DNA of 64,000 bases from positions 124,001-188,000 of the forward strand of contig NZ_WACR01000007.1 of the NCBI RefSeq assembly GCF_008806325.1. The letters run 5' to 3'. The notes beneath the pieces are model-generated. The model saw nothing but the letters and a program-made list of their open reading frames with translations. It did not search any database and had not been told where the DNA came from. Positions 1 through 64,000 of the stretch are shown piece by piece. Origin of the DNA: Salibacter halophilus (GTDB lineage: Bacteria; Bacteroidota; Bacteroidia; Flavobacteriales_G; Salibacteraceae). Within the stretch, counting starts at the first letter, position 1, and the number at the start of each line of letters is the position of its first letter. A program made the position numbers and the translations under genes.

Positions 1-248
1 ATGAGCTCATCAATTGTTTCGTATTTGACGTACTCATATTCAGATCCGAGCTGGCCATCAACTAATTGCCAAAGCTCTACGCTCAACCCCTGAATGGTGC
101 CCTGTTCTTCATACACAAACGGAGGAGCCGGCTTGATGCCAACCTTTATCGTTTGTTTTTTTGAATTGAGAGAATCAGCCTCCTGGCTGAATCCAACTGT
201 TGAAAAAATAGCTAGAAGAGGAATCAATAATAACTTGAAGATTTTCAT
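1..248 (-). CDS. Extracellular solute-binding protein, N-terminus only (cut by window edge)
   Basis: This reverse-strand frame opens with an ATG whose A is base 248 and stays open to the window edge, giving 82 codons. Residues 1 to about 22 form a signal peptide (a hydrophobic LLLIPLLAIF core ending near GFSQ). The mature part begins with KVGIKPAPPFVYEEQG followed by a GLSVELWQLV-like segment. This is the typical first strand and helix of family 3 periplasmic solute-binding proteins and of the ligand domain of bacterial glutamate-receptor-like channels. Whether it is a free binding protein or the sensor half of a channel cannot be seen, because the rest lies outside the window. It is on the same strand as pdeM, 38 bases downstream of its stop codon, so the two may be co-transcribed. 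Confidence 0.72.
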   Translation of the reverse strand, partial: MKIFKLLLIPLLAIFSTVGFSQEADSLNSKKQTIKVGIKPAPPFVYEEQGTIQGLSVELWQLVDGQLGSEYEYVKYETIDEL

Positions 249-286
249 ATGCTGCGTTTTGGATAACTCAAATCTAATAAAATGGA

Positions 287-928
287 TTATTTTGATGTTA
301 CGTCTATCACTTCATCGTTTGTCGTGACAAAAACGCGATCACCAGTCTTTGGCTTTAAAATATACTTTCCCGTTAAATCACTGAAAGCCGGCAAAATCCC
401 ATGGCTCTGACAGAAATAAAAACAAGGCAACTTAACGGATTGTTTTCCTTTTCCTTTAAGTCTTACACCCGGATGAATGTGTCCGTAAATATTGTAATGG
501 TCAGATCCTGAGTCATCAGGCTCATGCGTGAATAACAGTTCATCAGTGCGTATTTCAGGAGTGGTTTTGATGTTGTATCGGGCATAATGATGCGGTTTTA
601 GTATGTCGTGATTTCCCTCAATCAACGTGAATTCAACATTTTCAAATGCTGAGATGAACTTTCCAAACTCTTCCCACTCAAGGTTGTAAGTGCTGTGGAA
701 TAAATCTCCAAGAAACCAAACTTCTCGAGGTTGATGTTTTAAAATGAGTTTTTCAAGCTGAACCAAATTGTTAAATCGAGCAGAGCTTGGAATCCCGATT
801 CCGTTTTTCCTAAAGTGACTGATTTTTCCAAGATGCAAGTCGCTGATGATTAGTGTCTTTTCACTTTTCCATAAAAGAGCTCTTTCGGGAAGCAGGTCAA
901 AAGTTTGTGATGCAACAGTTACACGCAT
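287..928 (-). CDS. pdeM: Ligase-associated metallophosphoesterase PdeM
   Basis: A calcineurin-like metallophosphoesterase. The metal-binding motifs appear in order: SDLHLGK, GDLFHS, EGNHD, a THEP segment and GHIHPG. Size (213 residues from the chosen start) and motif spacing fit the PdeM family, which is associated with bacterial DNA ligase and helicase repair genes; no such partner is visible here. The frame is open back to an ATG at 955, but I prefer the ATG at 928 (MRVTVASQTF), because the extra nine residues are Cys-rich and unlike the family N-terminus. The substrate is unknown. A perfect GGTCAGANCC word lies in the gene at 499-508. Confidence 0.8.
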   Translation of the reverse strand: MRVTVASQTFDLLPERALLWKSEKTLIISDLHLGKISHFRKNGIGIPSSARFNNLVQLEKLILKHQPREVWFLGDLFHSTYNLEWEEFGKFISAFENVEFTLIEGNHDILKPHHYARYNIKTTPEIRTDELLFTHEPDDSGSDHYNIYGHIHPGVRLKGKGKQSVKLPCFYFCQSHGILPAFSDLTGKYILKPKTGDRVFVTTNDEVIDVTSK

Positions 929-1044
929 TTTACAAAGATTACAACATGTAATCAATTGATAATTATAAATGTTGAGTTTGAAGAATCAACAAAGCTGTGT
1001 GCATAAGTTGTGGTGTTCGTATAGATGAGTGATTTTAAGTAAGG

Positions 1045-1052
1045 TAAATTTG
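1045..1052 (+). promoter_or_regulatory. Bacteroidota -7 promoter box (TAAATTTG)
   Basis: TAAATTTG matches the Bacteroidota sigma -7 consensus TAnnTTTG and lies 22 bases upstream of the ATG at 1074. No clear TTTG -33 box is seen at the expected distance. Confidence 0.5.
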
Positions 1053-1073
1053 AAGAGTTAAAATAGGGAACTT

Positions 1074-4000
1074 ATGGATAATCGTACAAAAAATTACGCG
1101 AGTTTATTTCTAACTCTTTCTTGCCTTTTTCTTTTATCTGGAGTTTTAAAATCTCAAACTCCTGGTGGTGTAGCAACAACAACTGAAGTTCGTTTTTGGT
1201 ATGACGTTGCGGAGTTTTCTTCGGCTTCAAATAATACCTCAATCAGTACCTGGACCAACAAAGGAGGAAACTCTGAAGATGCAACTCAAAGTTCCGGTTC
1301 TGAGCAACCAACACTCAAAAACAATGCTTCAAACCAGGTTAATGGTTTTCCTGTGATTCGTTTCGATGGAAATAACGATGCATTAGGTATTGCAAATAAT
1401 GGTGATCTCAATGATGGAGGCCCCTGGGACGAGAGAACTTTTAATCTTGTTTTTAAAACTGGAAGTAATACGTCAACACAGCAGGTTTTGTATGAGGAGG
1501 GTGGAACAACAAGAGGTTTTTCATTCATTATTGAAGGTGGACAATTGCATATAAACGCCTGGAATATGAATAATGATGGAGCTGCTTCTCCATGGGGTCT
1601 CGAATCAGAGAACTTCAATATATCATCAAATCAAGAGTATATTTTATCTGTTGTTTACGATGGTGGTACCAGTAGTTCAAACGGGACTATTGATTGTTAT
1701 TTAAATAGTACTCAAACGAAACAACTCAATTCAATAGGTACTTTGTATAATCACACTGATAATGTTGAATTTGGAAACTCTTCATCTACGCTTGACCAAA
1801 ATAGTTCAAGTGTGAACTCTGCCCCTTTTTCAGGAGATATTTTGGAGTTTATTGTTGCTGATTATGAAGTTTCAACAAGTGAAAGAAAAATCATTGAAAA
1901 CTACCTTTCTTCAAAATATGACATCAACATTGGAGCAAATGACTACTATGCTTATGATGGTAGTGGCTATTATTTTGACTTAATTGGTATAGGTCAGGAA
2001 TCAGGACTGTCGAGTCAATCTGCTCAGGGTGAAGGAATGATATCACTTTCAAACCCAACCGGACTTGGAAATTCTGAATACTTATTGATTGCTAATAATT
2101 CAGCTTCTACAAGCTCCTGGTCTACTTCAAATTCACCCGATGCTGCGAATATTGAACATCTCAATGAAGAGTGGAGAGTGTCTGAAATTGGCGAGGTTGG
2201 AGATGTTGATGTGACTGTTGATGGAACACAACTCCCTGGTTTGACAGCAGGGTATAAGGTGGGAATTCTGGTTGATGATGACGGAGACTTTACTTCTGGA
2301 GCTGAACTTTATGAGTTATCTAGCTCAGGAAGTGATTACACCGGAACTGTTAATTTGAATAATGCTGACTACATAAGAGTAGCACAATTTAGAGAGGTTG
2401 TGAGTTTTAACGATCAGAACCAGTCGAGCTCAGAGAGTGTGAATGCAACACCTACTGTATCTATTAACTACGTTCCAACTCAAAACACGACTTTCACAAT
2501 CAATTACAGGACAAATGATGTTTCTGCTACGAGTGGATCTGACTACACTGCAGTTCCAAATGGAAGTTCTAGTGTTACGATTAATGCTGGAGCATCTGAT
2601 GGGAGCTTACCGGCTGTAACGGTGAATAATGATGCAATTGATGAATCTGACGAAACTTTTGAAGTGATTTTGGAAAGTGGTTCAGGATATGTTTTGAATG
2701 CTGACTCTGTGCTCACTTACACGATTAACGATGATGATAGTCCCTACAAATTGTATTTTGACTCCGATACATCATCTGTTAATGAATCAACTTCGAGCAT
2801 TTCAATTCCGGTTAAGCTAAGTGCTCAAAGTTCTTCTGCAGTGAGTGTTGATTACTCGGTTGTTGGCGGAATTGCCACGAGTGGATCTGACTATAACTTA
2901 TCATCGGGGACTTTGAATTTTAGTGCCGGAGATACAGTAGAAAATATTTCAGTTTCTATTGTCAACAATACGAGTTACGAGCCTGATGAAACAGTAGAGA
3001 TTCAATTATCTAATCCATCAGGAGCTGATTTGGATAACGGACCTTCGCCATCGGGAACGGGATTTGTAGAGCACGAGCTCACGATTAAAGATGACGATTT
3101 ACCAGAAGTAGAGTTCGCTAGTTCATCAGCTACTGTTTCAGAATCTGATGGTTCTGTATCGCTTACAGTGAATTTGTCTTCAGCTTTTTCTCAAAACATT
3201 ACGGTAGATTATTCAATTAATGCCGGCTCTGCTTCTCAGGGATCTGATTATACAGGCTCTTCAGGATCAGTAATTATTTTATCTGGGAGCAGTTCAAGTG
3301 ATATTATAATACCAATTGTGAATGACTGTAACATTGAGAGCAGTGAAAACTTTACGGTTGATATCACAAATGTTTCTATTGGTACAATTGGTTCAACAAG
3401 TTCCTCAACAGTCACAATACAAGATGACGATGTTGGTGGTCCGGGAGGAGTAGGATGTGCTTTAAAATTATGGTATAGACCTGATGCCGGAATTACCGGA
3501 GGTGGTTCAGTTTCATCCTGGACAGACGACTCTCAGGGAGTTATTGCCAGCGCAGCAGCATCAAATAATGAGCCTCAATTCAATGGCGGAACCAGCGACA
3601 CAACATTCAATTTTCAAAACTATTTGACATTTGATGGATCAAATGACAGACTGGGAATCGACTTGTCTTATAACTCTGTAAGCCTTTCTAAAATTTACAC
3701 GTTCGTTGCATTTAGAACTAACGAAAGTGGTAATAGCTATAATAGCAATTGGGCATTTCTCGATTTTGATAGATCTGAGTTTTTCAATACTTATATAACA
3801 GGCGATGGAAAAGTAGCCCTTTCTTATAATAGTACAGATATTGAAGGAAGCCCGGGCTTTAATGATAATATGCCACACATAGGGGGATTTGTTTTTGACA
3901 ATTCTTTAAGTGAAGACACAAAGCTCTTTGCTGATGGTGCAACTGAATACTCCAATGATGAAAAAGGAGGATCGTTCCAGGTAGGAGCTAATACTACTCG

Positions 4001-6374
4001 TTATGGCTACATTGGAGATGGATCTGAAGCTTCTTCATTGAATGGTTCCGGTAATAATATTTATTACAAAGGGGACATAGCTGAGATTATCTATGTTGAA
4101 GGGCAAACACTCAGCAGTGTAGAAATCAATCAAATACAGACTTACCTTGCACTCAAGTACGGTGTTACGTTAAACATGACGAATGATCCTGCTACTGGTT
4201 CAACTGATGAGCGCGATTATTTGAACTCAGCAGGAAATGCTGTTTGGGATTATTCTGCAAATAGTGGCAATAACTCTGCAATTGCAGGATTAATAAGAGA
4301 TGATGATGCATCTTTGGAAGTTCTCAAGGCGAGATCAGTAAATGGAGGTGCAATTTTAACAGGTGAAGTATCGTCACTCAGCGATCAGGAGTCAATCGTT
4401 TGGGGCCACAACGGCCAGCCAGTTGAAACAGAAAAAAATGAAACAGGTACTTTAACAACCAAACTCAAAAGAGAATGGAAAGCAACTGAGGTTGGACAAA
4501 CCGGAAACTTAACGCTTAAAGTAGATTTAAGTAATTTAGCTTCCATCCCGTCCAGCAGTAGTGATATTTATTTGCTTACTGATAGTGACGGTGACTTTTC
4601 AAATGCAACAACACTTGCTACTGCTACATCGATAAATGGATCTGAGGTTACATTCAGTAATGTTGATATCGATGATGGAGACTATTTCACAATCGGTTTT
4701 TACGAAGCGGTAATTTGGACAGGTTCAACATGGCAAAACGGGAGTGGATCAGCAAATAGACCAGCAGTAGCTGATTCTACTAGAAAACTCTTTATCAATG
4801 GAAGTGGAGCTAATATTCAATCTGATGCAATAGTTAGTTACGCTGAAATTGCCAGTGGAGCTGATGTCACAATCCTTACAGGAAACAGCCTAACAGTTCA
4901 AAATGAAATCATCAATGATGGAACTGTCACGGTCAACAATTTTGGCTCATTGGTTCAAACTCATTCCGGAGCTAATCAAAACTCAGGTTCAGGAAGCTAT
5001 GAGGTTAAGAAAATAGGAATAGGAAACCCTAACTATTTTAACCTTTGGAGTTCACCTATTCAATCTGCCGATATTTTAAACACATTCAATGGAGCAAATC
5101 CATGTGATGTATTTGTGTTTGATCCGGCTACACAATTGTACAGCCATGACTACACTCAGGGCTTCAGTACAACATGTAATGGAAATCCGGTAACATTTCA
5201 GTCAAATCAGGTGATATCAGGCGGTGACGGAATTATGGATGTTGCAAGAGGGTATTACATTCCGGGTAAATCAGGAGGAACGAGAACATTCACCGGAGAT
5301 GTGAATAACGGAGACTACAACATTTCAATTCAGCAAAACCCCAACCCATCAACACCACAGGCAAACTGGATGGGAGATGATTGGAATTTGATTGGAAACC
5401 CGTATCCATCATCAATTGATGCAGCAGCATTCGTCAATGAAAACTCAAGTGCTATTTCAGGGTCAATTTATTTTTGGGATGACGCGCAGAGTGGCAATTT
5501 TGATGACGGTGACTTTGCTGTTTGGAACACTATGGGCGGAACAAGCTCACCAAATAGTGCGACAAACCCCAACGGGAGCATCGGCTCCGGACAAGGCTTT
5601 TGGGTTGTTGCAAACTCAAACGGTAATGTCGTCTTCAATAACGCAATGCGCAATGACCAAAACGGTCAGTTCTTCAAAAATGACCCCCAGTCAGATCCAA
5701 AAGCATGGCTAACACTTGAAGACAGCGCAGGACTTACCAACCAAATTCTTGTTGGATTTCCTCAAGATGCAACAGATGGTTACGATGATGCCTATGATGC
5801 ATACAAAGAAGAAGGCAATGCGCATATCGCCTTCGGTTCAGTGCTCGATACATTGGGTTATGCGATTCAGGGATTGGCTCCGATTAACCCGGGATCTGAA
5901 AAAGTTGTGGACCTTTATTTACGGTCAGAGCGCAGCGGTGAGCGAACCATTCGTCTTGACTCAGCACTGGCGATGGACGATCACATCATTTACCTGCTAG
6001 ACCGAAAAACAGGCGAGGAGCACGATTTATCAAGTGGAGCATTTACTTTCAGTGAAGACTATTCAATTGATGATAAATCTCGATTTGCGATCGTGTTCAA
6101 GCGTTCACAGAGCACAGGTATAAAAATGGCTTATGAAAATAAGAGCGTAAAAATATTCACCAGGGAAAACTACATAATTGCACGGGTTGAAACAGGTGTA
6201 GAAACTATTAAAAAGATAAAAGTTTACGACCTTACAGGTAGAGCCATCATCGAGCAAAACACAAACGAGAACACCGTTAGAATTAATTCAAGTAACTTAC
6301 CTACCGGTGTTTATGTTATTGGGGTTGATACAGGTGACTCACAAGCGATTAAGCAAAAAGTAGTTATACACTAA
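1074..6374 (+). CDS. Giant T9SS surface protein with LamG-like and Calx-beta domains
   Basis: A 1766-residue exported protein. A signal peptide covers roughly residues 1-28. A concanavalin/LamG-like lectin fold follows (about 40-280; conserved start RFWYDVAEFS...SISTWTNKGG). Three Calx-beta repeats lie near 442-550, 556-670 and 676-785, with the usual SGSDY and D-E-S-D-E-T/E-P-D-E-T calcium-binding loops. A second LamG-like module spans about 793-1030. The tail (from about 1320) is shared with the next gene, and the last 55 residues are a T9SS type A sorting domain (KIKVYDLTGRAI...LPTGVYVIGV...KQKVVIH). The protein is therefore expected to cross the outer membrane by T9SS and sit on the surface or be released, probably as a Ca-dependent adhesin or glycan-binding protein; the ligand is unknown. 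It is followed after 31 bases by its paralogue, probably in one transcript. Confidence 0.85.
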   Translation: MDNRTKNYASLFLTLSCLFLLSGVLKSQTPGGVATTTEVRFWYDVAEFSSASNNTSISTWTNKGGNSEDATQSSGSEQPTLKNNASNQVNGFPVIRFDGNNDALGIANNGDLNDGGPWDERTFNLVFKTGSNTSTQQVLYEEGGTTRGFSFIIEGGQLHINAWNMNNDGAASPWGLESENFNISSNQEYILSVVYDGGTSSSNGTIDCYLNSTQTKQLNSIGTLYNHTDNVEFGNSSSTLDQNSSSVNSAPFSGDILEFIVADYEVSTSERKIIENYLSSKYDINIGANDYYAYDGSGYYFDLIGIGQESGLSSQSAQGEGMISLSNPTGLGNSEYLLIANNSASTSSWSTSNSPDAANIEHLNEEWRVSEIGEVGDVDVTVDGTQLPGLTAGYKVGILVDDDGDFTSGAELYELSSSGSDYTGTVNLNNADYIRVAQFREVVSFNDQNQSSSESVNATPTVSINYVPTQNTTFTINYRTNDVSATSGSDYTAVPNGSSSVTINAGASDGSLPAVTVNNDAIDESDETFEVILESGSGYVLNADSVLTYTINDDDSPYKLYFDSDTSSVNESTSSISIPVKLSAQSSSAVSVDYSVVGGIATSGSDYNLSSGTLNFSAGDTVENISVSIVNNTSYEPDETVEIQLSNPSGADLDNGPSPSGTGFVEHELTIKDDDLPEVEFASSSATVSESDGSVSLTVNLSSAFSQNITVDYSINAGSASQGSDYTGSSGSVIILSGSSSSDIIIPIVNDCNIESSENFTVDITNVSIGTIGSTSSSTVTIQDDDVGGPGGVGCALKLWYRPDAGITGGGSVSSWTDDSQGVIASAAASNNEPQFNGGTSDTTFNFQNYLTFDGSNDRLGIDLSYNSVSLSKIYTFVAFRTNESGNSYNSNWAFLDFDRSEFFNTYITGDGKVALSYNSTDIEGSPGFNDNMPHIGGFVFDNSLSEDTKLFADGATEYSNDEKGGSFQVGANTTRYGYIGDGSEASSLNGSGNNIYYKGDIAEIIYVEGQTLSSVEINQIQTYLALKYGVTLNMTNDPATGSTDERDYLNSAGNAVWDYSANSGNNSAIAGLIRDDDASLEVLKARSVNGGAILTGEVSSLSDQESIVWGHNGQPVETEKNETGTLTTKLKREWKATEVGQTGNLTLKVDLSNLASIPSSSSDIYLLTDSDGDFSNATTLATATSINGSEVTFSNVDIDDGDYFTIGFYEAVIWTGSTWQNGSGSANRPAVADSTRKLFINGSGANIQSDAIVSYAEIASGADVTILTGNSLTVQNEIINDGTVTVNNFGSLVQTHSGANQNSGSGSYEVKKIGIGNPNYFNLWSSPIQSADILNTFNGANPCDVFVFDPATQLYSHDYTQGFSTTCNGNPVTFQSNQVISGGDGIMDVARGYYIPGKSGGTRTFTGDVNNGDYNISIQQNPNPSTPQANWMGDDWNLIGNPYPSSIDAAAFVNENSSAISGSIYFWDDAQSGNFDDGDFAVWNTMGGTSSPNSATNPNGSIGSGQGFWVVANSNGNVVFNNAMRNDQNGQFFKNDPQSDPKAWLTLEDSAGLTNQILVGFPQDATDGYDDAYDAYKEEGNAHIAFGSVLDTLGYAIQGLAPINPGSEKVVDLYLRSERSGERTIRLDSALAMDDHIIYLLDRKTGEEHDLSSGAFTFSEDYSIDDKSRFAIVFKRSQSTGIKMAYENKSVKIFTRENYIIARVETGVETIKKIKVYDLTGRAIIEQNTNENTVRINSSNLPTGVYVIGVDTGDSQAIKQKVVIH

Positions 6375-6405
6375 CCAATATACAAACTAATAATTCGGGG
6401 AAATC

Positions 6406-9387
6406 ATGAACAAAAAACTACAACAACATCAAATTGCTGTGCTTTTCACAACAGCGTTATTTTTTGTTTTCGGCCAAGACTCTTTTTCTCAAACTGGCCC
6501 TGGTGGAGTAAGTGACTCTGCTAATTTGGGCTTATGGCTCGATGCCAGTACGCTTTCATTGAGTGATAACGCCTCTGTTACTTCCTGGACTGACCAATCA
6601 GGAAATGGAAACAATGCAGGACAATCATCAAACTCAAATAAACCATCATTCAATGCTTCAAGTTCGCTTGGTGGTAGGCCTGCGGTACATTTTTCAGGAG
6701 GCACGAACAATTCAACATCTGACTACCTAACAGTTCCTGATGACGATAAACTTGATGGAACCTCAGGGTTGACTTTTTACGCTGTAGTTAGGCCTGATAA
6801 TATGGGTAATCCAGATGTACAAGCAATTTACGGGAAAAGACCTAGTCAAAACTCAAGTAGTGATTGGGCTTATACCTGGTTCTTTTGGAATGGCAATAAT
6901 TTATATCTGGATCTGGATAACAATAACAATCGATTTGGTACGCCTAATTCATATAGCAGTAACACAAACTATATGCTCAACATGACTTTTGATGGATCAT
7001 TGAGTCAGAGCCAGAGAGCTAAAATTTATACTAACGGGAGTTTAAGTAAGACTAATTCTGAAAGCTCGACTAATATCCCTAATAGTAATGTGGACTTGTA
7101 TATTGGCGTAATGGATGATGGTTATGGAAAGTACTTCAGTGGAGATATGGCTGAATTGATGATTTTCACAAAAGCTTTAAATCGAGCTGAGCGAATAATC
7201 ATTGACAACTACCTTGGAGCCAAATACCAAATCTCAATTGCCAATGATCATTTTGCCTATGAGTCTGACTTTGGTTTAGGAGTTATCGGAATTGGTAGAG
7301 CTTCTGATGGTTCAAGCCATTCGGCTTCTCAGGGAAAAGGAATCTTGAAAATCGAAAATCCATCTTCGTTGAATAACAATGACTTTTTATTCATCGGTCA
7401 CAACGATGATGAGCTCGCTACTGTTGATACTTGCGATGCTCCGGGACTTTATGGTAAGCGGATCAAGCGTGCATGGAAAGTTGGCGAATCCAATGAAGTG
7501 GGAACTGTTGATCTCACATTTGACATCAGCTCGTTTTCTGATTTTTCATCTTCAGGATCTGACTATGCGCTTCTCGTTAGTTCAAATGCAACTTTCAAAA
7601 ATGCAACAACTATAACATCTGGTATTTCATTGAGCGGAAATGAGCTTACTATTTCAGGAGTCAATTTAAATGATGGCGATGTCATTACTCTGGCAACAAC
7701 ACAATCAGTTGTTTGGGATGGAGTTTCGTGGAGCAATGGAAGCGGATCTGCCGGATCCCCTTCAAGTGCTGATGCTTCTAAAAAGTTAATCATCAACGGT
7801 TCTTCAGCCTCGCTAAACAACGATGCTTCCTGTGAATGTTTGGAGGTTTTGAGTGGAAACGATTTTACCATTAATAACAGTCAAGACTTAACCGTTTCAT
7901 CAGCAATTGATAATGAAGGAACGATTACTGTTGAGCATACTGGGTCACTGATTCAAACAAATACCGGATCTGACCAAAACACAGGAAACGGGAATTATAT
8001 CATAGAAAAAGACGGACTAGCAAATGACGCTTATTTTAACCTTTGGAGTTCGCCAATTCAGTCTGCTGATATTTTAAACACATTCAATGGAGTAAATCCA
8101 TGCGATGTTTTTGTGTTTGAATCTGACATACAGCTTTACAGCCACGATTTCACACCTGGTTTTAACACGACATGCAATGGCAATCCGGTAACCTTTCAAT
8201 CTGGTGATGTTATTTCAGGCGGAGACGGAATTATGGATGTTGCAAGAGGGTATTATATACCTGGAGCAACTGGAGGAACAAGAACTTTTGATGGTCAGGT
8301 GAATAATGGAAACTTTTCAATCGCAATTACTCAACAGAGTAACCCAAATTCATCTAACGCAAACTGGACAGATGACAACTGGAACCTTATAGGAAATCCT
8401 TATCCGTCATCGATTGATGCCAATGCTTTTTGGACTGAGAATGCCATCAACAACAGTCGCATTTCAGGTGCAATCTACTATTGGGATGATGCACAAACGG
8501 GAAATTTTGATGATGGCGATTTTGCTCAGTGGAATACAATAGGAGCCACTTCTTCGCCAAATAGCAGCGTTTCACCGAACGGGAGCATCGCATCAGGTCA
8601 GGGTTTTTGGGTTGTTGCTGACGCCAACAGCTCAGTGCAGTTCACCAACTCCATGCGCAATGCTCAAAATGATCAGTTTTTTAAAACAAGTTCACAGTCA
8701 GAGCCCAAACTATGGCTAACCGTAGTGGACAGTGCCGGGCTCATGAACCAGTTGCTGATCGGGTTTCCACAAGACGCTACAGATGGTTTCGACAAAATTT
8801 ACGATGCATACAAAGCTGAGGGAAATTCGCATATTGCTTTTGGTTCAGTGCTCGATACATTGGGTTACGCTATTCAGGGACTGGCTCCGGTAGTTCCGGG
8901 ATCTGAGAAAGTTGTAGACCTGTATTTACGGTCAGAGCGCAGCGGGGAGCGAACCATTCGTCTTGACTCAGCACTGGCGATGGATGATCACACAATTTAC
9001 CTTCTCGACAGGCAAACCGGCTCTGAAGTTGAAATTTCGGAATCGGATTACACTTTTACATCTGAAAATCGAATCGACTCAAAATCTCGATTTGCTCTCA
9101 AATTTGTTCGAGATGAAACAACCGGAATCGAGAATGTGAAAACTGACAAAGAGGATCAGGTAAAACTCTTTGCTCACGATAACTTGATTGAGGCATCTGT
9201 TAGAAGAGGTAATGCTAAAATCAATAAACTTCAGGTTTACGACATTGCAGGTCGCGAAGTATTAAATGTTAAAACGAATAGCCAATATATTCAACAACCC
9301 GTTTCAAAGCTGAATGTAGGGGTTTATATCGTTCGTGTTCAGCTCGATAATGGAGCTGATCACAAAAAGAAAATTGTCATTCAGTAA
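6406..9387 (+). CDS. T9SS surface protein with LamG-like domain, tandem paralogue
   Basis: A 993-residue exported protein with a signal peptide (about 1-29), one LamG-like domain (GLWLDASTLSLSDNASVTSWTDQSGNGN, about 43-280) and a C-terminal half, from about residue 542, nearly the same as that of the preceding gene. The shared part starts at YFNLWSSPIQSADILNTFNG, and the protein ends in a T9SS type A sorting domain (KLQVYDIAGREVL...LNVGVYIVRVQ). Unlike its neighbour it has no Calx-beta repeats and only one lectin-like module. It is probably a duplicate whose N-terminal cargo has diverged or been trimmed. A strong hairpin terminator follows 11 bases after the stop. The cargo function is unknown beyond likely carbohydrate or surface binding. 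Confidence 0.84.
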   Translation: MNKKLQQHQIAVLFTTALFFVFGQDSFSQTGPGGVSDSANLGLWLDASTLSLSDNASVTSWTDQSGNGNNAGQSSNSNKPSFNASSSLGGRPAVHFSGGTNNSTSDYLTVPDDDKLDGTSGLTFYAVVRPDNMGNPDVQAIYGKRPSQNSSSDWAYTWFFWNGNNLYLDLDNNNNRFGTPNSYSSNTNYMLNMTFDGSLSQSQRAKIYTNGSLSKTNSESSTNIPNSNVDLYIGVMDDGYGKYFSGDMAELMIFTKALNRAERIIIDNYLGAKYQISIANDHFAYESDFGLGVIGIGRASDGSSHSASQGKGILKIENPSSLNNNDFLFIGHNDDELATVDTCDAPGLYGKRIKRAWKVGESNEVGTVDLTFDISSFSDFSSSGSDYALLVSSNATFKNATTITSGISLSGNELTISGVNLNDGDVITLATTQSVVWDGVSWSNGSGSAGSPSSADASKKLIINGSSASLNNDASCECLEVLSGNDFTINNSQDLTVSSAIDNEGTITVEHTGSLIQTNTGSDQNTGNGNYIIEKDGLANDAYFNLWSSPIQSADILNTFNGVNPCDVFVFESDIQLYSHDFTPGFNTTCNGNPVTFQSGDVISGGDGIMDVARGYYIPGATGGTRTFDGQVNNGNFSIAITQQSNPNSSNANWTDDNWNLIGNPYPSSIDANAFWTENAINNSRISGAIYYWDDAQTGNFDDGDFAQWNTIGATSSPNSSVSPNGSIASGQGFWVVADANSSVQFTNSMRNAQNDQFFKTSSQSEPKLWLTVVDSAGLMNQLLIGFPQDATDGFDKIYDAYKAEGNSHIAFGSVLDTLGYAIQGLAPVVPGSEKVVDLYLRSERSGERTIRLDSALAMDDHTIYLLDRQTGSEVEISESDYTFTSENRIDSKSRFALKFVRDETTGIENVKTDKEDQVKLFAHDNLIEASVRRGNAKINKLQVYDIAGREVLNVKTNSQYIQQPVSKLNVGVYIVRVQLDNGADHKKKIVIQ

Positions 9388-9397
9388 TTGAATTTAT

Positions 9398-9431
9398 GCC
9401 AGTTGGGTTTTCAAAACCCAACTGGTTTTTT
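9398..9431 (+). terminator. Rho-independent terminator after the surface-protein pair
   Basis: A 13-base perfect stem (CCAGTTGGGTTTT with its complement, 9399-9425) is followed by a run of six T residues. It closes the 1074-9387 transcript. Confidence 0.9.
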
Positions 9432-9550
9432 ACTCGTTCCTAAGCCACTAAATAACTTTTATCAATATCACTATAAACCCGCGTTATCGCTGGTGTTTAG
9501 AAAGGTTCTAAATTAGTTTGTCGTGACAATCACATGACAAAAACTCCATG

Positions 9551-9576
9551 ATTACATAGCATTTTTGCAATGTAAT
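9551..9576. promoter_or_regulatory. Inverted repeat at the hemA promoter
   Basis: ATTACAT (9551-9557) and ATGTAAT (9570-9576) are exact inverted arms separated by 12 bases. The spacer contains CATTTTTG (9560-9567), one base off the TAnnTTTG promoter box. The hemA start is at 9588. The arrangement would suit a repressor or activator site over the promoter; the regulator is not identified. Confidence 0.35.
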
Positions 9577-9587
9577 TAAGAGGTGAG

Positions 9588-10820
9588 GTGAGTTTAGATC
9601 GGTTAAAAAGTATAGCATTTACGCATTCAGGAGTAGGACTTGACAAAGTTGCAAAGTTCTTTATTCCTGAAGATGAATATCAGGAGAGGTTTGTTCCACA
9701 CATGGACGATGCCAATCTCGATGAGTTCATGTTCCTTGCTACATGCAACCGATCTGAGTTTTATTTCACTACTGACAAGCCGATCAATAATCACTTTTTA
9801 CGCACTTTTTACCAATCTCTTTACTCAAACTGGAACGATGAAGACCTCGAATGGGCAATTGAAAACACCCAGGTTGTCGATGGTCTCGACTCTGTTCGTC
9901 ACATGTTCAACGTTGCCAGCTCGCTCGATTCGCTCGTTGTGGGTGAGCGCGAAATCATCACCCAGTTTAGAAAAGCGTATGACAAGTTTCAACGCATGGG
10001 TCTGACAGGTGAATTCTTGCGCCTCGCAGAGCGGAAAACAATTGAAACTGCCAAGAAAGTATTCACAGAAACTGATATTGCTAACAGGCCTGTTTCTGTT
10101 GTCAATCTCGCTTACCGTGAACTCGCTGATCGTTTCCTCTCTTACGATGCCAAAATTGTAGTCATTGGAGCCGGAGTAACCAACAAAGCGATGCTTCACA
10201 AGATGAAGAAGCACGGTTATCACGACTTTCATGTGTACAACCGAACACTTGAAAATGCAGAAAAGCTCGTGAGTGAAGTTGGCGGAAAAGCATATTCACT
10301 TGACGACTTAGAAAAAAACGAAGGTTTTGATGCCCTCATTACTTGCACCGGAGCTCCTGATACAATTGTGACTTACGATGTCTATAAAAAGCTCCTTTCG
10401 GGAAGTGAAGAGATGAAGTACGTTGTGGATTTGGCGATTCCAAATGATTTTGATCTCAATATTCTGGACGACCACAAAGTTGACCTTATTGAAGTTGAAA
10501 CGCTCAAGAAAATTGCGAAACAAAATCTAGAGCAACGGAAAAGTGCTATCGTTGACTGCGAAAAAATCATTGACGATAAACTCGCTGAGTTTGAAGAAGC
10601 TTTTGCCGAGCGTCAAATAGAACTGGCAATGCGTGAGGTTCCGCAACAAATAAAAGAAGTTAAGGAAAAGGCAGTTGCTGAGGTTTTTGCCAAACAACTC
10701 TCCTCACTCGATGACAGCAGCAAAGAAGTGATGAACGAAATGCTGAGCTACATGGAACGCAAAGTAAATGCGATCACCATGAAAAAGGCCAAGCAAATCA
10801 TGATGACAAAGAATCGATAA
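9588..10820 (+). CDS. hemA: Glutamyl-tRNA reductase
   Basis: Catalyses NADPH-dependent reduction of glutamyl-tRNA(Glu) to glutamate-1-semialdehyde, the first committed step of C5-pathway haem synthesis. The catalytic Cys lies in TCNRSE (Cys53), followed by the conserved SLVVGEREI loop, a Rossmann segment (VVIGAGVTNKAML, about 192-204) and a C-terminal helical dimerisation domain. Length 410 fits the family. Translation starts at GTG 9588; the first in-frame ATG would remove the conserved N-terminus. hemC and hemD lie 2.5 kb downstream on the same strand, separated by three reverse-strand barrel genes. An inverted repeat at 9551-9576 may control it. Confidence 0.93.
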   Translation: MSLDRLKSIAFTHSGVGLDKVAKFFIPEDEYQERFVPHMDDANLDEFMFLATCNRSEFYFTTDKPINNHFLRTFYQSLYSNWNDEDLEWAIENTQVVDGLDSVRHMFNVASSLDSLVVGEREIITQFRKAYDKFQRMGLTGEFLRLAERKTIETAKKVFTETDIANRPVSVVNLAYRELADRFLSYDAKIVVIGAGVTNKAMLHKMKKHGYHDFHVYNRTLENAEKLVSEVGGKAYSLDDLEKNEGFDALITCTGAPDTIVTYDVYKKLLSGSEEMKYVVDLAIPNDFDLNILDDHKVDLIEVETLKKIAKQNLEQRKSAIVDCEKIIDDKLAEFEEAFAERQIELAMREVPQQIKEVKEKAVAEVFAKQLSSLDDSSKEVMNEMLSYMERKVNAITMKKAKQIMMTKNR

Positions 10821-11063
10821 TGCCCAATATGGGTCAAGGCAAAGGTTAAGTCCCGCAGCAAGTGCGTAGATCTAAGTTCATCTAAGCTCAATGGCTAAGA
10901 TTTACTAAGAGTTGAGGTCAAGATGTTTTGAGGTTTGACTGTTACTGTAGATTTGGAGCTACCTCTTATCTGTGTGAATCAGCTAAATCTGCGGCATCTG
11001 CGTTCAATCTAAAACAGAACTTAAAAGTCATTTGAAAATATCTAATTCTTCAATTTTGAATGA
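10821..11063. other. Gene-free spacer with short repeated words
   Basis: A 243-base spacer between the convergent ends of hemA and a barrel-protein gene. It has no coding frame, RNA gene or terminator I can recognise. It contains repeated short words: ATCTAAG/CTAAG four times between 10868 and 10909, then ATCTGTGTGAATC and ATCTGCGGCATCTGCG between 10967 and 11003. It may be a fragment of an intergenic repeat element. Confidence 0.4.
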
Positions 11064-11825
11064 TTATCTAACATAATCAACTGACTCATCTTCCTTCTCG
11101 AAGTCCATTTTGTACGATAACTTGATTAGAGCCTGCCAAAATGTGGGTCTTGAAGTAGCAGTACCTTGAATTTTGCCATTTGTTGGTGTGCCCTCGTATT
11201 CAAACTTCATTTCACTTTGATCCGTAAACCCGGTTGTATAGCCAAATTGAGTGCTCAGGCGCAGGACATCAAAAAGCCTGAATTGCGGACCAAAAGCTGT
11301 GAGAAATAACACATTCATGTCTCGCTTTTTGTTGATGTCATTAACCCAAAACCTGAAATCACTTTTAGTTTTGGGCCCTATTGGATCCTTTGAGCTTCGT
11401 CCAAGATAATAAGAAACAGAAGATCCAATGAAGCTAAACTCCATGCCACTGGTGAAAAGGAGCCTTACTTTATCGTTACTGCCAAGAGGGATTGAGTAAT
11501 TTGCTCTGAGCGGAATGTTGTGAAGTTGATAAGGTTTAGCGCCTAAAGTGAAACTTAGTTCAGGGATAGTAGATTCAAATGTGATATTTTCTCTTCGGAA
11601 ATTGTAACCGGTTTCAACGGAAAAATGCTCATTAAAAAAATACCCTACAGAAAATCCGATCATGCCATTGGGAGAAAAGGAATTATTAATGTATTTGCCG
11701 CTTTCATTAATTTGGATTTGAGGCTCACACAAAGCGGTTTCAATCGAGAAATTCAATCCTTTTTGAGCGTGAAGTGATACGCTCATTGCCAGGAAAGTGA
11801 AGAGGAGTATTTCTTGTATTCTCAT
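11064..11825 (-). CDS. Outer-membrane beta-barrel protein (third of a tandem set)
   Basis: A 253-residue protein with a signal peptide ending near SLHAQ. The body alternates short amphipathic strands and turns (FSVGYFFNEHFSVETGYNFRRE, LFTSGMEFSFIG, LSTQFGYTTGF). This is typical of small outer-membrane barrels of the OmpW/porin-like type in Bacteroidota. It is the last gene of three overlapping reverse-strand genes and overlaps the preceding stop by four bases (ATGA). It is more diverged than the other two, which resemble each other closely. Function is unknown; such barrels range from structural proteins to small-molecule pores. Confidence 0.68.
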   Translation of the reverse strand: MRIQEILLFTFLAMSVSLHAQKGLNFSIETALCEPQIQINESGKYINNSFSPNGMIGFSVGYFFNEHFSVETGYNFRRENITFESTIPELSFTLGAKPYQLHNIPLRANYSIPLGSNDKVRLLFTSGMEFSFIGSSVSYYLGRSSKDPIGPKTKSDFRFWVNDINKKRDMNVLFLTAFGPQFRLFDVLRLSTQFGYTTGFTDQSEMKFEYEGTPTNGKIQGTATSRPTFWQALIKLSYKMDFEKEDESVDYVR

Positions 11826-12538
11826 TCTTGAAATTGTTTGTTTATGTAATAGTGAAATGTCAATACTAAGCCCAGTCTACCGGTAGAGATTTCGTTATTG
11901 TGAGACTTTGCCTTGTATCTGCTGATAACTTCTCCTTCAAGGTAATCACTGAATCGCAAAAAAGAAGAAATTCTCAACTCAATTGGCCTGGTATCTTGTT
12001 TATTGACCCACCAAACTTTACTTGCCGAAGCGGTAAGTGAAACAAGTGCCCGACCTTTAGCTTCGAGTTCATACCTCGAAGATCGAATAAAACTATTTGT
12101 ACTGTTTACAGCTTGATGAGAAGTTAAACTTGAGCTCATCATCTTTTCAAAATTAACGCCAAATAAGAAGAAAGCATTTGACCAAAGCTCTTTTCTCAAT
12201 TGAGCGCTAAAATTATAACCCGGGAAAGTAAATGTTTTAGGCATTGCAGTGTAGTCTATATCATTTTCATCATCCTTGTAAGTAAAACGGTGATTAAAAG
12301 AAAAACTTTTTAAAGCAACAGATAACTCAAGAAAGGTAGATTCATTAATCTTAAAGTTTTTTCCGTACCCTATTAATGGGGAAGGTGATGGGATTGCTGT
12401 ATATTCATAAGGATCCTGATCAGATATTAAAACACGGGGCTCAAGGTTTAAACCTGTGTAAAAGTTTCCTCCATTTTGAGCAAAGGAAATTATCTGTAAA
12501 AAAAAGAATGAGAGTAAATAGAAGTGTCGTATTCTCAT
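11822..12538 (-). CDS. Outer-membrane beta-barrel paralogue (second of a tandem set)
   Basis: A 238-residue protein with a signal peptide ending at SFAQ. It is clearly paralogous to the next gene upstream: both have NGGNFYTGLNLEPR/KGGYFRFGTSLEPR starts, PSPLIGYGK/PSLSIGYGK, ELWSNAFF/ELWANTFF, KVWWVNKQDTRPIELR/KIWWVNEQNTRPIELE and an ISTGRLGL/ISTGRLGV strand near the end. It probably forms an 8- to 10-strand barrel. It overlaps its neighbours by four bases on each side, so translation is likely coupled. No specific function can be assigned. Confidence 0.68.
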   Translation of the reverse strand: MRIRHFYLLSFFFLQIISFAQNGGNFYTGLNLEPRVLISDQDPYEYTAIPSPSPLIGYGKNFKINESTFLELSVALKSFSFNHRFTYKDDENDIDYTAMPKTFTFPGYNFSAQLRKELWSNAFFLFGVNFEKMMSSSLTSHQAVNSTNSFIRSSRYELEAKGRALVSLTASASKVWWVNKQDTRPIELRISSFLRFSDYLEGEVISRYKAKSHNNEISTGRLGLVLTFHYYINKQFQE

Positions 12539-13269
12539 TCTTCAATTTGTTTGTTTAGATAAACGTGAAAAGAGAGCATAACCCCAAGCCTGCCGGTTGA
12601 AATATCATCAACATATTTCTTAGATTTGTTGATGCTGGTAGCCTGACCTTCAAAATGGTCGCTAAATCGCAAAAATGATGATAGCTCCAGTTCAATTGGC
12701 CTTGTATTTTGCTCATTAACCCACCATATTTTACTTGCAGCAGCATTGAGGGAAAACAGAGGCGCATTTCTGCTTCTTAAATCAAAGTTTGCGTTGATTG
12801 GATCAGGATCGTCAGATATTGTGTGAGTAGAAGAATATCCGGCACTGAGAAGTTTTTCAACTCCAATTCCAAAGGAAAAAAAGGTGTTTGCCCACAATTC
12901 TTTTTTGAGAGTCAAGCTTACTTCATATCCGGGAAAAGGCATCAATCCAGAGTAATCAAGAGAAGTGAATTCTTCACCTTCATCATCTGTATATTTAAAT
13001 CTTTGAGCAAAAGGAAAGCTCTTTAATGACCCAGATAAGTCGATGAAAGTTTCATTATTGATTTGAAATACCTTCCCGTATCCAATTGATAAAGAGGGGG
13101 CAGGGTAAGCGGTGAATTCGAAAGGACCCTGATTGGGAATAAATGTGCGAGGTTCTAAACTAGTCCCAAACCTGAAATATCCACCTTTTTGAGCATTTGA
13201 CTGATAGCACAGTAAACATAAAAGGAGAAAAGTAGTTAGCTTTAGAATTAAGTCTTTACGGGTAGGCAT
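12535..13269 (-). CDS. Outer-membrane beta-barrel paralogue (first of a tandem set)
   Basis: A 244-residue protein with a signal peptide (hydrophobic LTTFLLLCLLCYQ, cleavage near SNAQ) and a predicted outer-membrane barrel. It is first in the reverse-strand trio and the closest relative of the second. A TAnnTTTG box on the reverse strand at 13277-13284 lies directly upstream of the ATG at 13269, leaving almost no 5' leader. The trio sits between hemA and hemC, which belong to one pathway, so it looks like an insertion into a haem cluster. The role is unknown. Confidence 0.68.
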   Translation of the reverse strand: MPTRKDLILKLTTFLLLCLLCYQSNAQKGGYFRFGTSLEPRTFIPNQGPFEFTAYPAPSLSIGYGKVFQINNETFIDLSGSLKSFPFAQRFKYTDDEGEEFTSLDYSGLMPFPGYEVSLTLKKELWANTFFSFGIGVEKLLSAGYSSTHTISDDPDPINANFDLRSRNAPLFSLNAAASKIWWVNEQNTRPIELELSSFLRFSDHFEGQATSINKSKKYVDDISTGRLGVMLSFHVYLNKQIEE

Positions 13270-13276
13270 AGATGAC

Positions 13277-13284
13277 CAAACTTA
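13277..13284 (-). promoter_or_regulatory. Bacteroidota -7 promoter box for the barrel operon
   Basis: The top strand reads CAAACTTA, so the reverse strand reads TAAGTTTG, a perfect TAnnTTTG. It lies 8 bases upstream of the ATG at 13269, implying a very short or absent leader if it is used. Confidence 0.48.
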
Positions 13285-13350
13285 ATAAAAACTCAAACGC
13301 TTTTCAATTTGCTTTATTATTCAGTAATTTGAACACTCAATATTGCAGCA

Positions 13351-14250
13351 ATGAATAACCCCATAATAATAGGTAGTCGCGGTTCAGATTTAGCTCTTTG
13401 GCAAGCTCGTCACGTTCAGAGCCAGCTTGCAGAACTGGGCCACGAAGCGGAGATAAAAATCATCAAAACGCAGGGTGATAAAGTCCAGCACCTCAGTTTT
13501 GATAAAATGGAAGGCAAAGGCTTTTTCACCAAGGAAATTGAAAACGCTTTGCTGAGTAAAGAAATAGATCTTGCGGTTCACTCGCACAAAGATCTCGAAA
13601 CAACCAATCCTGAAGGGCTTGTTATTGCTGCTGTCTCAGAGCGTGAAAATCCGGCAGACTTACTTCTCGTTCGCAAAGATTGTATCGATCAGAACCAAAA
13701 GTTCGACCTCAAAAAGGATGCAGTCGTAGGAACATCATCGGCTCGTAGGAAAGCTCAAATCCTGCATTTCAGGCCAGATGTATCGATAGAAGATATTCGC
13801 GGAAACGTCAATACACGTGTACAAAAACTGCGTGATGGAAAATTCGATGCAATTCTCATCGCTTTGGCCGGAATCAAGCGACTGGAATTCGATCTATCAG
13901 ATTTACACGTGATAGAAATGGATCCAACCGAATTTGTGCCGGCTCCGGCTCAGGGAGTTCTCGGTTTGCAAGTCCGCGAAGATGATTCAGAAATCGTTGA
14001 TGTGCTCAAGAAAATCGACAATGAAGAAGTTTCACAGCGCGTAAAAGTTGAACGCGGAGTACTCAAAATTTTTAATGGAGGTTGTCAACTTCCGCTCGGA
14101 GTTTATTGCGTGAGAAAAAACGGAAGGTTCGTAGTCGATGCAGCCATGGCTGAAGAATGGAACACGAAAGTTGCCAAATTGCACCTGGAGAGCGAAACAG
14201 CTGAAGGTATGTCGCAAAAAATAGTGGACGGACTCAAAAAACAATTATGA
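13351..14250 (+). CDS. hemC: Hydroxymethylbilane synthase (porphobilinogen deaminase)
   Basis: Joins four porphobilinogen molecules into hydroxymethylbilane. The N-terminus has the family signature (IIIGSRGSDLALWQA). The catalytic Asp lies in HSHKDLET (Asp81), the dipyrromethane-cofactor loops are present (GTSSARRKAQ, RGNVNTRVQKL), and the cofactor-anchoring Cys is in NGGCQLPLG (Cys245). Length 299 is usual. It overlaps hemD by four bases, so the two are translationally coupled. Upstream are TAATTTG (13324-13330, one base short of the promoter consensus) and a TTTG near 13306. Confidence 0.94.
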   Translation: MNNPIIIGSRGSDLALWQARHVQSQLAELGHEAEIKIIKTQGDKVQHLSFDKMEGKGFFTKEIENALLSKEIDLAVHSHKDLETTNPEGLVIAAVSERENPADLLLVRKDCIDQNQKFDLKKDAVVGTSSARRKAQILHFRPDVSIEDIRGNVNTRVQKLRDGKFDAILIALAGIKRLEFDLSDLHVIEMDPTEFVPAPAQGVLGLQVREDDSEIVDVLKKIDNEEVSQRVKVERGVLKIFNGGCQLPLGVYCVRKNGRFVVDAAMAEEWNTKVAKLHLESETAEGMSQKIVDGLKKQL

Positions 14251-14912
14251 ACAGAGTTCTGATTACGAGGTTGCTACAGCAGGCCGAAGAATTTACCCAG
14301 TTATTGAAAGATCAGGGATGCGAGGTGGAAACGATTCCGTTCATCGAAACAATCGATATTCCGTTAGAAACGATCCCACAAACTGATTGGGTGTTTTTCA
14401 ATTCTCCCCGCTCTGTACAGCACTTCTTTCAGAACCTGAAAAAGCCGTTTTTTGCGAAATATGCCGCTCTTTCAAATGGAACGGCAAAAGCAATTCACGA
14501 TCACAACCAAAAAGTGAGCTTCACCGGTGGAGACGACTCACAGCAAACCGTTGAGCAATTTGCCGGTATGCTTACGGAGAACGAAACTGTGCTCATCCCA
14601 CGATCAGATAGAAGCGTGAGACGACTTCAGCGGGTACTCGGCTCTGACCGTTATGTTGAACTCATAGCTTATAAAACAAGGCTTCTCAACAAAAAACTGG
14701 ACGCTGATTTTGAAGTTGTGGTTTTTACCAGTCCCAGCAATGTAATTGGATTTCTCGAGTCTGGTAACAGTCTTGAAAAATCAAAAGTTGTAGCAATAGG
14801 AGATACAACAGCCAGGGAGTTGGAAGAACATAATGTCTCGCCAATAACCGCTGATGGGTACACGCAAAAACACCTTGTCATGGCGACTATAAAAGCATTA
14901 GGTGAAAACTAG
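14247..14912 (+). CDS. hemD: Uroporphyrinogen-III synthase
   Basis: Cyclises hydroxymethylbilane with inversion of ring D to uroporphyrinogen III. The family is poorly conserved in sequence. The supports are the two-lobe pattern (VLITR start, DWVFFNSPRSVQHFF, LIPRSDRSVRRL, VVFTSPSNVIGFL, VVAIGDTTARELEE), a length of 221 and the four-base overlap with hemC. A perfect GGTCAGANCC word (reverse orientation) lies at 14640-14649 and reads Gly-Ser-Asp here. Confidence 0.88.
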   Translation: MNRVLITRLLQQAEEFTQLLKDQGCEVETIPFIETIDIPLETIPQTDWVFFNSPRSVQHFFQNLKKPFFAKYAALSNGTAKAIHDHNQKVSFTGGDDSQQTVEQFAGMLTENETVLIPRSDRSVRRLQRVLGSDRYVELIAYKTRLLNKKLDADFEVVVFTSPSNVIGFLESGNSLEKSKVVAIGDTTARELEEHNVSPITADGYTQKHLVMATIKALGEN

Positions 14913-14956
14913 TGAGCTATATTTCAATATGTCAGGCACATATCCTATTTTTCCCT

Positions 14957-14964
14957 TACATTTG
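14957..14964 (+). promoter_or_regulatory. Bacteroidota -7 promoter box (TACATTTG)
   Basis: TACATTTG fits TAnnTTTG and lies 24 bases upstream of the ATG of the secreted protease at 14989, a normal leader distance. No clear -33 box was seen. Confidence 0.55.
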
Positions 14965-14988
14965 AACTGACTTTAAAAACTAAATCAC

Positions 14989-17900
14989 ATGAGGTATTCC
15001 CTACTCGTAACATTAGGCCTTTTGACGGGGTTAACATCTTTTGCGCAAAGCGAATCATACGAAAAAGTTAAGCAGGAAATAAAAACTGAAGAGCTTAATC
15101 GTTTTCATCAACATCTCAAAGATAAATTTGATAAGTACAAAGAGCAGGTTGAAGAGTATGCCCAAAAAAGTGGTAGAGCTCCCGTTTTGAGTATTGAAGA
15201 TGACGGAACGATTTCTCAGTTAATTGGATTTGATAAAAGAGGATTTCCAATTTATTACATCACAGATAATGTAAATGCTGCTATTTCGATCAGAACCGAT
15301 TCCGTGATGCCTGGTGTTCCCGGTTCCTATAATTTGACAGGAAATACGATAGTTATTGGCGAATGGGATGGGGGTAATGTGCTGGATACTCATCAGGAAT
15401 TTGGAAGCAGAGTTAACAACAACGATAATGGTTCAACTAGTAGTCATGCCACACACGTTGCGGGGACGATGATCGCTTCAGGTGTGAACCCATCAGCAAA
15501 AGGCATGGCAACGGCAGCAAGTCTTGAAGCCTGGGACTTTAATGGAGATGAGCCTGAGATGACAGTGTTTGCCGGTAATGGAAATATTTTGAGTAACCAC
15601 AGCTATGGTACAATTACTGGTTGGAGATACAACAGCTCTCAATCAATATGGCGCTGGTACGGTGACACGACTTTGAGTGCTAACGAAGACGATACTTTTG
15701 GTCGTTACAATGGCACCAGTGCAGACTGGGACAGTATAGCCGTTTTGAATCCGTATTATTTAATGGTGAAAAGTGCGGGAAACGACCGCAATGATGGACC
15801 AAATAACCAACCGGTTACGCATGAGATTTGGGATGGTTCAGCTTGGGTTACTTCCTCTACTGTTAGAGCACAAGATTGCCCAACAGGCTATGACTGTATG
15901 TCGTCTTCCAGTGTTTCGAAAAATGTTTTGACTATTGCTGCTGTACAGGATGTACCAAATTACACTGGTCCTTCAAGTGTGAATATGTCATCTTTTAGTG
16001 GCTGGGGCCCAACTGATGATGGTCGTATAAAGCCAGATATTTCAGCAAACGGTGTATCGCTTCTTTCATCTGATGACGATAATAATTCAGATTATTCGAC
16101 CAAGACAGGGACTTCCATGTCTGCACCATCAGTGACAGGCTCAATTGCTTTATTGCAAGATTTGCAGGACAGTCTTTATAGCTCGTTTTTGAAGTCGGCT
16201 ACAATGAAGGCTCTGATCATTGAAACAGCTCTTGAAGCTGGTTCTGCTCCCGGTCCGGATTACGAATACGGCTGGGGGCTTATGAATACGAAAAAAGCGG
16301 CTGACGTTATAGCCGGCTCTATTCATGATACTATTCTTGAAGAAAATTTGTCAAACACTTCAACTTACACACTCAATGTTTCATCTGATGGTCAGCAGCC
16401 ATTGAGTGCAACTATCGCATGGACTGATGTTGTGGGTGATGTGACTTTTTCAAACCCTTTGAACAACCCGGCTTTAAAGCTGAAAAATGATTTGGATTTG
16501 AGAATTATTGGTCCAAACGGAACAGTAACGTATGACCCTTATATTCTAGATCCGTCAAATCCTTCTAATGCTGCAACTACAGGTGATAACATTAGAGATA
16601 ACGTTGAAAAAGTTTTTATCTCAAACCCGGTTGCTGGAAACTACACAATTGAAGTTACGCACAAAGGGAATCTCATTAACGGAGCACAGGATTTTGGTCT
16701 TGTTGTAACAGGTAAAGCTCCATTTACCCCAAGTTCTGGAACTCCGCCAACAGCGGCTTACACTGTTTCAGATTCTACCGTTTGTGTTGGTGAATCGGTA
16801 ACTTTTACTAATGCGAGTGCCGGAAATATTGCTTCTCAATCATGGACTTTTAACGGAGGAACGCCCGGTACTTCAACTGCAGCAAATCCACAGGTTTCTT
16901 ACGCTGCTGCGGGAAGCTATGATGTTCAACTGATCGTGACGAATTCATCAGGTCTTTCTGATACTATCACAAAAGTGAATCACATAACAGTTGATACAGT
17001 TCCGCAAGTGAGTTTCACTTTCCTCAATGATCTTTGCGTCAATGCAGGAGATTATCCACTAACAGGAAACGCTACTCCTGCAGGTGGTACTTTTACAGGT
17101 CCAGGTGTTTCGGGTAACCTGATCGATCCGGTTGCTGCAGGTCTTGGATTTCACGATATCATTTACACGGTGACAAACGGAGGCTGCTCAGCATCGGATA
17201 CTGCTACAACCGAAGTGATTTCGGTTCCGATCATCAGTCACCCTGATGTTGGCCCGGTTTGCGATAATTCAACTCCTTTTACGCCACAAGGTGGAACTCC
17301 GGCTAACGGAGATTACACAGGCCCAGGATTTACAAACAACATTTTTTACCCAGATTCAACATCAATTGGAGTTGACACAATTGCTTACAGTTTTACTGAT
17401 TCAAATTCCTGTACAGTTGTCGATTCGTTTACAATTGAAATGGTTGCCGGACCTAATGTCGTGGTAAACGACACGCAAGTTTGCGAGAATGTTGGGTCGT
17501 TCGTGATGAACAATGCTTCGCCTGCTGGCGGAACATTCTGGGGATCTGGAATCGATAGCACCACAAATACATTTGATCCATCAGTAAACGGTGTGGATAC
17601 TACGGTTTTTTATTACCTGGCAAATACCAGTGGCTGTACTGCACAGGATAGCGGCATTATCGTAGTTGATTCTGCGCCCAATGTGAGTTTTACTCTTCAG
17701 AGCCAGTATTGCCTTGGTACCGGAACGGTTGATCTCAGCGCTGTAGCATCACCTGCCGGAGGTACTTTCCAGGGACCCGGTATTACGGGAACTACTTTTG
17801 ATCCTAATGCTGTTGGATCAGGTAGCTACACAATTCAATATTTACTTGCGAATCCAAATGGTTGTGCCGATAGCGTTTCGCAATCGTTTACGGTTACATC

Positions 17901-20247
17901 CTGCGGACCACAAGCTCAATTATTTGCATCTGATACAGGAATTTGCGTTGGTGAATCAATCGAATTTGAAGATGTAAGTTTAGCCGGAGCCATAGACAGA
18001 ACGTGGTTCTTTGAAGGTGGAAATCCGACAAACAGTACCAATTCAATCGTCAATGTAACCTATGATACAGTTGGTGTTTTTGATGTAGTTCTAATCGCTG
18101 AAGACACAGCCGGAGACTTTGATACATTGACTCTTGTTGACTACATTCAGGTTGACTCAGTTGTTCAACCACAAATCAACTTCCTCAATGATGTTTGTAT
18201 CAATGCAGGTCAAATTTTCATGAATGCCACTCCATCAGGAGGTGTATTCTCCGGATCATCTGTTTTCGGAAATTTCTTTGACCCGGATACGGCTGGAATT
18301 GGTTTTGATACAATTTACTACGAATATACGAATGGCGTTTGTGCAGCTTCAGATACACATGTGACTGAGGTGGTTCCGGTTCCGACCGTAACACATCCAA
18401 ACCTCACTGCAATTTGCGAAGGAAGTGCGCCATTTAATCCAAACCTGGGAACTCCACAGGGAGGAGATTACTCAGGAGACGGCTTTTTTAATAATATTTT
18501 CTACCCAGATTCAATGGGCGTTGGAACCGATACAGCCGTTTACTCATACACTGATACGAACGCCTGCACGGTTGTCGATACTTTTGAGGTGACTGTTGTT
18601 CCGGGCGGAAGTGTTTCACTCGTTGACACATTGGGTATTTGCGATAATGCAACTCCATTCACATTGAATACGGGCTCGCCAGCCGGTGGTATTTACCTCG
18701 GTAGCGGAATCGATACTACAACCGGTGTTTTTGACCCGTCAATGGTCGGACCCGGAATTGTTTCGTACCAGTATTCAGCCAACGTGGGAGGTTGCGTAGC
18801 AACTGACACCGCGATTATTGAAGTTGTTGGTAGTCCGCAAGTGAGTTTGAGCCAGCAGGCACTCGTTTGTGCAGGAGCTGATACAATCGACCTCGATGGA
18901 GGATCTCCAATGGGAGGTGTTTACTCAGGAACCGGTGTAACGAATAATCAGTTTGATGCCTCAGCAGTAGGTGTTGGAAATTATTTGATCACATACACTT
19001 ACACTGATTCCAACATGTGCTCAGCTCAGGATACAGCAACTTTGAGTGTTGTGAGCAACATTCAGGTCACTATGAGCGATTCGGCTGATATATGCTCAAC
19101 ATCTGAGAGTTTTGACCTGATGCTCGGTCAACCATTTGGAGGTATTTATAGTGGTCCCGGAATTGTGAATTCAGGTAAAAAGTTCAAGCCTCAAAATGTT
19201 GGAGCCGGTAGTTATGACATTGTTTACAGTTACGATACAAACGGATGTTCAGGAGTTGACACAGCAACGCTTGATGTTATTCAGGGGCCAACAGCTTCGT
19301 TAGATCCATTTGCTCCGGTTTGCGTGTCTCAGGATACACTTGAACTTACAGGCGGTAGTCCGGCTGGTGGAGTTTACGATGCACCCGGAATTGATAGTAT
19401 TTATGTATTCCCATCGCTACTCGGAGAAGGAATTTACGATATCGATTACACCGTTACTGATACATCAACAGGATGCTTCTTAACAGTAACGGAACCGCTC
19501 GAAGTGACAGATGGAAATTCTGAAATTGGCGGACTCGATACTGCGTATTGCGAAAATGACGGACCTGTTACCATGTCTGGCTCTCCAGCAGGTGGAACAT
19601 TTGCCGGTGTGGGTGTATTCGGAGTAACATTCGATCCCGATTTAGCTAATGACGGACTCCACAGAATTGAATACCGCGTAACACAAGGCTGTACTGATAC
19701 TGCTACAAAATGGGTACGTGTTCATCCTGCTCCTTCAGTCGATTCAATTCAGGGATCTTTAGGAGCCGTTCAGGGAACTTCTTACACGTATTTCGTGGCA
19801 GCGAATAATGGAACAGGCTACAACTGGACAGCAACTGGCGGAACAATCACAAACGTGAACAACAATGTGATAACAGTTGAATGGGGTTCAGGATCTGTTG
19901 GTTCGTTGATGGTAACTCAAACAAACCGATTTGGATGTATGGATACAGCTACTTTAGATGTTGATCTGTTCCCACTGGGTGTTGCAGTTGCCAAACAAAT
20001 CGACAAGATGTCTATCTATCCGAACCCTGTTCGCGATATGTTGACGATCAAAGGTTCGCTCGATGAAAGAGCTACAGCAACTTACCGCTTGATGAGTATT
20101 ACAGGACAAACACTCAGAACCGGAAGATTTAACAACCCTCAAAATGTCAACGAAAGAATTGATGTTAGCGACTACGCGAGCGGTATTTACTTCGTGGTAA
20201 TTCAATCTGAGAATTACACACGAACAGAGAAGGTTGTTGTGCAGTAG
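14989..20247 (+). CDS. T9SS-secreted subtilisin-family protease with PKD domain and long repeat array
   Basis: A 1752-residue exported S8 serine protease. It has a signal peptide (about 1-20) and a pro-region to about 115. The catalytic triad lies in GEWDGG (Asp127), SSHATHVAGT (His153) and GTSMSAP (Ser376), with the oxyanion Asn in SAGND (Asn264). A beta-rich pro-protein-convertase-like domain follows (about 440-575). Next comes a PKD domain (about 582-675, SWTFNGGTPGTS...YDVQLIVTN), then about a dozen Ig-like repeats of 70-90 residues with the pattern C...G-x-P-x-G-G-x-(Y/F)-x-G-x-G-(I/V)...(Y/F)xY...C, interrupted by another PKD-like module near 970-1060. The end is a T9SS type A sorting domain (MSIYPNPVRDML...YASGIYFVVIQ). 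The protein probably acts outside the cell on proteins. The repeats may hold it away from the surface or bind polymers. Confidence 0.88.
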   Translation: MRYSLLVTLGLLTGLTSFAQSESYEKVKQEIKTEELNRFHQHLKDKFDKYKEQVEEYAQKSGRAPVLSIEDDGTISQLIGFDKRGFPIYYITDNVNAAISIRTDSVMPGVPGSYNLTGNTIVIGEWDGGNVLDTHQEFGSRVNNNDNGSTSSHATHVAGTMIASGVNPSAKGMATAASLEAWDFNGDEPEMTVFAGNGNILSNHSYGTITGWRYNSSQSIWRWYGDTTLSANEDDTFGRYNGTSADWDSIAVLNPYYLMVKSAGNDRNDGPNNQPVTHEIWDGSAWVTSSTVRAQDCPTGYDCMSSSSVSKNVLTIAAVQDVPNYTGPSSVNMSSFSGWGPTDDGRIKPDISANGVSLLSSDDDNNSDYSTKTGTSMSAPSVTGSIALLQDLQDSLYSSFLKSATMKALIIETALEAGSAPGPDYEYGWGLMNTKKAADVIAGSIHDTILEENLSNTSTYTLNVSSDGQQPLSATIAWTDVVGDVTFSNPLNNPALKLKNDLDLRIIGPNGTVTYDPYILDPSNPSNAATTGDNIRDNVEKVFISNPVAGNYTIEVTHKGNLINGAQDFGLVVTGKAPFTPSSGTPPTAAYTVSDSTVCVGESVTFTNASAGNIASQSWTFNGGTPGTSTAANPQVSYAAAGSYDVQLIVTNSSGLSDTITKVNHITVDTVPQVSFTFLNDLCVNAGDYPLTGNATPAGGTFTGPGVSGNLIDPVAAGLGFHDIIYTVTNGGCSASDTATTEVISVPIISHPDVGPVCDNSTPFTPQGGTPANGDYTGPGFTNNIFYPDSTSIGVDTIAYSFTDSNSCTVVDSFTIEMVAGPNVVVNDTQVCENVGSFVMNNASPAGGTFWGSGIDSTTNTFDPSVNGVDTTVFYYLANTSGCTAQDSGIIVVDSAPNVSFTLQSQYCLGTGTVDLSAVASPAGGTFQGPGITGTTFDPNAVGSGSYTIQYLLANPNGCADSVSQSFTVTSCGPQAQLFASDTGICVGESIEFEDVSLAGAIDRTWFFEGGNPTNSTNSIVNVTYDTVGVFDVVLIAEDTAGDFDTLTLVDYIQVDSVVQPQINFLNDVCINAGQIFMNATPSGGVFSGSSVFGNFFDPDTAGIGFDTIYYEYTNGVCAASDTHVTEVVPVPTVTHPNLTAICEGSAPFNPNLGTPQGGDYSGDGFFNNIFYPDSMGVGTDTAVYSYTDTNACTVVDTFEVTVVPGGSVSLVDTLGICDNATPFTLNTGSPAGGIYLGSGIDTTTGVFDPSMVGPGIVSYQYSANVGGCVATDTAIIEVVGSPQVSLSQQALVCAGADTIDLDGGSPMGGVYSGTGVTNNQFDASAVGVGNYLITYTYTDSNMCSAQDTATLSVVSNIQVTMSDSADICSTSESFDLMLGQPFGGIYSGPGIVNSGKKFKPQNVGAGSYDIVYSYDTNGCSGVDTATLDVIQGPTASLDPFAPVCVSQDTLELTGGSPAGGVYDAPGIDSIYVFPSLLGEGIYDIDYTVTDTSTGCFLTVTEPLEVTDGNSEIGGLDTAYCENDGPVTMSGSPAGGTFAGVGVFGVTFDPDLANDGLHRIEYRVTQGCTDTATKWVRVHPAPSVDSIQGSLGAVQGTSYTYFVAANNGTGYNWTATGGTITNVNNNVITVEWGSGSVGSLMVTQTNRFGCMDTATLDVDLFPLGVAVAKQIDKMSIYPNPVRDMLTIKGSLDERATATYRLMSITGQTLRTGRFNNPQNVNERIDVSDYASGIYFVVIQSENYTRTEKVVVQ

Positions 20248-20268
20248 TAGGGTTTTGAAAATCAAAAT

Positions 20269-21045
20269 ATGAAAACATATTTTGTAATACTGATTATGTA
20301 TTTTAGTTCCTTATTTGCATTTGGAAAATGCATAAGTAAAGATTATGAACTGTTATCTAATTCGGATACTATTTCGTTAGAGTCAAAGCTCTTTTTTAAC
20401 GGATACACTTACCCATACAACTCATTAGTTGAAGATTATCCTTCAAAATCTGAATTTGTAATCATTGGCGAAAGTGATACGTTTAAGCTTGAATTAGTCT
20501 CTACTCAAAAGGGGTTTAATCAGCTTCAATCAATATTTGAAATGCCTCATGATATTTCAGAAGGGGAGTTTAAGATAGGTGTTATTCCAAAGGATAAAAA
20601 TATACAGATGGCTTTGGGATGTATTGATTTAAAAAGCAAGAATTCGTGTAAGATTGTGGGGCAAATTACCATCTTAACCAAAACTAACAATTGTGATGTT
20701 TTACTAAGTGAGGGTTCTGGTATTATTACTTATCAAAATACAGTGAGTCAGTTATATGGTTGTGGAAACAAAGTTTACAGTGAATATCATTTTGCTGGAT
20801 TCGATACTGAAAAGCTGATGTTTGAAATTGAACTCACTCAAAAATCAGACACCACTGTTAAAATGAAGGCTTTTGTTCTTGCGAGTGAGGACGGTGTTTT
20901 ACGAGTTGGCCATGGGATGTGTTACGGTGAATTTGAAATCCCTTTAAACACAAAGTTTGATATAGTATTAAGGCCTTACTATCCTAAATGTGGTGAGTAT
21001 CTAGATGAATATAAATCTGAATTATTTATAGCAGCACATTATTAG
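20269..21045 (+). CDS. Exported protein of unknown function
   Basis: A 258-residue protein that I do not recognise. A signal peptide covers about residues 1-19 (FVILIMYFSSLFAFG). The mature protein begins with Cys just after it (GKCISK), but the context is not a clear lipobox. It contains seven further Cys residues, including CIDLKSKNSCKIVG, NNC, YGCGNK and PKCGEY, so it is likely disulfide-stabilised in the periplasm or outside. It starts 21 bases after the secreted protease and may be co-transcribed with it. Base composition is visibly more AT-rich than its neighbours, which hints at a different history. Confidence 0.6.
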   Translation: MKTYFVILIMYFSSLFAFGKCISKDYELLSNSDTISLESKLFFNGYTYPYNSLVEDYPSKSEFVIIGESDTFKLELVSTQKGFNQLQSIFEMPHDISEGEFKIGVIPKDKNIQMALGCIDLKSKNSCKIVGQITILTKTNNCDVLLSEGSGIITYQNTVSQLYGCGNKVYSEYHFAGFDTEKLMFEIELTQKSDTTVKMKAFVLASEDGVLRVGHGMCYGEFEIPLNTKFDIVLRPYYPKCGEYLDEYKSELFIAAHY

Positions 21046-21079
21046 TTGTTTTAAGTATTTTGAGTTTGCAATGATATCT

Positions 21080-21976
21080 CTAAGAACTTTTAACTCTCAA
21101 TCTCTTCTTCAACCAGGCATTCGCTAAAATGGTGCTGAGTATGAGAAGCGCTCCTCCATAAAAACCGAGTGACATACGTTCGTCATCGCCAAAGAATAAA
21201 AGAGCGAGCAGAATAGAATAAACGGGCTCCATGTTGATGCTGATGCTCACTGTAAAAGGAGACAATTCGCGCATCACATTCACGCTAACAACAAATGCGT
21301 AAGCTGTACACACAACTCCTAAAATGACGAGGTAAACCCAATCGCTGAATGTGGGATCGACTTGCCAGGGATATTGGTCTGTTCCAAAAAGTGAGAAGAG
21401 TGTAATACCGATAGTTCCGCCCAGCATTTCATACATCGTGATGTTGCGCGGCTTTTCTCCTTTCGATACGAGCTTTCCGTTGATCGTGGTGAAAAGAGAT
21501 GCGGTAAATGCTGATACGAGCGCTGTGATGATTCCCCAGGTATATTCTGTCTCAAAGTTGAAGATCATCACTAAACCAGCCACTACGAGTCCGCCAAAGA
21601 GGATTTCATACCAAATGATTCTCCGCTTGAAAAAAAGAGGTTCTAGAAATGATGTGAAAAGCGTGGCAGTAGCAAGAGTTGCCAGAGCTACAGAAACGGT
21701 TGAAATCTTGATCGCGTGAAAAAACGTGATCCAGTGAATGGCGACAATAAACCCTACTCCAATGAACTGGAGCACGCGTTTCGGTTCGGTTCTGATCGAG
21801 AACTTTATGGCTTTCAAATACACAAAAAGCGACACAAACGCGATCAGCATTCTGATCCACACAATGCTAAAAGCATCAATTGAGATGAGCTTCCCTAAAA
21901 TTCCGGTAAATCCCCAAAAGAGGATAACCATGTGTAAAAGGAGGTGATTTTTATACGGTAAGATCTTTTTCGTCAT
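21080..21976 (-). CDS. EamA/DMT-family membrane transporter
   Basis: A member of the drug/metabolite transporter superfamily with two EamA repeats and about ten membrane helices (LLLHMVILFWGFTGILGKLI at the start; SPFTVSISINMEPVYSILLALLFFGD in the second repeat, a very typical family segment). The substrate is not predictable; relatives export amino acids or metabolites. The frame is open to an ATG at 22009, but I prefer the ATG at 21976 (MTKKILPYKNH), because the longer form overlaps DUF502 by 59 bases and begins with an atypical hydrophobic patch. It is last in a reverse-strand run with the DUF502 gene. Confidence 0.85.
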   Translation of the reverse strand: MTKKILPYKNHLLLHMVILFWGFTGILGKLISIDAFSIVWIRMLIAFVSLFVYLKAIKFSIRTEPKRVLQFIGVGFIVAIHWITFFHAIKISTVSVALATLATATLFTSFLEPLFFKRRIIWYEILFGGLVVAGLVMIFNFETEYTWGIITALVSAFTASLFTTINGKLVSKGEKPRNITMYEMLGGTIGITLFSLFGTDQYPWQVDPTFSDWVYLVILGVVCTAYAFVVSVNVMRELSPFTVSISINMEPVYSILLALLFFGDDERMSLGFYGGALLILSTILANAWLKKRLRVKSS

Positions 21977-22541
21977 CTTCATCAAAGCTGGAAACACCAC
22001 CTGAAACAATGAATTTCATCACATCAGAAGATTTGGCGTTTATCGGTTTTACATTCTTACTATCTACAATGAATACATTGCCAGAAAAGTTGTAAGAATG
22101 TGGCAAATAAACAGCTACTTTTTCTTTTGAGATGCCGAGAATTGATAAATCATCTTGCGTGACAAAACCGAGTCGCTGTAAGTTGCTTTCATCACTAAGT
22201 ATTACGATAACGGGCTGACTAAACTTTTTCTTTTGACCAACGAAGGCTGTGAGTAGATCTGAGATGGACTGGTAAATTGTTTTGATGAGAGGAGCTCTGT
22301 TGAGCAATTGTTGAAATGCAGCTTTGATGGGACGAAAGATGATCGTGTTACCTAATAGTCCTAGAAGAGAAAGTAAAACAAAAATGATCAACAAGCCGGC
22401 TCCGGGAAATAGATCAAACGGGATTAAACCGTCAATCAACACGATGAGCTCGATTAATATATAAATGGTAATTGCTAGTGGAGTAACGAGCAAAAGGCCC
22501 TGAAGAAAATAGCTAAAAGCCTGTTTGAAAAATGGTTTCAT
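21951..22541 (-). CDS. DUF502-family membrane protein
   Basis: A 196-residue protein with two N-terminal membrane helices (about 9-35 and 45-66), then a soluble domain containing RPIKAAFQQLLNRAPLIKTIYQSISDLLTAF and GFVTQDD. This layout is characteristic of DUF502, a conserved inner-membrane family of unknown biochemical role. It overlaps the upstream YjbR-like gene by four bases. A TACCTTTG promoter-like box on the reverse strand (22568-22575), inside the end of that gene, could give it its own transcript. Confidence 0.8.
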   Translation of the reverse strand: MKPFFKQAFSYFLQGLLLVTPLAITIYILIELIVLIDGLIPFDLFPGAGLLIIFVLLSLLGLLGNTIIFRPIKAAFQQLLNRAPLIKTIYQSISDLLTAFVGQKKKFSQPVIVILSDESNLQRLGFVTQDDLSILGISKEKVAVYLPHSYNFSGNVFIVDSKNVKPINAKSSDVMKFIVSGGVSSFDEDDEKDLTV

Positions 22542-22891
22542 TTGATTCCTAATTCGCGTCTGGTCTTCAAAGGTAGTTTTTGCGCGATTAATAAGTAGGA
22601 ATCATCAATCCATTTTTTGAGAAGTTTGGTCGTGATGTTACCACCAAATTCAACCGTGTTCCAATGCTTCTTACTCATGTGATAACCCGGTTTTACTTCA
22701 GGGTATTGAGCCCTGAGTTCAATGGCTTCATCGGGATCACATTTGAGGTTGATGCTCTCGAATTTATTGATATTGACCAGAGCGAACATTTTACCGGCCA
22801 CTTTGAAGACGAGCACCTCATCATCAAAAGGCATACCTTCAGATGTAGCCGGTTTTGCTAAACAATAGTCTCTTAGCTCTTCAATGTTCAT
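22538..22891 (-). CDS. MmcQ/YjbR-family protein
   Basis: A small (117-residue) protein with the MmcQ/YjbR signature: MNIEELRDYCLAKPATSEGMPFDDEVLVFKVAGKMFALV, then NLKCDPDEAIELRAQYPEVKPGYHMSKKHWNTV and a basic C-terminus. Members have a CyaY-like fold and are often annotated as DNA-binding, though a physiological role is not established. It overlaps the DUF502 start by four bases. Confidence 0.87.
   Translation of the reverse strand: MNIEELRDYCLAKPATSEGMPFDDEVLVFKVAGKMFALVNINKFESINLKCDPDEAIELRAQYPEVKPGYHMSKKHWNTVEFGGNITTKLLKKWIDDSYLLIAQKLPLKTRRELGIK
22568..22575 (-). promoter_or_regulatory. Possible internal promoter for the DUF502 gene
   Basis: The top strand reads CAAAGGTA, so the reverse strand reads TACCTTTG, a perfect TAnnTTTG. 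It lies 27 bases upstream of the DUF502 ATG at 22541, within the 3' end of the YjbR-like gene. Chance occurrence inside a coding region cannot be excluded. Confidence 0.35.
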
Positions 22892-22975
22892 TTTAAGCTG
22901 ATCAGTAAAATTACAGAACAGATCATTAATGTCGTTCGAAATCAGCCCGTGAGAAGAAATCGAAAAACGCTGAAC

Positions 22976-23464
22976 TTATTTTACCGGAATGCGCGATGAA
23001 TCTTTCACAGTTGAAAGAATCACGCTGGATCGCATCTGACCAATTTCCTCAATTCGGCTCAGTTTGTCGTTTACGAGTTTGTCGTATTCAGCGATATCTT
23101 TTACTAACACCTTGATGTAGTAATCAAAATCACCGGTTACCTGCTCGCATTCAATGATCTCATCAATTTCATTGATTTGATCCAGGAACTTTTGAACTGC
23201 ATTTTCGATTTGACGAACAAGGCTAACCTGAATAACGATTTTAAGTCCGTAGCCTAATTTTTCGTGGTTGAGCTTTGCGTGGAAACTATCTATAAAACCA
23301 TTGCGCTCGAGCTTGCGAACACGTTCTAAGGTGGGTGCCGGAGACAACCCGATTTCCTTTGAAAGCTGAAGGTTTGTGATGCGGCCATTTTCCTGTAAAA
23401 CCTTCAAAATCATTTTGTCAGTTTCGTCTAAGGCCATTTTTGTGTTAAAGTTAATCGTTGTCAT
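22976..23464 (-). CDS. Lrp/AsnC-family transcriptional regulator
   Basis: A 162-residue Lrp-type regulator. It has an N-terminal helix-turn-helix (LDETDKMILKVLQENGRITNLQLSKEIGLSPAPTLERVRKLERNGFI) and a C-terminal RAM effector domain (GDFDYYIKVLVKDIAEYDKLVNDKL). Such proteins bind amino acids or related metabolites and control nearby metabolic genes. It lies one base after the stop of the cyclase gene. The first ATG (23464) adds nine residues; an internal ATG at 23437 (MALDETDK) matches the usual family start and is an alternative. Confidence 0.9.
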   Translation of the reverse strand: MTTINFNTKMALDETDKMILKVLQENGRITNLQLSKEIGLSPAPTLERVRKLERNGFIDSFHAKLNHEKLGYGLKIVIQVSLVRQIENAVQKFLDQINEIDEIIECEQVTGDFDYYIKVLVKDIAEYDKLVNDKLSRIEEIGQMRSSVILSTVKDSSRIPVK

Positions 23465-23465
23465 A

Positions 23466-24212
23466 CTATTCTACACGTAATTTATACAAGATTGGTTTGC
23501 TCGGTACGGCATCATTTTTAAATGCACTTACCATTAAATTCAAAAAATAAAGGCCATCACTTATAGAATCAGGTGCAAATATCATTTCAGTAATGGTGGC
23601 GTGAAAGCGCGTATTATTCGGATGTTGCCAAAATGTGTGGTGCCCTTTGAGGACTCCTCCGTCACTTTCTCTATCAACAGACGGTTGATCCACTAAAAGG
23701 TGGTCTATTTTGTTTTCAACAATATATTCCATTGCTTCTTTGCTGAAGTATGGCGGGTTTGTATTGCTGTGTGTTTTATGCGTTTTTTCAGTGCTGTTTG
23801 GTTTGGTTCTGACCACGAGTGCTTTAATTCCTTTCTCGATTTCCCCTTCTAACAAGTCTTTTTCTATAATCAAATCATCACCGTTTTGTTTTGGCTCAAC
23901 TGTTATCAGTTGCGCTGCAAAAAAGAAGTTTTTGAGATGATCGTTGATCGAGTAAACGGTTTTGTCGATGTGGCCAACACATTCGGTGTGTGTCCCGTGC
24001 CCGTGCGGATTGAAGAAAATATTGTTGAAATTGACACTTCCGCCCTGGGCTACTGCACCAACAAAACCATCAGCTTTTACAGGTTCAATTTTTGGCGGAT
24101 CAACATACCAGGCTCGCGGGCCGTCAGCTGAAATAGGAATGCTGATGTCAATCGGGTTGTCGAGATCAGCAATGTAGCGTTTGTCGTTGATTTTGAGCGA
24201 AAATTCCATCAA
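23466..24212 (-). CDS. Cyclase-family metal hydrolase (kynurenine-formamidase-like)
   Basis: A 248-residue member of the cyclase/arylformamidase fold family. The metal-site region reads HGHGTHTECVGHI (His70, His72, His75, Glu77, His81), a variant of the H-x-G-T-H-x-D-x-P-x-H signature with Glu in place of Asp and no Pro. Another conserved block is HLLVDQPSVDRESDGG. Known members hydrolyse N-formylkynurenine or isatin, but many remain uncharacterised, and the altered metal motif makes the substrate uncertain. It overlaps hemW by four bases and is followed after one base by an Lrp regulator. Lrp-type KynR controls kynurenine genes in Proteobacteria, which is suggestive only. Confidence 0.75.
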   Translation of the reverse strand: MMEFSLKINDKRYIADLDNPIDISIPISADGPRAWYVDPPKIEPVKADGFVGAVAQGGSVNFNNIFFNPHGHGTHTECVGHIDKTVYSINDHLKNFFFAAQLITVEPKQNGDDLIIEKDLLEGEIEKGIKALVVRTKPNSTEKTHKTHSNTNPPYFSKEAMEYIVENKIDHLLVDQPSVDRESDGGVLKGHHTFWQHPNNTRFHATITEMIFAPDSISDGLYFLNLMVSAFKNDAVPSKPILYKLRVE

Positions 24213-25342
24213 TCATCTATTTTGAATAAGCTTGCCGCAATGTGGTCAGCGATAAACTTTCCTTTACGGGTTAACGTCAAAACTCCGGCTTTATGTTCTA
24301 CTTCTTGTCTATTGAGGAAAGGTTTAACTTCTTTTAAGATTCGGTCAAGCTCATTCGAGCCAAAATGCTCTTCTATAAAATGAGAGTTCAGGCCCCAAAT
24401 AGTTCTTAATCGGGTCAGGATATAATCGTTGAGCTTGTCTTGAATTGTGGTGTTTTCCCATTTAGCCGGGAGTTCACGTTTCCCAATCTTTTCGAGATAG
24501 AGTTTGTTGTCAGCAGGGTTGAAATATCGGTCAGAGCCATCATAACCATGTGCCGATGGGCCTACTCCCAAATATTTCTTGCCGAGCCAGTAGCTGCTGT
24601 TGTGCTTGCTGTACTCGCCTTCGCGAGCAAAGTTCGAGATTTCGTAGTGTACGTAATCATTGCTTTCCAGCTCATCCATCAAATAGGTGAATTGAGCGAG
24701 CACATTTTCGTCTTGCGGAATTTGAACTCTGTTTTTCTTCACTTGATAAGCGAGCGGAGTCCCCGGCTCAACTGTGAGGTTGTAAGCTGAAATATGCGGA
24801 ATATCGAGAGCGATAGTTTTTTGCACATTCTCCTTCCATTGCTCCATGCTGAGCTTTGGCAATCCGTAAATCAGATCGAGCGTGATATTGGACAAACCGT
24901 AATCCTGAGCACGTTTTAAAGCGTTTTCTGCTTCCTGCGCAGAATGTGTCCTATTCATCCATTTCAAATGTTCATCAAAAAACGATTGCACACCAATGCT
25001 CAGCCTGTTGACTCCGGCTTTTTTGAGCTGTTGGAGTTTTTCGTCAGTCAGGTCATCGGGGTTTGCTTCGAGCGTAATTTCGGGATCATCGATCACATCA
25101 AAAATCTCGAAAACGTTGTCGATAAGTTGGCTGAGCTCCGGTTCAGACAGTAATGAAGGGGTTCCTCCGCCAAAGTAAATCGTTTCTACACGGTCAGATC
25201 CGAAAAAGTCACGCTGCAATTCGAGCTCTTTTTTGAGCGCTTCAACCAATTCCGGTTTATCCCGGAGATGTGTCACAAAATGAAAGTCGCAGTAATGACA
25301 CGCCTTGTGGCAAAACGGTATATGGAGATAAACACCGGCCAC
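24209..25342 (-). CDS. hemW: Radical SAM haem chaperone HemW
   Basis: A 377-residue radical SAM protein. The 4Fe-4S-binding motif is CHKACHYC (Cys11, Cys15, Cys18), followed by the HemN/HemW segments YFGGGTPSLL, EANPDDL, RLSIGVQSF and LIYGLP. Length and the absence of the HemN-type N-terminal extension favour HemW, which inserts haem into respiratory enzymes, over the oxygen-independent coproporphyrinogen oxidase HemN. The HemW-type C-terminal winged-helix domain follows. It is packed one base after the histidine kinase stop and overlaps the cyclase. Two perfect GGTCAGANCC words lie inside (24529, 25192). Confidence 0.9.
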   Translation of the reverse strand: MAGVYLHIPFCHKACHYCDFHFVTHLRDKPELVEALKKELELQRDFFGSDRVETIYFGGGTPSLLSEPELSQLIDNVFEIFDVIDDPEITLEANPDDLTDEKLQQLKKAGVNRLSIGVQSFFDEHLKWMNRTHSAQEAENALKRAQDYGLSNITLDLIYGLPKLSMEQWKENVQKTIALDIPHISAYNLTVEPGTPLAYQVKKNRVQIPQDENVLAQFTYLMDELESNDYVHYEISNFAREGEYSKHNSSYWLGKKYLGVGPSAHGYDGSDRYFNPADNKLYLEKIGKRELPAKWENTTIQDKLNDYILTRLRTIWGLNSHFIEEHFGSNELDRILKEVKPFLNRQEVEHKAGVLTLTRKGKFIADHIAASLFKIDD

Positions 25343-25343
25343 G

Positions 25344-26888
25344 TCAGGAGTTTAAAATGATTCTGAATGTCGTTCCTTTTCCCGGTTCTGACTGTTTCAC
25401 AAAAATTCGACCGCGATGATAGTTCTCGATGATTCGCTTGCTCAGTGACAGCCCGAGACCCCAACCGCGTTTTTTGGAAGTGTATCCCGGTTGAAATACT
25501 TCTTTTCTCTTATTGGCCGGAATTCCTTTACCGGTATCTTTTACATCGATGATGACGTTGTCTTCTTTAGCTTCAATCGTAATGTCAATGCTGCCATTTC
25601 CGCCCATCGCATCAACTGCATTTTTGCATAAGTTTTCAACTACCCAGCCAAAGAGTGCGCGGTTAACGGGAGCACGCGGCTCATCTTTTGAAGCATGGAC
25701 TGTGAAATTGACTTTTTTAGAGAGTCTGGTTTCGAGGTATTCTACAAAATCCTCAATCAATAAGTTGATGTTTTCCTCTTTGAGATCAGGAGTGGAGCCA
25801 ATTTTTGAGAAACGTTCAGTTATCACCTGTAGCCTGCCCACATCGCGTTCCATTTCACCGATGAGCTTTGGTGATACATCTTTGCTCCTGAGTACTTCTA
25901 ACCATGCGAGCAACGAACTGAGAGGTGTTCCTAACTGGTGAGCTGTTTCCTTGCTCATACCAACCCAAACCTGGTTTTGTTCTGATTTTCGAGAAATACT
26001 GAACAACCAGTACCCGATCAAAATAAACAACCCGATGACAAAAAACTGAATGAATGGATAGTATTTCAATTGTGTGAGAAGCGCACTATCCTCGTAAAAA
26101 ATCATGAATGTTTCATTGTCGCCTAGCTCAACAGAAATGGGTTTGTTTTGAGCTTCCATGTCTTTGAGTTGCTTGAGGAATTTATCGTGGTTTTCAATCA
26201 CTGCTGAATCGATGTTGCCGGTTGCAATGACAGAGTCGCGCTCAACATTAGTGAAAATCACCGGAGTAGATGCTGAGTTTGTCACAACCTCACTGATGAA
26301 CGAAACCTGCAGGTCGTTGAAAGTGCTTTTGAGCTCTTCAAAAAGCCGGGAGTCTTTATAATAAAGGTAGTTGACATCCTGTCCGTAATAATTGATGTCA
26401 ATTTTTCTCCCTTCTTCTTTCATCTCAGTGAGCGTTTTGTGTACAACGCTGTCGTTATGCGCCTCGATGCTGGCCAGTTCGGGTTCTGAAAGAGTGTCTT
26501 TATCAAATTCTATGACTCCGCTAATATTGCGGTAAGTTGTGTAGTCTCCTTCACCATTAGTGAGGATAATGGGAATGGTTGTGTTTGACTCTACAACTCT
26601 CAGTGCTAGCTTGATCTCTTTTGCGTTGATGAGTGATTTGGTAGCATCACTCCACAGTTCGACTTTTTTGCGCTCCTCGGCCTGTAATTCCTTGAAAAGT
26701 TTGTTGGTGTATTTGACCAGATTGGCCTTTTTTTCAATCGCTCCGGCCCACAACTGAACTTGCTTACGCTCTTCTTTAGCGATTTTTTGAACCAGTCTGT
26801 TCGTGTACCAAAATGAGGAACCAACAATGAGCAGTGCCAGCACAAACAGGATTCTTTTCCACAGTATTTTTCGCGTGTAAATATTCAA
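25344..26888 (-). CDS. Membrane sensor histidine kinase with a duplicated sensor domain
   Basis: A 514-residue kinase. TM1 is at about 9-28 and TM2 at about 279-297, with a periplasmic sensor between them. The kinase core has an unusual H-box HQLGTPLSSLLAWL (His317), N-box NLCKNAVDAMGG (Asn423), DTGKGI (451-456) and GWGLGLSLSKRII (475-487). The sensor looks internally duplicated. EERKQVQLW (40-48) is echoed by EERKKVELW (71-79). A segment of about 70 residues from VVESNTTIPIILTN (98-111) is echoed by VVTNSASTPVIFTN (201-214), and each ends in a Y-x-D-S-x-L-x-x-x-L-K block. No response regulator lies nearby. It sits between an AsmA-like gene (2-base gap) and hemW (1-base gap), so it may watch envelope or redox state. 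The signal is unknown. Confidence 0.87.
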   Translation of the reverse strand: MNIYTRKILWKRILFVLALLIVGSSFWYTNRLVQKIAKEERKQVQLWAGAIEKKANLVKYTNKLFKELQAEERKKVELWSDATKSLINAKEIKLALRVVESNTTIPIILTNGEGDYTTYRNISGVIEFDKDTLSEPELASIEAHNDSVVHKTLTEMKEEGRKIDINYYGQDVNYLYYKDSRLFEELKSTFNDLQVSFISEVVTNSASTPVIFTNVERDSVIATGNIDSAVIENHDKFLKQLKDMEAQNKPISVELGDNETFMIFYEDSALLTQLKYYPFIQFFVIGLFILIGYWLFSISRKSEQNQVWVGMSKETAHQLGTPLSSLLAWLEVLRSKDVSPKLIGEMERDVGRLQVITERFSKIGSTPDLKEENINLLIEDFVEYLETRLSKKVNFTVHASKDEPRAPVNRALFGWVVENLCKNAVDAMGGNGSIDITIEAKEDNVIIDVKDTGKGIPANKRKEVFQPGYTSKKRGWGLGLSLSKRIIENYHRGRIFVKQSEPGKGTTFRIILNS

Positions 26889-26890
26889 GC

Positions 26891-29596
26891 TTAGAGATCT
26901 TCGTCTTCAATTTCCCAATCTTCAAATTTAGATTGAGTTGTGTCGCTAACGCCCAATTTATCGATAAATTTTTTGAAAACGCCCTTTTTCTCTTCTTTTT
27001 CGGGTTCACGGTCAGAGCCGGATTGAGCCGACTTCTCGTTTTTGTCCTTGTTAGCTGAAGGGTCAAACTCGAGTTCGTATTCCTGCTCAGTTGGTTCTTC
27101 TATCTCAGGGACTGTGGTATCGCCCTTGAACAGACCCAATTCATCTTTTAAAATGGCTTTTGTTGTTTGGACTTCGCGTTCAACAATCTGTTTCCTGTTT
27201 TGCTTACGAGCCGATTTATCAAAGTCGATTATTGGATCGTCAACATTTCCATGAATGTGAAGGAAGAGTTGCATATTTCCCGTTCCGTCATCAGCGATGT
27301 AGCCGAAATCTGATTGTTTCCATTTGTCATCTTTTTTCCGCAACACTTCTTTGAGGTTGAAGCTGAGCTTGTAGTCGATGTCATTGTTGAAATGGTGTTC
27401 GCCCGATAGATCAATGTTCAATGCCGATGAAGAAATTTGCATCCCCGGAATGGTAATAACTTCATTTTTAATGCGAAGGGTGTTTTGTAAGGTGTCAAAT
27501 CTTACGTGTTTCAAGCGCTCTTCAAAATCATCTAGCTTGATGAAAAGTCTCAAAAATTTGTTTTCCTGTACAACATCAGTGACTCCTTGTAACGGTTTGT
27601 AGTCGATGAGTTCTCCGTTGGCGATTTGTAAATCTGCAACAGCATCGAGTTGTTTAAAAATGACATTGGCATTGCGATCGATCGGGATACTCAGTCTTGT
27701 GCTGCTGGTGAGCTTTCCGCGCAAGTGATTGGCTGTGATTTCCTGTTGACCAAAATTGTTAAAGGCCGTGAAAAGCTGTTGTACATCCAACTCATTCAAC
27801 TGAGCTGAAGCAATCAATTTCACGTTTTCATTTCCGTCACGCAATAGGAATTTTCCGTTTAGATTTCCGCCATAAGCATCGGCCTGAAAACGCTTTGCTT
27901 CGATGAGTCCGGCTCTGACCGATACTCTTGAACGCACATTTTCGAACCGACTTTGATCGTAAATCAACTCATTTACGCTGAGGCTAATATCAGCTAATAC
28001 GTTTTCGGGGAGTGTGAATGCTGAGCTATCTGATTTTTGTTTTTTCTGGAACTCGTTGTAATCAAATTTTTTGAGGAATACGTTCCCGAAAAAGCGAAAT
28101 GGTTTTGTGTTTTCCTTTTGGAAAAAGGGAAGTGCATCGCGCCAGGTTCCGCTTATGTCGAGTGAGTCAGATCCCCATAACCCATTGAGTTTTTCAATTT
28201 TGATATCGTTGTTTGTGGAGTTGAGGTTCGTGGTCAGATCCGAAAACGCATAAGGCGAATTCTCGACTTTCAGCCCGGCTTTTGTAGCAGTGAGGTTGAT
28301 TTCTTTTTCCCAGTTGACAAAATCGGTATAAGAAATGGAATCGGTATTCATGATGCGGCCGGCAATGGCTGCATCAATTTTAAGCGGAATATTCCAGTTG
28401 GAAATGGTATCGGGCTTGATGAGTTTATCGAACTGATTGATATTCCCCTCGGCTGTAAACTTTGATTCAAATAGTGGGTGAATGAAGTTTTGCATTCTGA
28501 ACCGTCCGTTGATAACCGCTCCGTTGAGCTTCCCAGATAGCGAATCGAAATGAATCTGACTACTCTGCGCATTTTGGTTGCCGCCATTCGTGTAGCGTCC
28601 GCTGGTGTTGAGGTCAGCTAACTCAATTTTGTATTTGGAAAGATCGAGTGAGCCGTTTTCAATTTTGAATTCGCTATTGATGGAGGGCTTTTTGTTTTCA
28701 TCTTTCCGCTCGATTTTTAGATCGAAGTTGAGCTTACCACTCCCTTTAAAATCGTTGAAAAATGTAGTTACTCTATCCGGCATCAGAGCTGAGAGCACGG
28801 CTATGTTGAGGTTCTGACCATCGATATTCCAGCTCAAGTCCCTCGCTGTGGTTTTGCCGGTTACGTGGAGGTCGTAGCGGTTGCGTAGCGTAACAGTTCC
28901 GCGCGAAACCTGGTAAAAATTGTTTTTGGGATTCATTTCCATTCCGGCATCGAGGCTGAGTTCCTCACCAGGCAAATAGTGAATATTGCCTATTTTGAGA
29001 TCATCGACTTTCAGCTTGCCATATAGGGCGATGTTTTGATCAGTCGAGGAGAAATCTCCTTTGCCGGTGACTTTTTGAATATGAAAAGAGTAGTTTTCTT
29101 CACGTGGCTGATGCGCAAAACGGTAATGAATGTCATCGAGTGTGACTTTTTCCAGTGCGATAGAAAAATTAGATGATGAAGTGTCGTTTTGTGAATTCCA
29201 AAACTCGAAGTTTTGGCGGTTGTTTTGATCCACATCCATGTGCATAAAGCCGTTTTCAGCTTCGATCTCGCGCAGGGTGTAATTGCCTTTGTAGAGATCG
29301 ATCAAACTAAAAGAGAGGTAGAGTCTTTTAACTTGAAAAAGTGTATCGAACTGGCTGTTTGGATTACTGCTGAGGCCAACAGCATTTTCAAACTCAACCG
29401 ATGCCATAGGGAAATGCTTGAGGAAAGTGAGCTGAATGGTATCTACATGCACTTTCGTTTGCAGGTTTTTATTGAGCTGTTGCGTCACAACCGGAACGAT
29501 CATTCCGCGGTAGTGATACCCCGCCCAAGTTGCGAGTCCCCCAATAATGACAGCCGCAATAAGAAGCGTTAAAAAAATGCGCTTGACCCACTTCAT
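26891..29596 (-). CDS. AsmA-like envelope protein
   Basis: A 901-residue protein with one N-terminal membrane helix (about 7-28, RIFLTLLIAAVIIGGLATWAGYHY). A long beta-rich periplasmic region begins with the AsmA pattern (LNKNLQTKVHVDTIQLTFLKHFPMASVEFENAVGLSS). The AsmA_2-like part near 690-830 includes ANGELIDYKPLQGV and MQISSSALNIDLSGEHHFNNDIDYKLSF. The tail is highly charged (EKNEKSAQSGSDREPEKEEKKG). Proteins of this superfamily form hydrophobic grooves that bridge inner and outer membranes and move phospholipids; a direct role here is inferred. It is the first gene of a five-gene reverse-strand run through to the Lrp regulator. Four perfect GGTCAGANCC words lie in it (27010, 27911, 28232, 28810). 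Confidence 0.83.
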   Translation of the reverse strand: MKWVKRIFLTLLIAAVIIGGLATWAGYHYRGMIVPVVTQQLNKNLQTKVHVDTIQLTFLKHFPMASVEFENAVGLSSNPNSQFDTLFQVKRLYLSFSLIDLYKGNYTLREIEAENGFMHMDVDQNNRQNFEFWNSQNDTSSSNFSIALEKVTLDDIHYRFAHQPREENYSFHIQKVTGKGDFSSTDQNIALYGKLKVDDLKIGNIHYLPGEELSLDAGMEMNPKNNFYQVSRGTVTLRNRYDLHVTGKTTARDLSWNIDGQNLNIAVLSALMPDRVTTFFNDFKGSGKLNFDLKIERKDENKKPSINSEFKIENGSLDLSKYKIELADLNTSGRYTNGGNQNAQSSQIHFDSLSGKLNGAVINGRFRMQNFIHPLFESKFTAEGNINQFDKLIKPDTISNWNIPLKIDAAIAGRIMNTDSISYTDFVNWEKEINLTATKAGLKVENSPYAFSDLTTNLNSTNNDIKIEKLNGLWGSDSLDISGTWRDALPFFQKENTKPFRFFGNVFLKKFDYNEFQKKQKSDSSAFTLPENVLADISLSVNELIYDQSRFENVRSRVSVRAGLIEAKRFQADAYGGNLNGKFLLRDGNENVKLIASAQLNELDVQQLFTAFNNFGQQEITANHLRGKLTSSTRLSIPIDRNANVIFKQLDAVADLQIANGELIDYKPLQGVTDVVQENKFLRLFIKLDDFEERLKHVRFDTLQNTLRIKNEVITIPGMQISSSALNIDLSGEHHFNNDIDYKLSFNLKEVLRKKDDKWKQSDFGYIADDGTGNMQLFLHIHGNVDDPIIDFDKSARKQNRKQIVEREVQTTKAILKDELGLFKGDTTVPEIEEPTEQEYELEFDPSANKDKNEKSAQSGSDREPEKEEKKGVFKKFIDKLGVSDTTQSKFEDWEIEDEDL

Positions 29597-29651
29597 GCTT
29601 ATCCTGTAAAGGTTTTTTATTTGGAGCTAAGCTACAGTTCGTTATAAAACG

Positions 29652-29673
29652 AAAAAAGCCCCCTGTCGAGGAC
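29652..29673 (-). terminator. Terminator of the pseudouridine synthase transcript
   Basis: On the reverse strand GTCCTC-GACA-GGGGGC (29658-29673, two G-U pairs) is followed by six U residues (A-run at 29652-29657). It lies 31 bases after the stop at 29704. Confidence 0.65.
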
Positions 29674-29703
29674 TTTTAAACTATTTATTGGGTAAAAGAT
29701 TGT

Positions 29704-30588
29704 CTAAAGCATTTTCAAAAACGAAACTTCTTTTTCGTTGAGGAATCTGTAATGGCCACGAGGAATATTCTTTTTGGTGAGTCCGGCAAAAGATACGCGG
29801 TCCAGCTTTACCACTTTGTACTCGAGTGCCTCAAACATTCTCCTGATCACGCGGTTTTTCCCTGAGTGCAATTCAACACCAATTTCTCTGCGGTCTTCTT
29901 TTCCTTCTACGAATGCTGCTTTATCGGCTTGTACTGTTCCGTCTTCGAGCTTGACGCCTTTGCAGAGTTGAACGAGGTCGTTGTTGCTCATCGGTTGGTC
30001 AGTTGTGACGTGGTAAATCTTGCGAACCTGGTGTTTTGGATGAGTTAGTTTTTTGGCGAGATCACCATCGTTGGTGAATAGTAAAACACCGGTTGTGTTG
30101 CGGTCGAGTCGGCCAACTGGATAGATGCGTTCTTTACAGGCTTTTCCAACAATGTCCATCACTGTTTTTCTACCCTGAGGATCGCTTACAGTTGTGATAA
30201 AGTCTTTGGGTTTGTTGAGCAATACATAAACAGGTTTTTCTCTGTTCACTTTAGAACCGCCACATTTTACGTCATCAGTTGGTTTAACGCGTGTTCCCAG
30301 CTTAGTGACAACTTCACCGTTGATCTCAACTGCTCCGGCTTCAATGAGGGTATCTGCTTCTCTGCGAGAACAAATTCCGGCATTAGCCAAATACTTATTC
30401 AGGCGAACACCTTCCTTTTTTTCTTTATCTGGTTTTGGTTGTGGCTCACCTTTGCGGCCGCGCTTCAAAAACTTGTCTTTTTCGAGTCGTTTCCCTTTGC
30501 TGTATCTCTTTGATGCAGAGCTTTTTAATTCGTTCGCTCTGCTTTTATTCTTCTCGCCTTTAGGCCCTTTGCCTTTTTTATTCGTCAT
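29704..30588 (-). CDS. rRNA pseudouridine synthase (RsuA/RluB family)
   Basis: Isomerises a uridine in ribosomal RNA. After a very basic N-terminal tail of about 70 residues (KGKGPKGEKNKSRANE..., KRYSKGKRLEKDKF), it has an S4 RNA-binding domain (VRLNKYLANAGICSRREADTLIEAGAVEING) and the catalytic domain with the active Asp in GRLDRNTTGVLLFTNDGDL. RluB (LSU U2605) is the most likely subtype but RsuA/RluE cannot be excluded. The frame is open to an ATG at 30642, but the ATG at 30588 (MTNKKGKG) avoids overlapping the YraN gene and follows a promoter box at 30609-30616. A hairpin terminator follows. Confidence 0.88.
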   Translation of the reverse strand: MTNKKGKGPKGEKNKSRANELKSSASKRYSKGKRLEKDKFLKRGRKGEPQPKPDKEKKEGVRLNKYLANAGICSRREADTLIEAGAVEINGEVVTKLGTRVKPTDDVKCGGSKVNREKPVYVLLNKPKDFITTVSDPQGRKTVMDIVGKACKERIYPVGRLDRNTTGVLLFTNDGDLAKKLTHPKHQVRKIYHVTTDQPMSNNDLVQLCKGVKLEDGTVQADKAAFVEGKEDRREIGVELHSGKNRVIRRMFEALEYKVVKLDRVSFAGLTKKNIPRGHYRFLNEKEVSFLKML

Positions 30589-30608
30589 ACTATTCTCCAA
30601 TTGGGCTG

Positions 30609-30616
30609 CAAAGGTA
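30609..30616 (-). promoter_or_regulatory. Bacteroidota -7 promoter box for the pseudouridine synthase
   Basis: The top strand reads CAAAGGTA; the reverse strand reads TACCTTTG, a perfect TAnnTTTG, 21 bases upstream of the ATG at 30588. It supports that start over the ATG at 30642. Confidence 0.5.
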
Positions 30617-30625
30617 GTAAGAACT

Positions 30626-30988
30626 TTACCATTGGGGACCAAAAGCTTCTTCTATGTGATTGATTTTTTGGTATTTTGAGTTGAGAATGATGGCGATAAC
30701 ATCAAAACGCGTTTCCAAATCGAGGTCTTTTTCCTCGATGTAAGCATTGGCTGCTTTGATGAGCCTTTTTTGTTTTCCGGTAGAAACAAACTCTTCCGGG
30801 TCTCCAAAGTATTCGTTTATTCTCGTCTTCACTTCTACGATTATGAGCTCATCACTTTTCCTGGCTATGATATCAATTTCATCTTTTCCAAAACGCCAGT
30901 TGGTATCCAGAATTTCAAACCCGTTTTTCTCGAGATGTTGAAGCGCAATCTCTTCGCCTTTTTCGCCAAGTTCGTTGTGATCAGCCAT
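30626..30988 (-). CDS. YraN-family protein (UPF0102)
   Basis: A 120-residue protein with the UPF0102/YraN signature: GEKGEEIALQHLEKNGFEILDTNWRFGKDEIDIIARKSDELIIVEVKTR. The Asp and the E-V-K segment match a PD-(D/E)xK nuclease-like active site (D in EIDIIA, E-x-K in VEVKTR). The biological role is not established; a link to Holliday-junction or DNA processing has been suggested for the fold. The ATG overlaps the end of the LD-carboxypeptidase gene by eight bases. Confidence 0.88.
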   Translation of the reverse strand: MADHNELGEKGEEIALQHLEKNGFEILDTNWRFGKDEIDIIARKSDELIIVEVKTRINEYFGDPEEFVSTGKQKRLIKAANAYIEEKDLDLETRFDVIAIILNSKYQKINHIEEAFGPQW

Positions 30989-31874
30989 AAGTAAGTGTGC
31001 ATTTTTGGTCAGTAACGATCAGATCCGCTTCGCGACCAATGTACAGTGGTAAATTGCGTTTTTCGTGTCCGGCCGGGAAATCGAAGAGCACAGGGAAATC
31101 AAATTTTTTCACTTTTTCGAGAATGAGTTCCTGCCAGTTCATCCCAAATACATCAACTGATTGTTTGATGTCAGTAAAATCACCGATTATTAATCCTGCG
31201 AGCTGATCTAGTTTTCCTGCCTTTTTGAGTTGCCAAAGCATACGGTCAATTTTGTACCCGTATTCGCTGATTTCTTCGAGAAAAAGGATTTTGCCTTTTG
31301 TATCGATGTCACTGTTGGTGCCTGTCAGACTTGAAATGATGCTCAGATTTCCACCAACGACTTCACCTCTTATTGTTCCTGTTCTGTTGAATTTTGAGGG
31401 TTCAATCTCGTAGCTGATCTTTTCTCCAAAAAGTGTTTTGCGCAAAGTCTCAACCGATTCTTCGTCTTTGTTGTAGTTCAGCGGAACGGTACCATGAATG
31501 GTTTGAACATCAAAATTGGTGATAATATGCGAGTGAAAAACCGTAATATCGCTGAAACCCACAATCCACTTTGGGTTCTGACCGAAACCTGAAAAATCCA
31601 ACTGATCAATAATACGAACCGAGCCGTAACCACCACGCGTGCAAATAACGGCTTTGCAATTTGGATCGTTGAGTGCCGATTGAAAATCGTCAATTCGCTC
31701 CTGGTCAGATCCGGAAAAATAGTAGTGTTCTCCGGCACAACCTCTCCCAAGCTGAACTTCAAGTCCCCACGACTGGAGGAGCTTGCGGGCATACAAAACC
31801 TTGTTGGCCTCGATTTTTTTAGCCGGTGAAACGATATAAACGAGATCTCCTTCTTTTAAAAAATCGGGTTGCAT
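30981..31874 (-). CDS. LD-carboxypeptidase (peptidase family S66)
   Basis: A 297-residue member of the LdcA/MccF family, which removes the terminal D-Ala from murein tetrapeptides during cell-wall recycling (or, in MccF, detoxifies microcin C). Family blocks are present: GDLVYIVSPAKKI at the start, AVICTRGGYGSVRIIDQLDF (about 76-94), and KWIVGFSDIT (about 102-111), where the serine nucleophile of the family sits. The catalytic Glu and His regions follow (ILFLEEISEYGYKIDRML; FPAGHEKRNLPL). It lies 18 bases after trpS and overlaps the YraN gene. The murein role is more likely given the lack of a microcin context. Confidence 0.87.
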   Translation of the reverse strand: MQPDFLKEGDLVYIVSPAKKIEANKVLYARKLLQSWGLEVQLGRGCAGEHYYFSGSDQERIDDFQSALNDPNCKAVICTRGGYGSVRIIDQLDFSGFGQNPKWIVGFSDITVFHSHIITNFDVQTIHGTVPLNYNKDEESVETLRKTLFGEKISYEIEPSKFNRTGTIRGEVVGGNLSIISSLTGTNSDIDTKGKILFLEEISEYGYKIDRMLWQLKKAGKLDQLAGLIIGDFTDIKQSVDVFGMNWQELILEKVKKFDFPVLFDFPAGHEKRNLPLYIGREADLIVTDQKCTLTYG

Positions 31875-31892
31875 TGGTTCCGTTTTTAGTTG

Positions 31893-32864
31893 TTAATAGC
31901 CGAGTTCCTTTCTCAATCTGCTCAATACTGGTCGGCCAATTTCTCTTGCTCTTTTTGCGCCTTTTTCCAACTCCTGATCGATTTCGTGTTTGTTGTCCAT
32001 GAGGTGCTGAAAACGTTCTCTTGGTTCACTGTAGCGATCGCGGAGTTTTTCATATAGTTCTTGCTTGGCGTGGCCGTATCCATAACCTCCGGCTTCGTAG
32101 TTTTTACGCATTGTTGCTACTTCTTCATCTGAAGCTACGAGCTTGTAGATTTTAAAAACGTTGCACGTATCAGGGTTTTTAGGTTTTTCGAGCGGAGTAG
32201 TATCCGTGACAATTTTCATCACGTTTTTACGTAGCTTTTTATCTGTTTGGAAAAGGTTGATAGTATTGCCGTAAGATTTACTCATCTTTTCGCCATCAAT
32301 CCCGGGAACGATCATTACATTTTCATCAAAACTGGCTTCGGGTTGTTTTAAAGTTTCTTTGCCGAGATTGTGATTAATTGAACCCGCAATGTCGCGTGTC
32401 ATTTCCAAATGTTGTTTTTGATCTTTTCCCACAGGAACGATATCAGCATCGTACATGAGAATGTCACAAGCCATGAGCACCGGATAGTCAAATAAGCCGG
32501 CATTCACATCGCTAAGTCTATCGCTTTTGTCCTTGAAACTGTGAGCATTAGCGAGCATTGGAAAAGGAGTGAAACAGTTGAGGTACCAGGTCATTTCTGT
32601 CACTTCCGGAATATCACTCTGACGGTAAAAAATTGTGCGTTCAGTGTTGAGTCCGAGAGCTAACCAGGCTGCTGCAACGGCATAAGTATTTTCGCGAATC
32701 ACTTCAGGCTCTTTAATAGAAGTGAGTGTGTGGAGGTTTGCGATAAAGAGGAGCGATTCGTTTTTAGGGTCATTAGCAAGGTTGATTGCCGGTTCAATTG
32801 CTCCTAAAATATTTCCGAGATGCGGAACACCGGTTGCCTGTATGCCTGTTAATATTCGTGCCAT
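31893..32864 (-). CDS. trpS: Tryptophanyl-tRNA synthetase
   Basis: Class I aminoacyl-tRNA synthetase that charges tRNA(Trp). The HIGH-equivalent motif is TGVPHLGN (about 11-18) and the KMSKS loop is GEKMSKSYGN (about 195-204). Length 323 is normal for the bacterial enzyme. It is the first gene of the reverse-strand run trpS, LD-carboxypeptidase, yraN, pseudouridine synthase, and it is transcribed divergently from gatC; each has its own TAnnTTTG box in the 138-base spacer. Confidence 0.96.
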   Translation of the reverse strand: MARILTGIQATGVPHLGNILGAIEPAINLANDPKNESLLFIANLHTLTSIKEPEVIRENTYAVAAAWLALGLNTERTIFYRQSDIPEVTEMTWYLNCFTPFPMLANAHSFKDKSDRLSDVNAGLFDYPVLMACDILMYDADIVPVGKDQKQHLEMTRDIAGSINHNLGKETLKQPEASFDENVMIVPGIDGEKMSKSYGNTINLFQTDKKLRKNVMKIVTDTTPLEKPKNPDTCNVFKIYKLVASDEEVATMRKNYEAGGYGYGHAKQELYEKLRDRYSEPRERFQHLMDNKHEIDQELEKGAKRAREIGRPVLSRLRKELGY

Positions 32865-32886
32865 TACTGCTCAACAAAATTTTGCT

Positions 32887-32894
32887 CAAAAGTA
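32887..32894 (-). promoter_or_regulatory. Bacteroidota -7 promoter box for trpS
   Basis: The top strand reads CAAAAGTA; the reverse strand reads TACTTTTG (TAnnTTTG), 23 bases upstream of the trpS ATG. Confidence 0.58.
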
Positions 32895-32974
32895 GTAATT
32901 CAAAAATTGGAGTGAGTACAATCTTTGAATTTGATAGTACACAATTAACGATTCGAAAGTTCGATATGATAACT

Positions 32975-32982
32975 TACTTTTG
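32975..32982 (+). promoter_or_regulatory. Bacteroidota -7 promoter box for gatC
   Basis: TACTTTTG fits TAnnTTTG and is 20 bases upstream of the GTG start of gatC at 33003. It is the same octamer as in the divergent trpS promoter. Confidence 0.58.
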
Positions 32983-33002
32983 CCCAATCAAAATTTAGTG
33001 CA

Positions 33003-33293
33003 GTGGAAGTAAATGATGAATTAGTTGATAAGATCGCAGCATTGGCCAAGCTAGAATTTAAAGGCGAGGAAAAGGAAGCGATCAAGGGTGATATGCAGCG
33101 AATTCTCAACTTTATCGATAAGCTTGGAGAAGTCGATACTGAGGGTGTTGAGCCGCTCGTTTACATGACTGATGAAACGCTCAAACTCCGCGCTGATGAA
33201 GTCGATCAGGAGATTTCTCAGGACGAAGCGCTCAGGAATGCACCCGATAAGGACTCTGATTACTTCAAAGTTCCTAAAGTGCTCAAAAAGTAG
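33003..33293 (+). CDS. gatC: Asp/Glu-tRNA amidotransferase subunit C
   Basis: A 96-residue small subunit of the GatCAB complex, which amidates Glu-tRNA(Gln) and/or Asp-tRNA(Asn). Typical family blocks are seen: DKIAALAKLEFKGEE, MQRILNFIDKLGEVDTEGVEPL and LRADEV...ALRNAPDKDSDYFKVPKVL. Translation starts at GTG; no ATG exists before the conserved region. gatA and gatB are not adjacent in this window. The EamA transporter gene follows after 29 bases, probably on the same transcript. Confidence 0.95.
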   Translation: MEVNDELVDKIAALAKLEFKGEEKEAIKGDMQRILNFIDKLGEVDTEGVEPLVYMTDETLKLRADEVDQEISQDEALRNAPDKDSDYFKVPKVLKK

Positions 33294-33322
33294 GCAGGGC
33301 AGGGCTCTGAACGTAATCGTCT

Positions 33323-34231
33323 TTGAGTGACAAAAACGTCATACCGGCTCATTTAGCTCTTTTTGGAGCAAATTTGATCTACGGCCTCAATTACATTTTA
33401 GCAAAAGATGTAATGCCTAATTTCGTTGGGCCGTCTGGATTTATTTTCCTGCGAGTTGGTGGGGCTTTACTCTTGTTTTGGCTTTTTGCCTCACTCTTTA
33501 AAACCGGAGAAAAAGTCGACAAAAAAGACTTTCCCCGACTCATTATTTGCGCACTTTTTGGCGTGGCCGGCAATCAGCTTCTTTTCTTTGAAGGACTCAA
33601 CATAACGACTCCCATCAATGCGAGTATCATTATGGTTAGTAATCCTATTCTCGTTTTGATCATGGCTTCGATAATCCTGAAAAATGCTATTAAACCAAAG
33701 AAAGTACTCGGAATTGGGCTGGGGATTACAGGGGCAGTATTGTTGATTTTATTCAGATCGCGGGGAGGTGAACTGACATTTAGTTCTGAGACAGCCTTTG
33801 GCGACTTGCTCGTTTTTCTCAATGCAGCTTGCTTTGGGATCTACCTTGTACTCGTAAAACCACTGATGGAAAAATACAAACCGATAACGGTTGTGAAATG
33901 GGCCTTTCTATTAGGTTTTCTGTTTGTTGTTCCTTTTGGTTTTGGACAATTCACCGAGATCAACTGGAGCGAGTTGCCCACAAAAATCTACCTTGAGATC
34001 TTGTATGTTGTTGTAGGAACAACATTTCTGGCTTACCTCTTCAACAACTTTGCGCTCAAGCGAGTACAGCCAACAGTTGTGAGTATTTACATCTATTCTC
34101 AACCATTGATCGCCAGCGTTTTTTCACTCTTGCTGGGGAAAGACGAAATAACGTGGATAAAAATCCTCTCAGCTATTCTGATCTTTTTTGGTGTTTACCT
34201 CGTGAGCAGACCTGATGTTCGAAAGACTTAA
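33323..34231 (+). CDS. EamA/DMT-family membrane transporter
   Basis: A 302-residue transporter with ten predicted membrane helices in two EamA repeats (HLALFGANLIYGLNYILAKDVMP at the start; LKRVQPTVVSIYIYSQPLIASVFSLLLGKDEITW in the second). It starts at TTG (MSDKNVIPAHL). The substrate cannot be predicted. It ends tail to tail with a reverse-strand T9SS gene, sharing four bases of stop codons. It is a different subfamily member from the EamA gene at 21080. Confidence 0.87.
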   Translation: MSDKNVIPAHLALFGANLIYGLNYILAKDVMPNFVGPSGFIFLRVGGALLLFWLFASLFKTGEKVDKKDFPRLIICALFGVAGNQLLFFEGLNITTPINASIIMVSNPILVLIMASIILKNAIKPKKVLGIGLGITGAVLLILFRSRGGELTFSSETAFGDLLVFLNAACFGIYLVLVKPLMEKYKPITVVKWAFLLGFLFVVPFGFGQFTEINWSELPTKIYLEILYVVVGTTFLAYLFNNFALKRVQPTVVSIYIYSQPLIASVFSLLLGKDEITWIKILSAILIFFGVYLVSRPDVRKT

Positions 34232-35094
34232 TTCTTGACAATCCTCTTCGTGATCGTTCCCAGGTCTGTTTTGGTCAGAACCAAATAAAAGCCGGCCTTT
34301 AGTTGCGAAATATCGAGGCGTTTTTGTTGTTGACTTGTTTTTGTTTGGCGAATCAGCTTACCGGTACTACTGTAGATTGAAACAGTCATTTCAGTGCATT
34401 TTTCGCAAGTTACATTGAGTGTGCTTTTAGCCGGATTGGGAAAAACACTGATCTCTTGCGAAAGGTAAGAGTTCTCTCCAATTCCAACTTGATCTTCAAA
34501 GCATTCTCCGTTGTAATATTTATTTGAGAACTCCTTGTTCCCATGTTTCCAATAGCACAGGAGGTAGGGGTTTAAATTTACTGATGTCCTGTCCCTGTAG
34601 CGAAGACCAATATTGGATCCGATGCCTTCGATAAATTCCAACCTTTCATCACCTGCGTAATTCAATTCAAAGTCAAACCTGATGTGTTTCCTGTTATTTT
34701 GATTGTAGACAGAATCAACAACAGCAATAATAGAGTCACTTGACCAGGCAGCAGTGAAGCCAAAAGTGTCTCCTAAACTCAATGACAGGTCAATTGCTGT
34801 CTTAATAGTTGAGTCTGAACTGGAGAAATAGTCAATTTTTCCAGTTTTTGTATCTTCATTCATGAAGTAACGGGGCCCGAAGTTTTTAAACTTTACAACT
34901 TTATAATTAGTGGAGTTGATAATTGTGTCGCCAGAAACATGTAAAGTATCTGTTCTTGACCCCCATAAATTTGTCGATTTCAACGTCCACTCACTGGAGT
35001 TGGTGAGTGTTTGTTCGTAAGGTTGTGCAAGTAAACCTGATGTCAGTAGAAAGCTAGTCGTGAATAACGAAGCAATAGTTTTGAAGGTATTCAT
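34228..35094 (-). CDS. Small T9SS type A sorting-domain protein
   Basis: A 288-residue exported protein. A signal peptide covers about 1-23 (TSFLLTSGLLAQ). A central domain of unknown function with beta-strand character spans about 24-210 and contains VVKFKNFGPRYFMNEDTKTGKIDYF and YLLCYWKHGNKEFSNKYYNGECF. The T9SS type A sorting domain starts near SVFPNPAKSTLNV and ends ISQLKAGFYLVLTKTDLGTITKRIVKN. The central region resembles small Bacteroidota proteins of unknown role with this layout. A perfect GGTCAGAACC word (34273-34282) lies within the sorting-domain codons. Confidence 0.8.
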   Translation of the reverse strand: MNTFKTIASLFTTSFLLTSGLLAQPYEQTLTNSSEWTLKSTNLWGSRTDTLHVSGDTIINSTNYKVVKFKNFGPRYFMNEDTKTGKIDYFSSSDSTIKTAIDLSLSLGDTFGFTAAWSSDSIIAVVDSVYNQNNRKHIRFDFELNYAGDERLEFIEGIGSNIGLRYRDRTSVNLNPYLLCYWKHGNKEFSNKYYNGECFEDQVGIGENSYLSQEISVFPNPAKSTLNVTCEKCTEMTVSIYSSTGKLIRQTKTSQQQKRLDISQLKAGFYLVLTKTDLGTITKRIVKN

Positions 35095-35213
35095 AGAGCA
35101 TGACTGTTAGTACAATCGCTAAGTTAAAAAAAGTAGGAGGTTGCAGAGAATTTGGTTCTGACTGTAAGACAACCATTAAGACAAATTACCCAATTTAATC
35201 ATGAAAAACTATG

Positions 35214-35221
35214 TATCTTCG
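35214..35221 (+). promoter_or_regulatory. Promoter-like box ahead of GAPDH (TATCTTCG)
   Basis: TATCTTCG is one base from TAnnTTTG and close to the TATCTTTGC form common in Bacteroidota. It lies 48 bases upstream of the ATG at 35270. Confidence 0.4.
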
Positions 35222-35269
35222 CGCCAGAATTTAATACGGATTTAATCATTTCATCGCAAAAAAATTGTC

Positions 35270-36730
35270 ATGGCGAATCAAACGGCAAAGCGTGATTACA
35301 GCACCAATCTAAACAATTGGTTAGAGCAGGAAAAAGCTGCTGTAAGCTTAATTAATTCTATTGGTAAACTGTTGTACGAAGACTCTGTGGAGCTTGTGCT
35401 TTTTCGCAATCATCTCGTTGATCAAAGTGTATCTGAGATCCTCAATATGCACGAGTACGCAAACAGCGTTGTGAAAAATCCGGTTACGATTTTTGACACC
35501 TCAAAAATTGCGGCTGAAATCCTCGAAATGGATTTGGCAGCATCGAAAATCGATATCGGGAAATTGGCTGTTGAGTTCCAAAAAGAAGGAGACAACTTCG
35601 ATAGTTTAAATGCATTTCTCAAAGATCGCATCGGATCATTTGTAAAAGGATCTGGGTCAGAGCCTGAGCCGAGAGATGTTGTGCTTTTCGGTTTCGGTCG
35701 TATTGGTCGTCTAGCTGCTCGCGAACTCATCAAGCAGTTTGGTAAAGGACAACAGTTGCGTTTGCGTGCAATCGTAACACGTGACGACAGCGATAAAACA
35801 ATCATCAAACGTGCAGCGCTATTGCGCAACGATTCTGTTCACGGACACTTCCCCGGAACTGTAAAAGAAGACCTCGATAAAAAAGAATTGGTTATTAATG
35901 GTCAGCGCGTTAAAATGATCGGAACCAACAATCCCGATCAGGTTGATTACACCGAGTACGGAATTGAAAACGCAATTCTCATCGACAACACCGGTGTTTT
36001 TAACAACAAAGAAGCATTGAGTATTCACCTCAAAGCAAACGGAATTTCAAAAGTAGTTTTGACTGCTCCGGGATCAGGTATTCCAAATATCGTTTACGGA
36101 ATCAATCAGGGAGATATCGACATTGAAAACGATGATATTCTTTCAGCTGCATCGTGTACAACGAATGCTATTTCTCCGGTTCTGAAAGTTGTTCATGATA
36201 AATTAGGCGTAGAAAAAGGACACATTGAAACTGTACACGCTTACACGAACGATCAAAACCTACTCGACAACATGCACAAAAAACCGCGTAGAGGTCGTTC
36301 TGCAGCTATCAACATGGTGATCACTTCAACAGGTGCAGGTAAAGCTGTTTCAAAAGTAATTCCTGATTTAGATGGGAGATTGACAGCAAACGCTGTTCGT
36401 GTTCCCACTCCAAATGGTTCATTGGCTATTTTGAACCTTACAGTTGGAAAAGACACTTCACCTGAAGAGATCAACGAGATCATCCGTAAGTCTGCTCTTG
36501 AAGGAGACTTAGTAAATCAAATAAACTACCAGATGGATCCTGAGTTGGTATCGAATGACATAATTGGTAACACGTGCTGCTCTGTCTTTGACAGCAACGC
36601 AACGCTCGTTCACAACGACAAGCGTAATGTGGTGCTTTACACCTGGTACGATAATGAGTTTGGCTACACAAAGCAGGTTATCCGCCTTGCCAAGTACGTA
36701 GCAAAAGTGCGTAGATTACACTATTACTAG
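35270..36730 (+). CDS. gap: Glyceraldehyde-3-phosphate dehydrogenase, long form
   Basis: Oxidative phosphorylation of glyceraldehyde-3-phosphate in glycolysis, or the reverse in gluconeogenesis. The Rossmann motif is GFGRIGR (141-147) and the catalytic Cys is in SAASCTTNAISP (Cys296), with HAYTNDQNLLDN and RGRSAAINMVITSTGA following. At 486 residues it is about 150 longer than the standard enzyme. The extra N-terminal 130 residues are mostly helical (NWLEQEKAAVSLINSIGKLLYEDSVELVLFRN...), with no cofactor motif seen. Long GAPDHs of this kind are known in Bacteroidota and some gammaproteobacteria, often beside a normal-length one. A strong terminator follows. A perfect GGTCAGAGCC word falls at 35655-35664, at the joint between extension and core. 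Confidence 0.93.
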   Translation: MANQTAKRDYSTNLNNWLEQEKAAVSLINSIGKLLYEDSVELVLFRNHLVDQSVSEILNMHEYANSVVKNPVTIFDTSKIAAEILEMDLAASKIDIGKLAVEFQKEGDNFDSLNAFLKDRIGSFVKGSGSEPEPRDVVLFGFGRIGRLAARELIKQFGKGQQLRLRAIVTRDDSDKTIIKRAALLRNDSVHGHFPGTVKEDLDKKELVINGQRVKMIGTNNPDQVDYTEYGIENAILIDNTGVFNNKEALSIHLKANGISKVVLTAPGSGIPNIVYGINQGDIDIENDDILSAASCTTNAISPVLKVVHDKLGVEKGHIETVHAYTNDQNLLDNMHKKPRRGRSAAINMVITSTGAGKAVSKVIPDLDGRLTANAVRVPTPNGSLAILNLTVGKDTSPEEINEIIRKSALEGDLVNQINYQMDPELVSNDIIGNTCCSVFDSNATLVHNDKRNVVLYTWYDNEFGYTKQVIRLAKYVAKVRRLHYY

Positions 36731-36754
36731 GATTGATTTTTACAATTCACTGAA

Positions 36755-36785
36755 AGCCTCTTCATGGATTTGAAGGGGCTTTTTT
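36755..36785 (+). terminator. Rho-independent terminator of GAPDH
   Basis: AGCCTCTTCA-TGGATT-TGAAGGGGCT forms a ten-pair stem (one T-G pair; 36755-36780) and is followed by a T-run. Confidence 0.9.
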
Positions 36786-36836
36786 CTTGATTGTGATATT
36801 ACTCCCAGAGGATAAGAGAGTTTCCATTTCATTCGC

Positions 36837-36844
36837 TACATTTG
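36837..36844 (+). promoter_or_regulatory. Bacteroidota -7 promoter box (TACATTTG)
   Basis: TACATTTG fits TAnnTTTG, 21 bases upstream of the ATG at 36866. It overlaps the TTG codon at 36842, so the upstream TTG cannot be the start if this promoter is used. Confidence 0.58.
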
Positions 36845-36865
36845 TGTAAATCACAAGAAGAGAGA

Positions 36866-37579
36866 ATGTTTGCTGGTTATTGGGTTTTATCGGTTTCTTT
36901 TTTGGTGCTTTTAATGGCGTCCTGCAGCAATGGTCAGCAGAATAAAAGTGAGACTTCAGGAAAAAAGTCTAAAAAAACGGTTGTAGAGTCAGTCAAAACA
37001 ACAAGTCAGAAACAAGCTCAAAAGCCTGATTCACTCAATTTACAATCAGAACCGAAAGTTGACGATCAGCCTGAGGTTGCACAGAAAAGTGAGCCTGATG
37101 GTGAAAAGCCTGAGGTTGAGTCGGGCACTGACCGTGAAACTGCTGATTCAACAGGTTCTTCTCAAATAGACTCACTTCCAGATCAATCGGCTCAAATTGA
37201 CGATGAAATTGTAGTGCAAAGAGAGCAACTCGTTAGCAGGTCTGTTTTAAAGATCATTCCTGTTGAGGTTGAGGATACAGTTCTCACAACGCAGGATGAT
37301 ACGCTCATCCAAAAGCAGAGTTCTATAAAGCCGGTCAAAAAAACAACTATTACTGTTGAGTACTGGCAGTCGCCACTGAATTCAAAAGGCTACAAAATGG
37401 CGAATAACAAACTGCTACTTTTTGGAGTAGATGTGGATGAAGCGCACAAAGTTTATGAGTTGCAGGATTCACTCTATTTTAAGCATTTCAATAATCTTTA
37501 TGCTGTAAAGCCTTCTTTTGAATTATTGCCGCTAAAACCGGTCACATCAAAATCTATTTTGCTACAATTGCAGCAATAA
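36866..37579 (+). CDS. Putative lipoprotein, unknown function
   Basis: An exported lipoprotein of about 237 residues. It has a hydrophobic signal (YWVLSVSFLVLLMASCSN) with a lipobox-like LMASC, and the Cys would be lipid-modified. A long hydrophilic linker rich in Lys, Gln, Glu, Ser and Asp follows (about 25-130), then a compact C-terminal domain of about 80 residues (TITVEYWQSPLNSKGYKMANNKLLLFGVDVDEAHKVYELQDSLYFKHFNNLYAVK). No family is recognised. The frame is open to a TTG at 36842, but the ATG is chosen because the signal peptide starts there and the promoter box covers the TTG. Its stop overlaps the dapF ATG by one base, so it leads the dapF-GNAT-mltG operon. Confidence 0.72.
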   Translation: MFAGYWVLSVSFLVLLMASCSNGQQNKSETSGKKSKKTVVESVKTTSQKQAQKPDSLNLQSEPKVDDQPEVAQKSEPDGEKPEVESGTDRETADSTGSSQIDSLPDQSAQIDDEIVVQREQLVSRSVLKIIPVEVEDTVLTTQDDTLIQKQSSIKPVKKTTITVEYWQSPLNSKGYKMANNKLLLFGVDVDEAHKVYELQDSLYFKHFNNLYAVKPSFELLPLKPVTSKSILLQLQQ

Positions 37580-38361
37580 TGAAAGTTACATTTTACAAAT
37601 ACCACGGAACGGGAAATGACTTTATCCTGATCGATGATCGTAAAAATGAATTTCCCGCTGATAATGCTGAATTAATTGACAAACTTTGCGAGCGCAGGTT
37701 TGGAATAGGAGCTGATGGTTTAATGCTTTTGCGCAATCATCCAGATCTCGACTTTGAGATGATCTATTTTAACTCTGACGGGCGATACAGCAGCATGTGC
37801 GGAAACGGAGGCCGCTGCATTGTCGCCTTTGCGAAATTCCTGGGTGTTATTGAAGATCGAACCACTTTTATGGCTGTTGACGGAGAGCACAAAGCTCAGT
37901 TCTCCGGTGATTGGGTAGAATTACAGATGAACGCTAAAAGTGCTGTTGAGGAAAGAAATGGTGATTATGTTCTCGATACCGGCTCACCTCACTTTATTCA
38001 CTTTCAAAACGCAGAAATTTCAAATGCTGATCTCAATAAATACGTAGAGGAAATCCGGTTTGGGGCAGAGTTTAAAGAAGAGGGAATCAACATCAATTTA
38101 GTTCAGCCGGTTGGTGAAACTCTCCACATGCGTACTTACGAACGCGGTGTTGAAGATGAAACATTTTCTTGCGGAACTGGTGTAACAGCCGTGGCGATTA
38201 GCAATGCTTTCAAAAATGATCGCAATGGTGAAATCGATCAGCCGATTAAAGCTCGTGGTGGAGATTTGAGTGTTTCTTTTGAGAAAAAGGGAAATGAAAT
38301 TTCAAACATCTGGTTGAAAGGTCCGGCTGAGCAGGTTTTCAAAGGAGAGATTGAAATATGA
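37579..38361 (+). CDS. dapF: Diaminopimelate epimerase
   Basis: Converts LL- to meso-diaminopimelate for lysine and peptidoglycan synthesis, without a cofactor. The two catalytic Cys residues are Cys74 (in RYSSMCGNGGRC) and Cys198 (in ETFSCGTGVTA). The N-terminal KYHGTGNDFILIDDR and FGIGADGLMLL blocks are typical. Length 260 is normal. It is coupled to the upstream lipoprotein gene (TAATG) and overlaps the GNAT gene by four bases. Confidence 0.96.
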   Translation: MKVTFYKYHGTGNDFILIDDRKNEFPADNAELIDKLCERRFGIGADGLMLLRNHPDLDFEMIYFNSDGRYSSMCGNGGRCIVAFAKFLGVIEDRTTFMAVDGEHKAQFSGDWVELQMNAKSAVEERNGDYVLDTGSPHFIHFQNAEISNADLNKYVEEIRFGAEFKEEGININLVQPVGETLHMRTYERGVEDETFSCGTGVTAVAISNAFKNDRNGEIDQPIKARGGDLSVSFEKKGNEISNIWLKGPAEQVFKGEIEI

Positions 38362-38873
38362 AAGGAGAAAAGGTAACACTCAGAGCCGTTGAGCCGGAAG
38401 ATGTGGAGTTGCTTTACAACTGGGAAAACAAGCTCGAGAACTGGAAAGTGAGCAATACCCTTGCGCCATTTCCGCGAAATGTACTGGAGCAATACGCCCG
38501 GTCAGATCAGGATCTTTATGCTTTCAAGCAAGCGCGTTTCATGATCTGCGAAAAAGGAACTGAAGAAACTGTTGGCTGTGTCGATATTTTTGATCTCGAT
38601 CTGGTGAATGACAGGGCCGGAGTTGGCGTGTTAATCGCGAGGCCTGAATTCCGCGAAAAAGGCTATGCAAAAGACGCACTCGAAATACTTATCAAATACG
38701 CTTTTGAGATATTAAATTTGCATCAACTTTACTGCAATATTCCGGCCGATAACGGAAAAAGCCTCAAACTTTTTGAGCAGCTCGGGTTTCAAAAAACCGG
38801 CACATTTCACGACTGGATCAAGCGCAGTAACGTTTTTGTGGATGAATACACTCTTCAATTAATCAATAAGTGA
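38358..38873 (+). CDS. GNAT-family N-acetyltransferase (RimJ/RimL-like)
   Basis: A 171-residue acetyltransferase of the RimJ/RimL subgroup, with VTLRAVEPEDVELLYNWENK at the start, acetyl-CoA-binding block VGVLIARPEFREKGYAKDALEILIKYAFE, then LYCNIPADNGKSLKLFEQLGFQKTGTFHDWI. The acceptor is unknown and may be a protein N-terminus, an amine metabolite or a polyamine. It lies in a four-base-overlap chain between dapF and mltG. Confidence 0.87.
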   Translation: MKGEKVTLRAVEPEDVELLYNWENKLENWKVSNTLAPFPRNVLEQYARSDQDLYAFKQARFMICEKGTEETVGCVDIFDLDLVNDRAGVGVLIARPEFREKGYAKDALEILIKYAFEILNLHQLYCNIPADNGKSLKLFEQLGFQKTGTFHDWIKRSNVFVDEYTLQLINK

Positions 38874-39907
38874 GTCAGCTTAAAAAAATCATCATCGCAC
38901 TTGTGGTCCTCGTTTTGGTTGGTGTTGGTATTACAGCTTACCAACTCTACAAAACCATCAAGTCACCTAACGTCAACATACCAAAAACTGAGGATCAGTT
39001 TTTTTATATCAGAACCGGAGCCAGTTTTGACGATGTGAAGCAGCAACTAATGGATGAAGGATATATCATCAATGAAAACACATTTACGTGGGTTGCCGAA
39101 AAGAAAAAGTACATCCAAAACATAAAACCCGGCCGATATAGACTGGAGGACGGAATGAGCAACAATGAACTCGTCAACTTACTCCGTTCCGGGAGGCAGG
39201 TTCCCGTTCAGGTAACTTTTAACACGATCAGAACCCTCCACGAGCTGGCTGGAAAGGTGAGCAGCCAGCTCGAAGTGGACTCGCTCAGCCTGGATTCGGC
39301 TCTGACCGATAAAGAACTCATGGAGCATTACGGCTTTGATGATGCTACTTTTATTTCCATGTTTATTCCAAATACTTATGAGTTTTACTGGAACACAAAT
39401 GGCAAAGAGTTTATCGAACGTATGGCTCAGGAATTTAAACGCTTTTGGACAGATGAACGCATTCGAAAAGCGAAAGAAATTGGGCTGTCGCAAAGTGAAG
39501 TGGCCACTTTAGCAAGCATTGTTCAGCAAGAAACATTCAGAGCCGATGAAATGCCAAAAGTGGCGGGTCTTTATTTGAACAGATTAGAGCGCGGTATGAA
39601 ATTACAAGCTGATCCTACTGTGAAATACGCTGTTGGTGATCCATCTCTCAAGCGGATTTACTTCAAACATCTCAAAGTGGAGTCGCCATACAACACTTAC
39701 GTTGTTACAGGATTACCTCCAGGGCCAATCGCAGTTCCTGAGCGAACAGCGCTCGATGCAGTCTTAAATGCTGTTGATCACAATTATTACTACATGTGTG
39801 CCAAGCCAGATTATTCAGGCTATCACGAGTTTGCCAGAACACTCGCTCAACACAACCGAAACAGGGCAAAATACATTCAATTTTTAAGAAGAGAAGGAGT
39901 TCGATAA
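38870..39907 (+). CDS. mltG: Endolytic murein transglycosylase MltG
   Basis: Cleaves nascent peptidoglycan strands and is thought to end glycan chains. It has one N-terminal membrane helix (about 6-27), a LysM-like subdomain (about 42-115) and the YceG catalytic domain with the catalytic Glu in SIVQQETFRADEMPKVAGLYLNRL (Glu221, matching Glu218 of E. coli), followed by LQADPTVKYAVG and SPYNTYVVTGLPPGPIAVP. Translation starts at a GTG that overlaps the TGA of the GNAT gene. A perfect GGTCAGANCC word is at 39298-39307. Confidence 0.95.
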   Translation: MSQLKKIIIALVVLVLVGVGITAYQLYKTIKSPNVNIPKTEDQFFYIRTGASFDDVKQQLMDEGYIINENTFTWVAEKKKYIQNIKPGRYRLEDGMSNNELVNLLRSGRQVPVQVTFNTIRTLHELAGKVSSQLEVDSLSLDSALTDKELMEHYGFDDATFISMFIPNTYEFYWNTNGKEFIERMAQEFKRFWTDERIRKAKEIGLSQSEVATLASIVQQETFRADEMPKVAGLYLNRLERGMKLQADPTVKYAVGDPSLKRIYFKHLKVESPYNTYVVTGLPPGPIAVPERTALDAVLNAVDHNYYYMCAKPDYSGYHEFARTLAQHNRNRAKYIQFLRREGVR

Positions 39908-39925
39908 GCGCTCCAACTTAAAGTG

Positions 39926-39933
39926 TTACCTTT
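39926..39933 (+). promoter_or_regulatory. Bacteroidota -7 promoter box for yicC-gmk
   Basis: TACCTTTG (TAnnTTTG), 21 bases upstream of the yicC ATG. The transcript would begin almost at the small hairpin at 39937-39951. Confidence 0.62.
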
Positions 39934-39936
39934 GCC

Positions 39937-39951
39937 CGTCCTAAAAGGACG
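39937..39951 (+). promoter_or_regulatory. Five-pair hairpin in the yicC leader
   Basis: CGTCC-TAAAA-GGACG forms a five-pair stem that ends three bases before the ATG (39955). No T-run follows, so it is not a terminator. It covers the usual ribosome-binding region. Confidence 0.45.
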
Positions 39952-39954
39952 TAT

Positions 39955-40830
39955 ATGATCTATTCCATGACAGGCTTTGGAAAAGCCTCGGGCGAATTGG
40001 GGAACAAAAAATTTGTTGTTGAACTCAAGTCGCTCAACAGTAAGCAGGCCGATATCATCGTGCGGATGCCCAGCAATTACAAGGAAAAAGAAATGGAATT
40101 GCGCTCGCTTCTGTACAACACTCTCGAGCGTGGAAAAATCGAATTTTCACTTTTTGTAGAAAACAACGGAGCTGAATCGAGCCACGGAGTCAATCAGGCA
40201 CTCGCTCGATCTTATTATTCTCAATTGCAAGAACTAGGTGAATCGATTGGCGAATCGAGTGATGATTACCTCGGTATCCTGATGCGAATGCCTGAAGTGT
40301 TGCGTCCTGAGCGTGAAGAACTCGATCCTGAAGAATGGCAATATATCGTTCATCTCACCAGGCAGGCTGCTGAAAAACTCATGGAATTCAGAGAGCAGGA
40401 AGGTGCTAAACTGGAAAAGGATTTCAGGGAACGCGTGAATGAGATTGTTTCTCTCTCAAAAATTGTTGAAGACAACGAAGATGACAGAATCAATTCAGTT
40501 AAAGAGCGCATTCAAAAAAGTTTGAATGAGCTCGCGACATCAGAAAAAAATATCGATTCAAACAGGCAGGAACAGGAGTTGATTTACTACCTCGAAAAGT
40601 TGGATATTACTGAGGAGAAAGTCCGCCTGAAGGCACATTGTGACTACTTTGTTGAGACTTTGGGTGGTGATAAATCTCAGGGTAAAAAGCTCTCGTTTAT
40701 TACACAGGAAATAGGAAGAGAAATCAACACAATTGGTTCTAAAGCGAACAATGCACCCATTCAGCGTGCTGTAGTACAAATGAAAGATGAGCTCGAGAAA
40801 ATAAAAGAGCAGATTTTAAATGTACTTTAA
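39955..40830 (+). CDS. yicC: YicC-family endoribonuclease
   Basis: A 291-residue YicC protein. The N-terminal signature is IYSMTGFGKASGELGNKKFVVELKSLNSKQADIIVRMP, and the C-terminal DUF1732 block is RLKAHCDYFVETLGGDKSQGKKLSFITQEIGREINTIGSKANNAPIQRAVVQMKDELEKIKEQ. Members cut RNA endonucleolytically; in E. coli the protein acts on RyhB-type small RNA. It stands first in the run yicC-gmk-nadD-lnt-hemH and overlaps gmk by one base. Confidence 0.93.
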   Translation: MIYSMTGFGKASGELGNKKFVVELKSLNSKQADIIVRMPSNYKEKEMELRSLLYNTLERGKIEFSLFVENNGAESSHGVNQALARSYYSQLQELGESIGESSDDYLGILMRMPEVLRPEREELDPEEWQYIVHLTRQAAEKLMEFREQEGAKLEKDFRERVNEIVSLSKIVEDNEDDRINSVKERIQKSLNELATSEKNIDSNRQEQELIYYLEKLDITEEKVRLKAHCDYFVETLGGDKSQGKKLSFITQEIGREINTIGSKANNAPIQRAVVQMKDELEKIKEQILNVL

Positions 40831-41405
40831 TGAGCAATAAACTTGTTATTATATCAGCACCCAGCGGAGCCGGAAAAACAACAATCGTTCATGAGTTGTT
40901 AGAAGATACGCCCGGTTTGGAATTCAGCATTTCGGCTACTAGCAGGGAACAGCGAACAACTGAAATTCACGGAGAGGATTATTACTTTTTGGGAGTGAAT
41001 GGCTTTAAAAATGCAATAGAAAAACAAGAGTTTCTAGAGTGGGAAGAAGTTTACCCTGATCAGTTTTACGGAACATTGAAGAAAGAAGTGAATCGCATTT
41101 GGGAAAAAGGAAATGCGGTCATTTTTGATATTGATGTTGAGGGTGGATTGAATTTAAAAAAGCAGTTTGGGGAAAAAGCGCTCGCTATTTTTATTGAGCC
41201 ACCTTCAGAGAGTGCGCTCGAAGAGCGATTGAGAAAACGCAAAACAGAATCGGAAGAGAAAATTAAGATGCGCATTTCAAAAGCGCGTAATGAATTATCA
41301 AAAGCAAAACAATTTGATCAAGTCGTTGTGAACGATGACCTTGATATTGCTGTTGATAAAGTAAAAGAATTAGTACAGGCATTTTTGAATGCTGAAAACA
41401 ATTGA
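40830..41405 (+). CDS. gmk: Guanylate kinase
   Basis: Phosphorylates GMP to GDP with ATP. The P-loop is SAPSGAGKTTIV (about 9-20), with the GMP-binding TSREQRTTEIHGEDYYFL segment and FLEWEEVYPDQFYGT. Length 191 is usual. It starts in the TAATG overlap with yicC, and nadD follows after nine bases. Confidence 0.96.
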   Translation: MSNKLVIISAPSGAGKTTIVHELLEDTPGLEFSISATSREQRTTEIHGEDYYFLGVNGFKNAIEKQEFLEWEEVYPDQFYGTLKKEVNRIWEKGNAVIFDIDVEGGLNLKKQFGEKALAIFIEPPSESALEERLRKRKTESEEKIKMRISKARNELSKAKQFDQVVVNDDLDIAVDKVKELVQAFLNAENN

Positions 41406-41414
41406 AATAAAACG

Positions 41415-42014
41415 ATGAAGGTAGGACTCTACTTCGGTACGTTTAATCCTATTCACGTAGGACACCTCATTATCGCCAATTACATGGCGCAATACACTGA
41501 TCTGGATCAGGTTTGGATGGTTGTAACGCCACAAAATCCGATGAAAAAAAATCACAACCTGCTCGAAGATTATCACCGGCTTGAAATGGTGAGAATAGCA
41601 GTTGATGAGAACGATAAGCTCGATTACTGCGACATTGAATTTAAACTTCCTAAACCATCTTACACATCGAATACACTCGTTGCTTTGGAGGAAAAATATC
41701 CTCAGCACGATTTCAATCTGATTATGGGGGAAGATAATTTGCGCACTCTTCACAAGTGGCAAAACCACGAGCAGATTTTAGATAACCATGAAATCTATGT
41801 TTACCCCCGGGCTCTGACCGAAGAAGAACAACAAAAAATCAAAAACAAAAAGAGCCGCTACGCTGATCACAACAGGGTGAAACTCGTGAAAGCACCTATT
41901 ATGAAAATTTCTTCATCGCTTATCCGCAGGGCAATTCACGAAGGTAAAGACGTTCAGTACCTGCTTACTGAGCCGGTTCACAAATATTGTGACGAGATGA
42001 ATTTTTATAAATGA
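41415..42014 (+). CDS. nadD: Nicotinate-nucleotide adenylyltransferase
   Basis: Joins nicotinate mononucleotide and ATP in NAD synthesis. The nucleotidyltransferase motif is GTFNPIHVGHLIIA (about 8-21), and the C-terminal ISSSLIRRAIHEGKDVQYLL contains the ISxTxxR-type motif. MGEDNLRTLHKW is the usual substrate block. Length 199 fits. A perfect word GGCTCTGACC lies at 41810-41819 (reads Ala-Leu-Thr). Confidence 0.95.
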   Translation: MKVGLYFGTFNPIHVGHLIIANYMAQYTDLDQVWMVVTPQNPMKKNHNLLEDYHRLEMVRIAVDENDKLDYCDIEFKLPKPSYTSNTLVALEEKYPQHDFNLIMGEDNLRTLHKWQNHEQILDNHEIYVYPRALTEEEQQKIKNKKSRYADHNRVKLVKAPIMKISSSLIRRAIHEGKDVQYLLTEPVHKYCDEMNFYK

Positions 42015-42057
42015 TCCACTACTTTTGAATGCGTGAAACACACTAAAGCCGCATAAA

Positions 42058-43680
42058 TTGAGATTGAAAAAAATACACAAAATTGGTTTATCAGTGCTTT
42101 CGGGTGTGTTGGCAGGCGTTTCGTGGCCTTCAACAGGCGGGCTTGTTCCGCTTATTTTTATCGCTTTTGTTCCGCTATTAATCGTAGCTCAATCGCAGCT
42201 CGAAAGCTCTCAACGTGGAGAAAAGAGCAGAGTCATTTGGTACGCATACATCGCTTTTTTAGTGTGGAATATCATTTCTACATGGTGGGTTTGGAATGCT
42301 TCCTCTTTTGGGGCAGTTGCAGCGATACTTTTTAACGCACTTTTTGTAGCAGTAATTTTTTCGCTATTCCAGGCTACTCGCAAAACTTTGGGCGATGTGC
42401 CGGGCTTTGCAGGGCTCATTATGTATTGGCTCGCCTGGGAATGGTTTCACATGGATTGGGATTTATCGTGGCCGTGGCTCACGTTAGGAAACGTATTTGC
42501 CGGGACTCCAAATTGGGTTCAATGGTACGAGTTTACAGGCGTTAACGGAGGAACTCTTTGGATTTGGCTCGTCAACATTGTTGTTTTTAGAGCGGTTCAA
42601 AAATACCTGGCTTTTTCAACGGTCAGAGCCTCAATCCGACCATTGATTACAACCATCATGCTCCTCTCGGTTCCGATTATTGCCGGATACAGCATTTTTA
42701 ATATCTATGAACAACAGGGTGAAGAAGTTGAGGTTGTGGTTGTGCAGCCAAATGTCGATCCCTATAACGATAAGTTTGGTAATTTATCGAGCGAAGAACA
42801 GGTAGAAAAAATCACTGATCTCGCCCGGCAAATAATATCGAAAAATACACGTTATGTCGTAGCGCCAGAAACTGCTATTCCAAAGAGTTTTGACGAAGCA
42901 GAATTCAAGCAAACAAATGAGTATGCGGTTCTGAAAGAGCTACAAAATGACTTTCCAAAGACGAACATTGTAATCGGAGCTTCAACTTTTGTGATTTACG
43001 GAAGGATGAAGCCTGATAGCCCAACCGCTCGCTATGCAGACCGCAACCAGATTTACTACGATTACTGTAATACTGCTGTTCAAATCTCCGCACAAGACAG
43101 CATTGAGTTTTACCACAAGTCAAAGCTCGTCCCCGGAGTTGAAATGATGCCATTTCCATGGTTGTTTCAGCATTTTCAGGATTTAGCTTTTAATCTTGGT
43201 GGGACAACAGGAAGTTTAGGCCGACAGGATTACAGGGAGTCGTTTTCGAGTGAAGTTGGAAGCATCGCTCCTGTTATTTGTTATGAATCTGTTTATGGGG
43301 AATATGTTGGAGACTACATCCATGAAGGAGCTGAAGCGATTTTTATAATCACAAATGATGGTTGGTGGGGAAATACACCGGGCTATCATCAACATCTTAA
43401 ATACGCTCAGCTCAGAGCCATTGAACATCGCAAATCAATTGCCCGATCTGCTAATACCGGAATTTCAGCATTCATCAATCAAAAAGGAGAAATCGAACAA
43501 CACACCTCATGGTGGGAGCCGGATGTGATAAAAGCGAAAATTGCACTTAATCCCCAAAAAACCTTTTATACAAAACACGGTGATTACATGTCGCGAACTT
43601 CTTTAGCTTTTAGTGGGTTACTTCTATTGTTAGTTTTTGTTAGAAGACGACAATCCGAATCAAAAAAACAGGACAAGTAA
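42058..43680 (+). CDS. lnt: Apolipoprotein N-acyltransferase
   Basis: Adds the third acyl chain to the N-terminal Cys of lipoproteins in the inner membrane. About six membrane helices precede and one follows a nitrilase-fold domain (from about 224). The catalytic Glu is in YVVAPETAIP, the Lys in YHKSKLVPGVEMMPFP and the Cys in PVICYESVYGEY. Length 540 is usual. The start is a TTG (MRLKKIHKIG); no ATG precedes the first membrane helix. It overlaps hemH by one base. The lipoprotein gene at 36866 is a possible client. Confidence 0.94.
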   Translation: MRLKKIHKIGLSVLSGVLAGVSWPSTGGLVPLIFIAFVPLLIVAQSQLESSQRGEKSRVIWYAYIAFLVWNIISTWWVWNASSFGAVAAILFNALFVAVIFSLFQATRKTLGDVPGFAGLIMYWLAWEWFHMDWDLSWPWLTLGNVFAGTPNWVQWYEFTGVNGGTLWIWLVNIVVFRAVQKYLAFSTVRASIRPLITTIMLLSVPIIAGYSIFNIYEQQGEEVEVVVVQPNVDPYNDKFGNLSSEEQVEKITDLARQIISKNTRYVVAPETAIPKSFDEAEFKQTNEYAVLKELQNDFPKTNIVIGASTFVIYGRMKPDSPTARYADRNQIYYDYCNTAVQISAQDSIEFYHKSKLVPGVEMMPFPWLFQHFQDLAFNLGGTTGSLGRQDYRESFSSEVGSIAPVICYESVYGEYVGDYIHEGAEAIFIITNDGWWGNTPGYHQHLKYAQLRAIEHRKSIARSANTGISAFINQKGEIEQHTSWWEPDVIKAKIALNPQKTFYTKHGDYMSRTSLAFSGLLLLLVFVRRRQSESKKQDK

Positions 43681-44702
43681 TGCAAAAGAAAGTAGGCGTA
43701 CTTTTAGTTAATCTTGGCACGCCCGATAATCCGGGAGTAAGTGCTGTGAGAAAATACCTTTTTCAGTTTTTGAACGATCCGCGAGTGATCGATTTACCCT
43801 GGCTGGCAAGAGCCATTTTAGTGAACCTGATAATCGTGCCGTTCAGATCCTTTTCATCGTCAAAGATCTACAAAATGTTGTGGGATGACAGAGGCTCATC
43901 TCTTCTCTATTTGGGTGAGGATCTTCGCGATGAACTTCAGAAAAAAATGCCTGATCACATTGATGTTCATTTAGCAATGCGCTACCAATCTCCCAGCATG
44001 GAGAGTGTTTTGGAAAAAATGCGCATTAAGAATTATGATCAAATCATCATTTTGCCACTCTATCCGCAGTACGCTTCATCTACAACAGGCTCAACCCTTG
44101 AGAGAGCCATGAAGATTATGAAAAAATGGTATGTGATTCCCGAGGTTTCAATGGTGAGCCAGTACTGGGATCACCCTGGTTTTATTGATGCCTTTGTCGA
44201 GAGAGGAAAACAATTTAACATCGATGATTACGATCACGTAATTTTCAGCTATCACGGCTTACCGGTAAGGCAAGTTGATAAAGTTTACGATGACGGCTTG
44301 CCATGCGATGAACACGATTGCGAAACCAAAATAACAGAGCTCAACAAGTTTTGCTACAAAGCAACTTGTTTTGCAACTACGAGAGCATTAGTGTCTCGCC
44401 TGAATATTCCAGAATCAAAATATACAGTTGCTTTTCAAAGCCGATTAGACAAGAATTGGTTAGAACCATTCAGCGATAAAATCGTGGAAGAGCAGGCTAA
44501 AAAAGGAGCTAAAAAATTACTGGTTTTTAGTCCGGCCTTCACTGCCGATTGTCTTGAAACAACGGTTGAGATTGGTGATGAATATGTAGAAATCTTCGAA
44601 GAAAACGGAGGCGAGAAATTAGACCTTGTTCCCAGCTTAAACGTTCACCCAAAATGGGTTGAAACGCTTGAGAATATTGTGAAGAAGAGGGCTATCGCCT
44701 AG
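43680..44702 (+). CDS. hemH: Ferrochelatase
   Basis: Inserts iron into protoporphyrin IX (or, in some bacteria, coproporphyrin III) as a last step of haem synthesis. It has the N-terminal VGVLLVNLGTPDNPGVSAVRKYLFQFLNDPRVID block. The metal-site His is in HVIFSYHGLPVRQ and the Glu in VFSPAFTADCLETTVEIGDEY. Length 340 fits bacterial HemH. It shares the TAATG overlap with lnt. The last 11 bases overlap, tail to tail, with a reverse-strand gene. Confidence 0.95.
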   Translation: MQKKVGVLLVNLGTPDNPGVSAVRKYLFQFLNDPRVIDLPWLARAILVNLIIVPFRSFSSSKIYKMLWDDRGSSLLYLGEDLRDELQKKMPDHIDVHLAMRYQSPSMESVLEKMRIKNYDQIIILPLYPQYASSTTGSTLERAMKIMKKWYVIPEVSMVSQYWDHPGFIDAFVERGKQFNIDDYDHVIFSYHGLPVRQVDKVYDDGLPCDEHDCETKITELNKFCYKATCFATTRALVSRLNIPESKYTVAFQSRLDKNWLEPFSDKIVEEQAKKGAKKLLVFSPAFTADCLETTVEIGDEYVEIFEENGGEKLDLVPSLNVHPKWVETLENIVKKRAIA

Positions 44703-45324
44703 CCGATCCTTCACCGGTATTCAGTTTGATCAATTTTTTAAACGCTGCGTCACCATCCTCAAACTGTTTGGGATTAAAAGGGATCTCAAAATATTTTGTC
44801 AAAATACGGTTGATGTGTCGTCTCGAGCTGATGTCAAAAAACTTTGAAGCATTGTCCAGTTCTTCAGCATTTTTTGATCTTACGTATAAAGAGCCGTATT
44901 CATCGGGTTTGAGATTCAGGCAGTTTAGGTCCGTGTCGTAAATCTCGATTTCTCCGTCATTGAGTAATCGGTAAAACTTCTCGTCAAAAACGCGAAAAGT
45001 CGTTTGATCCAGGCCGTTGATAATGTTTAGGCACCCCTTTACAGTAACAGACTTTATCGAATCTACCGAATATGTTTCTGTCTCTTTTGGCGGAAATGAT
45101 TGTGTGTATTGCACTTCATGTTTACTGACGAGTACAAAACCATTGAGTTCATCTCCATTTTCAATAACAAGCTGACCACTATACCAACCCGATATTTTCT
45201 GCTCTTCAGTTGATGAGCTGTACATGTAAGGATAATACAACAGGAATGTATTACAGTTTTGAGCACTTAGTTTCCCAAAACCTAAAACCACCAAACTGAT
45301 CAATAAGAATAACTGCTTTATCAT
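44692..45324 (-). CDS. Exported protein of unknown function
   Basis: A 210-residue protein that I do not recognise. It has a signal peptide (about 1-21, LFLLISLVVLGFGKLSAQ), then a region resembling a beta-sandwich (KISGWYSGQLVIENGDELNGFVLVSKHEVQYTQSFPP, SIKSVTVKGCLNI, FRVFDEKFYRLLNDGEIEIYD) and a charged C-terminus. It is divergent from pabB, with only 11 bases between the two predicted starts, and its end overlaps hemH. Confidence 0.62.
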   Translation of the reverse strand: MIKQLFLLISLVVLGFGKLSAQNCNTFLLYYPYMYSSSTEEQKISGWYSGQLVIENGDELNGFVLVSKHEVQYTQSFPPKETETYSVDSIKSVTVKGCLNIINGLDQTTFRVFDEKFYRLLNDGEIEIYDTDLNCLNLKPDEYGSLYVRSKNAEELDNASKFFDISSRRHINRILTKYFEIPFNPKQFEDGDAAFKKLIKLNTGEGSARR

Positions 45325-45330
45325 AAAACA

Positions 45331-45338
45331 TAAATTTG
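45331..45338 (+). promoter_or_regulatory. Promoter-like box at the pabB start (TAAATTTG)
   Basis: TAAATTTG fits TAnnTTTG. It overlaps the first possible pabB start (TTG 45336), so if used, translation must begin downstream, for example at CTG 45354 or TTG 45360. Confidence 0.4.
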
Positions 45339-46655
45339 TCCACTAAAAATACGCTGTTTTTGAAAAGAAGTCAAGTTGATATTGATGAGCGGCAGGATTT
45401 TATTTTAAAACTCCAAAAGCTTGCTGCAGGTCATGAGCACTACTGCTGTCTGGATTCAAATAGTCAGGCAGCGTACACTTATCCTGATGAAATGCGGTTT
45501 GATCACGTTATCGCTTTTGAGTCGATAGACTTCATCCAGCCGAAAAGTGATGCTTTTGCGGTTCTTAAAGAGTATCGGAATAAACATTCAGACTGGCTTT
45601 TTGGGCATTTTAGCTATGACCTCAAAAACGAAGTTGAAAAGCTGTCGTCAGGTAATCCTTCTTTTTCAGGGTTTCCTGAGTTATTTTTCTTCAGACCCAA
45701 ATGGCTTTTTATCTGTGAGGGAGGAAAGTGGCGTGCTGAGGTTTTTGAAGAGCATTTACCGGAGCTCGATCAGCTATTGAGAGATATCGAATCAGTAGAT
45801 ATTACATCAAAGAAGTTTCCCAATGTTGATTTTGAGCCACAAATAACACATGCTCAATACATAAAAAGGGTGATGAGTCTCAAGCATCACATTCAAATTG
45901 GGGATATTTATGAAGCTAATTTTTGCCAAAACTTCGTATCTCCAAATACTGAAATTGACCTGGCTTCAATCTTTCAGAGGTTACAAAAAATCTCACCAAC
46001 TCCATTTGCGGCACTTTATGGAGCTAGCGGACAACACTTGATTTGTGCCAGTCCGGAGCGATTCATTGCAAAGCGGGGTTCCACACTCACATCGCAACCG
46101 ATCAAAGGCACTGCTAAACGTGGCTCTGACCGTGATGAAGATGAAAAGATAAAAGAGGTATTACGATCAGATCCCAAGGAGCAATCAGAAAATGTGATGA
46201 TCGTGGATCTGGTGAGAAACGATTTGTCGCGGACTGCGCAAAAAGGCACAGTAAGGGTTGATGAGTTGTTTGGAGTGTATTCTTTTGAAACAGTTCACCA
46301 ACTTATTTCAACGGTGAAAAGTGAGTTGCGCGATGATGTTGATTTTGTCGATGCACTCAAGTTGGCCTTCCCGATGGGTAGCATGACGGGAGCTCCAAAA
46401 GTAAAAGCTATGCAGTTGATCGAAGAACACGAATCTTTTAAAAGAGGGTTGTATTCTGGTAGTGTTGGCTATTTTGATCCAAAGGGAAATGCAGATTTTA
46501 ATGTGGTAATAAGATCGATTTTGTACAACGCCCCCGAAAAAACTGTTTCCTTTGCTGTAGGTGGTGCCATAACATCACTTTGCGATCCTGAAAAAGAATA
46601 CGAAGAAAGCCTGCTCAAGGCTCAGGGAATGATAAAAGCACTGAAAAATGCCTGA
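45336..46655 (+). CDS. pabB: Aminodeoxychorismate synthase component I
   Basis: Makes 4-amino-4-deoxychorismate for folate synthesis. The chorismate-binding domain (about 160-435) contains QIGDIYEANFCQNF, CASPERFIA, SQPIKGTAKRG and GSMTGAPKVKAMQLIEEHE. The Lys in PIKGT is the PabB marker (TrpE has Ala), which separates it from anthranilate synthase. There is no ATG before residue 53. TTG 45336 is the longest start, but a promoter box overlaps it, so TTG 45360 is a real alternative. The stop region overlaps tilS by eight bases. Confidence 0.9.
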   Translation: MSTKNTLFLKRSQVDIDERQDFILKLQKLAAGHEHYCCLDSNSQAAYTYPDEMRFDHVIAFESIDFIQPKSDAFAVLKEYRNKHSDWLFGHFSYDLKNEVEKLSSGNPSFSGFPELFFFRPKWLFICEGGKWRAEVFEEHLPELDQLLRDIESVDITSKKFPNVDFEPQITHAQYIKRVMSLKHHIQIGDIYEANFCQNFVSPNTEIDLASIFQRLQKISPTPFAALYGASGQHLICASPERFIAKRGSTLTSQPIKGTAKRGSDRDEDEKIKEVLRSDPKEQSENVMIVDLVRNDLSRTAQKGTVRVDELFGVYSFETVHQLISTVKSELRDDVDFVDALKLAFPMGSMTGAPKVKAMQLIEEHESFKRGLYSGSVGYFDPKGNADFNVVIRSILYNAPEKTVSFAVGGAITSLCDPEKEYEESLLKAQGMIKALKNA

Positions 46656-47985
46656 CAAACAACTCGCTGAAGCGTTTTTAGAATATATCAACGAAGAAAA
46701 ATTACTCACCCGAAACAACAAGCTGTTAGTTGGTGTGAGCGGAGGCATAGATAGTGTTACGCTGTGCGAGTTGCTGCACAGATCTAATATTTCATTTGCA
46801 ATTGCGCATTGCAATTTCGGTTTACGAGGAGGTGAAAGCGATGCTGATGATATTTTTGTTCAGTCACTGGCTGATAATTATGAAGTCCCACATTTCAGGA
46901 AGTATTTTGAAACCAAAAAGTATGCTGAGGAAAACGGGGTTTCCATTCAAATGGCGGCCCGTGATTTGCGTTACGAGTGGTTTGAAGAAATAAGATCCAA
47001 AGAGCAATACGATTTTATTGCTGTCGCCACGAATTTGAACGATGATCTGGAAACGATGCTCATCAACTTCACTCGCGGGACAGGGATTAAGGGTCTGACC
47101 GGAATAAAACCCAAGAATGGGAAAGTAGTGAGGCCTCTACTTTTTGCCTCTCGCGATCAAATTGAGACGTTTGCCAGGCAGGAAGAAGTCAACTGGCGTG
47201 AAGATTCTTCAAACCAGAGCACAAAGTACTTGCGAAATGATATCAGGCACAATGTTGTCCCGGTACTAAAACGAGCTAACCCGTCATTGGAGAACACTTT
47301 TCGCGAAAATGTGATTCACTTCAAGCAGGCTGAAGAATTCATTCAGAACCGAATGGCCGATATTTACGAGCAAATTATAGAACAGCAAAAAGATGGTGTG
47401 GCGCTGGATAAAGAGTTTATCGTGAATGACCCTGATGGTCGTTTTATCCTCTTTAGAATTTTGCATCGGTATGCTTTTCACCGCGATCAAACGAATCAAA
47501 TTTTTGAGTTGCTCAATCAGCAGCCCGGTAAGCAATTTTTCAGCAGTGCTTATGTGCTTACGATAGACAGAGGAAAGATTTTTATTCAACCGAGGGAGAA
47601 AGAAGGTCACGTTCAGAACCACCTGGAACCTACAGATATGGAAATATCGCGGCCGGTACCACTCCGCACGAAGGTTCTGACAATGGATGAATTTACGATG
47701 GATAAAAGTTTAGATGTAGCCTGCCTCGATTTTGATAAGTTGAACTTTCCGCTTACAGTGAGAACGTGGCAGGAAGGCGATTCTTTTGTTCCGCTCGGGA
47801 TGAAAGGAAACAAAAAAGTATCTGATTTATTGGTCGATGAAAAAGTGCCACTCAACCAAAAGCAACATGTATCTGTTGTTGTTAGCGGAGATGAAATTGT
47901 GTGGGTTGTTGGAATCCGCATCTCTGATAAAGTGAAAGTAAACGAGGAAACGCAAAAGGTTTTCCTGATGGAGTTGATAATTTAG
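46648..47985 (+). CDS. tilS: tRNA(Ile)-lysidine synthase
   Basis: Modifies the wobble C of the AUA-reading tRNA(Ile) to lysidine. The PP-loop ATPase motif is LVGVSGGIDSVTLCELL (about 27-43), followed by AIAHCNFGLRGGESDADD, TNLNDDLETMLINFTRGTG and a C-terminal TilS substrate-binding domain (VRTWQEGDSFVPLGMKGNKKVSDLL). Length 445 is usual. In the LNDDLET block, Asn-Asp stands where the family usually has H-x-x-D-D, so one His is replaced. It overlaps pabB, a common pairing in Bacteroidota. Confidence 0.93.
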   Translation: MPDKQLAEAFLEYINEEKLLTRNNKLLVGVSGGIDSVTLCELLHRSNISFAIAHCNFGLRGGESDADDIFVQSLADNYEVPHFRKYFETKKYAEENGVSIQMAARDLRYEWFEEIRSKEQYDFIAVATNLNDDLETMLINFTRGTGIKGLTGIKPKNGKVVRPLLFASRDQIETFARQEEVNWREDSSNQSTKYLRNDIRHNVVPVLKRANPSLENTFRENVIHFKQAEEFIQNRMADIYEQIIEQQKDGVALDKEFIVNDPDGRFILFRILHRYAFHRDQTNQIFELLNQQPGKQFFSSAYVLTIDRGKIFIQPREKEGHVQNHLEPTDMEISRPVPLRTKVLTMDEFTMDKSLDVACLDFDKLNFPLTVRTWQEGDSFVPLGMKGNKKVSDLLVDEKVPLNQKQHVSVVVSGDEIVWVVGIRISDKVKVNEETQKVFLMELII

Positions 47986-48013
47986 TTGCTCTTAAACTAG
48001 TACTTTGGCAATC

Positions 48014-48694
48014 ATGAAACCCGGTAAAAAACGACAGGCAGATTTCTTTTTTCTGATTTTGGCAGCTCTGTTTGTGGCGGCTCTCGTGACAACCAATCTT
48101 ATCGCCAATAAGTTTGTCACGGTAGATTTGGGTTTCAAAGTCTTCAAAATATCAGCCGGAGTTTTGCCGTACCCGGCAACATTTCTCATCACAGATATTC
48201 TCAGCGAGATCTATGGGAAAAAGAAAACACAGGCTGTTGTGTTTTCAGGTTTTTTCGCCTCAATTTTTGTGTTGGGCATTTTGTGGTTGGGGAATCAGTT
48301 TCCTTCAATTGATGGCTCTCCGGTGAATGATGATCAATACGCAACTGTGTTTTCTAATAGTTGGAGAGTTATTCTCTCTTCAATGATTGCTTACCTGGCA
48401 GCACAATTTGTCGATGTGCGGATTTATCACTTTTGGAAGAAACTCACAAACGGTCGTTTTTTGTGGTTGCGAAATAACGGCTCCACGATTGTTTCTCAGC
48501 TGACTGATACAACACTTGTTGTGCTGGTTCTTTTTGTGGGTGTAAAATCTTTTGACAATATCTTGTTACTGATTCTCGATGGCTGGTTTTTCAAGGTAAT
48601 TATGGCAGCACTCGATACGCCATTACTCTATGCAGCAGTATATTTTATCCAGCGCCAATTTGGCCTTGAGCGCAATCAGGAGATTCTCGATTGA
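48014..48694 (+). CDS. Queuosine precursor transporter (YhhQ/VUT family)
   Basis: A membrane protein of about 226 residues with six predicted helices. It has the family's marker segments: LVTTNLIANKFVTVDLGFKVFKISAGVLPYPATFLITDILSEIYGKKKTQAVV near the start and DTTLVVLVLFVGV later. Family members import preQ0/preQ1 or queuine for tRNA queuosine. The frame is open to a TTG at 48005 (MAIMKPG); the ATG at 48014 is more likely. No queuosine synthesis gene is adjacent, but the tilS neighbour is also a tRNA-modification gene. Confidence 0.87.
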   Translation: MKPGKKRQADFFFLILAALFVAALVTTNLIANKFVTVDLGFKVFKISAGVLPYPATFLITDILSEIYGKKKTQAVVFSGFFASIFVLGILWLGNQFPSIDGSPVNDDQYATVFSNSWRVILSSMIAYLAAQFVDVRIYHFWKKLTNGRFLWLRNNGSTIVSQLTDTTLVVLVLFVGVKSFDNILLLILDGWFFKVIMAALDTPLLYAAVYFIQRQFGLERNQEILD

Positions 48695-48746
48695 TGGCTT
48701 TCAGTTAAAATGCAGTTAAGCTGACAAATTGATATAGTGAATTCGT

Positions 48747-48754
48747 TACATTTG
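48747..48754 (+). promoter_or_regulatory. Bacteroidota -7 promoter box for dsbD
   Basis: TACATTTG (TAnnTTTG), 22 bases upstream of the dsbD ATG, with a TTG near 48729 as a possible -33 element. Confidence 0.6.
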
Positions 48755-48776
48755 AAGCTTTCAAATTGGAAATGAT

Positions 48777-51278
48777 ATGCTTAATAAACTGTCAGCTAGT
48801 GTGATTCAACGCGTTTTAGTCGTTTTATTTGCAATTACTGCAACCATTTCACAGGCTCAAATACACGATCCTGTAGAGTGGTCTTTTCGGTCAGAGCCGG
48901 TCGGTAATGGCGAGTTCGATCTCTATTTTGAGTCCACCATCGATGAAGGATGGCATCTTTACGGGAATGAAATCCCGGAGGGAGGTCCAATTCCAACAAC
49001 CTTCATGTTTGAAGAAAACAGCGGGTTTGATCTGGTAGGCGAATTAGTTGAACCATCGAATAAAATCATGAAGGACGATCCTTTCTTCATGATGGAGCTT
49101 ACCTATTTTGAAGAAAAAGCAGTTTTTAAGCATCGTGTTAAACTGAACGAAAAAACAGCAAAAATTAAAGGAGAACTTGAGTTCATGGTTTGTAATGAAA
49201 CGCAATGTCTCCCTCCCGAGCTTGTTCCATTTGAATTTGATCTCAAAAAAAGCGATTCTCCAGCCAGTAAAGCAGCTAAGCAGGCAAAGCAAAAAAAGCC
49301 GGAAAAAGAAGCGAATGACAAAGGATCTGACAGTGAAAATGACGGAATATTAAAGCCTGTTACCTGGAAGTGGGAAATGAAATCACTGGGGGACAATGAG
49401 TTTGAGTTGATCGCTCATGCTAAAATCAAAGAGAACTGGCACCTTTACACGATGGACTTGCCTGAAGGTGATGGTCCGGTAGCTACAGAATTCACTATTC
49501 TCGATTCCAATGCTGTTGAACTGATTGGTGAACCACAGCAAATAGGTAAAAAAGTCAACGAGTACGATCCCAATTTCATGATGGATCTTTCCTTTTTCAA
49601 AAAGGAAGCAACGATCAAGCAGCGAGTAAAATTACTGAAGGAAAAAGCTGATGTGAGAGCTGAGGTTTACTTCATGACTTGCGATGATAAACGCTGCTTA
49701 CCACCTGAAGGAATCGTGAATAAGTTTACGCTAGAAGCTACTGCTGATATTAAAAAATCTGAAAAGGCAGAAGTTGAGTCTGGTTCTGAAAAGAATGGTA
49801 AAAAAGAAGAGAAAGATGGCTCGTTATGGGGGATCTTCTTTTTGAGTTTTCTCGGTGGATTTGCAGCGTTGTTGACTCCATGTGTTTTCCCGATGATTCC
49901 AATGACAGTTAGCTTTTTCACCAAGCAGAGTAAAACGAGAGCGAAAGGAATCACGAATGCCATTATCTATGCACTTTTCATTATCGCAGTTTACACAATA
50001 CTTGGGTTTTTAATTACCTGGATCTTTGGTGCTGATGCTCTCAACGCAATGTCGACCAATGAGTGGTTCAACCTGATTTTCTTTTTACTTCTCATAATAT
50101 TCGCTGTTTCATTCCTGGGAGCTTTTGAAATTACGCTTCCATCATCCTGGGTAAATAAAGCAGATCAGGCATCGGATAAAGGTGGATTGATCGGGATATT
50201 CTTTATGGCACTGACACTTTCATTAGTGAGTTTTTCCTGTACAGGGCCAATAATTGGAACTCTGCTAGTAGACGCAGCTGTTTATGGTGGTGTTAGTGGC
50301 CCGCTAGTTGGAATGTTTGGTTTTTCACTTGCACTTGCTTTACCATTTGCGTTATTTGCTGCATTTCCGGGCTGGTTGAACTCAATGCCAAAATCTGGCG
50401 GTTGGTTGAACTCTGTAAAAGTTGTTCTGGGCTTTTTAGAATTGGGTTTGGCTTTTAAGTTTTTATCAAACGCTGACCTCGTTTTACAATTAGGCATTAT
50501 AACCAGAGAAGTATTCATCGCTATTTGGATTGGCGTTTCAACAATGCTCACACTTTATTTACTTGGTTTTATAAGACTTCCGCACGATTCGCCAATTGAA
50601 AAACTTTCAGTTGGAAGAACATTATTAGGGACGCTGTTTTTGATGTTCACCATTTACTTAATTCCCGGAATGTGGGGAGCGCCATTGAAACTCATCAGTG
50701 GATTTCCGCCACCGCAATTCTACAGTGAATCGCCAGAGGGTGTTGGTAAAGAAAGCACGATTATGCAATCAGCTTCTGCCGGATCTGAAGATAGCGCTAT
50801 TCCAGAAGGAGCAGATCCTGAGCATTGCCCACACAACCTAAATTGTTTCCACGACTATGAAACCGGAATGGAATACGCACAAGAAGTTGGAAAACCGGTA
50901 ATGCTTGACTTCACTGGTTGGGCGTGCGTGAATTGCAGGAAAATGGAAGAGCAGGTTTGGTCAGATCCCAGAGTACTGGATCGACTCCGAAATGATTTTG
51001 TGTTGATTTCACTCTATGTTGATGAGCGCAAAAAACTCCCTGAAGAAGAGCGTTACACTTCTGAAACTACTGGAAAAAAAGTACGCACTGTAGGAAATAA
51101 ATGGAGCGACTTCCAGGCATCAAAATTTGGAACAAACTCTCAGCCGTACTATGTTGTAATCGATCATGAAGGAAACCAGTTGATTGAGTCGGCAGCTTAT
51201 GATCCTGATATTGAAAAATACATCAATTGGTTAGATAAAGGCAAGGAGGCTTTTGAAGCCGAAGGTGTTAAAAAATGA
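48777..51278 (+). CDS. dsbD: Thiol:disulfide interchange protein DsbD with two N-terminal sensor domains
   Basis: Carries reducing power from cytoplasmic thioredoxin across the inner membrane to the periplasm. Layout: signal peptide (about 1-28), first nDsbD domain (about 30-165), Lys/Glu-rich linker, second nDsbD domain (about 195-325), membrane domain with eight helices and the paired Cys residues (LTPCVFPMIP near 367, FSCTGPIIG near 486), and a C-terminal thioredoxin domain with the active site WACVNC near 715. The two nDsbD copies align throughout (EGWHLYGNEIPEGG / ENWHLYTMDLPEGD; MVCNETQCLPPE / MTCDDKRCLPPE), and each keeps its Cys pair. At 833 residues it is longer than E. coli DsbD (about 565), mainly through this duplication. 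A terminator follows. Confidence 0.94.
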   Translation: MLNKLSASVIQRVLVVLFAITATISQAQIHDPVEWSFRSEPVGNGEFDLYFESTIDEGWHLYGNEIPEGGPIPTTFMFEENSGFDLVGELVEPSNKIMKDDPFFMMELTYFEEKAVFKHRVKLNEKTAKIKGELEFMVCNETQCLPPELVPFEFDLKKSDSPASKAAKQAKQKKPEKEANDKGSDSENDGILKPVTWKWEMKSLGDNEFELIAHAKIKENWHLYTMDLPEGDGPVATEFTILDSNAVELIGEPQQIGKKVNEYDPNFMMDLSFFKKEATIKQRVKLLKEKADVRAEVYFMTCDDKRCLPPEGIVNKFTLEATADIKKSEKAEVESGSEKNGKKEEKDGSLWGIFFLSFLGGFAALLTPCVFPMIPMTVSFFTKQSKTRAKGITNAIIYALFIIAVYTILGFLITWIFGADALNAMSTNEWFNLIFFLLLIIFAVSFLGAFEITLPSSWVNKADQASDKGGLIGIFFMALTLSLVSFSCTGPIIGTLLVDAAVYGGVSGPLVGMFGFSLALALPFALFAAFPGWLNSMPKSGGWLNSVKVVLGFLELGLAFKFLSNADLVLQLGIITREVFIAIWIGVSTMLTLYLLGFIRLPHDSPIEKLSVGRTLLGTLFLMFTIYLIPGMWGAPLKLISGFPPPQFYSESPEGVGKESTIMQSASAGSEDSAIPEGADPEHCPHNLNCFHDYETGMEYAQEVGKPVMLDFTGWACVNCRKMEEQVWSDPRVLDRLRNDFVLISLYVDERKKLPEEERYTSETTGKKVRTVGNKWSDFQASKFGTNSQPYYVVIDHEGNQLIESAAYDPDIEKYINWLDKGKEAFEAEGVKK

Positions 51279-51309
51279 AAACATCTTTAAAATTCAGTGG
51301 TTTAGAAGA

Positions 51310-51338
51310 GGCAATGGTTTTTATCGTTGCCTTTTTTT
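51310..51338 (+). terminator. Rho-independent terminator of dsbD
   Basis: GGCAATG and CGTTGCC (51310-51316 and 51325-51331, one G-U pair) flank an eight-base loop and are followed by seven T residues. Confidence 0.85.
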
Positions 51339-51373
51339 ATAAAGTTTGTATTTTAAGAAGCAAATTGAATTAA

Positions 51374-51847
51374 ATGGATTTACTGAAAACAAAAGAAAAA
51401 TTAGTTGAGGAAGCTTTAAAAGAACTCAATGAGTTACATGAAGGACTCATTCAAACTGCAGAAATGAAGATGCACTCTGGTGCAATTGATGATGAATCAA
51501 TCATGCAGGGTTCTTTTGGTAGCGGAGACAGCGGAATGGAAGATATGTCCAAGGAAACTGCTGCGTTAAAAATGCAGGAAGCTGATCAGGTGAAAGAAGA
51601 TATCAAGGTATACGAACAATACAAGTTTGAAAAACCACACGAGGTTATTGAGCCACTTGCTTTGGTGAAAACAAACAAGGGAAACTTCTTCATCACGAAA
51701 CGACCGCTGAATAAGATTAAAGTAGATGGTGAATTGTATTTCATGATTGCTCCCACAGCCCCAATTTTTGGAGCTATGGAAGGCAAGAAAAAAGGTGATT
51801 CATTCAGCTTTAACGGGAATGAATTCAAAATAGAGGAGCTCGCTTAG
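51374..51847 (+). CDS. GreA/GreB-like protein
   Basis: A 157-residue protein. The N-terminal helical part contains KTKEKLVEEALKELNELHEGLIQTAEMKMHSGAIDDES. The C-terminal FKBP-like part resembles GreA/GreB (VIEPLALVKTNKGNFFITKRP...YFMIAPTAPIFGAMEGKKKGDSFSFNGNEFKIEEL). Similar short Bacteroidota proteins are often mislabelled 3-oxoacyl-ACP synthase. The acidic tip residues of true Gre factors, which act in transcript cleavage, are not clearly placed, so it may bind RNA polymerase's secondary channel without cleavage activity; that is inference. Its stop overlaps the S46 peptidase stop by four bases. Confidence 0.7.
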   Translation: MDLLKTKEKLVEEALKELNELHEGLIQTAEMKMHSGAIDDESIMQGSFGSGDSGMEDMSKETAALKMQEADQVKEDIKVYEQYKFEKPHEVIEPLALVKTNKGNFFITKRPLNKIKVDGELYFMIAPTAPIFGAMEGKKKGDSFSFNGNEFKIEELA

Positions 51848-53982
51848 TTTTTTACGAGCTCCATTTCATCTATTAATCTGTTTGCACCGGCATACTTGTC
51901 GATCACGAAAAGTACGTAGCGAATATCAACCATGATGTTTCGGCAAATCTCTGGATCGTACATGATATCGCTCATCGTGCTTTCCCAGGTTCTGTCAAAG
52001 TTGAGACCTATTAGTTGTCCTTCGCCATTGATTGCCGGGCTACCTGAGTTTCCGCCAGATGTGTGGTTCTGACCGATAAAACACACGCGCAGCTCCCCGT
52101 TTTCATCAGCGTATTGACCAAAATCTTTGCTTTGAATTAAGCTGTGGAGTTTTGAAGGAACATCGTATTCCTTTGATGTTGTGTCCATCTTTTGGATGAT
52201 ACCATCAGTAGTAGTGTAATAGCTGCAATTGATGCCGTCTTTTGGTTCGTAACCATTTATTTTTCCGTAAGACAGGCGGAGTGTGAAGTTGGCATCGGGA
52301 TAGTATTTCTTGTAGTTTGGAAGAAGCGTTTGAAGCGCTTTCATGTAAACTCTGTTCGTAGAGTCGATTGCTTTATTCACCTCAGAATATGGCGGACGCA
52401 CATTATTTGAGTACGAATTGAGTAATGATTGAGCGATTTTGAATGCATCATCTTTCAGAATCTTCTTGCGCTGTTTTGGAGTGTAATTTTCGATGAATTC
52501 TGTAAGTTTTTCTTCATCGTCAAACATCGAGTTTTTGTAGAGCTTTTCAGCAGGTTTTTTGCCGTTGAAGTATTCAATAATTTCATTGGGCCTAACTGAT
52601 TCATTAAGGTTGTTGAGGTACATCGGCATGAGTTTCGCCATGATTTTTTGATCAGTAGGTTGGTGGTAGTCCTTGAAGAAACTTTTAGTGCGTTTGAGCA
52701 TCTTTTCTTTTAAAGATGTAAGCGCAGAATCTGATAGGTTTTCTTTGGTCAGAGCCTCAAATCCATTTGCAAAACGCAACACCTCAGGGCCGTAGTAGTA
52801 AATTTCGATGAGCATAGCTCTGGCGAAATTGTATGGTTTGTAAACCTTGTATAGGCTATCATAAACAGTTGGGATGTTAGCCCAGTCAGATTTCCCTGTT
52901 TCTTTAGCACGAGTAACAAACTGCTTTTCCAATTCCTTCTTTTTTCCAACAGCATTCACGTTTTTGAGTCCGTTAGTTTGACCTTTCCACTTTTTCCAGG
53001 CATTGCTGATGCTCGATTGTTTAGCGGCATACTGGATGTTGATTTTTTTGTCATTCGCCATTGCGTTGCCGATTATTTCGAGTGAAGCATCGCGCATTTC
53101 AATTCTGGCCGGGTTGAGCTTATCGATAGTGTATTCAACCGCTGTAGCAGGTAAATATTCCTCAGTGCTTGCCGGAAAACCAAACACCATTGAAAAATCA
53201 TTTTTTTCGTATCCGTTGAGCGAAATAGGGAAGTGGTGCTTTGGTTGATAAGGCACGTTGTCTTCGCTGTACTCGGCCGGTTTGTTGTTTTCATCAGCAT
53301 AGATGCGAAACATTGAAAAATCTCCGGTGTGTCTTGGCCACATCCAGTTGTCAGAGTCGAAACCGAATTTACCAATCGATGAAGGTGGAGCGCCAACGAG
53401 CCTGATGTCTTTAAAAGTCTCTGTGATAAACATGAAGTATTGGTTACCATGGTAAAATGGTTTTATGTAAGCATCGTAGTGTGTGTCTTCAGTTGCCTTT
53501 TTCGTCAGATTCGAAATGCGAGCACTGATAATTGAGTCGCGTTTTGCTTCAACAAGAGAAGGTGAAATGTCAGCTAGCATTTTTCTTGAGACATCTTCAA
53601 TGCGAACGATGAACGTTGCGGTAAGCCCGGTATTTGGGAGTTCATCTTTCAGCGACTGTGCCCAAAAGCCTTCGGTTAGGTAGTCGTTTTCTACGGTAGA
53701 GTGGCTTTGGATCTGACCGTAACCACAGTGATGGTTGGTCAATAATAAACCATTTGAAGAAATGATTTCACCGGTGCAGCCACCGCCAAATTTTACAACA
53801 GCATCTTTCATACTCGATTGATTAACGCTGTAAATGTCCTCAGCCGTTAACTTGTAACCCATTGATTGCATTTCGCTTTCGTTGAGTTGCTTGAGTAAGA
53901 GAGGAATCCACATCCCTTCTTTTGCAATTGCAGTTGAGCTGATAATTATGGCTGTAAAAAGAGTTAAAAATCGCATTGTCAT
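51844..53982 (-). CDS. S46-family dipeptidyl peptidase (DPP11-like)
   Basis: An exported serine peptidase of about 712 residues that releases dipeptides from peptide N-termini. A signal peptide (MRFLTLFTAIIISSTAIA) precedes a chymotrypsin-like fold. The catalytic His is in LTNHHCGYGQIQSHS, the Asp in DSDNWMWPRHTGDFSMFRIY, and the Ser in SGGNSGSPAINGEG. The specificity segment reads LIGLNFDRTWESTMSDI. The Arg after Phe-Asp matches the Asp/Glu-specific DPP11 type, whereas DPP7 has Gly there. The frame runs open to 54201 but that region lies outside a sensible signal peptide. The ATGs at 53982 or 53976 fit, just after a TAnnTTTG box at 53998-54005. Three GGTCAGANCC words lie inside. Confidence 0.91.
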   Translation of the reverse strand: MTMRFLTLFTAIIISSTAIAKEGMWIPLLLKQLNESEMQSMGYKLTAEDIYSVNQSSMKDAVVKFGGGCTGEIISSNGLLLTNHHCGYGQIQSHSTVENDYLTEGFWAQSLKDELPNTGLTATFIVRIEDVSRKMLADISPSLVEAKRDSIISARISNLTKKATEDTHYDAYIKPFYHGNQYFMFITETFKDIRLVGAPPSSIGKFGFDSDNWMWPRHTGDFSMFRIYADENNKPAEYSEDNVPYQPKHHFPISLNGYEKNDFSMVFGFPASTEEYLPATAVEYTIDKLNPARIEMRDASLEIIGNAMANDKKINIQYAAKQSSISNAWKKWKGQTNGLKNVNAVGKKKELEKQFVTRAKETGKSDWANIPTVYDSLYKVYKPYNFARAMLIEIYYYGPEVLRFANGFEALTKENLSDSALTSLKEKMLKRTKSFFKDYHQPTDQKIMAKLMPMYLNNLNESVRPNEIIEYFNGKKPAEKLYKNSMFDDEEKLTEFIENYTPKQRKKILKDDAFKIAQSLLNSYSNNVRPPYSEVNKAIDSTNRVYMKALQTLLPNYKKYYPDANFTLRLSYGKINGYEPKDGINCSYYTTTDGIIQKMDTTSKEYDVPSKLHSLIQSKDFGQYADENGELRVCFIGQNHTSGGNSGSPAINGEGQLIGLNFDRTWESTMSDIMYDPEICRNIMVDIRYVLFVIDKYAGANRLIDEMELVKN

Positions 53983-53997
53983 AAATTTTGTGAGCGT

Positions 53998-54005
53998 CAA
54001 ATTTA
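53998..54005 (-). promoter_or_regulatory. Bacteroidota -7 promoter box for the S46 peptidase
   Basis: The top strand reads CAAATTTA; the reverse strand reads TAAATTTG (TAnnTTTG), 16-22 bases upstream of the ATG candidates at 53982 and 53976. It is divergent from the box at 54033-54040. Confidence 0.5.
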
Positions 54006-54032
54006 CAATCAAACTTTCACAAATGAGTATCG

Positions 54033-54040
54033 TAAATTTG
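54033..54040 (+). promoter_or_regulatory. Bacteroidota -7 promoter box at an almost leaderless gene
   Basis: TAAATTTG (TAnnTTTG) ends five bases before the ATG at 54045, so a transcript from this box would begin at or about the start codon. Confidence 0.5.
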
Positions 54041-54044
54041 CTCC

Positions 54045-54617
54045 ATGCATGATATTGAACCATATTGGCAATGGCGGGAGTATTACACAGCCGAAACAGA
54101 TAGCAATTCTCCTTTTTTTGAGAGGGAGTATAACGAGTTTGAATTTGAGGATAATGTGTATGGGTATTTAATTCATCCTCAATGGGATAATATTGGTTCA
54201 TCGACTCTGTTTATGAAAATTCTCTATGCAGATTATGATGATGGGTTCGCGATTATTGAGTTGATAGGGGAGTGGAATGATTGCCTTTACAATGATATTA
54301 TGTATTTGAAGCGCAATATTATTGACCACATGTTGGATAAAGGAATCAATAAATTTATCTTAATTGGAGAAAATATTCTCAATTTTCATGCTTCAGATGA
54401 TTGTTATTATGAGGAGTGGTTTGAAGATGTTGAAGAAGGTTGGATTTCACTGTTTAACTTTAGAGATCATCTTTTACAGGAGTTTGAAGCATATGGAATT
54501 GATTACTATTTTATTATGGGAGGAAGACTCACTGATATAGACTGGCGAACCAGAAATCCGAAAAGTTTATTTAGAGAGGTTAGTAGAATGGTAACAAAAA
54601 GAATTTCTTTGTACTGA
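54045..54617 (+). CDS. Acidic cytoplasmic protein of unknown function
   Basis: A 190-residue protein with no signal peptide or membrane helix. It is rich in Trp, Tyr, Phe, Asp and Glu (MHDIEPYWQWREYYTAETDSNSPFFEREYNEFEF..., DDCYYEEWFEDVEEGWISLFNFRDHLLQEFEAYGIDYYFIMGGRLTDIDWRTRNP). The alternation of strands and helices (FAIIELIG, NKFILIGENIL, IDYYFIMGG) suggests an alpha/beta fold. I believe similar uncharacterised proteins occur in Bacteroidota, but I cannot name a family. It is divergent from the S46 peptidase across a compact double promoter. A frame start upstream is blocked. Confidence 0.72.
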   Translation: MHDIEPYWQWREYYTAETDSNSPFFEREYNEFEFEDNVYGYLIHPQWDNIGSSTLFMKILYADYDDGFAIIELIGEWNDCLYNDIMYLKRNIIDHMLDKGINKFILIGENILNFHASDDCYYEEWFEDVEEGWISLFNFRDHLLQEFEAYGIDYYFIMGGRLTDIDWRTRNPKSLFREVSRMVTKRISLY

Positions 54618-54687
54618 AATTTTTGTACATTTATTTCTCTATTTTTGTTTTTAAACAATATTTTGTTGATTTAACTAACACTAGATT

Positions 54688-55176
54688 ATGAAATTTACTT
54701 TCGTATTTTTTATATCGATTTTGTTTTCCATTTCTGTTCAATCTCAAGAGGTTATTGGGGTTACCGGAGACTTTGATACTACGACAACTACATCGACTTC
54801 TGTAGCCTGGACAATTGGAGAGCCAATTATCGAGACATTTGAGAGCCCTAATATTGATGTTGCTTTAACCCAGGGATTTCACCAAAGCGGGTTCCAAATT
54901 GTATTTGTTGAAGAAAAGCCTGCTAGAGATATCAATACAAAGATTTACCCAAATCCGGCTCTCGGTTATTTTAATATTGAATTTACAGGAATACTTCCTG
55001 ATGAAGCTCAATACATGATGTATGATTTTACTGGAAAGCTAGTTCGTGAAGGAACAATTAATAGTCAGATCCAGAGGGTAGAACTTGGCAATCTCGCTAA
55101 CGCACAGTATATATTGAAAATAAAATCTAACAAACTCGACTACGAAAAGACATATCGTCTTCAAAAAATTCAATAA
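54688..55176 (+). CDS. Small T9SS type A sorting-domain protein
   Basis: A 162-residue exported protein with a signal peptide (about 1-19, ending SVQSQ), a short cargo of about 55 residues (EVIGVTGDFDTTTTTSTSVAWTIGEPIIETFESPNIDVALTQGFHQSGF), and a complete T9SS type A sorting domain (KIYPNPALGYFNIEF...YMMYDFTGKLVREG...LANAQYILKIKSNKLDYEKTYRLQK). The short cargo type, with SWTIGE and LTQGFHQ, recurs in Bacteroidota proteins encoded just before large repeat proteins. Here it ends two bases before the next gene, so the two are probably an operon and may form a pair on the surface. Confidence 0.82.
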   Translation: MKFTFVFFISILFSISVQSQEVIGVTGDFDTTTTTSTSVAWTIGEPIIETFESPNIDVALTQGFHQSGFQIVFVEEKPARDINTKIYPNPALGYFNIEFTGILPDEAQYMMYDFTGKLVREGTINSQIQRVELGNLANAQYILKIKSNKLDYEKTYRLQKIQ

Positions 55177-55178
55177 TT

Positions 55179-57977
55179 ATGAAACGATTATTACTAGCAT
55201 TGACCTTAATTTTATTTACCTCAATTTCATTTGCGCAATCTCCTGAAGCGATCAAGTATCAGGCAGTTGCACGTGATGCAAATGGGGATGTTTACGCTAA
55301 TACGAATGTTTCGATGCGTATCAGTGTTTTGGAAACCAGTACAACTGGTCCGGCTGTTTATGTTGAAACACATAGCGTAACCTCGAATGATTACGGGTTA
55401 ATCAACCTTGAGATCGGAACTGGAACACCTGTTACCGGTACTTTTGCCGCAATCGACTGGGGATCTGACCTCCACTATGTGAAAGTTGAAATAGACCCTG
55501 CTGGAGGAAATAATTACGAGGTAATGGGAACATCACAGATGCTTTCAGTTCCTTATGCCCTGTATGCTGAAAATGCTGGAAATACTGATGATGCAGATTC
55601 TGACCCTACAAATGAGCTTATTACAAACGCTCAGTTGAATGGTGCCGGACTTGAAATTGAAGAAGCTGGAAATGTTCAAACAGTTGATCTATCTTCATTA
55701 ATCAACGACAATGATGCTAACCCGGGAAACGAGCTTATCAATAATGTGAGTTATCAAAATGATACAATTACAATTACTGAAGCTGGTATAGATCACATTA
55801 TCGACTTGACTGGTTTGCAGGATAACGATTCTGATTCAACTAACGAAATTCAGGATTTACAGTTAGCCGGTAATATTTTGACGATTACTGATAATAGCTC
55901 TGCAACTGCAATTGATTTATCACCCTATTTAGATAATACAGATCAGCAGTCCCTCAGTATTTCAAATACAGGAACTGTTTTTACAGTTACAATCGCCAAC
56001 GGAAACTCGATCTCGTTTGATGTTGCAGATAACGACAATGATCCAACTAATGAGATTCAATCTCTTTCAAAAACGGGTAATCAAATTTCTTTGAGTAATG
56101 GTGGGGGTACTATTACCGATGATGTTGATGATGCTGATAATGACCCAGCAAATGAAAGCTTGACGAATGCAACTCTTAACTCAACAGATTTGGAGATTAC
56201 CGAATCAGGTAATCTTACAACAGTTGACATGAGTTCGCTTGTTGATGACGCTGATGCCGATCCAAACAATGAGATTCAGACTATATCCAAAACGGGTAAT
56301 CAGATTTCATTGAGTAATGGTGGTGGTACTGTTACTGATGATGTAGATGATGCCGATGCGGATCCATCAAATGAATTTCAAACTATTTCCAAATCAGGTA
56401 ATACTGTAACACTTAGTGATGGAGGGGGTAGTTTTACAGATGATGTAGACGATGCCGATGCCGATCCAGCAAATGAATCCTTGACGAATGCAACTCTAAA
56501 TTTAACTGATTTGGAGATAACAGAATCTGGAAATTTAACTACAGTTGATTTGAGTTCATTAGTAGATGATGCTGATGCTGATCCATCTAATGAATCTGTT
56601 ACAAATTTTGTGTTAAATGGTAATACTCTTGAATTGACAGAGTCAGGGAATTTAAATACAGTTGATTTATCATCACTTTCTGATGCAGATGCAGATCCAA
56701 CGAACGAAATTCAAGATTTATCATTGACTAATGATACATTGACTATTACAAATAATGCTTCTGCAACTGATATTTCACTTCTCAACTATAAACCATTATG
56801 GGAAGTAAATGGTTCAGGCGATAAGTACACTTTTGACAGAGTTGGTATCAATACTAATTCTCCTGGTTTCCCTTTTGAAATAGAAGATACATTGAGTTCA
56901 TCTAGGAATAGGAGTTTGAATATTTCAACTGTTTCATCGTCTTCATCCGGTAGTGGTGCTGCTAACTCACAATCAGCACTGTATATAAATATGTCTGGAA
57001 GTAATTCCTCATATTCTGGTATTAAATCAATTTCAAATGGAAATGCAACCAGAAATTTTGGAGGTTTTTTTGATGCTAATAATTCTACTAATACTAATAC
57101 AGGTATCTATGTGACATCAGGGTTTGGTGGTGTTCAAGCTACAACATCTTATGGTACATTTACTAAAGCTGGTAATGCTACAAATTTGAATATTGGACTT
57201 GTTGGTCAAGCTGATGGAACAGCAGGACTAAATGTTGGAGTAGGAGGTCAAATTAATGGAAATACAGGCGCAGGTTCTAATTACGCATTTTATGGGTTTG
57301 GTGATGAAAGTGGCTCTGGTGATAATTACGGTATTTACTTAATTGCAGAAAACTCAACGGGAACAAATTATGGCGTTTACGCTGATGCTCCTGGTTCTAC
57401 AGGTACTAGTTTTGCCGGGTATTTTGATGGAGATGTTGAGATCACTGGAGACCTAAATGTTACAGGTAATATCTCTAAAGGAGGAGGAACTTTTAAAATA
57501 GATCATCCACAAGATCCAACTAATAAATATTTAGTTCACTCTTTTGTTGAAAGTCCTGAGATGATGAATGTTTACAATGGTAACATAGAAACAGATGCAA
57601 ATGGTTATGCCACTGTAGAGTTACCCGAGTATTTTGAGTCGGCAAATAAAGATTTCCGATATCAATTGACAGTAATTGGATCATTTGCCCAGGCAATAGT
57701 TAAAGAGAAAATTAGTGACAATAAGTTTATTATTCAGACAGATCAACCAAATGTTGAAGTTAGCTGGCAAGTAACTGGAATTAGAAATGATCCATACGCT
57801 CAGAAGAACAGAATTAAGCCTGTTCAAGAAAAACCAGTACAACACAAGGGAACTTACCTTCATCCTGATGCATACGATGCAGATGAGTCGAGGAGTCAGC
57901 ATGAGAAATACGGACCAGATAAGGATAAGCAGCGTAAAGCTCAAAAGCAAATTGAAAAAGACTTAAGTGATAAATAG
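55179..57977 (+). CDS. Large exported Asp-rich repeat protein
   Basis: A 932-residue exported protein. After the signal peptide (about 1-19) comes a conserved Bacteroidota N-terminal domain (about 20-130, SPEAIKYQAVARDANGDVY...MLSVPYALYAENA). A repeat zone follows (about 135-530) of 30- to 45-residue units built on DDADADPxNE, followed by xLTNATLNxTDLEITESGNLTTVDLSSL or QTISKTGNQISLSNGGGTVTDDV; the Asp clusters look like Ca-binding loops. A beta-helix-like Gly/Asn-rich zone (about 600-760) precedes a conserved C-terminal domain (KIDHPQDPTNKYLVHSFVESPEMMNVYNG...SWQVTGIRND) and a charged tail. No T9SS sorting domain is seen. It is probably a surface fibre or adhesin. DNA repeats in 56000-56600 are nearly identical. 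Confidence 0.8.
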   Translation: MKRLLLALTLILFTSISFAQSPEAIKYQAVARDANGDVYANTNVSMRISVLETSTTGPAVYVETHSVTSNDYGLINLEIGTGTPVTGTFAAIDWGSDLHYVKVEIDPAGGNNYEVMGTSQMLSVPYALYAENAGNTDDADSDPTNELITNAQLNGAGLEIEEAGNVQTVDLSSLINDNDANPGNELINNVSYQNDTITITEAGIDHIIDLTGLQDNDSDSTNEIQDLQLAGNILTITDNSSATAIDLSPYLDNTDQQSLSISNTGTVFTVTIANGNSISFDVADNDNDPTNEIQSLSKTGNQISLSNGGGTITDDVDDADNDPANESLTNATLNSTDLEITESGNLTTVDMSSLVDDADADPNNEIQTISKTGNQISLSNGGGTVTDDVDDADADPSNEFQTISKSGNTVTLSDGGGSFTDDVDDADADPANESLTNATLNLTDLEITESGNLTTVDLSSLVDDADADPSNESVTNFVLNGNTLELTESGNLNTVDLSSLSDADADPTNEIQDLSLTNDTLTITNNASATDISLLNYKPLWEVNGSGDKYTFDRVGINTNSPGFPFEIEDTLSSSRNRSLNISTVSSSSSGSGAANSQSALYINMSGSNSSYSGIKSISNGNATRNFGGFFDANNSTNTNTGIYVTSGFGGVQATTSYGTFTKAGNATNLNIGLVGQADGTAGLNVGVGGQINGNTGAGSNYAFYGFGDESGSGDNYGIYLIAENSTGTNYGVYADAPGSTGTSFAGYFDGDVEITGDLNVTGNISKGGGTFKIDHPQDPTNKYLVHSFVESPEMMNVYNGNIETDANGYATVELPEYFESANKDFRYQLTVIGSFAQAIVKEKISDNKFIIQTDQPNVEVSWQVTGIRNDPYAQKNRIKPVQEKPVQHKGTYLHPDAYDADESRSQHEKYGPDKDKQRKAQKQIEKDLSDK
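56040..56600 (+). repeat. Near-identical DNA repeats inside the Asp-rich gene
   Basis: A composite unit of about 320 bases, coding for QSLSKTGNQISLSNGGG...DDVDDAD...LTNATLN...LEITESGNL...VDxSSLVDDADADP, occurs twice or more with only scattered third-position changes (for example 56117-56273 against 56438-56590). Shorter copies sit between and after. Such repeats can change number by recombination. Confidence 0.7.
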
Positions 57978-57987
57978 ATCAAAAAAA

Positions 57988-58013
57988 GCGCAGGGAGTTT
58001 CTCTGCCTTTTTT
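57988..58013 (+). terminator. Terminator after the Asp-rich repeat gene
   Basis: An imperfect stem (GCAGGGAG-TTT-CTCTGC, 57990-58005) is followed by a T-run (58007-58013), directly after the stop at 57977. Confidence 0.7.
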
Positions 58014-58118
58014 CAAAAATCAATGATTTGAAAAAAAATTAACGTCTCTATTGTGCTATTTAACCAAATTTTTTTATCATTGCATTACTCCCCTCACAGG
58101 AACCTACCTCTTTAACTT

Positions 58119-58150
58119 AAAAAAAGCGCTACATGTAGCGCTTTTTTTTT
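58119..58150. terminator. Bidirectional palindromic hairpin
   Basis: AGCGCTACATGTAGCGCT (58125-58142) is a perfect 18-base palindrome, flanked by an A-run (58119-58125) and a T-run (58142-58150), so it can terminate in both directions. No gene ends immediately at it. Confidence 0.75.
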
Positions 58151-58624
58151 ACTATACCGCATTGTGGGTTTATTATAGAGCAAAATAATTTCTCTCTATA
58201 TTATCCTAACAAGAATAGATTTTATAGAATCGATGTGAATCCGTAAACCAACAAAGAAGTAGGTGTGTCAGCTTGCTCCTATTTTCCTTTTTGAAATCTT
58301 TAGGTATTCACTGATCTACATACTCTAATTACATGGTATTTATTTCGTTAAGAATACTCATTGTATCAATTCACTTTATTGAATCTATCAGATTGATAGA
58401 ACGAGAGATGGGCTTAGTTATTTATTAAGGTTTTCAAAGTGTTAAGATTACAAATTGACTTCTACAAGTACTTTTAGCCAGGATATTTAATAAGTAAACT
58501 ATTCTTTAATTGTGATGAATATGGTATTTATTTATGACTTACCATTAACTCGTATCCTCTTAATTTAATATGATATTTACTCTAATCTGATGTTCGTACT
58601 TTTCTATTAATAGACGATGGAATT

Positions 58625-58660
58625 AAAAAAGGCACTGTAATCACTACAGTGCCTTTTTTT
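58625..58660. terminator. Bidirectional terminator after the T9SS type B gene
   Basis: GGCACTGTA-ATCAC-TACAGTGCC (58631-58653) has a perfect nine-pair stem with A-run and T-run flanks. The reverse-strand gene ends at 58683, 23 bases away, so it serves that gene. Confidence 0.88.
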
Positions 58661-58682
58661 AATGGTATAGAACAAAAAATAA

Positions 58683-61600
58683 TTACTTAATCATAATTAC
58701 TTTTCCCTGTTTCTCTTTTCTTGTTCTCGATTCATCAAGTGCTGAAATGTAAGATATTCTCCATACATATGAATCCTGAGGTAATGGATTTCCATTCATC
58801 GTACCATCCCATCCAACTCTAATATCATTTGTTTTAAAGACTACTTCACCCCATCGGTTATAGATAACCATGGAGTATTCAATTAAGTCCTGACCTGTTT
58901 CTGCTTTAAATTCATCATTAACACCGTCACCATTAGGTGTAAAAGCGTCAGGAACAAATACTTGATAACAATTATCAAATACAACAGATATTTCATCTGT
59001 AATTGTACCGCATTGGTTAACAGCTTTAACGCGATATGTGCCACCACTTGTTACAGATATAGATCTTGATTGTATAGTATCTTGCCAATAATACTCTGTA
59101 TTAGGGAATCCAGTTTGATCATTTAGTAGCTCTACTACCTGTCCCTCACATGCACGGATTTGGTTCCCAAGCTCTACAACTGGCTGTAGCGCTCTATCAA
59201 GAAGTATAGTATCTCTAATACCCTGACAAGTGCCGTTAATAGCATTTAATTCTACCCAGTATGATCCTTCACTGGTAACAGTGATAGTTCTAGTATTAGC
59301 TCCTGTACTCCATGTATAACTGTATCCTTCAGATTGAATGTTTGGGTTTAAAACAACTGCTTCACCTTCACAAATAAACCCATCATCTCCTAAGTCCGGC
59401 ATAACTGTACCAAATGGAGTAAAATCAACACTTGCTGAATCTACGCATCCATTATTGGGGTTTGTAACAGTTACCGAATATGTACCAAAGTCATCAACCT
59501 GAATTGTGTCAGTAGTTTCTGATGTACTCCAGTTATAACCATATGCAGGACCAATAAGTGCTGGCGTAGCATCCAGTGTTATTGCAAAGTTACTATCCTC
59601 ACAAAGCACTCTATTCCCTCCTAAATTAATTTGCGGAGAAGGTATAATGTTTATGTCTTTAGTATCATCGTTTACGCACCCATTAATATCAGTAACCGTT
59701 ACAGTATAATTTCCTCCTTGAGTCACAAGGATTGATGAATTACCAGAACCAGTTGACCAGTTGTAATCTTCAAAACCACCAGGGGAGAGTACTATATTAA
59801 ATGAAACACCAGAACAAATAGATGTATCTGCTCCTAAATTTGGTTGAGGTAATGGATTTTCAGTTACTCTTACATTATCATCATTAGAGCATCCATTAAC
59901 ATCAGTAACAGTTACAGAATAAGTACTGTCTGATGCTCCAACTGTAATGCTTTGAGAGGTTGCACCCGTGTTCCAGGAATATGCAGTAAATTGACCAGGG
60001 TTAAACACTGTCTGGAAATTATCACCAACACAATAAGCTGTATCGTTACCTAAATCAGGTTCCGGAAGTGGTGACACTACTAAAGTAAAAGTGTCACTAT
60101 TTACACAGCCATTAGTATCAGTAACAGTAACAGAGTAGTCTGTACTCGATGTATTATTAATACTTGAATTAGTTGAAATATTAATAGATTGAGTGCTTTG
60201 ATTATTAAAACTCCATTGATAGCTGACGATACTTCCACCAGCTGTACCAGCATTCAAAGCCTTAGACTGTCCAGCACAAATTGAGTCACTACCTCCAAGA
60301 GATAATGAAGGAATTGGATCCTCAATTACTTGTAATGTATCTGATCCTATACAGCCGAAACCATCAGTAATTTCAACCCATACAGTATCATCCTGTTCAC
60401 TAATATTGTTAACTTGATTAGTTGATCCATCATACCATAAGTAACTACTATAGCCAAAACCAGGATCTACAGGTTGTGAAAAAGTTGTGTTTTCACAGTA
60501 GTATTGGTCAGATCCGATAGAGACTGTAGGTGGTGTTCTGAATGATATATTAATTGTATCGCTGGACGTGCAGCCGCGAGTATTTGTTACGGTTACAGAG
60601 AATGTGCCAGATTGAGCAAAAATGTTTTGTGTAGTATCACCTGTATTCCACGAATATGCTTGCTGATTTGCTGGTGCTGATAGCTGTATACTATCAGTTG
60701 GACAAATAGCAGTATCATTTCCAAGACTAAACTGTTCACCAGGATCAAAGTACACATTAACAGTATCAGATGACAAACATCCATTTTGATCAGTTGTAGT
60801 AACTGAATAATCATTTGACTGACTTACTGCTCTCACCTGATTAGTAGTTGCATCATCCCATGTGTAAGAGGTAAAGCCGCCACCAGCATCAAGAACAGAA
60901 GTTGCTCCGAGGCACAATGTGTCATCTGGCCCAAGGTCGACCTGGGTCACATTAAAGTACTGAACTTCTGTGCTATCACTGTATTGGCAACCTAAAGTAT
61001 CAGTTCCTGTTACAGTGTAAACGCCTGCAGTGTCTGCAATGATACTTTGAGTAGTCTCATTCGTGCTCCAGTTATATGCCGTCAATACAGAATCACCTGT
61101 GATCTCTACAGAGTCTTCAGGACATATAATTTCTGTAGTAGGAACTATATTAACAATTCCAGAACTTGATACCAGGATCGAATCACTCTTTTGACATCCA
61201 TTAGTATCTATAGCAGCCAGTGAATACTCACCAGGCCCGTAACTGATAGATGATCCAGTATCAGGTAACAGGTTCCAATTGTAAGTATCAAAACCGGGAG
61301 TTGAAGCATCAATAACTATTGTGTCATAGTAGCAAATTACAGTATCATTAGGTAGACTAAATGGAATGTCAGGGTAATTCCCTAATGTCAAGGTGTCTGT
61401 GAATTGACACCCGTTTGAGTCAGAAACTACTACTGAGTAGTCATCTGGTGTATTAACTGTAATAGAGCTATCGGTAGAACTGTTACTCCAGCTATATGTG
61501 TCATAGATTGAGGTAGCATTAATAGTTAAGCTATCATAAACACATATAGTATCATCCATTCCCAGATCAAGCGGTTGACTATTAAACTGAATAACATTTA

Positions 61601-63902
61601 CACTGTCGTAGTTCTCACAACCTAACGAATCAGTAGCAGTTACAGAATAAACACCTGCTGCATCAACTGTTGTGGTTTGTGTTACGTCACCGTTACTCCA
61701 AAGATATTGAGTAAATGTTGGTGTAACTTGTAAATCGATTGAGTCGAGTGGACAAATAGAGTCTAACTGACTGAGTAAATCAAAAGTTAGAGAAGTGTCA
61801 ATTGAAATAGTGTCGTATTTTACACATCCATTTGTATCAGTAGCTTCGACTGAAAATTCTCCATATCCAACTGAAGGTGATGAAGCTGTATCTGCTAAAT
61901 GATTCCAGTAATAGGATTCAAAACCTGGATTAGTTGCATCAATAGCAACAGAGTCATAGTAGCAAATGAGTGTGTCATTTGGTAGTGAGTATGGAATATC
62001 AGGATAATGACTCAAGCTAAATGTATCAATGTAAGTACAAGTGTTGCTATCAGTAGCTGTAATTGAGTAGTCACCTGGAGTATAAACTGAAATAGAACTA
62101 TCACTTGAACTAGTACTCCATGCATAATTATCAAAAGTATTACCGGGGCCTATCTCAACACTATCTTCAGCAACACAAATTGTATCATCTACAGGCAGGC
62201 CAAATGCTAACTGAGTATAGTTTGTGATATCAGCAGTATCTGCTGCTGTACACCCAAGACTGTCAGAAATAGTTACTTGATAATTGTTTCCTCCATATCC
62301 AAATATTGTTGGAGTGGTAGCTCCTGTATTCCATGCATAACTGTTAAACGAGCTAGAAACAGCTCCTAATTCAACAGAGTCATTATAACAAATAGCAGTA
62401 TCACTAAGTATAGGGCTAAGTGTTATTAGATCTGATACAACAACGGTAAGGGTGTCTCGATTTCCACAACCGTTGAAATTATCTGAAACAACTTCATAAG
62501 TTGTAGTTTGACTTGGCTTAGCCCAAAAATTATTCCCTGTAACGGTAGCAGTATCGCTAAAGTTAACGCCAGGGTTGATTGCTTCACCAGAAAGCACATT
62601 CCAATTAAATTGATTACCACCAACAACTTCTATAAAAGTTGTATCAGTCTGAGAGCATAAAGTGTCAGGGTTACTCGTACTCGTTATTGTTGTTTTAGGT
62701 AAAACTGTTAAATCAAATTGCAAAATAGAAAGTGCAGGTACCGGACAGGCATCATCTTCTAACTGAACGGTAAAGCTTTTCATGCCTGCTTGAGTAGTTG
62801 GAATATTACCATTTACAGTGATAATGCTCGTGTCATCATTTATGACATTGACATTAGAGTTAGGGAATACGGCATCAACATTGGTGAATGAAATAACCGA
62901 ATCTCCTGTTGGTTGCCCACCCAGTAGTGAATCAGTAAACATTAGCTGGAAGCTAAATGAGTCGCCAGCGCAAACCTCGAGAGAATTCGAATCTAATATT
63001 GTAGTTTGACTACCAACATTCATAAATCCTGGATCGATCATGTATGGAATAGCGTTGTTACAATTTTGCACAACAAATTGGAAATCACGGGTAACGCATC
63101 CAATCAATGAATCTCCACGATATTCACAGACTTCAATAGCAACAACCCAGTTCCCTGGTGCGTTTGCCATACTGGCATCAGGTACAAATGATAATTGTCC
63201 GTTTGTGTTGTTGAAAGTTACAGGAGATGCAGCTCCAAAAGGTTGTGTGGCAGAAAAACCAGCGTTGTAAGTAATAGGGTTTAAGTTATCGCCTAAAGGG
63301 GTTACTAGGTTATATGCTAATGAGTCACCATCTGATTCAACCACGCCCGGATTGAATTCTACATTTTGGCCAACACACACATACGGTATCCCACTATAAG
63401 AGAATGTTGGTGCACTATTCGGACAGGGAATGCTATTGTCTAATGTCGCTGTAACTGAAAAGTCTTCATTAAGCGAATTGGATATATTGTTTGAAGCATT
63501 TCTCGCGGCAAGTGAGTAAGCAAGCTGTAAACTATCACAACCAGCAGGTAGTGTAACTGTAGTTTGATAAACGTACTCAAGCATACCAGGTAAACCTCCT
63601 CCGGCACAATAGCTATTAGGGAGAGCTGTGGCACAAAGTTGAGATATTTCATTAGCGGGACCAGTACTGTTTAATGTGACTGTTTGATTAAAACCACAAT
63701 TAGATGTGATATCAATATCTTCATTATTCCCTAGTGTAGCAGAACCAGAACAATCCTCAAATAATCTTAAAGTAATTTGAAATTGGTTTGGCCCTATACA
63801 TTCGTACTCGATGTTACCACCAGATACGTGAGTAGCCTTCAAGGGGTTGTTGGCTAGTAAAATAAAAAGGGTTATGACAGGTGCAAGTAATAATCGTTTC
63901 AT
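58683..63902 (-). CDS. Giant T9SS type B (gliding-motility-associated C-terminal) repeat protein
   Basis: A 1739-residue exported protein. A signal peptide covers about 1-23 (HVSGG follows, typical for the family). The N-terminal region of about 400 residues has paired Cys and a conserved ATHVSGGNIEYECIG start. Then come about 16 Ig-like repeats of roughly 75-80 residues with the pattern L-G-x-D-T-x-(I/L)-C-x-x-(D/G)...F-x-x-Y-x-W-(N/S)-x-(G/S)-x-T-T-x-(S/T)-I-x-V...G-x-Y-(S/T)-V-T-V-T-D-x-x-G-C. The last 100 residues are the CHU_C/type B sorting domain (VFVPDAFTPNGDGVNDEF...YSMVIYNRWGEVVFKTND...GWDGTMNG...YVWRISY). It probably forms a long surface filament or adhesin. The perfect GGTCAGATCC word at 60506 is the only one in this gene. 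Confidence 0.87.
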   Translation of the reverse strand: MKRLLLAPVITLFILLANNPLKATHVSGGNIEYECIGPNQFQITLRLFEDCSGSATLGNNEDIDITSNCGFNQTVTLNSTGPANEISQLCATALPNSYCAGGGLPGMLEYVYQTTVTLPAGCDSLQLAYSLAARNASNNISNSLNEDFSVTATLDNSIPCPNSAPTFSYSGIPYVCVGQNVEFNPGVVESDGDSLAYNLVTPLGDNLNPITYNAGFSATQPFGAASPVTFNNTNGQLSFVPDASMANAPGNWVVAIEVCEYRGDSLIGCVTRDFQFVVQNCNNAIPYMIDPGFMNVGSQTTILDSNSLEVCAGDSFSFQLMFTDSLLGGQPTGDSVISFTNVDAVFPNSNVNVINDDTSIITVNGNIPTTQAGMKSFTVQLEDDACPVPALSILQFDLTVLPKTTITSTSNPDTLCSQTDTTFIEVVGGNQFNWNVLSGEAINPGVNFSDTATVTGNNFWAKPSQTTTYEVVSDNFNGCGNRDTLTVVVSDLITLSPILSDTAICYNDSVELGAVSSSFNSYAWNTGATTPTIFGYGGNNYQVTISDSLGCTAADTADITNYTQLAFGLPVDDTICVAEDSVEIGPGNTFDNYAWSTSSSDSSISVYTPGDYSITATDSNTCTYIDTFSLSHYPDIPYSLPNDTLICYYDSVAIDATNPGFESYYWNHLADTASSPSVGYGEFSVEATDTNGCVKYDTISIDTSLTFDLLSQLDSICPLDSIDLQVTPTFTQYLWSNGDVTQTTTVDAAGVYSVTATDSLGCENYDSVNVIQFNSQPLDLGMDDTICVYDSLTINATSIYDTYSWSNSSTDSSITVNTPDDYSVVVSDSNGCQFTDTLTLGNYPDIPFSLPNDTVICYYDTIVIDASTPGFDTYNWNLLPDTGSSISYGPGEYSLAAIDTNGCQKSDSILVSSSGIVNIVPTTEIICPEDSVEITGDSVLTAYNWSTNETTQSIIADTAGVYTVTGTDTLGCQYSDSTEVQYFNVTQVDLGPDDTLCLGATSVLDAGGGFTSYTWDDATTNQVRAVSQSNDYSVTTTDQNGCLSSDTVNVYFDPGEQFSLGNDTAICPTDSIQLSAPANQQAYSWNTGDTTQNIFAQSGTFSVTVTNTRGCTSSDTINISFRTPPTVSIGSDQYYCENTTFSQPVDPGFGYSSYLWYDGSTNQVNNISEQDDTVWVEITDGFGCIGSDTLQVIEDPIPSLSLGGSDSICAGQSKALNAGTAGGSIVSYQWSFNNQSTQSINISTNSSINNTSSTDYSVTVTDTNGCVNSDTFTLVVSPLPEPDLGNDTAYCVGDNFQTVFNPGQFTAYSWNTGATSQSITVGASDSTYSVTVTDVNGCSNDDNVRVTENPLPQPNLGADTSICSGVSFNIVLSPGGFEDYNWSTGSGNSSILVTQGGNYTVTVTDINGCVNDDTKDINIIPSPQINLGGNRVLCEDSNFAITLDATPALIGPAYGYNWSTSETTDTIQVDDFGTYSVTVTNPNNGCVDSASVDFTPFGTVMPDLGDDGFICEGEAVVLNPNIQSEGYSYTWSTGANTRTITVTSEGSYWVELNAINGTCQGIRDTILLDRALQPVVELGNQIRACEGQVVELLNDQTGFPNTEYYWQDTIQSRSISVTSGGTYRVKAVNQCGTITDEISVVFDNCYQVFVPDAFTPNGDGVNDEFKAETGQDLIEYSMVIYNRWGEVVFKTNDIRVGWDGTMNGNPLPQDSYVWRISYISALDESRTRKEKQGKVIMIK

Positions 63903-64000
63903 AATCTTCGTGTATCAACTCATTACTTTGGACGCAAAATAATGTTTAACGTTGCTATCTTAAAACTGCAAAATACTAAGAATTACTATTTTTTCATTCG
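63903..64000. other. Upstream region of the T9SS type B gene
   Basis: AT-rich leader on the reverse strand. TTATTTTG (reverse strand, 63935-63942) is one base off TAnnTTTG and is the best promoter candidate. Nothing else is recognised up to the window edge. Confidence 0.3.

Follow-up and report, generated by a model that had tools for sequence, protein, structure and literature searches.

Near the start of the window, the 64,000-nucleotide stretch of Salibacter halophilus DNA analyzed here, two giant open reading frames lie next to one another on the same strand with 31 bp between them. Their products, A (1766 aa) and B (993 aa), are T9SS type A surface proteins that probably act as adhesins. 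Both N-termini look hydrophobic by eye, and both proteins match Por_Secre_tail above the Pfam cut-off of 27 bits (A, 33 bits; B, 29.9 bits) and TIGR04183 above the NCBIfam cut-off of 23 (A, 38.3 bits; B, 34.8 bits), which bears out the original prediction of two adjacent giant T9SS proteins. The two genes comprise the following features.

1074..6374, plus strand: gene A, T9SS type A surface protein, 1766 aa (open reading frame, Pfam)
1074..2402, plus strand: head 1 of A, LamG-like unit and following domain (BLASTP against the B head, 4e-38)
2403..3437, plus strand: three Calx-beta repeats of A, outer limits approximate (PF03160, E 8e-44)
3438..4733, plus strand: head 2 of A, second LamG-like unit (BLASTP against the B head, 4e-19)
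4908..6104, plus strand: internal RemA/RemZ-type module of A, conserved core (alignment with B)
5835..5993, plus strand: silent-identity island of A, candidate recent conversion tract (144/159 nt, 41/49 silent codons)
6141..6371, plus strand: T9SS type A CTD of A, start approximate from the alignment with B, not homogenised (PF18962, TIGR04183)
6406..9387, plus strand: gene B, T9SS type A surface protein, 993 aa (open reading frame, Pfam, phmmer)
6406..7713, plus strand: head of B, with Laminin_G_3 and a following domain common to both A heads (PF13385)
7900..9111, plus strand: internal RemA/RemZ-type module of B, no Pfam model (phmmer, structure prediction)
8842..9000, plus strand: B partner of the silent-identity island (alignment with A island)
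9154..9384, plus strand: CTD beta-sandwich of B (structural match to the RemA and RemZ CTDs)

Protein A thus runs from head 1 through three Calx-beta repeats, head 2 and a RemA/RemZ-type module to the CTD, and protein B from a LamG head through the module to the CTD. Pfam recognizes PF03160 in three stretches of A, the best spanning residues 673–786, and a single Laminin_G_3 domain in B (PF13385, residues 103–262, E 9.6e-15); it returns no match to either of the two heads of A. Residues 1–443 and 789–1220 of A align by BLASTP with the B head at 30% (4e-38) and 26% identity (4e-19), respectively, and it is through this alignment that the two A heads may be called LamG-like. The head content originally proposed, two LamG-like modules with three Calx-beta repeats in one protein and one LamG-like module in the other, was recovered by Pfam for the repeats and for B, and by BLASTP for the LamG-like pair of A. 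Given that both A heads align with the B head, A has the layout of B, preceded by one more head and the Calx-beta block.

The C-terminal ~540 residues of B are homologous to two T9SS type A substrates of Flavobacterium johnsoniae, RemA (phmmer 1.9e-43, 8gl6_D; PDB 8GL6) and RemZ (Fjoh_0803; phmmer 8.4e-40, 8gl8_D; PDB 8GL8). This homology was detected directly for B and extends to the module of A by alignment with B over the same region. The RemA match in B starts only at residue 455, and residues 1–443 and 789–1109 of A give no RemA match at E<=1. Because the N-terminal region is unlike that of RemA, which holds a lectin domain, A and B are classed as sharers of the module and not as RemA. 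In an AlphaFold model covering the final 495 residues of B (pLDDT 85), the CTD occupies model residues 419–495, and it matches those solved for RemA (Z 11.7, rmsd 1.6, 75 aligned) and RemZ (Z 9.9, rmsd 1.8, 73 aligned). Modeled alone, the ~400-residue module of B is predicted to be beta-rich (pLDDT 86, pTM 0.83). It has no Pfam match, and its best hits among solved structures reach a Foldseek E of 0.043 and a VIA Z of 4.6 (rmsd 3.0, 85 aligned); judged from this model, the module appears to have no clear solved-fold counterpart, from which novelty of the fold does not follow.

The tails of A and B had been described as nearly identical. Over 495 residues they are instead 66% identical, most of their silent sites are near saturation, and the CTD columns are 35% identical. 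On alignment, the conserved part is the internal ~400-residue module, with 63–92% protein identity, and not the secretion signal. Sliding dS in 60-codon windows is mostly above 1 or saturated. The minimum of 0.45–0.51 is confined to two windows, with starts at 5778 and 5838, and the next-lowest values come at 4938 (0.75) and 5898 (0.86); silent divergence along the pair is therefore uneven, and the uniform divergence that would have refuted the original prediction is not seen. The DNA at 5915–5985 and 8922–8992, earlier described as almost unchanged, is identical at 68 of 71 bases; the longest run of identical protein in that region measures 32 residues, and the longest exact DNA run between A and B is 38 bp. 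The best silent-identity segment is the island listed above, 5835–5993 against 8842–9000, with 41 of 49 silent codons and 144 of 159 bases identical. A maximal-segment permutation test assigns it P 0.004 on the whole alignment, or ~0.04 after a simple correction for the eleven tandem T9SS pairs tested in the genome, and 0.02–0.03 on the tail alone. Compared post hoc with the rest of the module (117/228), the island stands out at a Fisher p of 1.6e-5; in a permutation test restricted to the module, A/B is absent from the pairs with P<0.02. The conversion signal of A/B itself is thus modest, with P from 0.004 to 0.03 depending on the region.

The island columns were also compared in other pairs. 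Silent identity there is 0.47 (1843/3961) in non-adjacent pairs of the same genome, against 0.46 in the rest of the module, and 0.37 (586/1593) when A or B is compared with other genomes, against 0.42 in the rest; codon usage alone predicts 0.36–0.39. Since these controls lie at baseline, the island is specific to the pair and not to the position, and it probably represents a conversion tract in A/B. Outside the island the module retains a silent identity of 117/228, where codon usage predicts 0.39 (p 1.6e-4), compared with 41/104 in the heads, so that this part of the module, like the island, seems more recent than the heads. Silent sites of the conserved tail outside the recent tract approach saturation, and an older common origin together with purifying selection would explain most of its protein similarity.

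An old duplication followed by purifying selection alone, with the module constrained, the heads and CTDs unconstrained and the low-dS patch a product of chance, is an account that we consider unlikely while according it real weight. A chance patch is hard to reconcile with 41/49 identical silent codons in this pair against 0.37–0.47 in the controls, or with the silent excess in the module outside the island, and selection alone leaves the 1.0–1.4 kb of exact DNA in relatives (below) unexplained. It does accommodate high protein identity on mostly saturated silent sites, an island P of just 0.02–0.03 within the tail, and a module more conserved than the CTD in non-adjacent pairs as well, where the median core minus CTD identity is 0.18.

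The genome designated G002 holds an orthologue of A, 68.6% identical over 1349 residues, in which the long head array is kept. Over the first 80 module residues, at which the G002 contig ends, A and B are 66% identical, A and the G002 orthologue 70%, and B and the orthologue 68%; over those residues only, A and B seem to have parted no earlier than the two species did, despite the far greater divergence of their heads. In the window, A and B adjoin hemA. The 2 kb upstream of the G002 orthologue, the one side available before the contig ends, shows no match to the window neighbours, and the 7.7-kb G002 contig with hemA carries no such module-bearing gene; the idea of a shared locus for A/B in G002 was set aside. 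In G001, of the same genus, a different tandem pair of module genes (L055 on C233, 5560–10263) lies ~2 kb from hemA, its identity to A and B being just ~30%. A phase switch through inverted repeats was likewise dropped, as positions 1–12000 contain a single inverted pair of 30 nt at 73%. Further along the window, three consecutive minus-strand ORFs of 238–253 residues occupy 11064–13269, and by eye those at 11822–12538 and 12535–13269 look like tandem paralogues with signal peptides.

We searched 35 genomes of the family and obtained matches in 27, many of the strong ones in tandem arrays. Further copies, for which the original prediction proposed a search, exist: 70 module-bearing ORFs were gathered, four of which were kept out of the module tree, and relatives carry the same module under different heads. 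In G003, a sister-genus genome on one contig of 4.1 Mb, genes #2 and #3 share an exact DNA run of 1400 bp that begins ~240 residues before the module and extends into it. Their silent-identical block measures 572/573, identity in the middle of the heads falls as low as 23–28%, and their CTDs have 98% protein identity with 50/62 silent sites identical. Genes #3 and #4 of G005 share 1004 exact bp and a silent block of 321/321, flanked by heads of 0.25–0.47 identity by window and CTDs of 0.35–0.40. In G005 #1/#2 the CTD is 90% identical, and in the C233 pair of G001 the CTD is more alike than the core (0.81 vs 0.60). Kilobase-long exact tracts with sharp edges thus uphold, for the family, the proposal of gene conversion under diverging heads. 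Its extension to the secretion and anchor part fails for A/B, given the 35% identity of the CTDs, and the core is also more alike than the CTD in 21 of the 23 adjacent pairs compared in the window's family (one of the 24 pairs, having no CTD columns, was left out).

The G007 copies at C19:184679–188314 and C20:7776–10244 (L082, L173) have 98% silent identity across module and CTD, and may reflect a recent duplication, conversion at a distance, or two contigs of one array. Contigs G002:C161 and G001:C358 end inside the module, and in G025 a contig that ends there overlaps two contigs starting there by the same exact 22 bases, as follows.

L073 end, L180 end, L187 start (contigs C34, C12, C27): assembly fork of G025, lying inside the module

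Trees of heads and modules disagree. Among five heads, with a long-branch warning for G004#1, G003#2 groups with G004#3 (100/100), and an AU test rejects the clade {G003#2,G003#3} at 3e-75. The modules of G003#2 and G003#3 are the same, and AU tests on the module reject the groupings that the head types would give (1.7e-5 and 2.5e-75); by trees and AU tests the module, unlike the heads, is closer within the genome than to its orthologue. On a longer head slice G003#2 is 0.61 identical to G003#3 vs 0.58 to G004#3, a value inflated by the ~77 converted residues of G003#2/#3 that this slice held; the AU test used a shorter one. From this conflict the two G003 heads look older than the species split, with the module overwritten in place.

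The same trees bear on a recent whole-gene duplication followed by replacement of the head, and of the CTD, through domain shuffling or transfer, with no conversion of a resident module. Such replacement would look alike in a single genome, the heads being modular (LamG, Calx-beta and others), and head and module combinations are indeed mixed across G003, G004 and G005. The nearest head relatives of G003 #2 and #3, however, are G004#3 and G005#2 while their modules are identical, which would require that resident heads were re-acquired, and G002 has retained the long array of heads seen in A; we rate this account as improbable. Constraint at the nucleotide level, from RNA structure or a codon signal that fixes the silent sites of the island, has nothing beyond the low divergence itself in its favor and is scarcely credible, because these columns do not rise above baseline in the non-adjacent and cross-genome comparisons given above.

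Gene conversion between neighbours accords with the distribution of similarity within genomes. Median silent identity of the module is 0.50 in 24 adjacent pairs vs 0.45 in 224 non-adjacent pairs of the same genome (p 1.2e-4), and median protein identity 0.64 vs 0.40 (p 6e-9), the adjacent pairs coming from few genomes and so not being independent. Taken genome by genome, adjacent pairs have the higher median protein identity in all 8 genomes and the higher median silent identity in 6 of 8, G004 and G025 showing no silent-site excess. The higher protein identity of neighbours could follow from tandem duplication alone as well. In the maximal-segment test restricted to the module, 5 of 24 adjacent pairs fall below 0.05 and 3 below 0.01, compared with 11 and none of 207 non-adjacent same-genome pairs and 24 and 7 of 364 cross-genome pairs of the same genus (pairs with <60 informative codons were left out of the identity comparisons and those with <120 out of this test). 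The remaining 19 of the 24 adjacent pairs have no significant island inside the module by this test; fresh events are thus rare and most of the similarity is older.

A wider search of genome contigs with the B tail as a single query confirmed no relative, and a search with a ten-row alignment confirmed at least 470, the best 80 of which were kept and represent 78 loci. These hold 41 adjacent same-strand pairs, seven of them matching genomes already counted (2 of the 41, without a CTD, were left out). Among the 34 other pairs from these best 80 matches, the core is more alike than the CTD in only 21, and the CTD is at least as alike in 13; at L103, L131 and L142 CTD identity reaches 0.94–1.00. 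Exclusion of the CTD is therefore typical of the window's family and not of all relatives. Also among the best 80, silent identity steps up to a high level beyond the diverged heads in four Flavobacteriaceae pairs, from Formosa sp. L2A11 (complete genome), an uncultured Algibacter, Bizionia arctica and Lacinutrix himadriensis, and in the last three the block includes the CTD.

The window's own genome (3.12 Mb) contains 126 Por_Secre_tail matches at E<=0.001, and GldJ, too, lies over the cut-off. Of its eleven tandem T9SS pairs tested for silent-identity tracts, a MAM/fn3 pair (C5, L182:911-6724) has 103/112 identical silent codons in an internal block of 122 codons (P 0.0005) flanked by near-saturated sequence, and appears to be a clearer conversion tract than A/B. 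A second pair, one member of which has FG-GAP repeats (C2, L185:1-4082), has a silent block of 20/20 (P 0.008); its heads are very different, and silent identity reaches 0.72–0.78 in the last three windows of the C-terminal part. Another RemA-type tandem pair lies on the window's contig (C7:54671-61180, L057), with a module 83% identical, pre-module parts 27–29%, a CTD 34% and no significant silent island; for this pair and seven other tandem T9SS pairs, P was not below 0.05. Tracts in tandem pairs of other make-up indicate that conversion between tandem surface genes is a wider habit of this genome, and conversion may follow from tandem similarity without any special function of the module.

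We propose, with a probability of roughly 0.7, that an old duplication was followed by repeated conversion of the module between neighbours while the heads and, in the window's family, mostly the CTDs as well diverged. Support for gene conversion of C-terminal modules beneath diverging heads is good for the gene family and moderate for the pair A and B. The two genes would stem from one old duplication, after which homologous recombination between neighbouring copies, presumably by a RecA-type enzyme, would repeatedly copy the internal module from gene to gene, leaving the heads and, for the most part in this family, also the CTDs to evolve separately. In A/B the last visible copying would have been short (~160 bp), with the rest of the module largely re-diverged, and the sister-genus arrays, with 1.0–1.4 kb of exact identity, would capture the same process when fresh. 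The LamG/Calx-beta heads would face outwards, the CTD would serve export and attachment via the T9SS, and the module would most likely perform one job common to all heads, as a stalk or as a dock for a common surface partner.

Concerted evolution by gene conversion is known in tandem gene families. The present family resembles it in that paralogues within a genome, as in G003#2/#3, are closer than orthologues, with sharp edges and a bias toward neighbours, and differs in that only part of the gene is involved, the heads and, in the window's family, mostly the secretion signal diverging. Rhs and similar proteins join a conserved core to a variable tip and recombine through the constant part; here too a constant and a variable part are joined, but the variable part is N-terminal. 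In Porphyromonas gingivalis, the part of PMC5266723 consulted describes domain rearrangement and allelic exchange of surface proteins (gingipain/HagA adhesin domains) and mentions gene conversion through homologous recombination. As in the A/B family, T9SS cargo there gives rise to variant combinations by recombination; that variation is between strains, whereas in the present family neighbouring genes of one genome come to share a homogenised C-terminal module under different heads. Among the open-licence papers listed on T9SS and adhesin gene conversion and concerted evolution, we found none in which homogenisation of RemA-type modules between tandem genes is described: the tandem genes in the consulted part of PMC9950754 resemble polysaccharide-export genes, and in PMC5808330 and PMC5714932 'gene conversion' occurs in the reference lists only. 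Conversion in tandem families and recombination of P. gingivalis T9SS surface proteins are thus known, and homogenisation of a RemA/RemZ-type module is, as far as we found, newly described.

The role of the module may be glimpsed in RemA. As reported in a portion of PMC12618676, RemA-HaloTag with its own CTD forms mobile and static foci, and SprB is static when it bears the RemA CTD; mobility may therefore be conferred by something in RemA besides the CTD. By analogy this hints that the body of RemA, perhaps its RemA/RemZ-type module, does so; the authors emphasise the CTD and, in the parts consulted, draw no conclusion on the module and mobility.

A further reading, speculative and in our estimate rather doubtful, takes the module as a recombination platform: direct repeats, long and identical, within tandem genes would let cells delete, multiply and re-pair heads with CTDs, and docking would select for constancy. 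If this were true, a RecA-type diversification system for surface adhesins would operate across the Flavobacteriales, and all heads would dock through the module on one common surface partner, whether moving or static. Under conversion between neighbours itself, homogenisation leads one to expect that sequence assemblies will often break off within the module in arrays of this kind, as has happened in some contigs. A single protein of the window's family would consist of units with separate histories, namely a variable head, a shared module and a variable sorting signal, and the prediction is that shared surface behaviour is carried by the module and not by the CTD alone.
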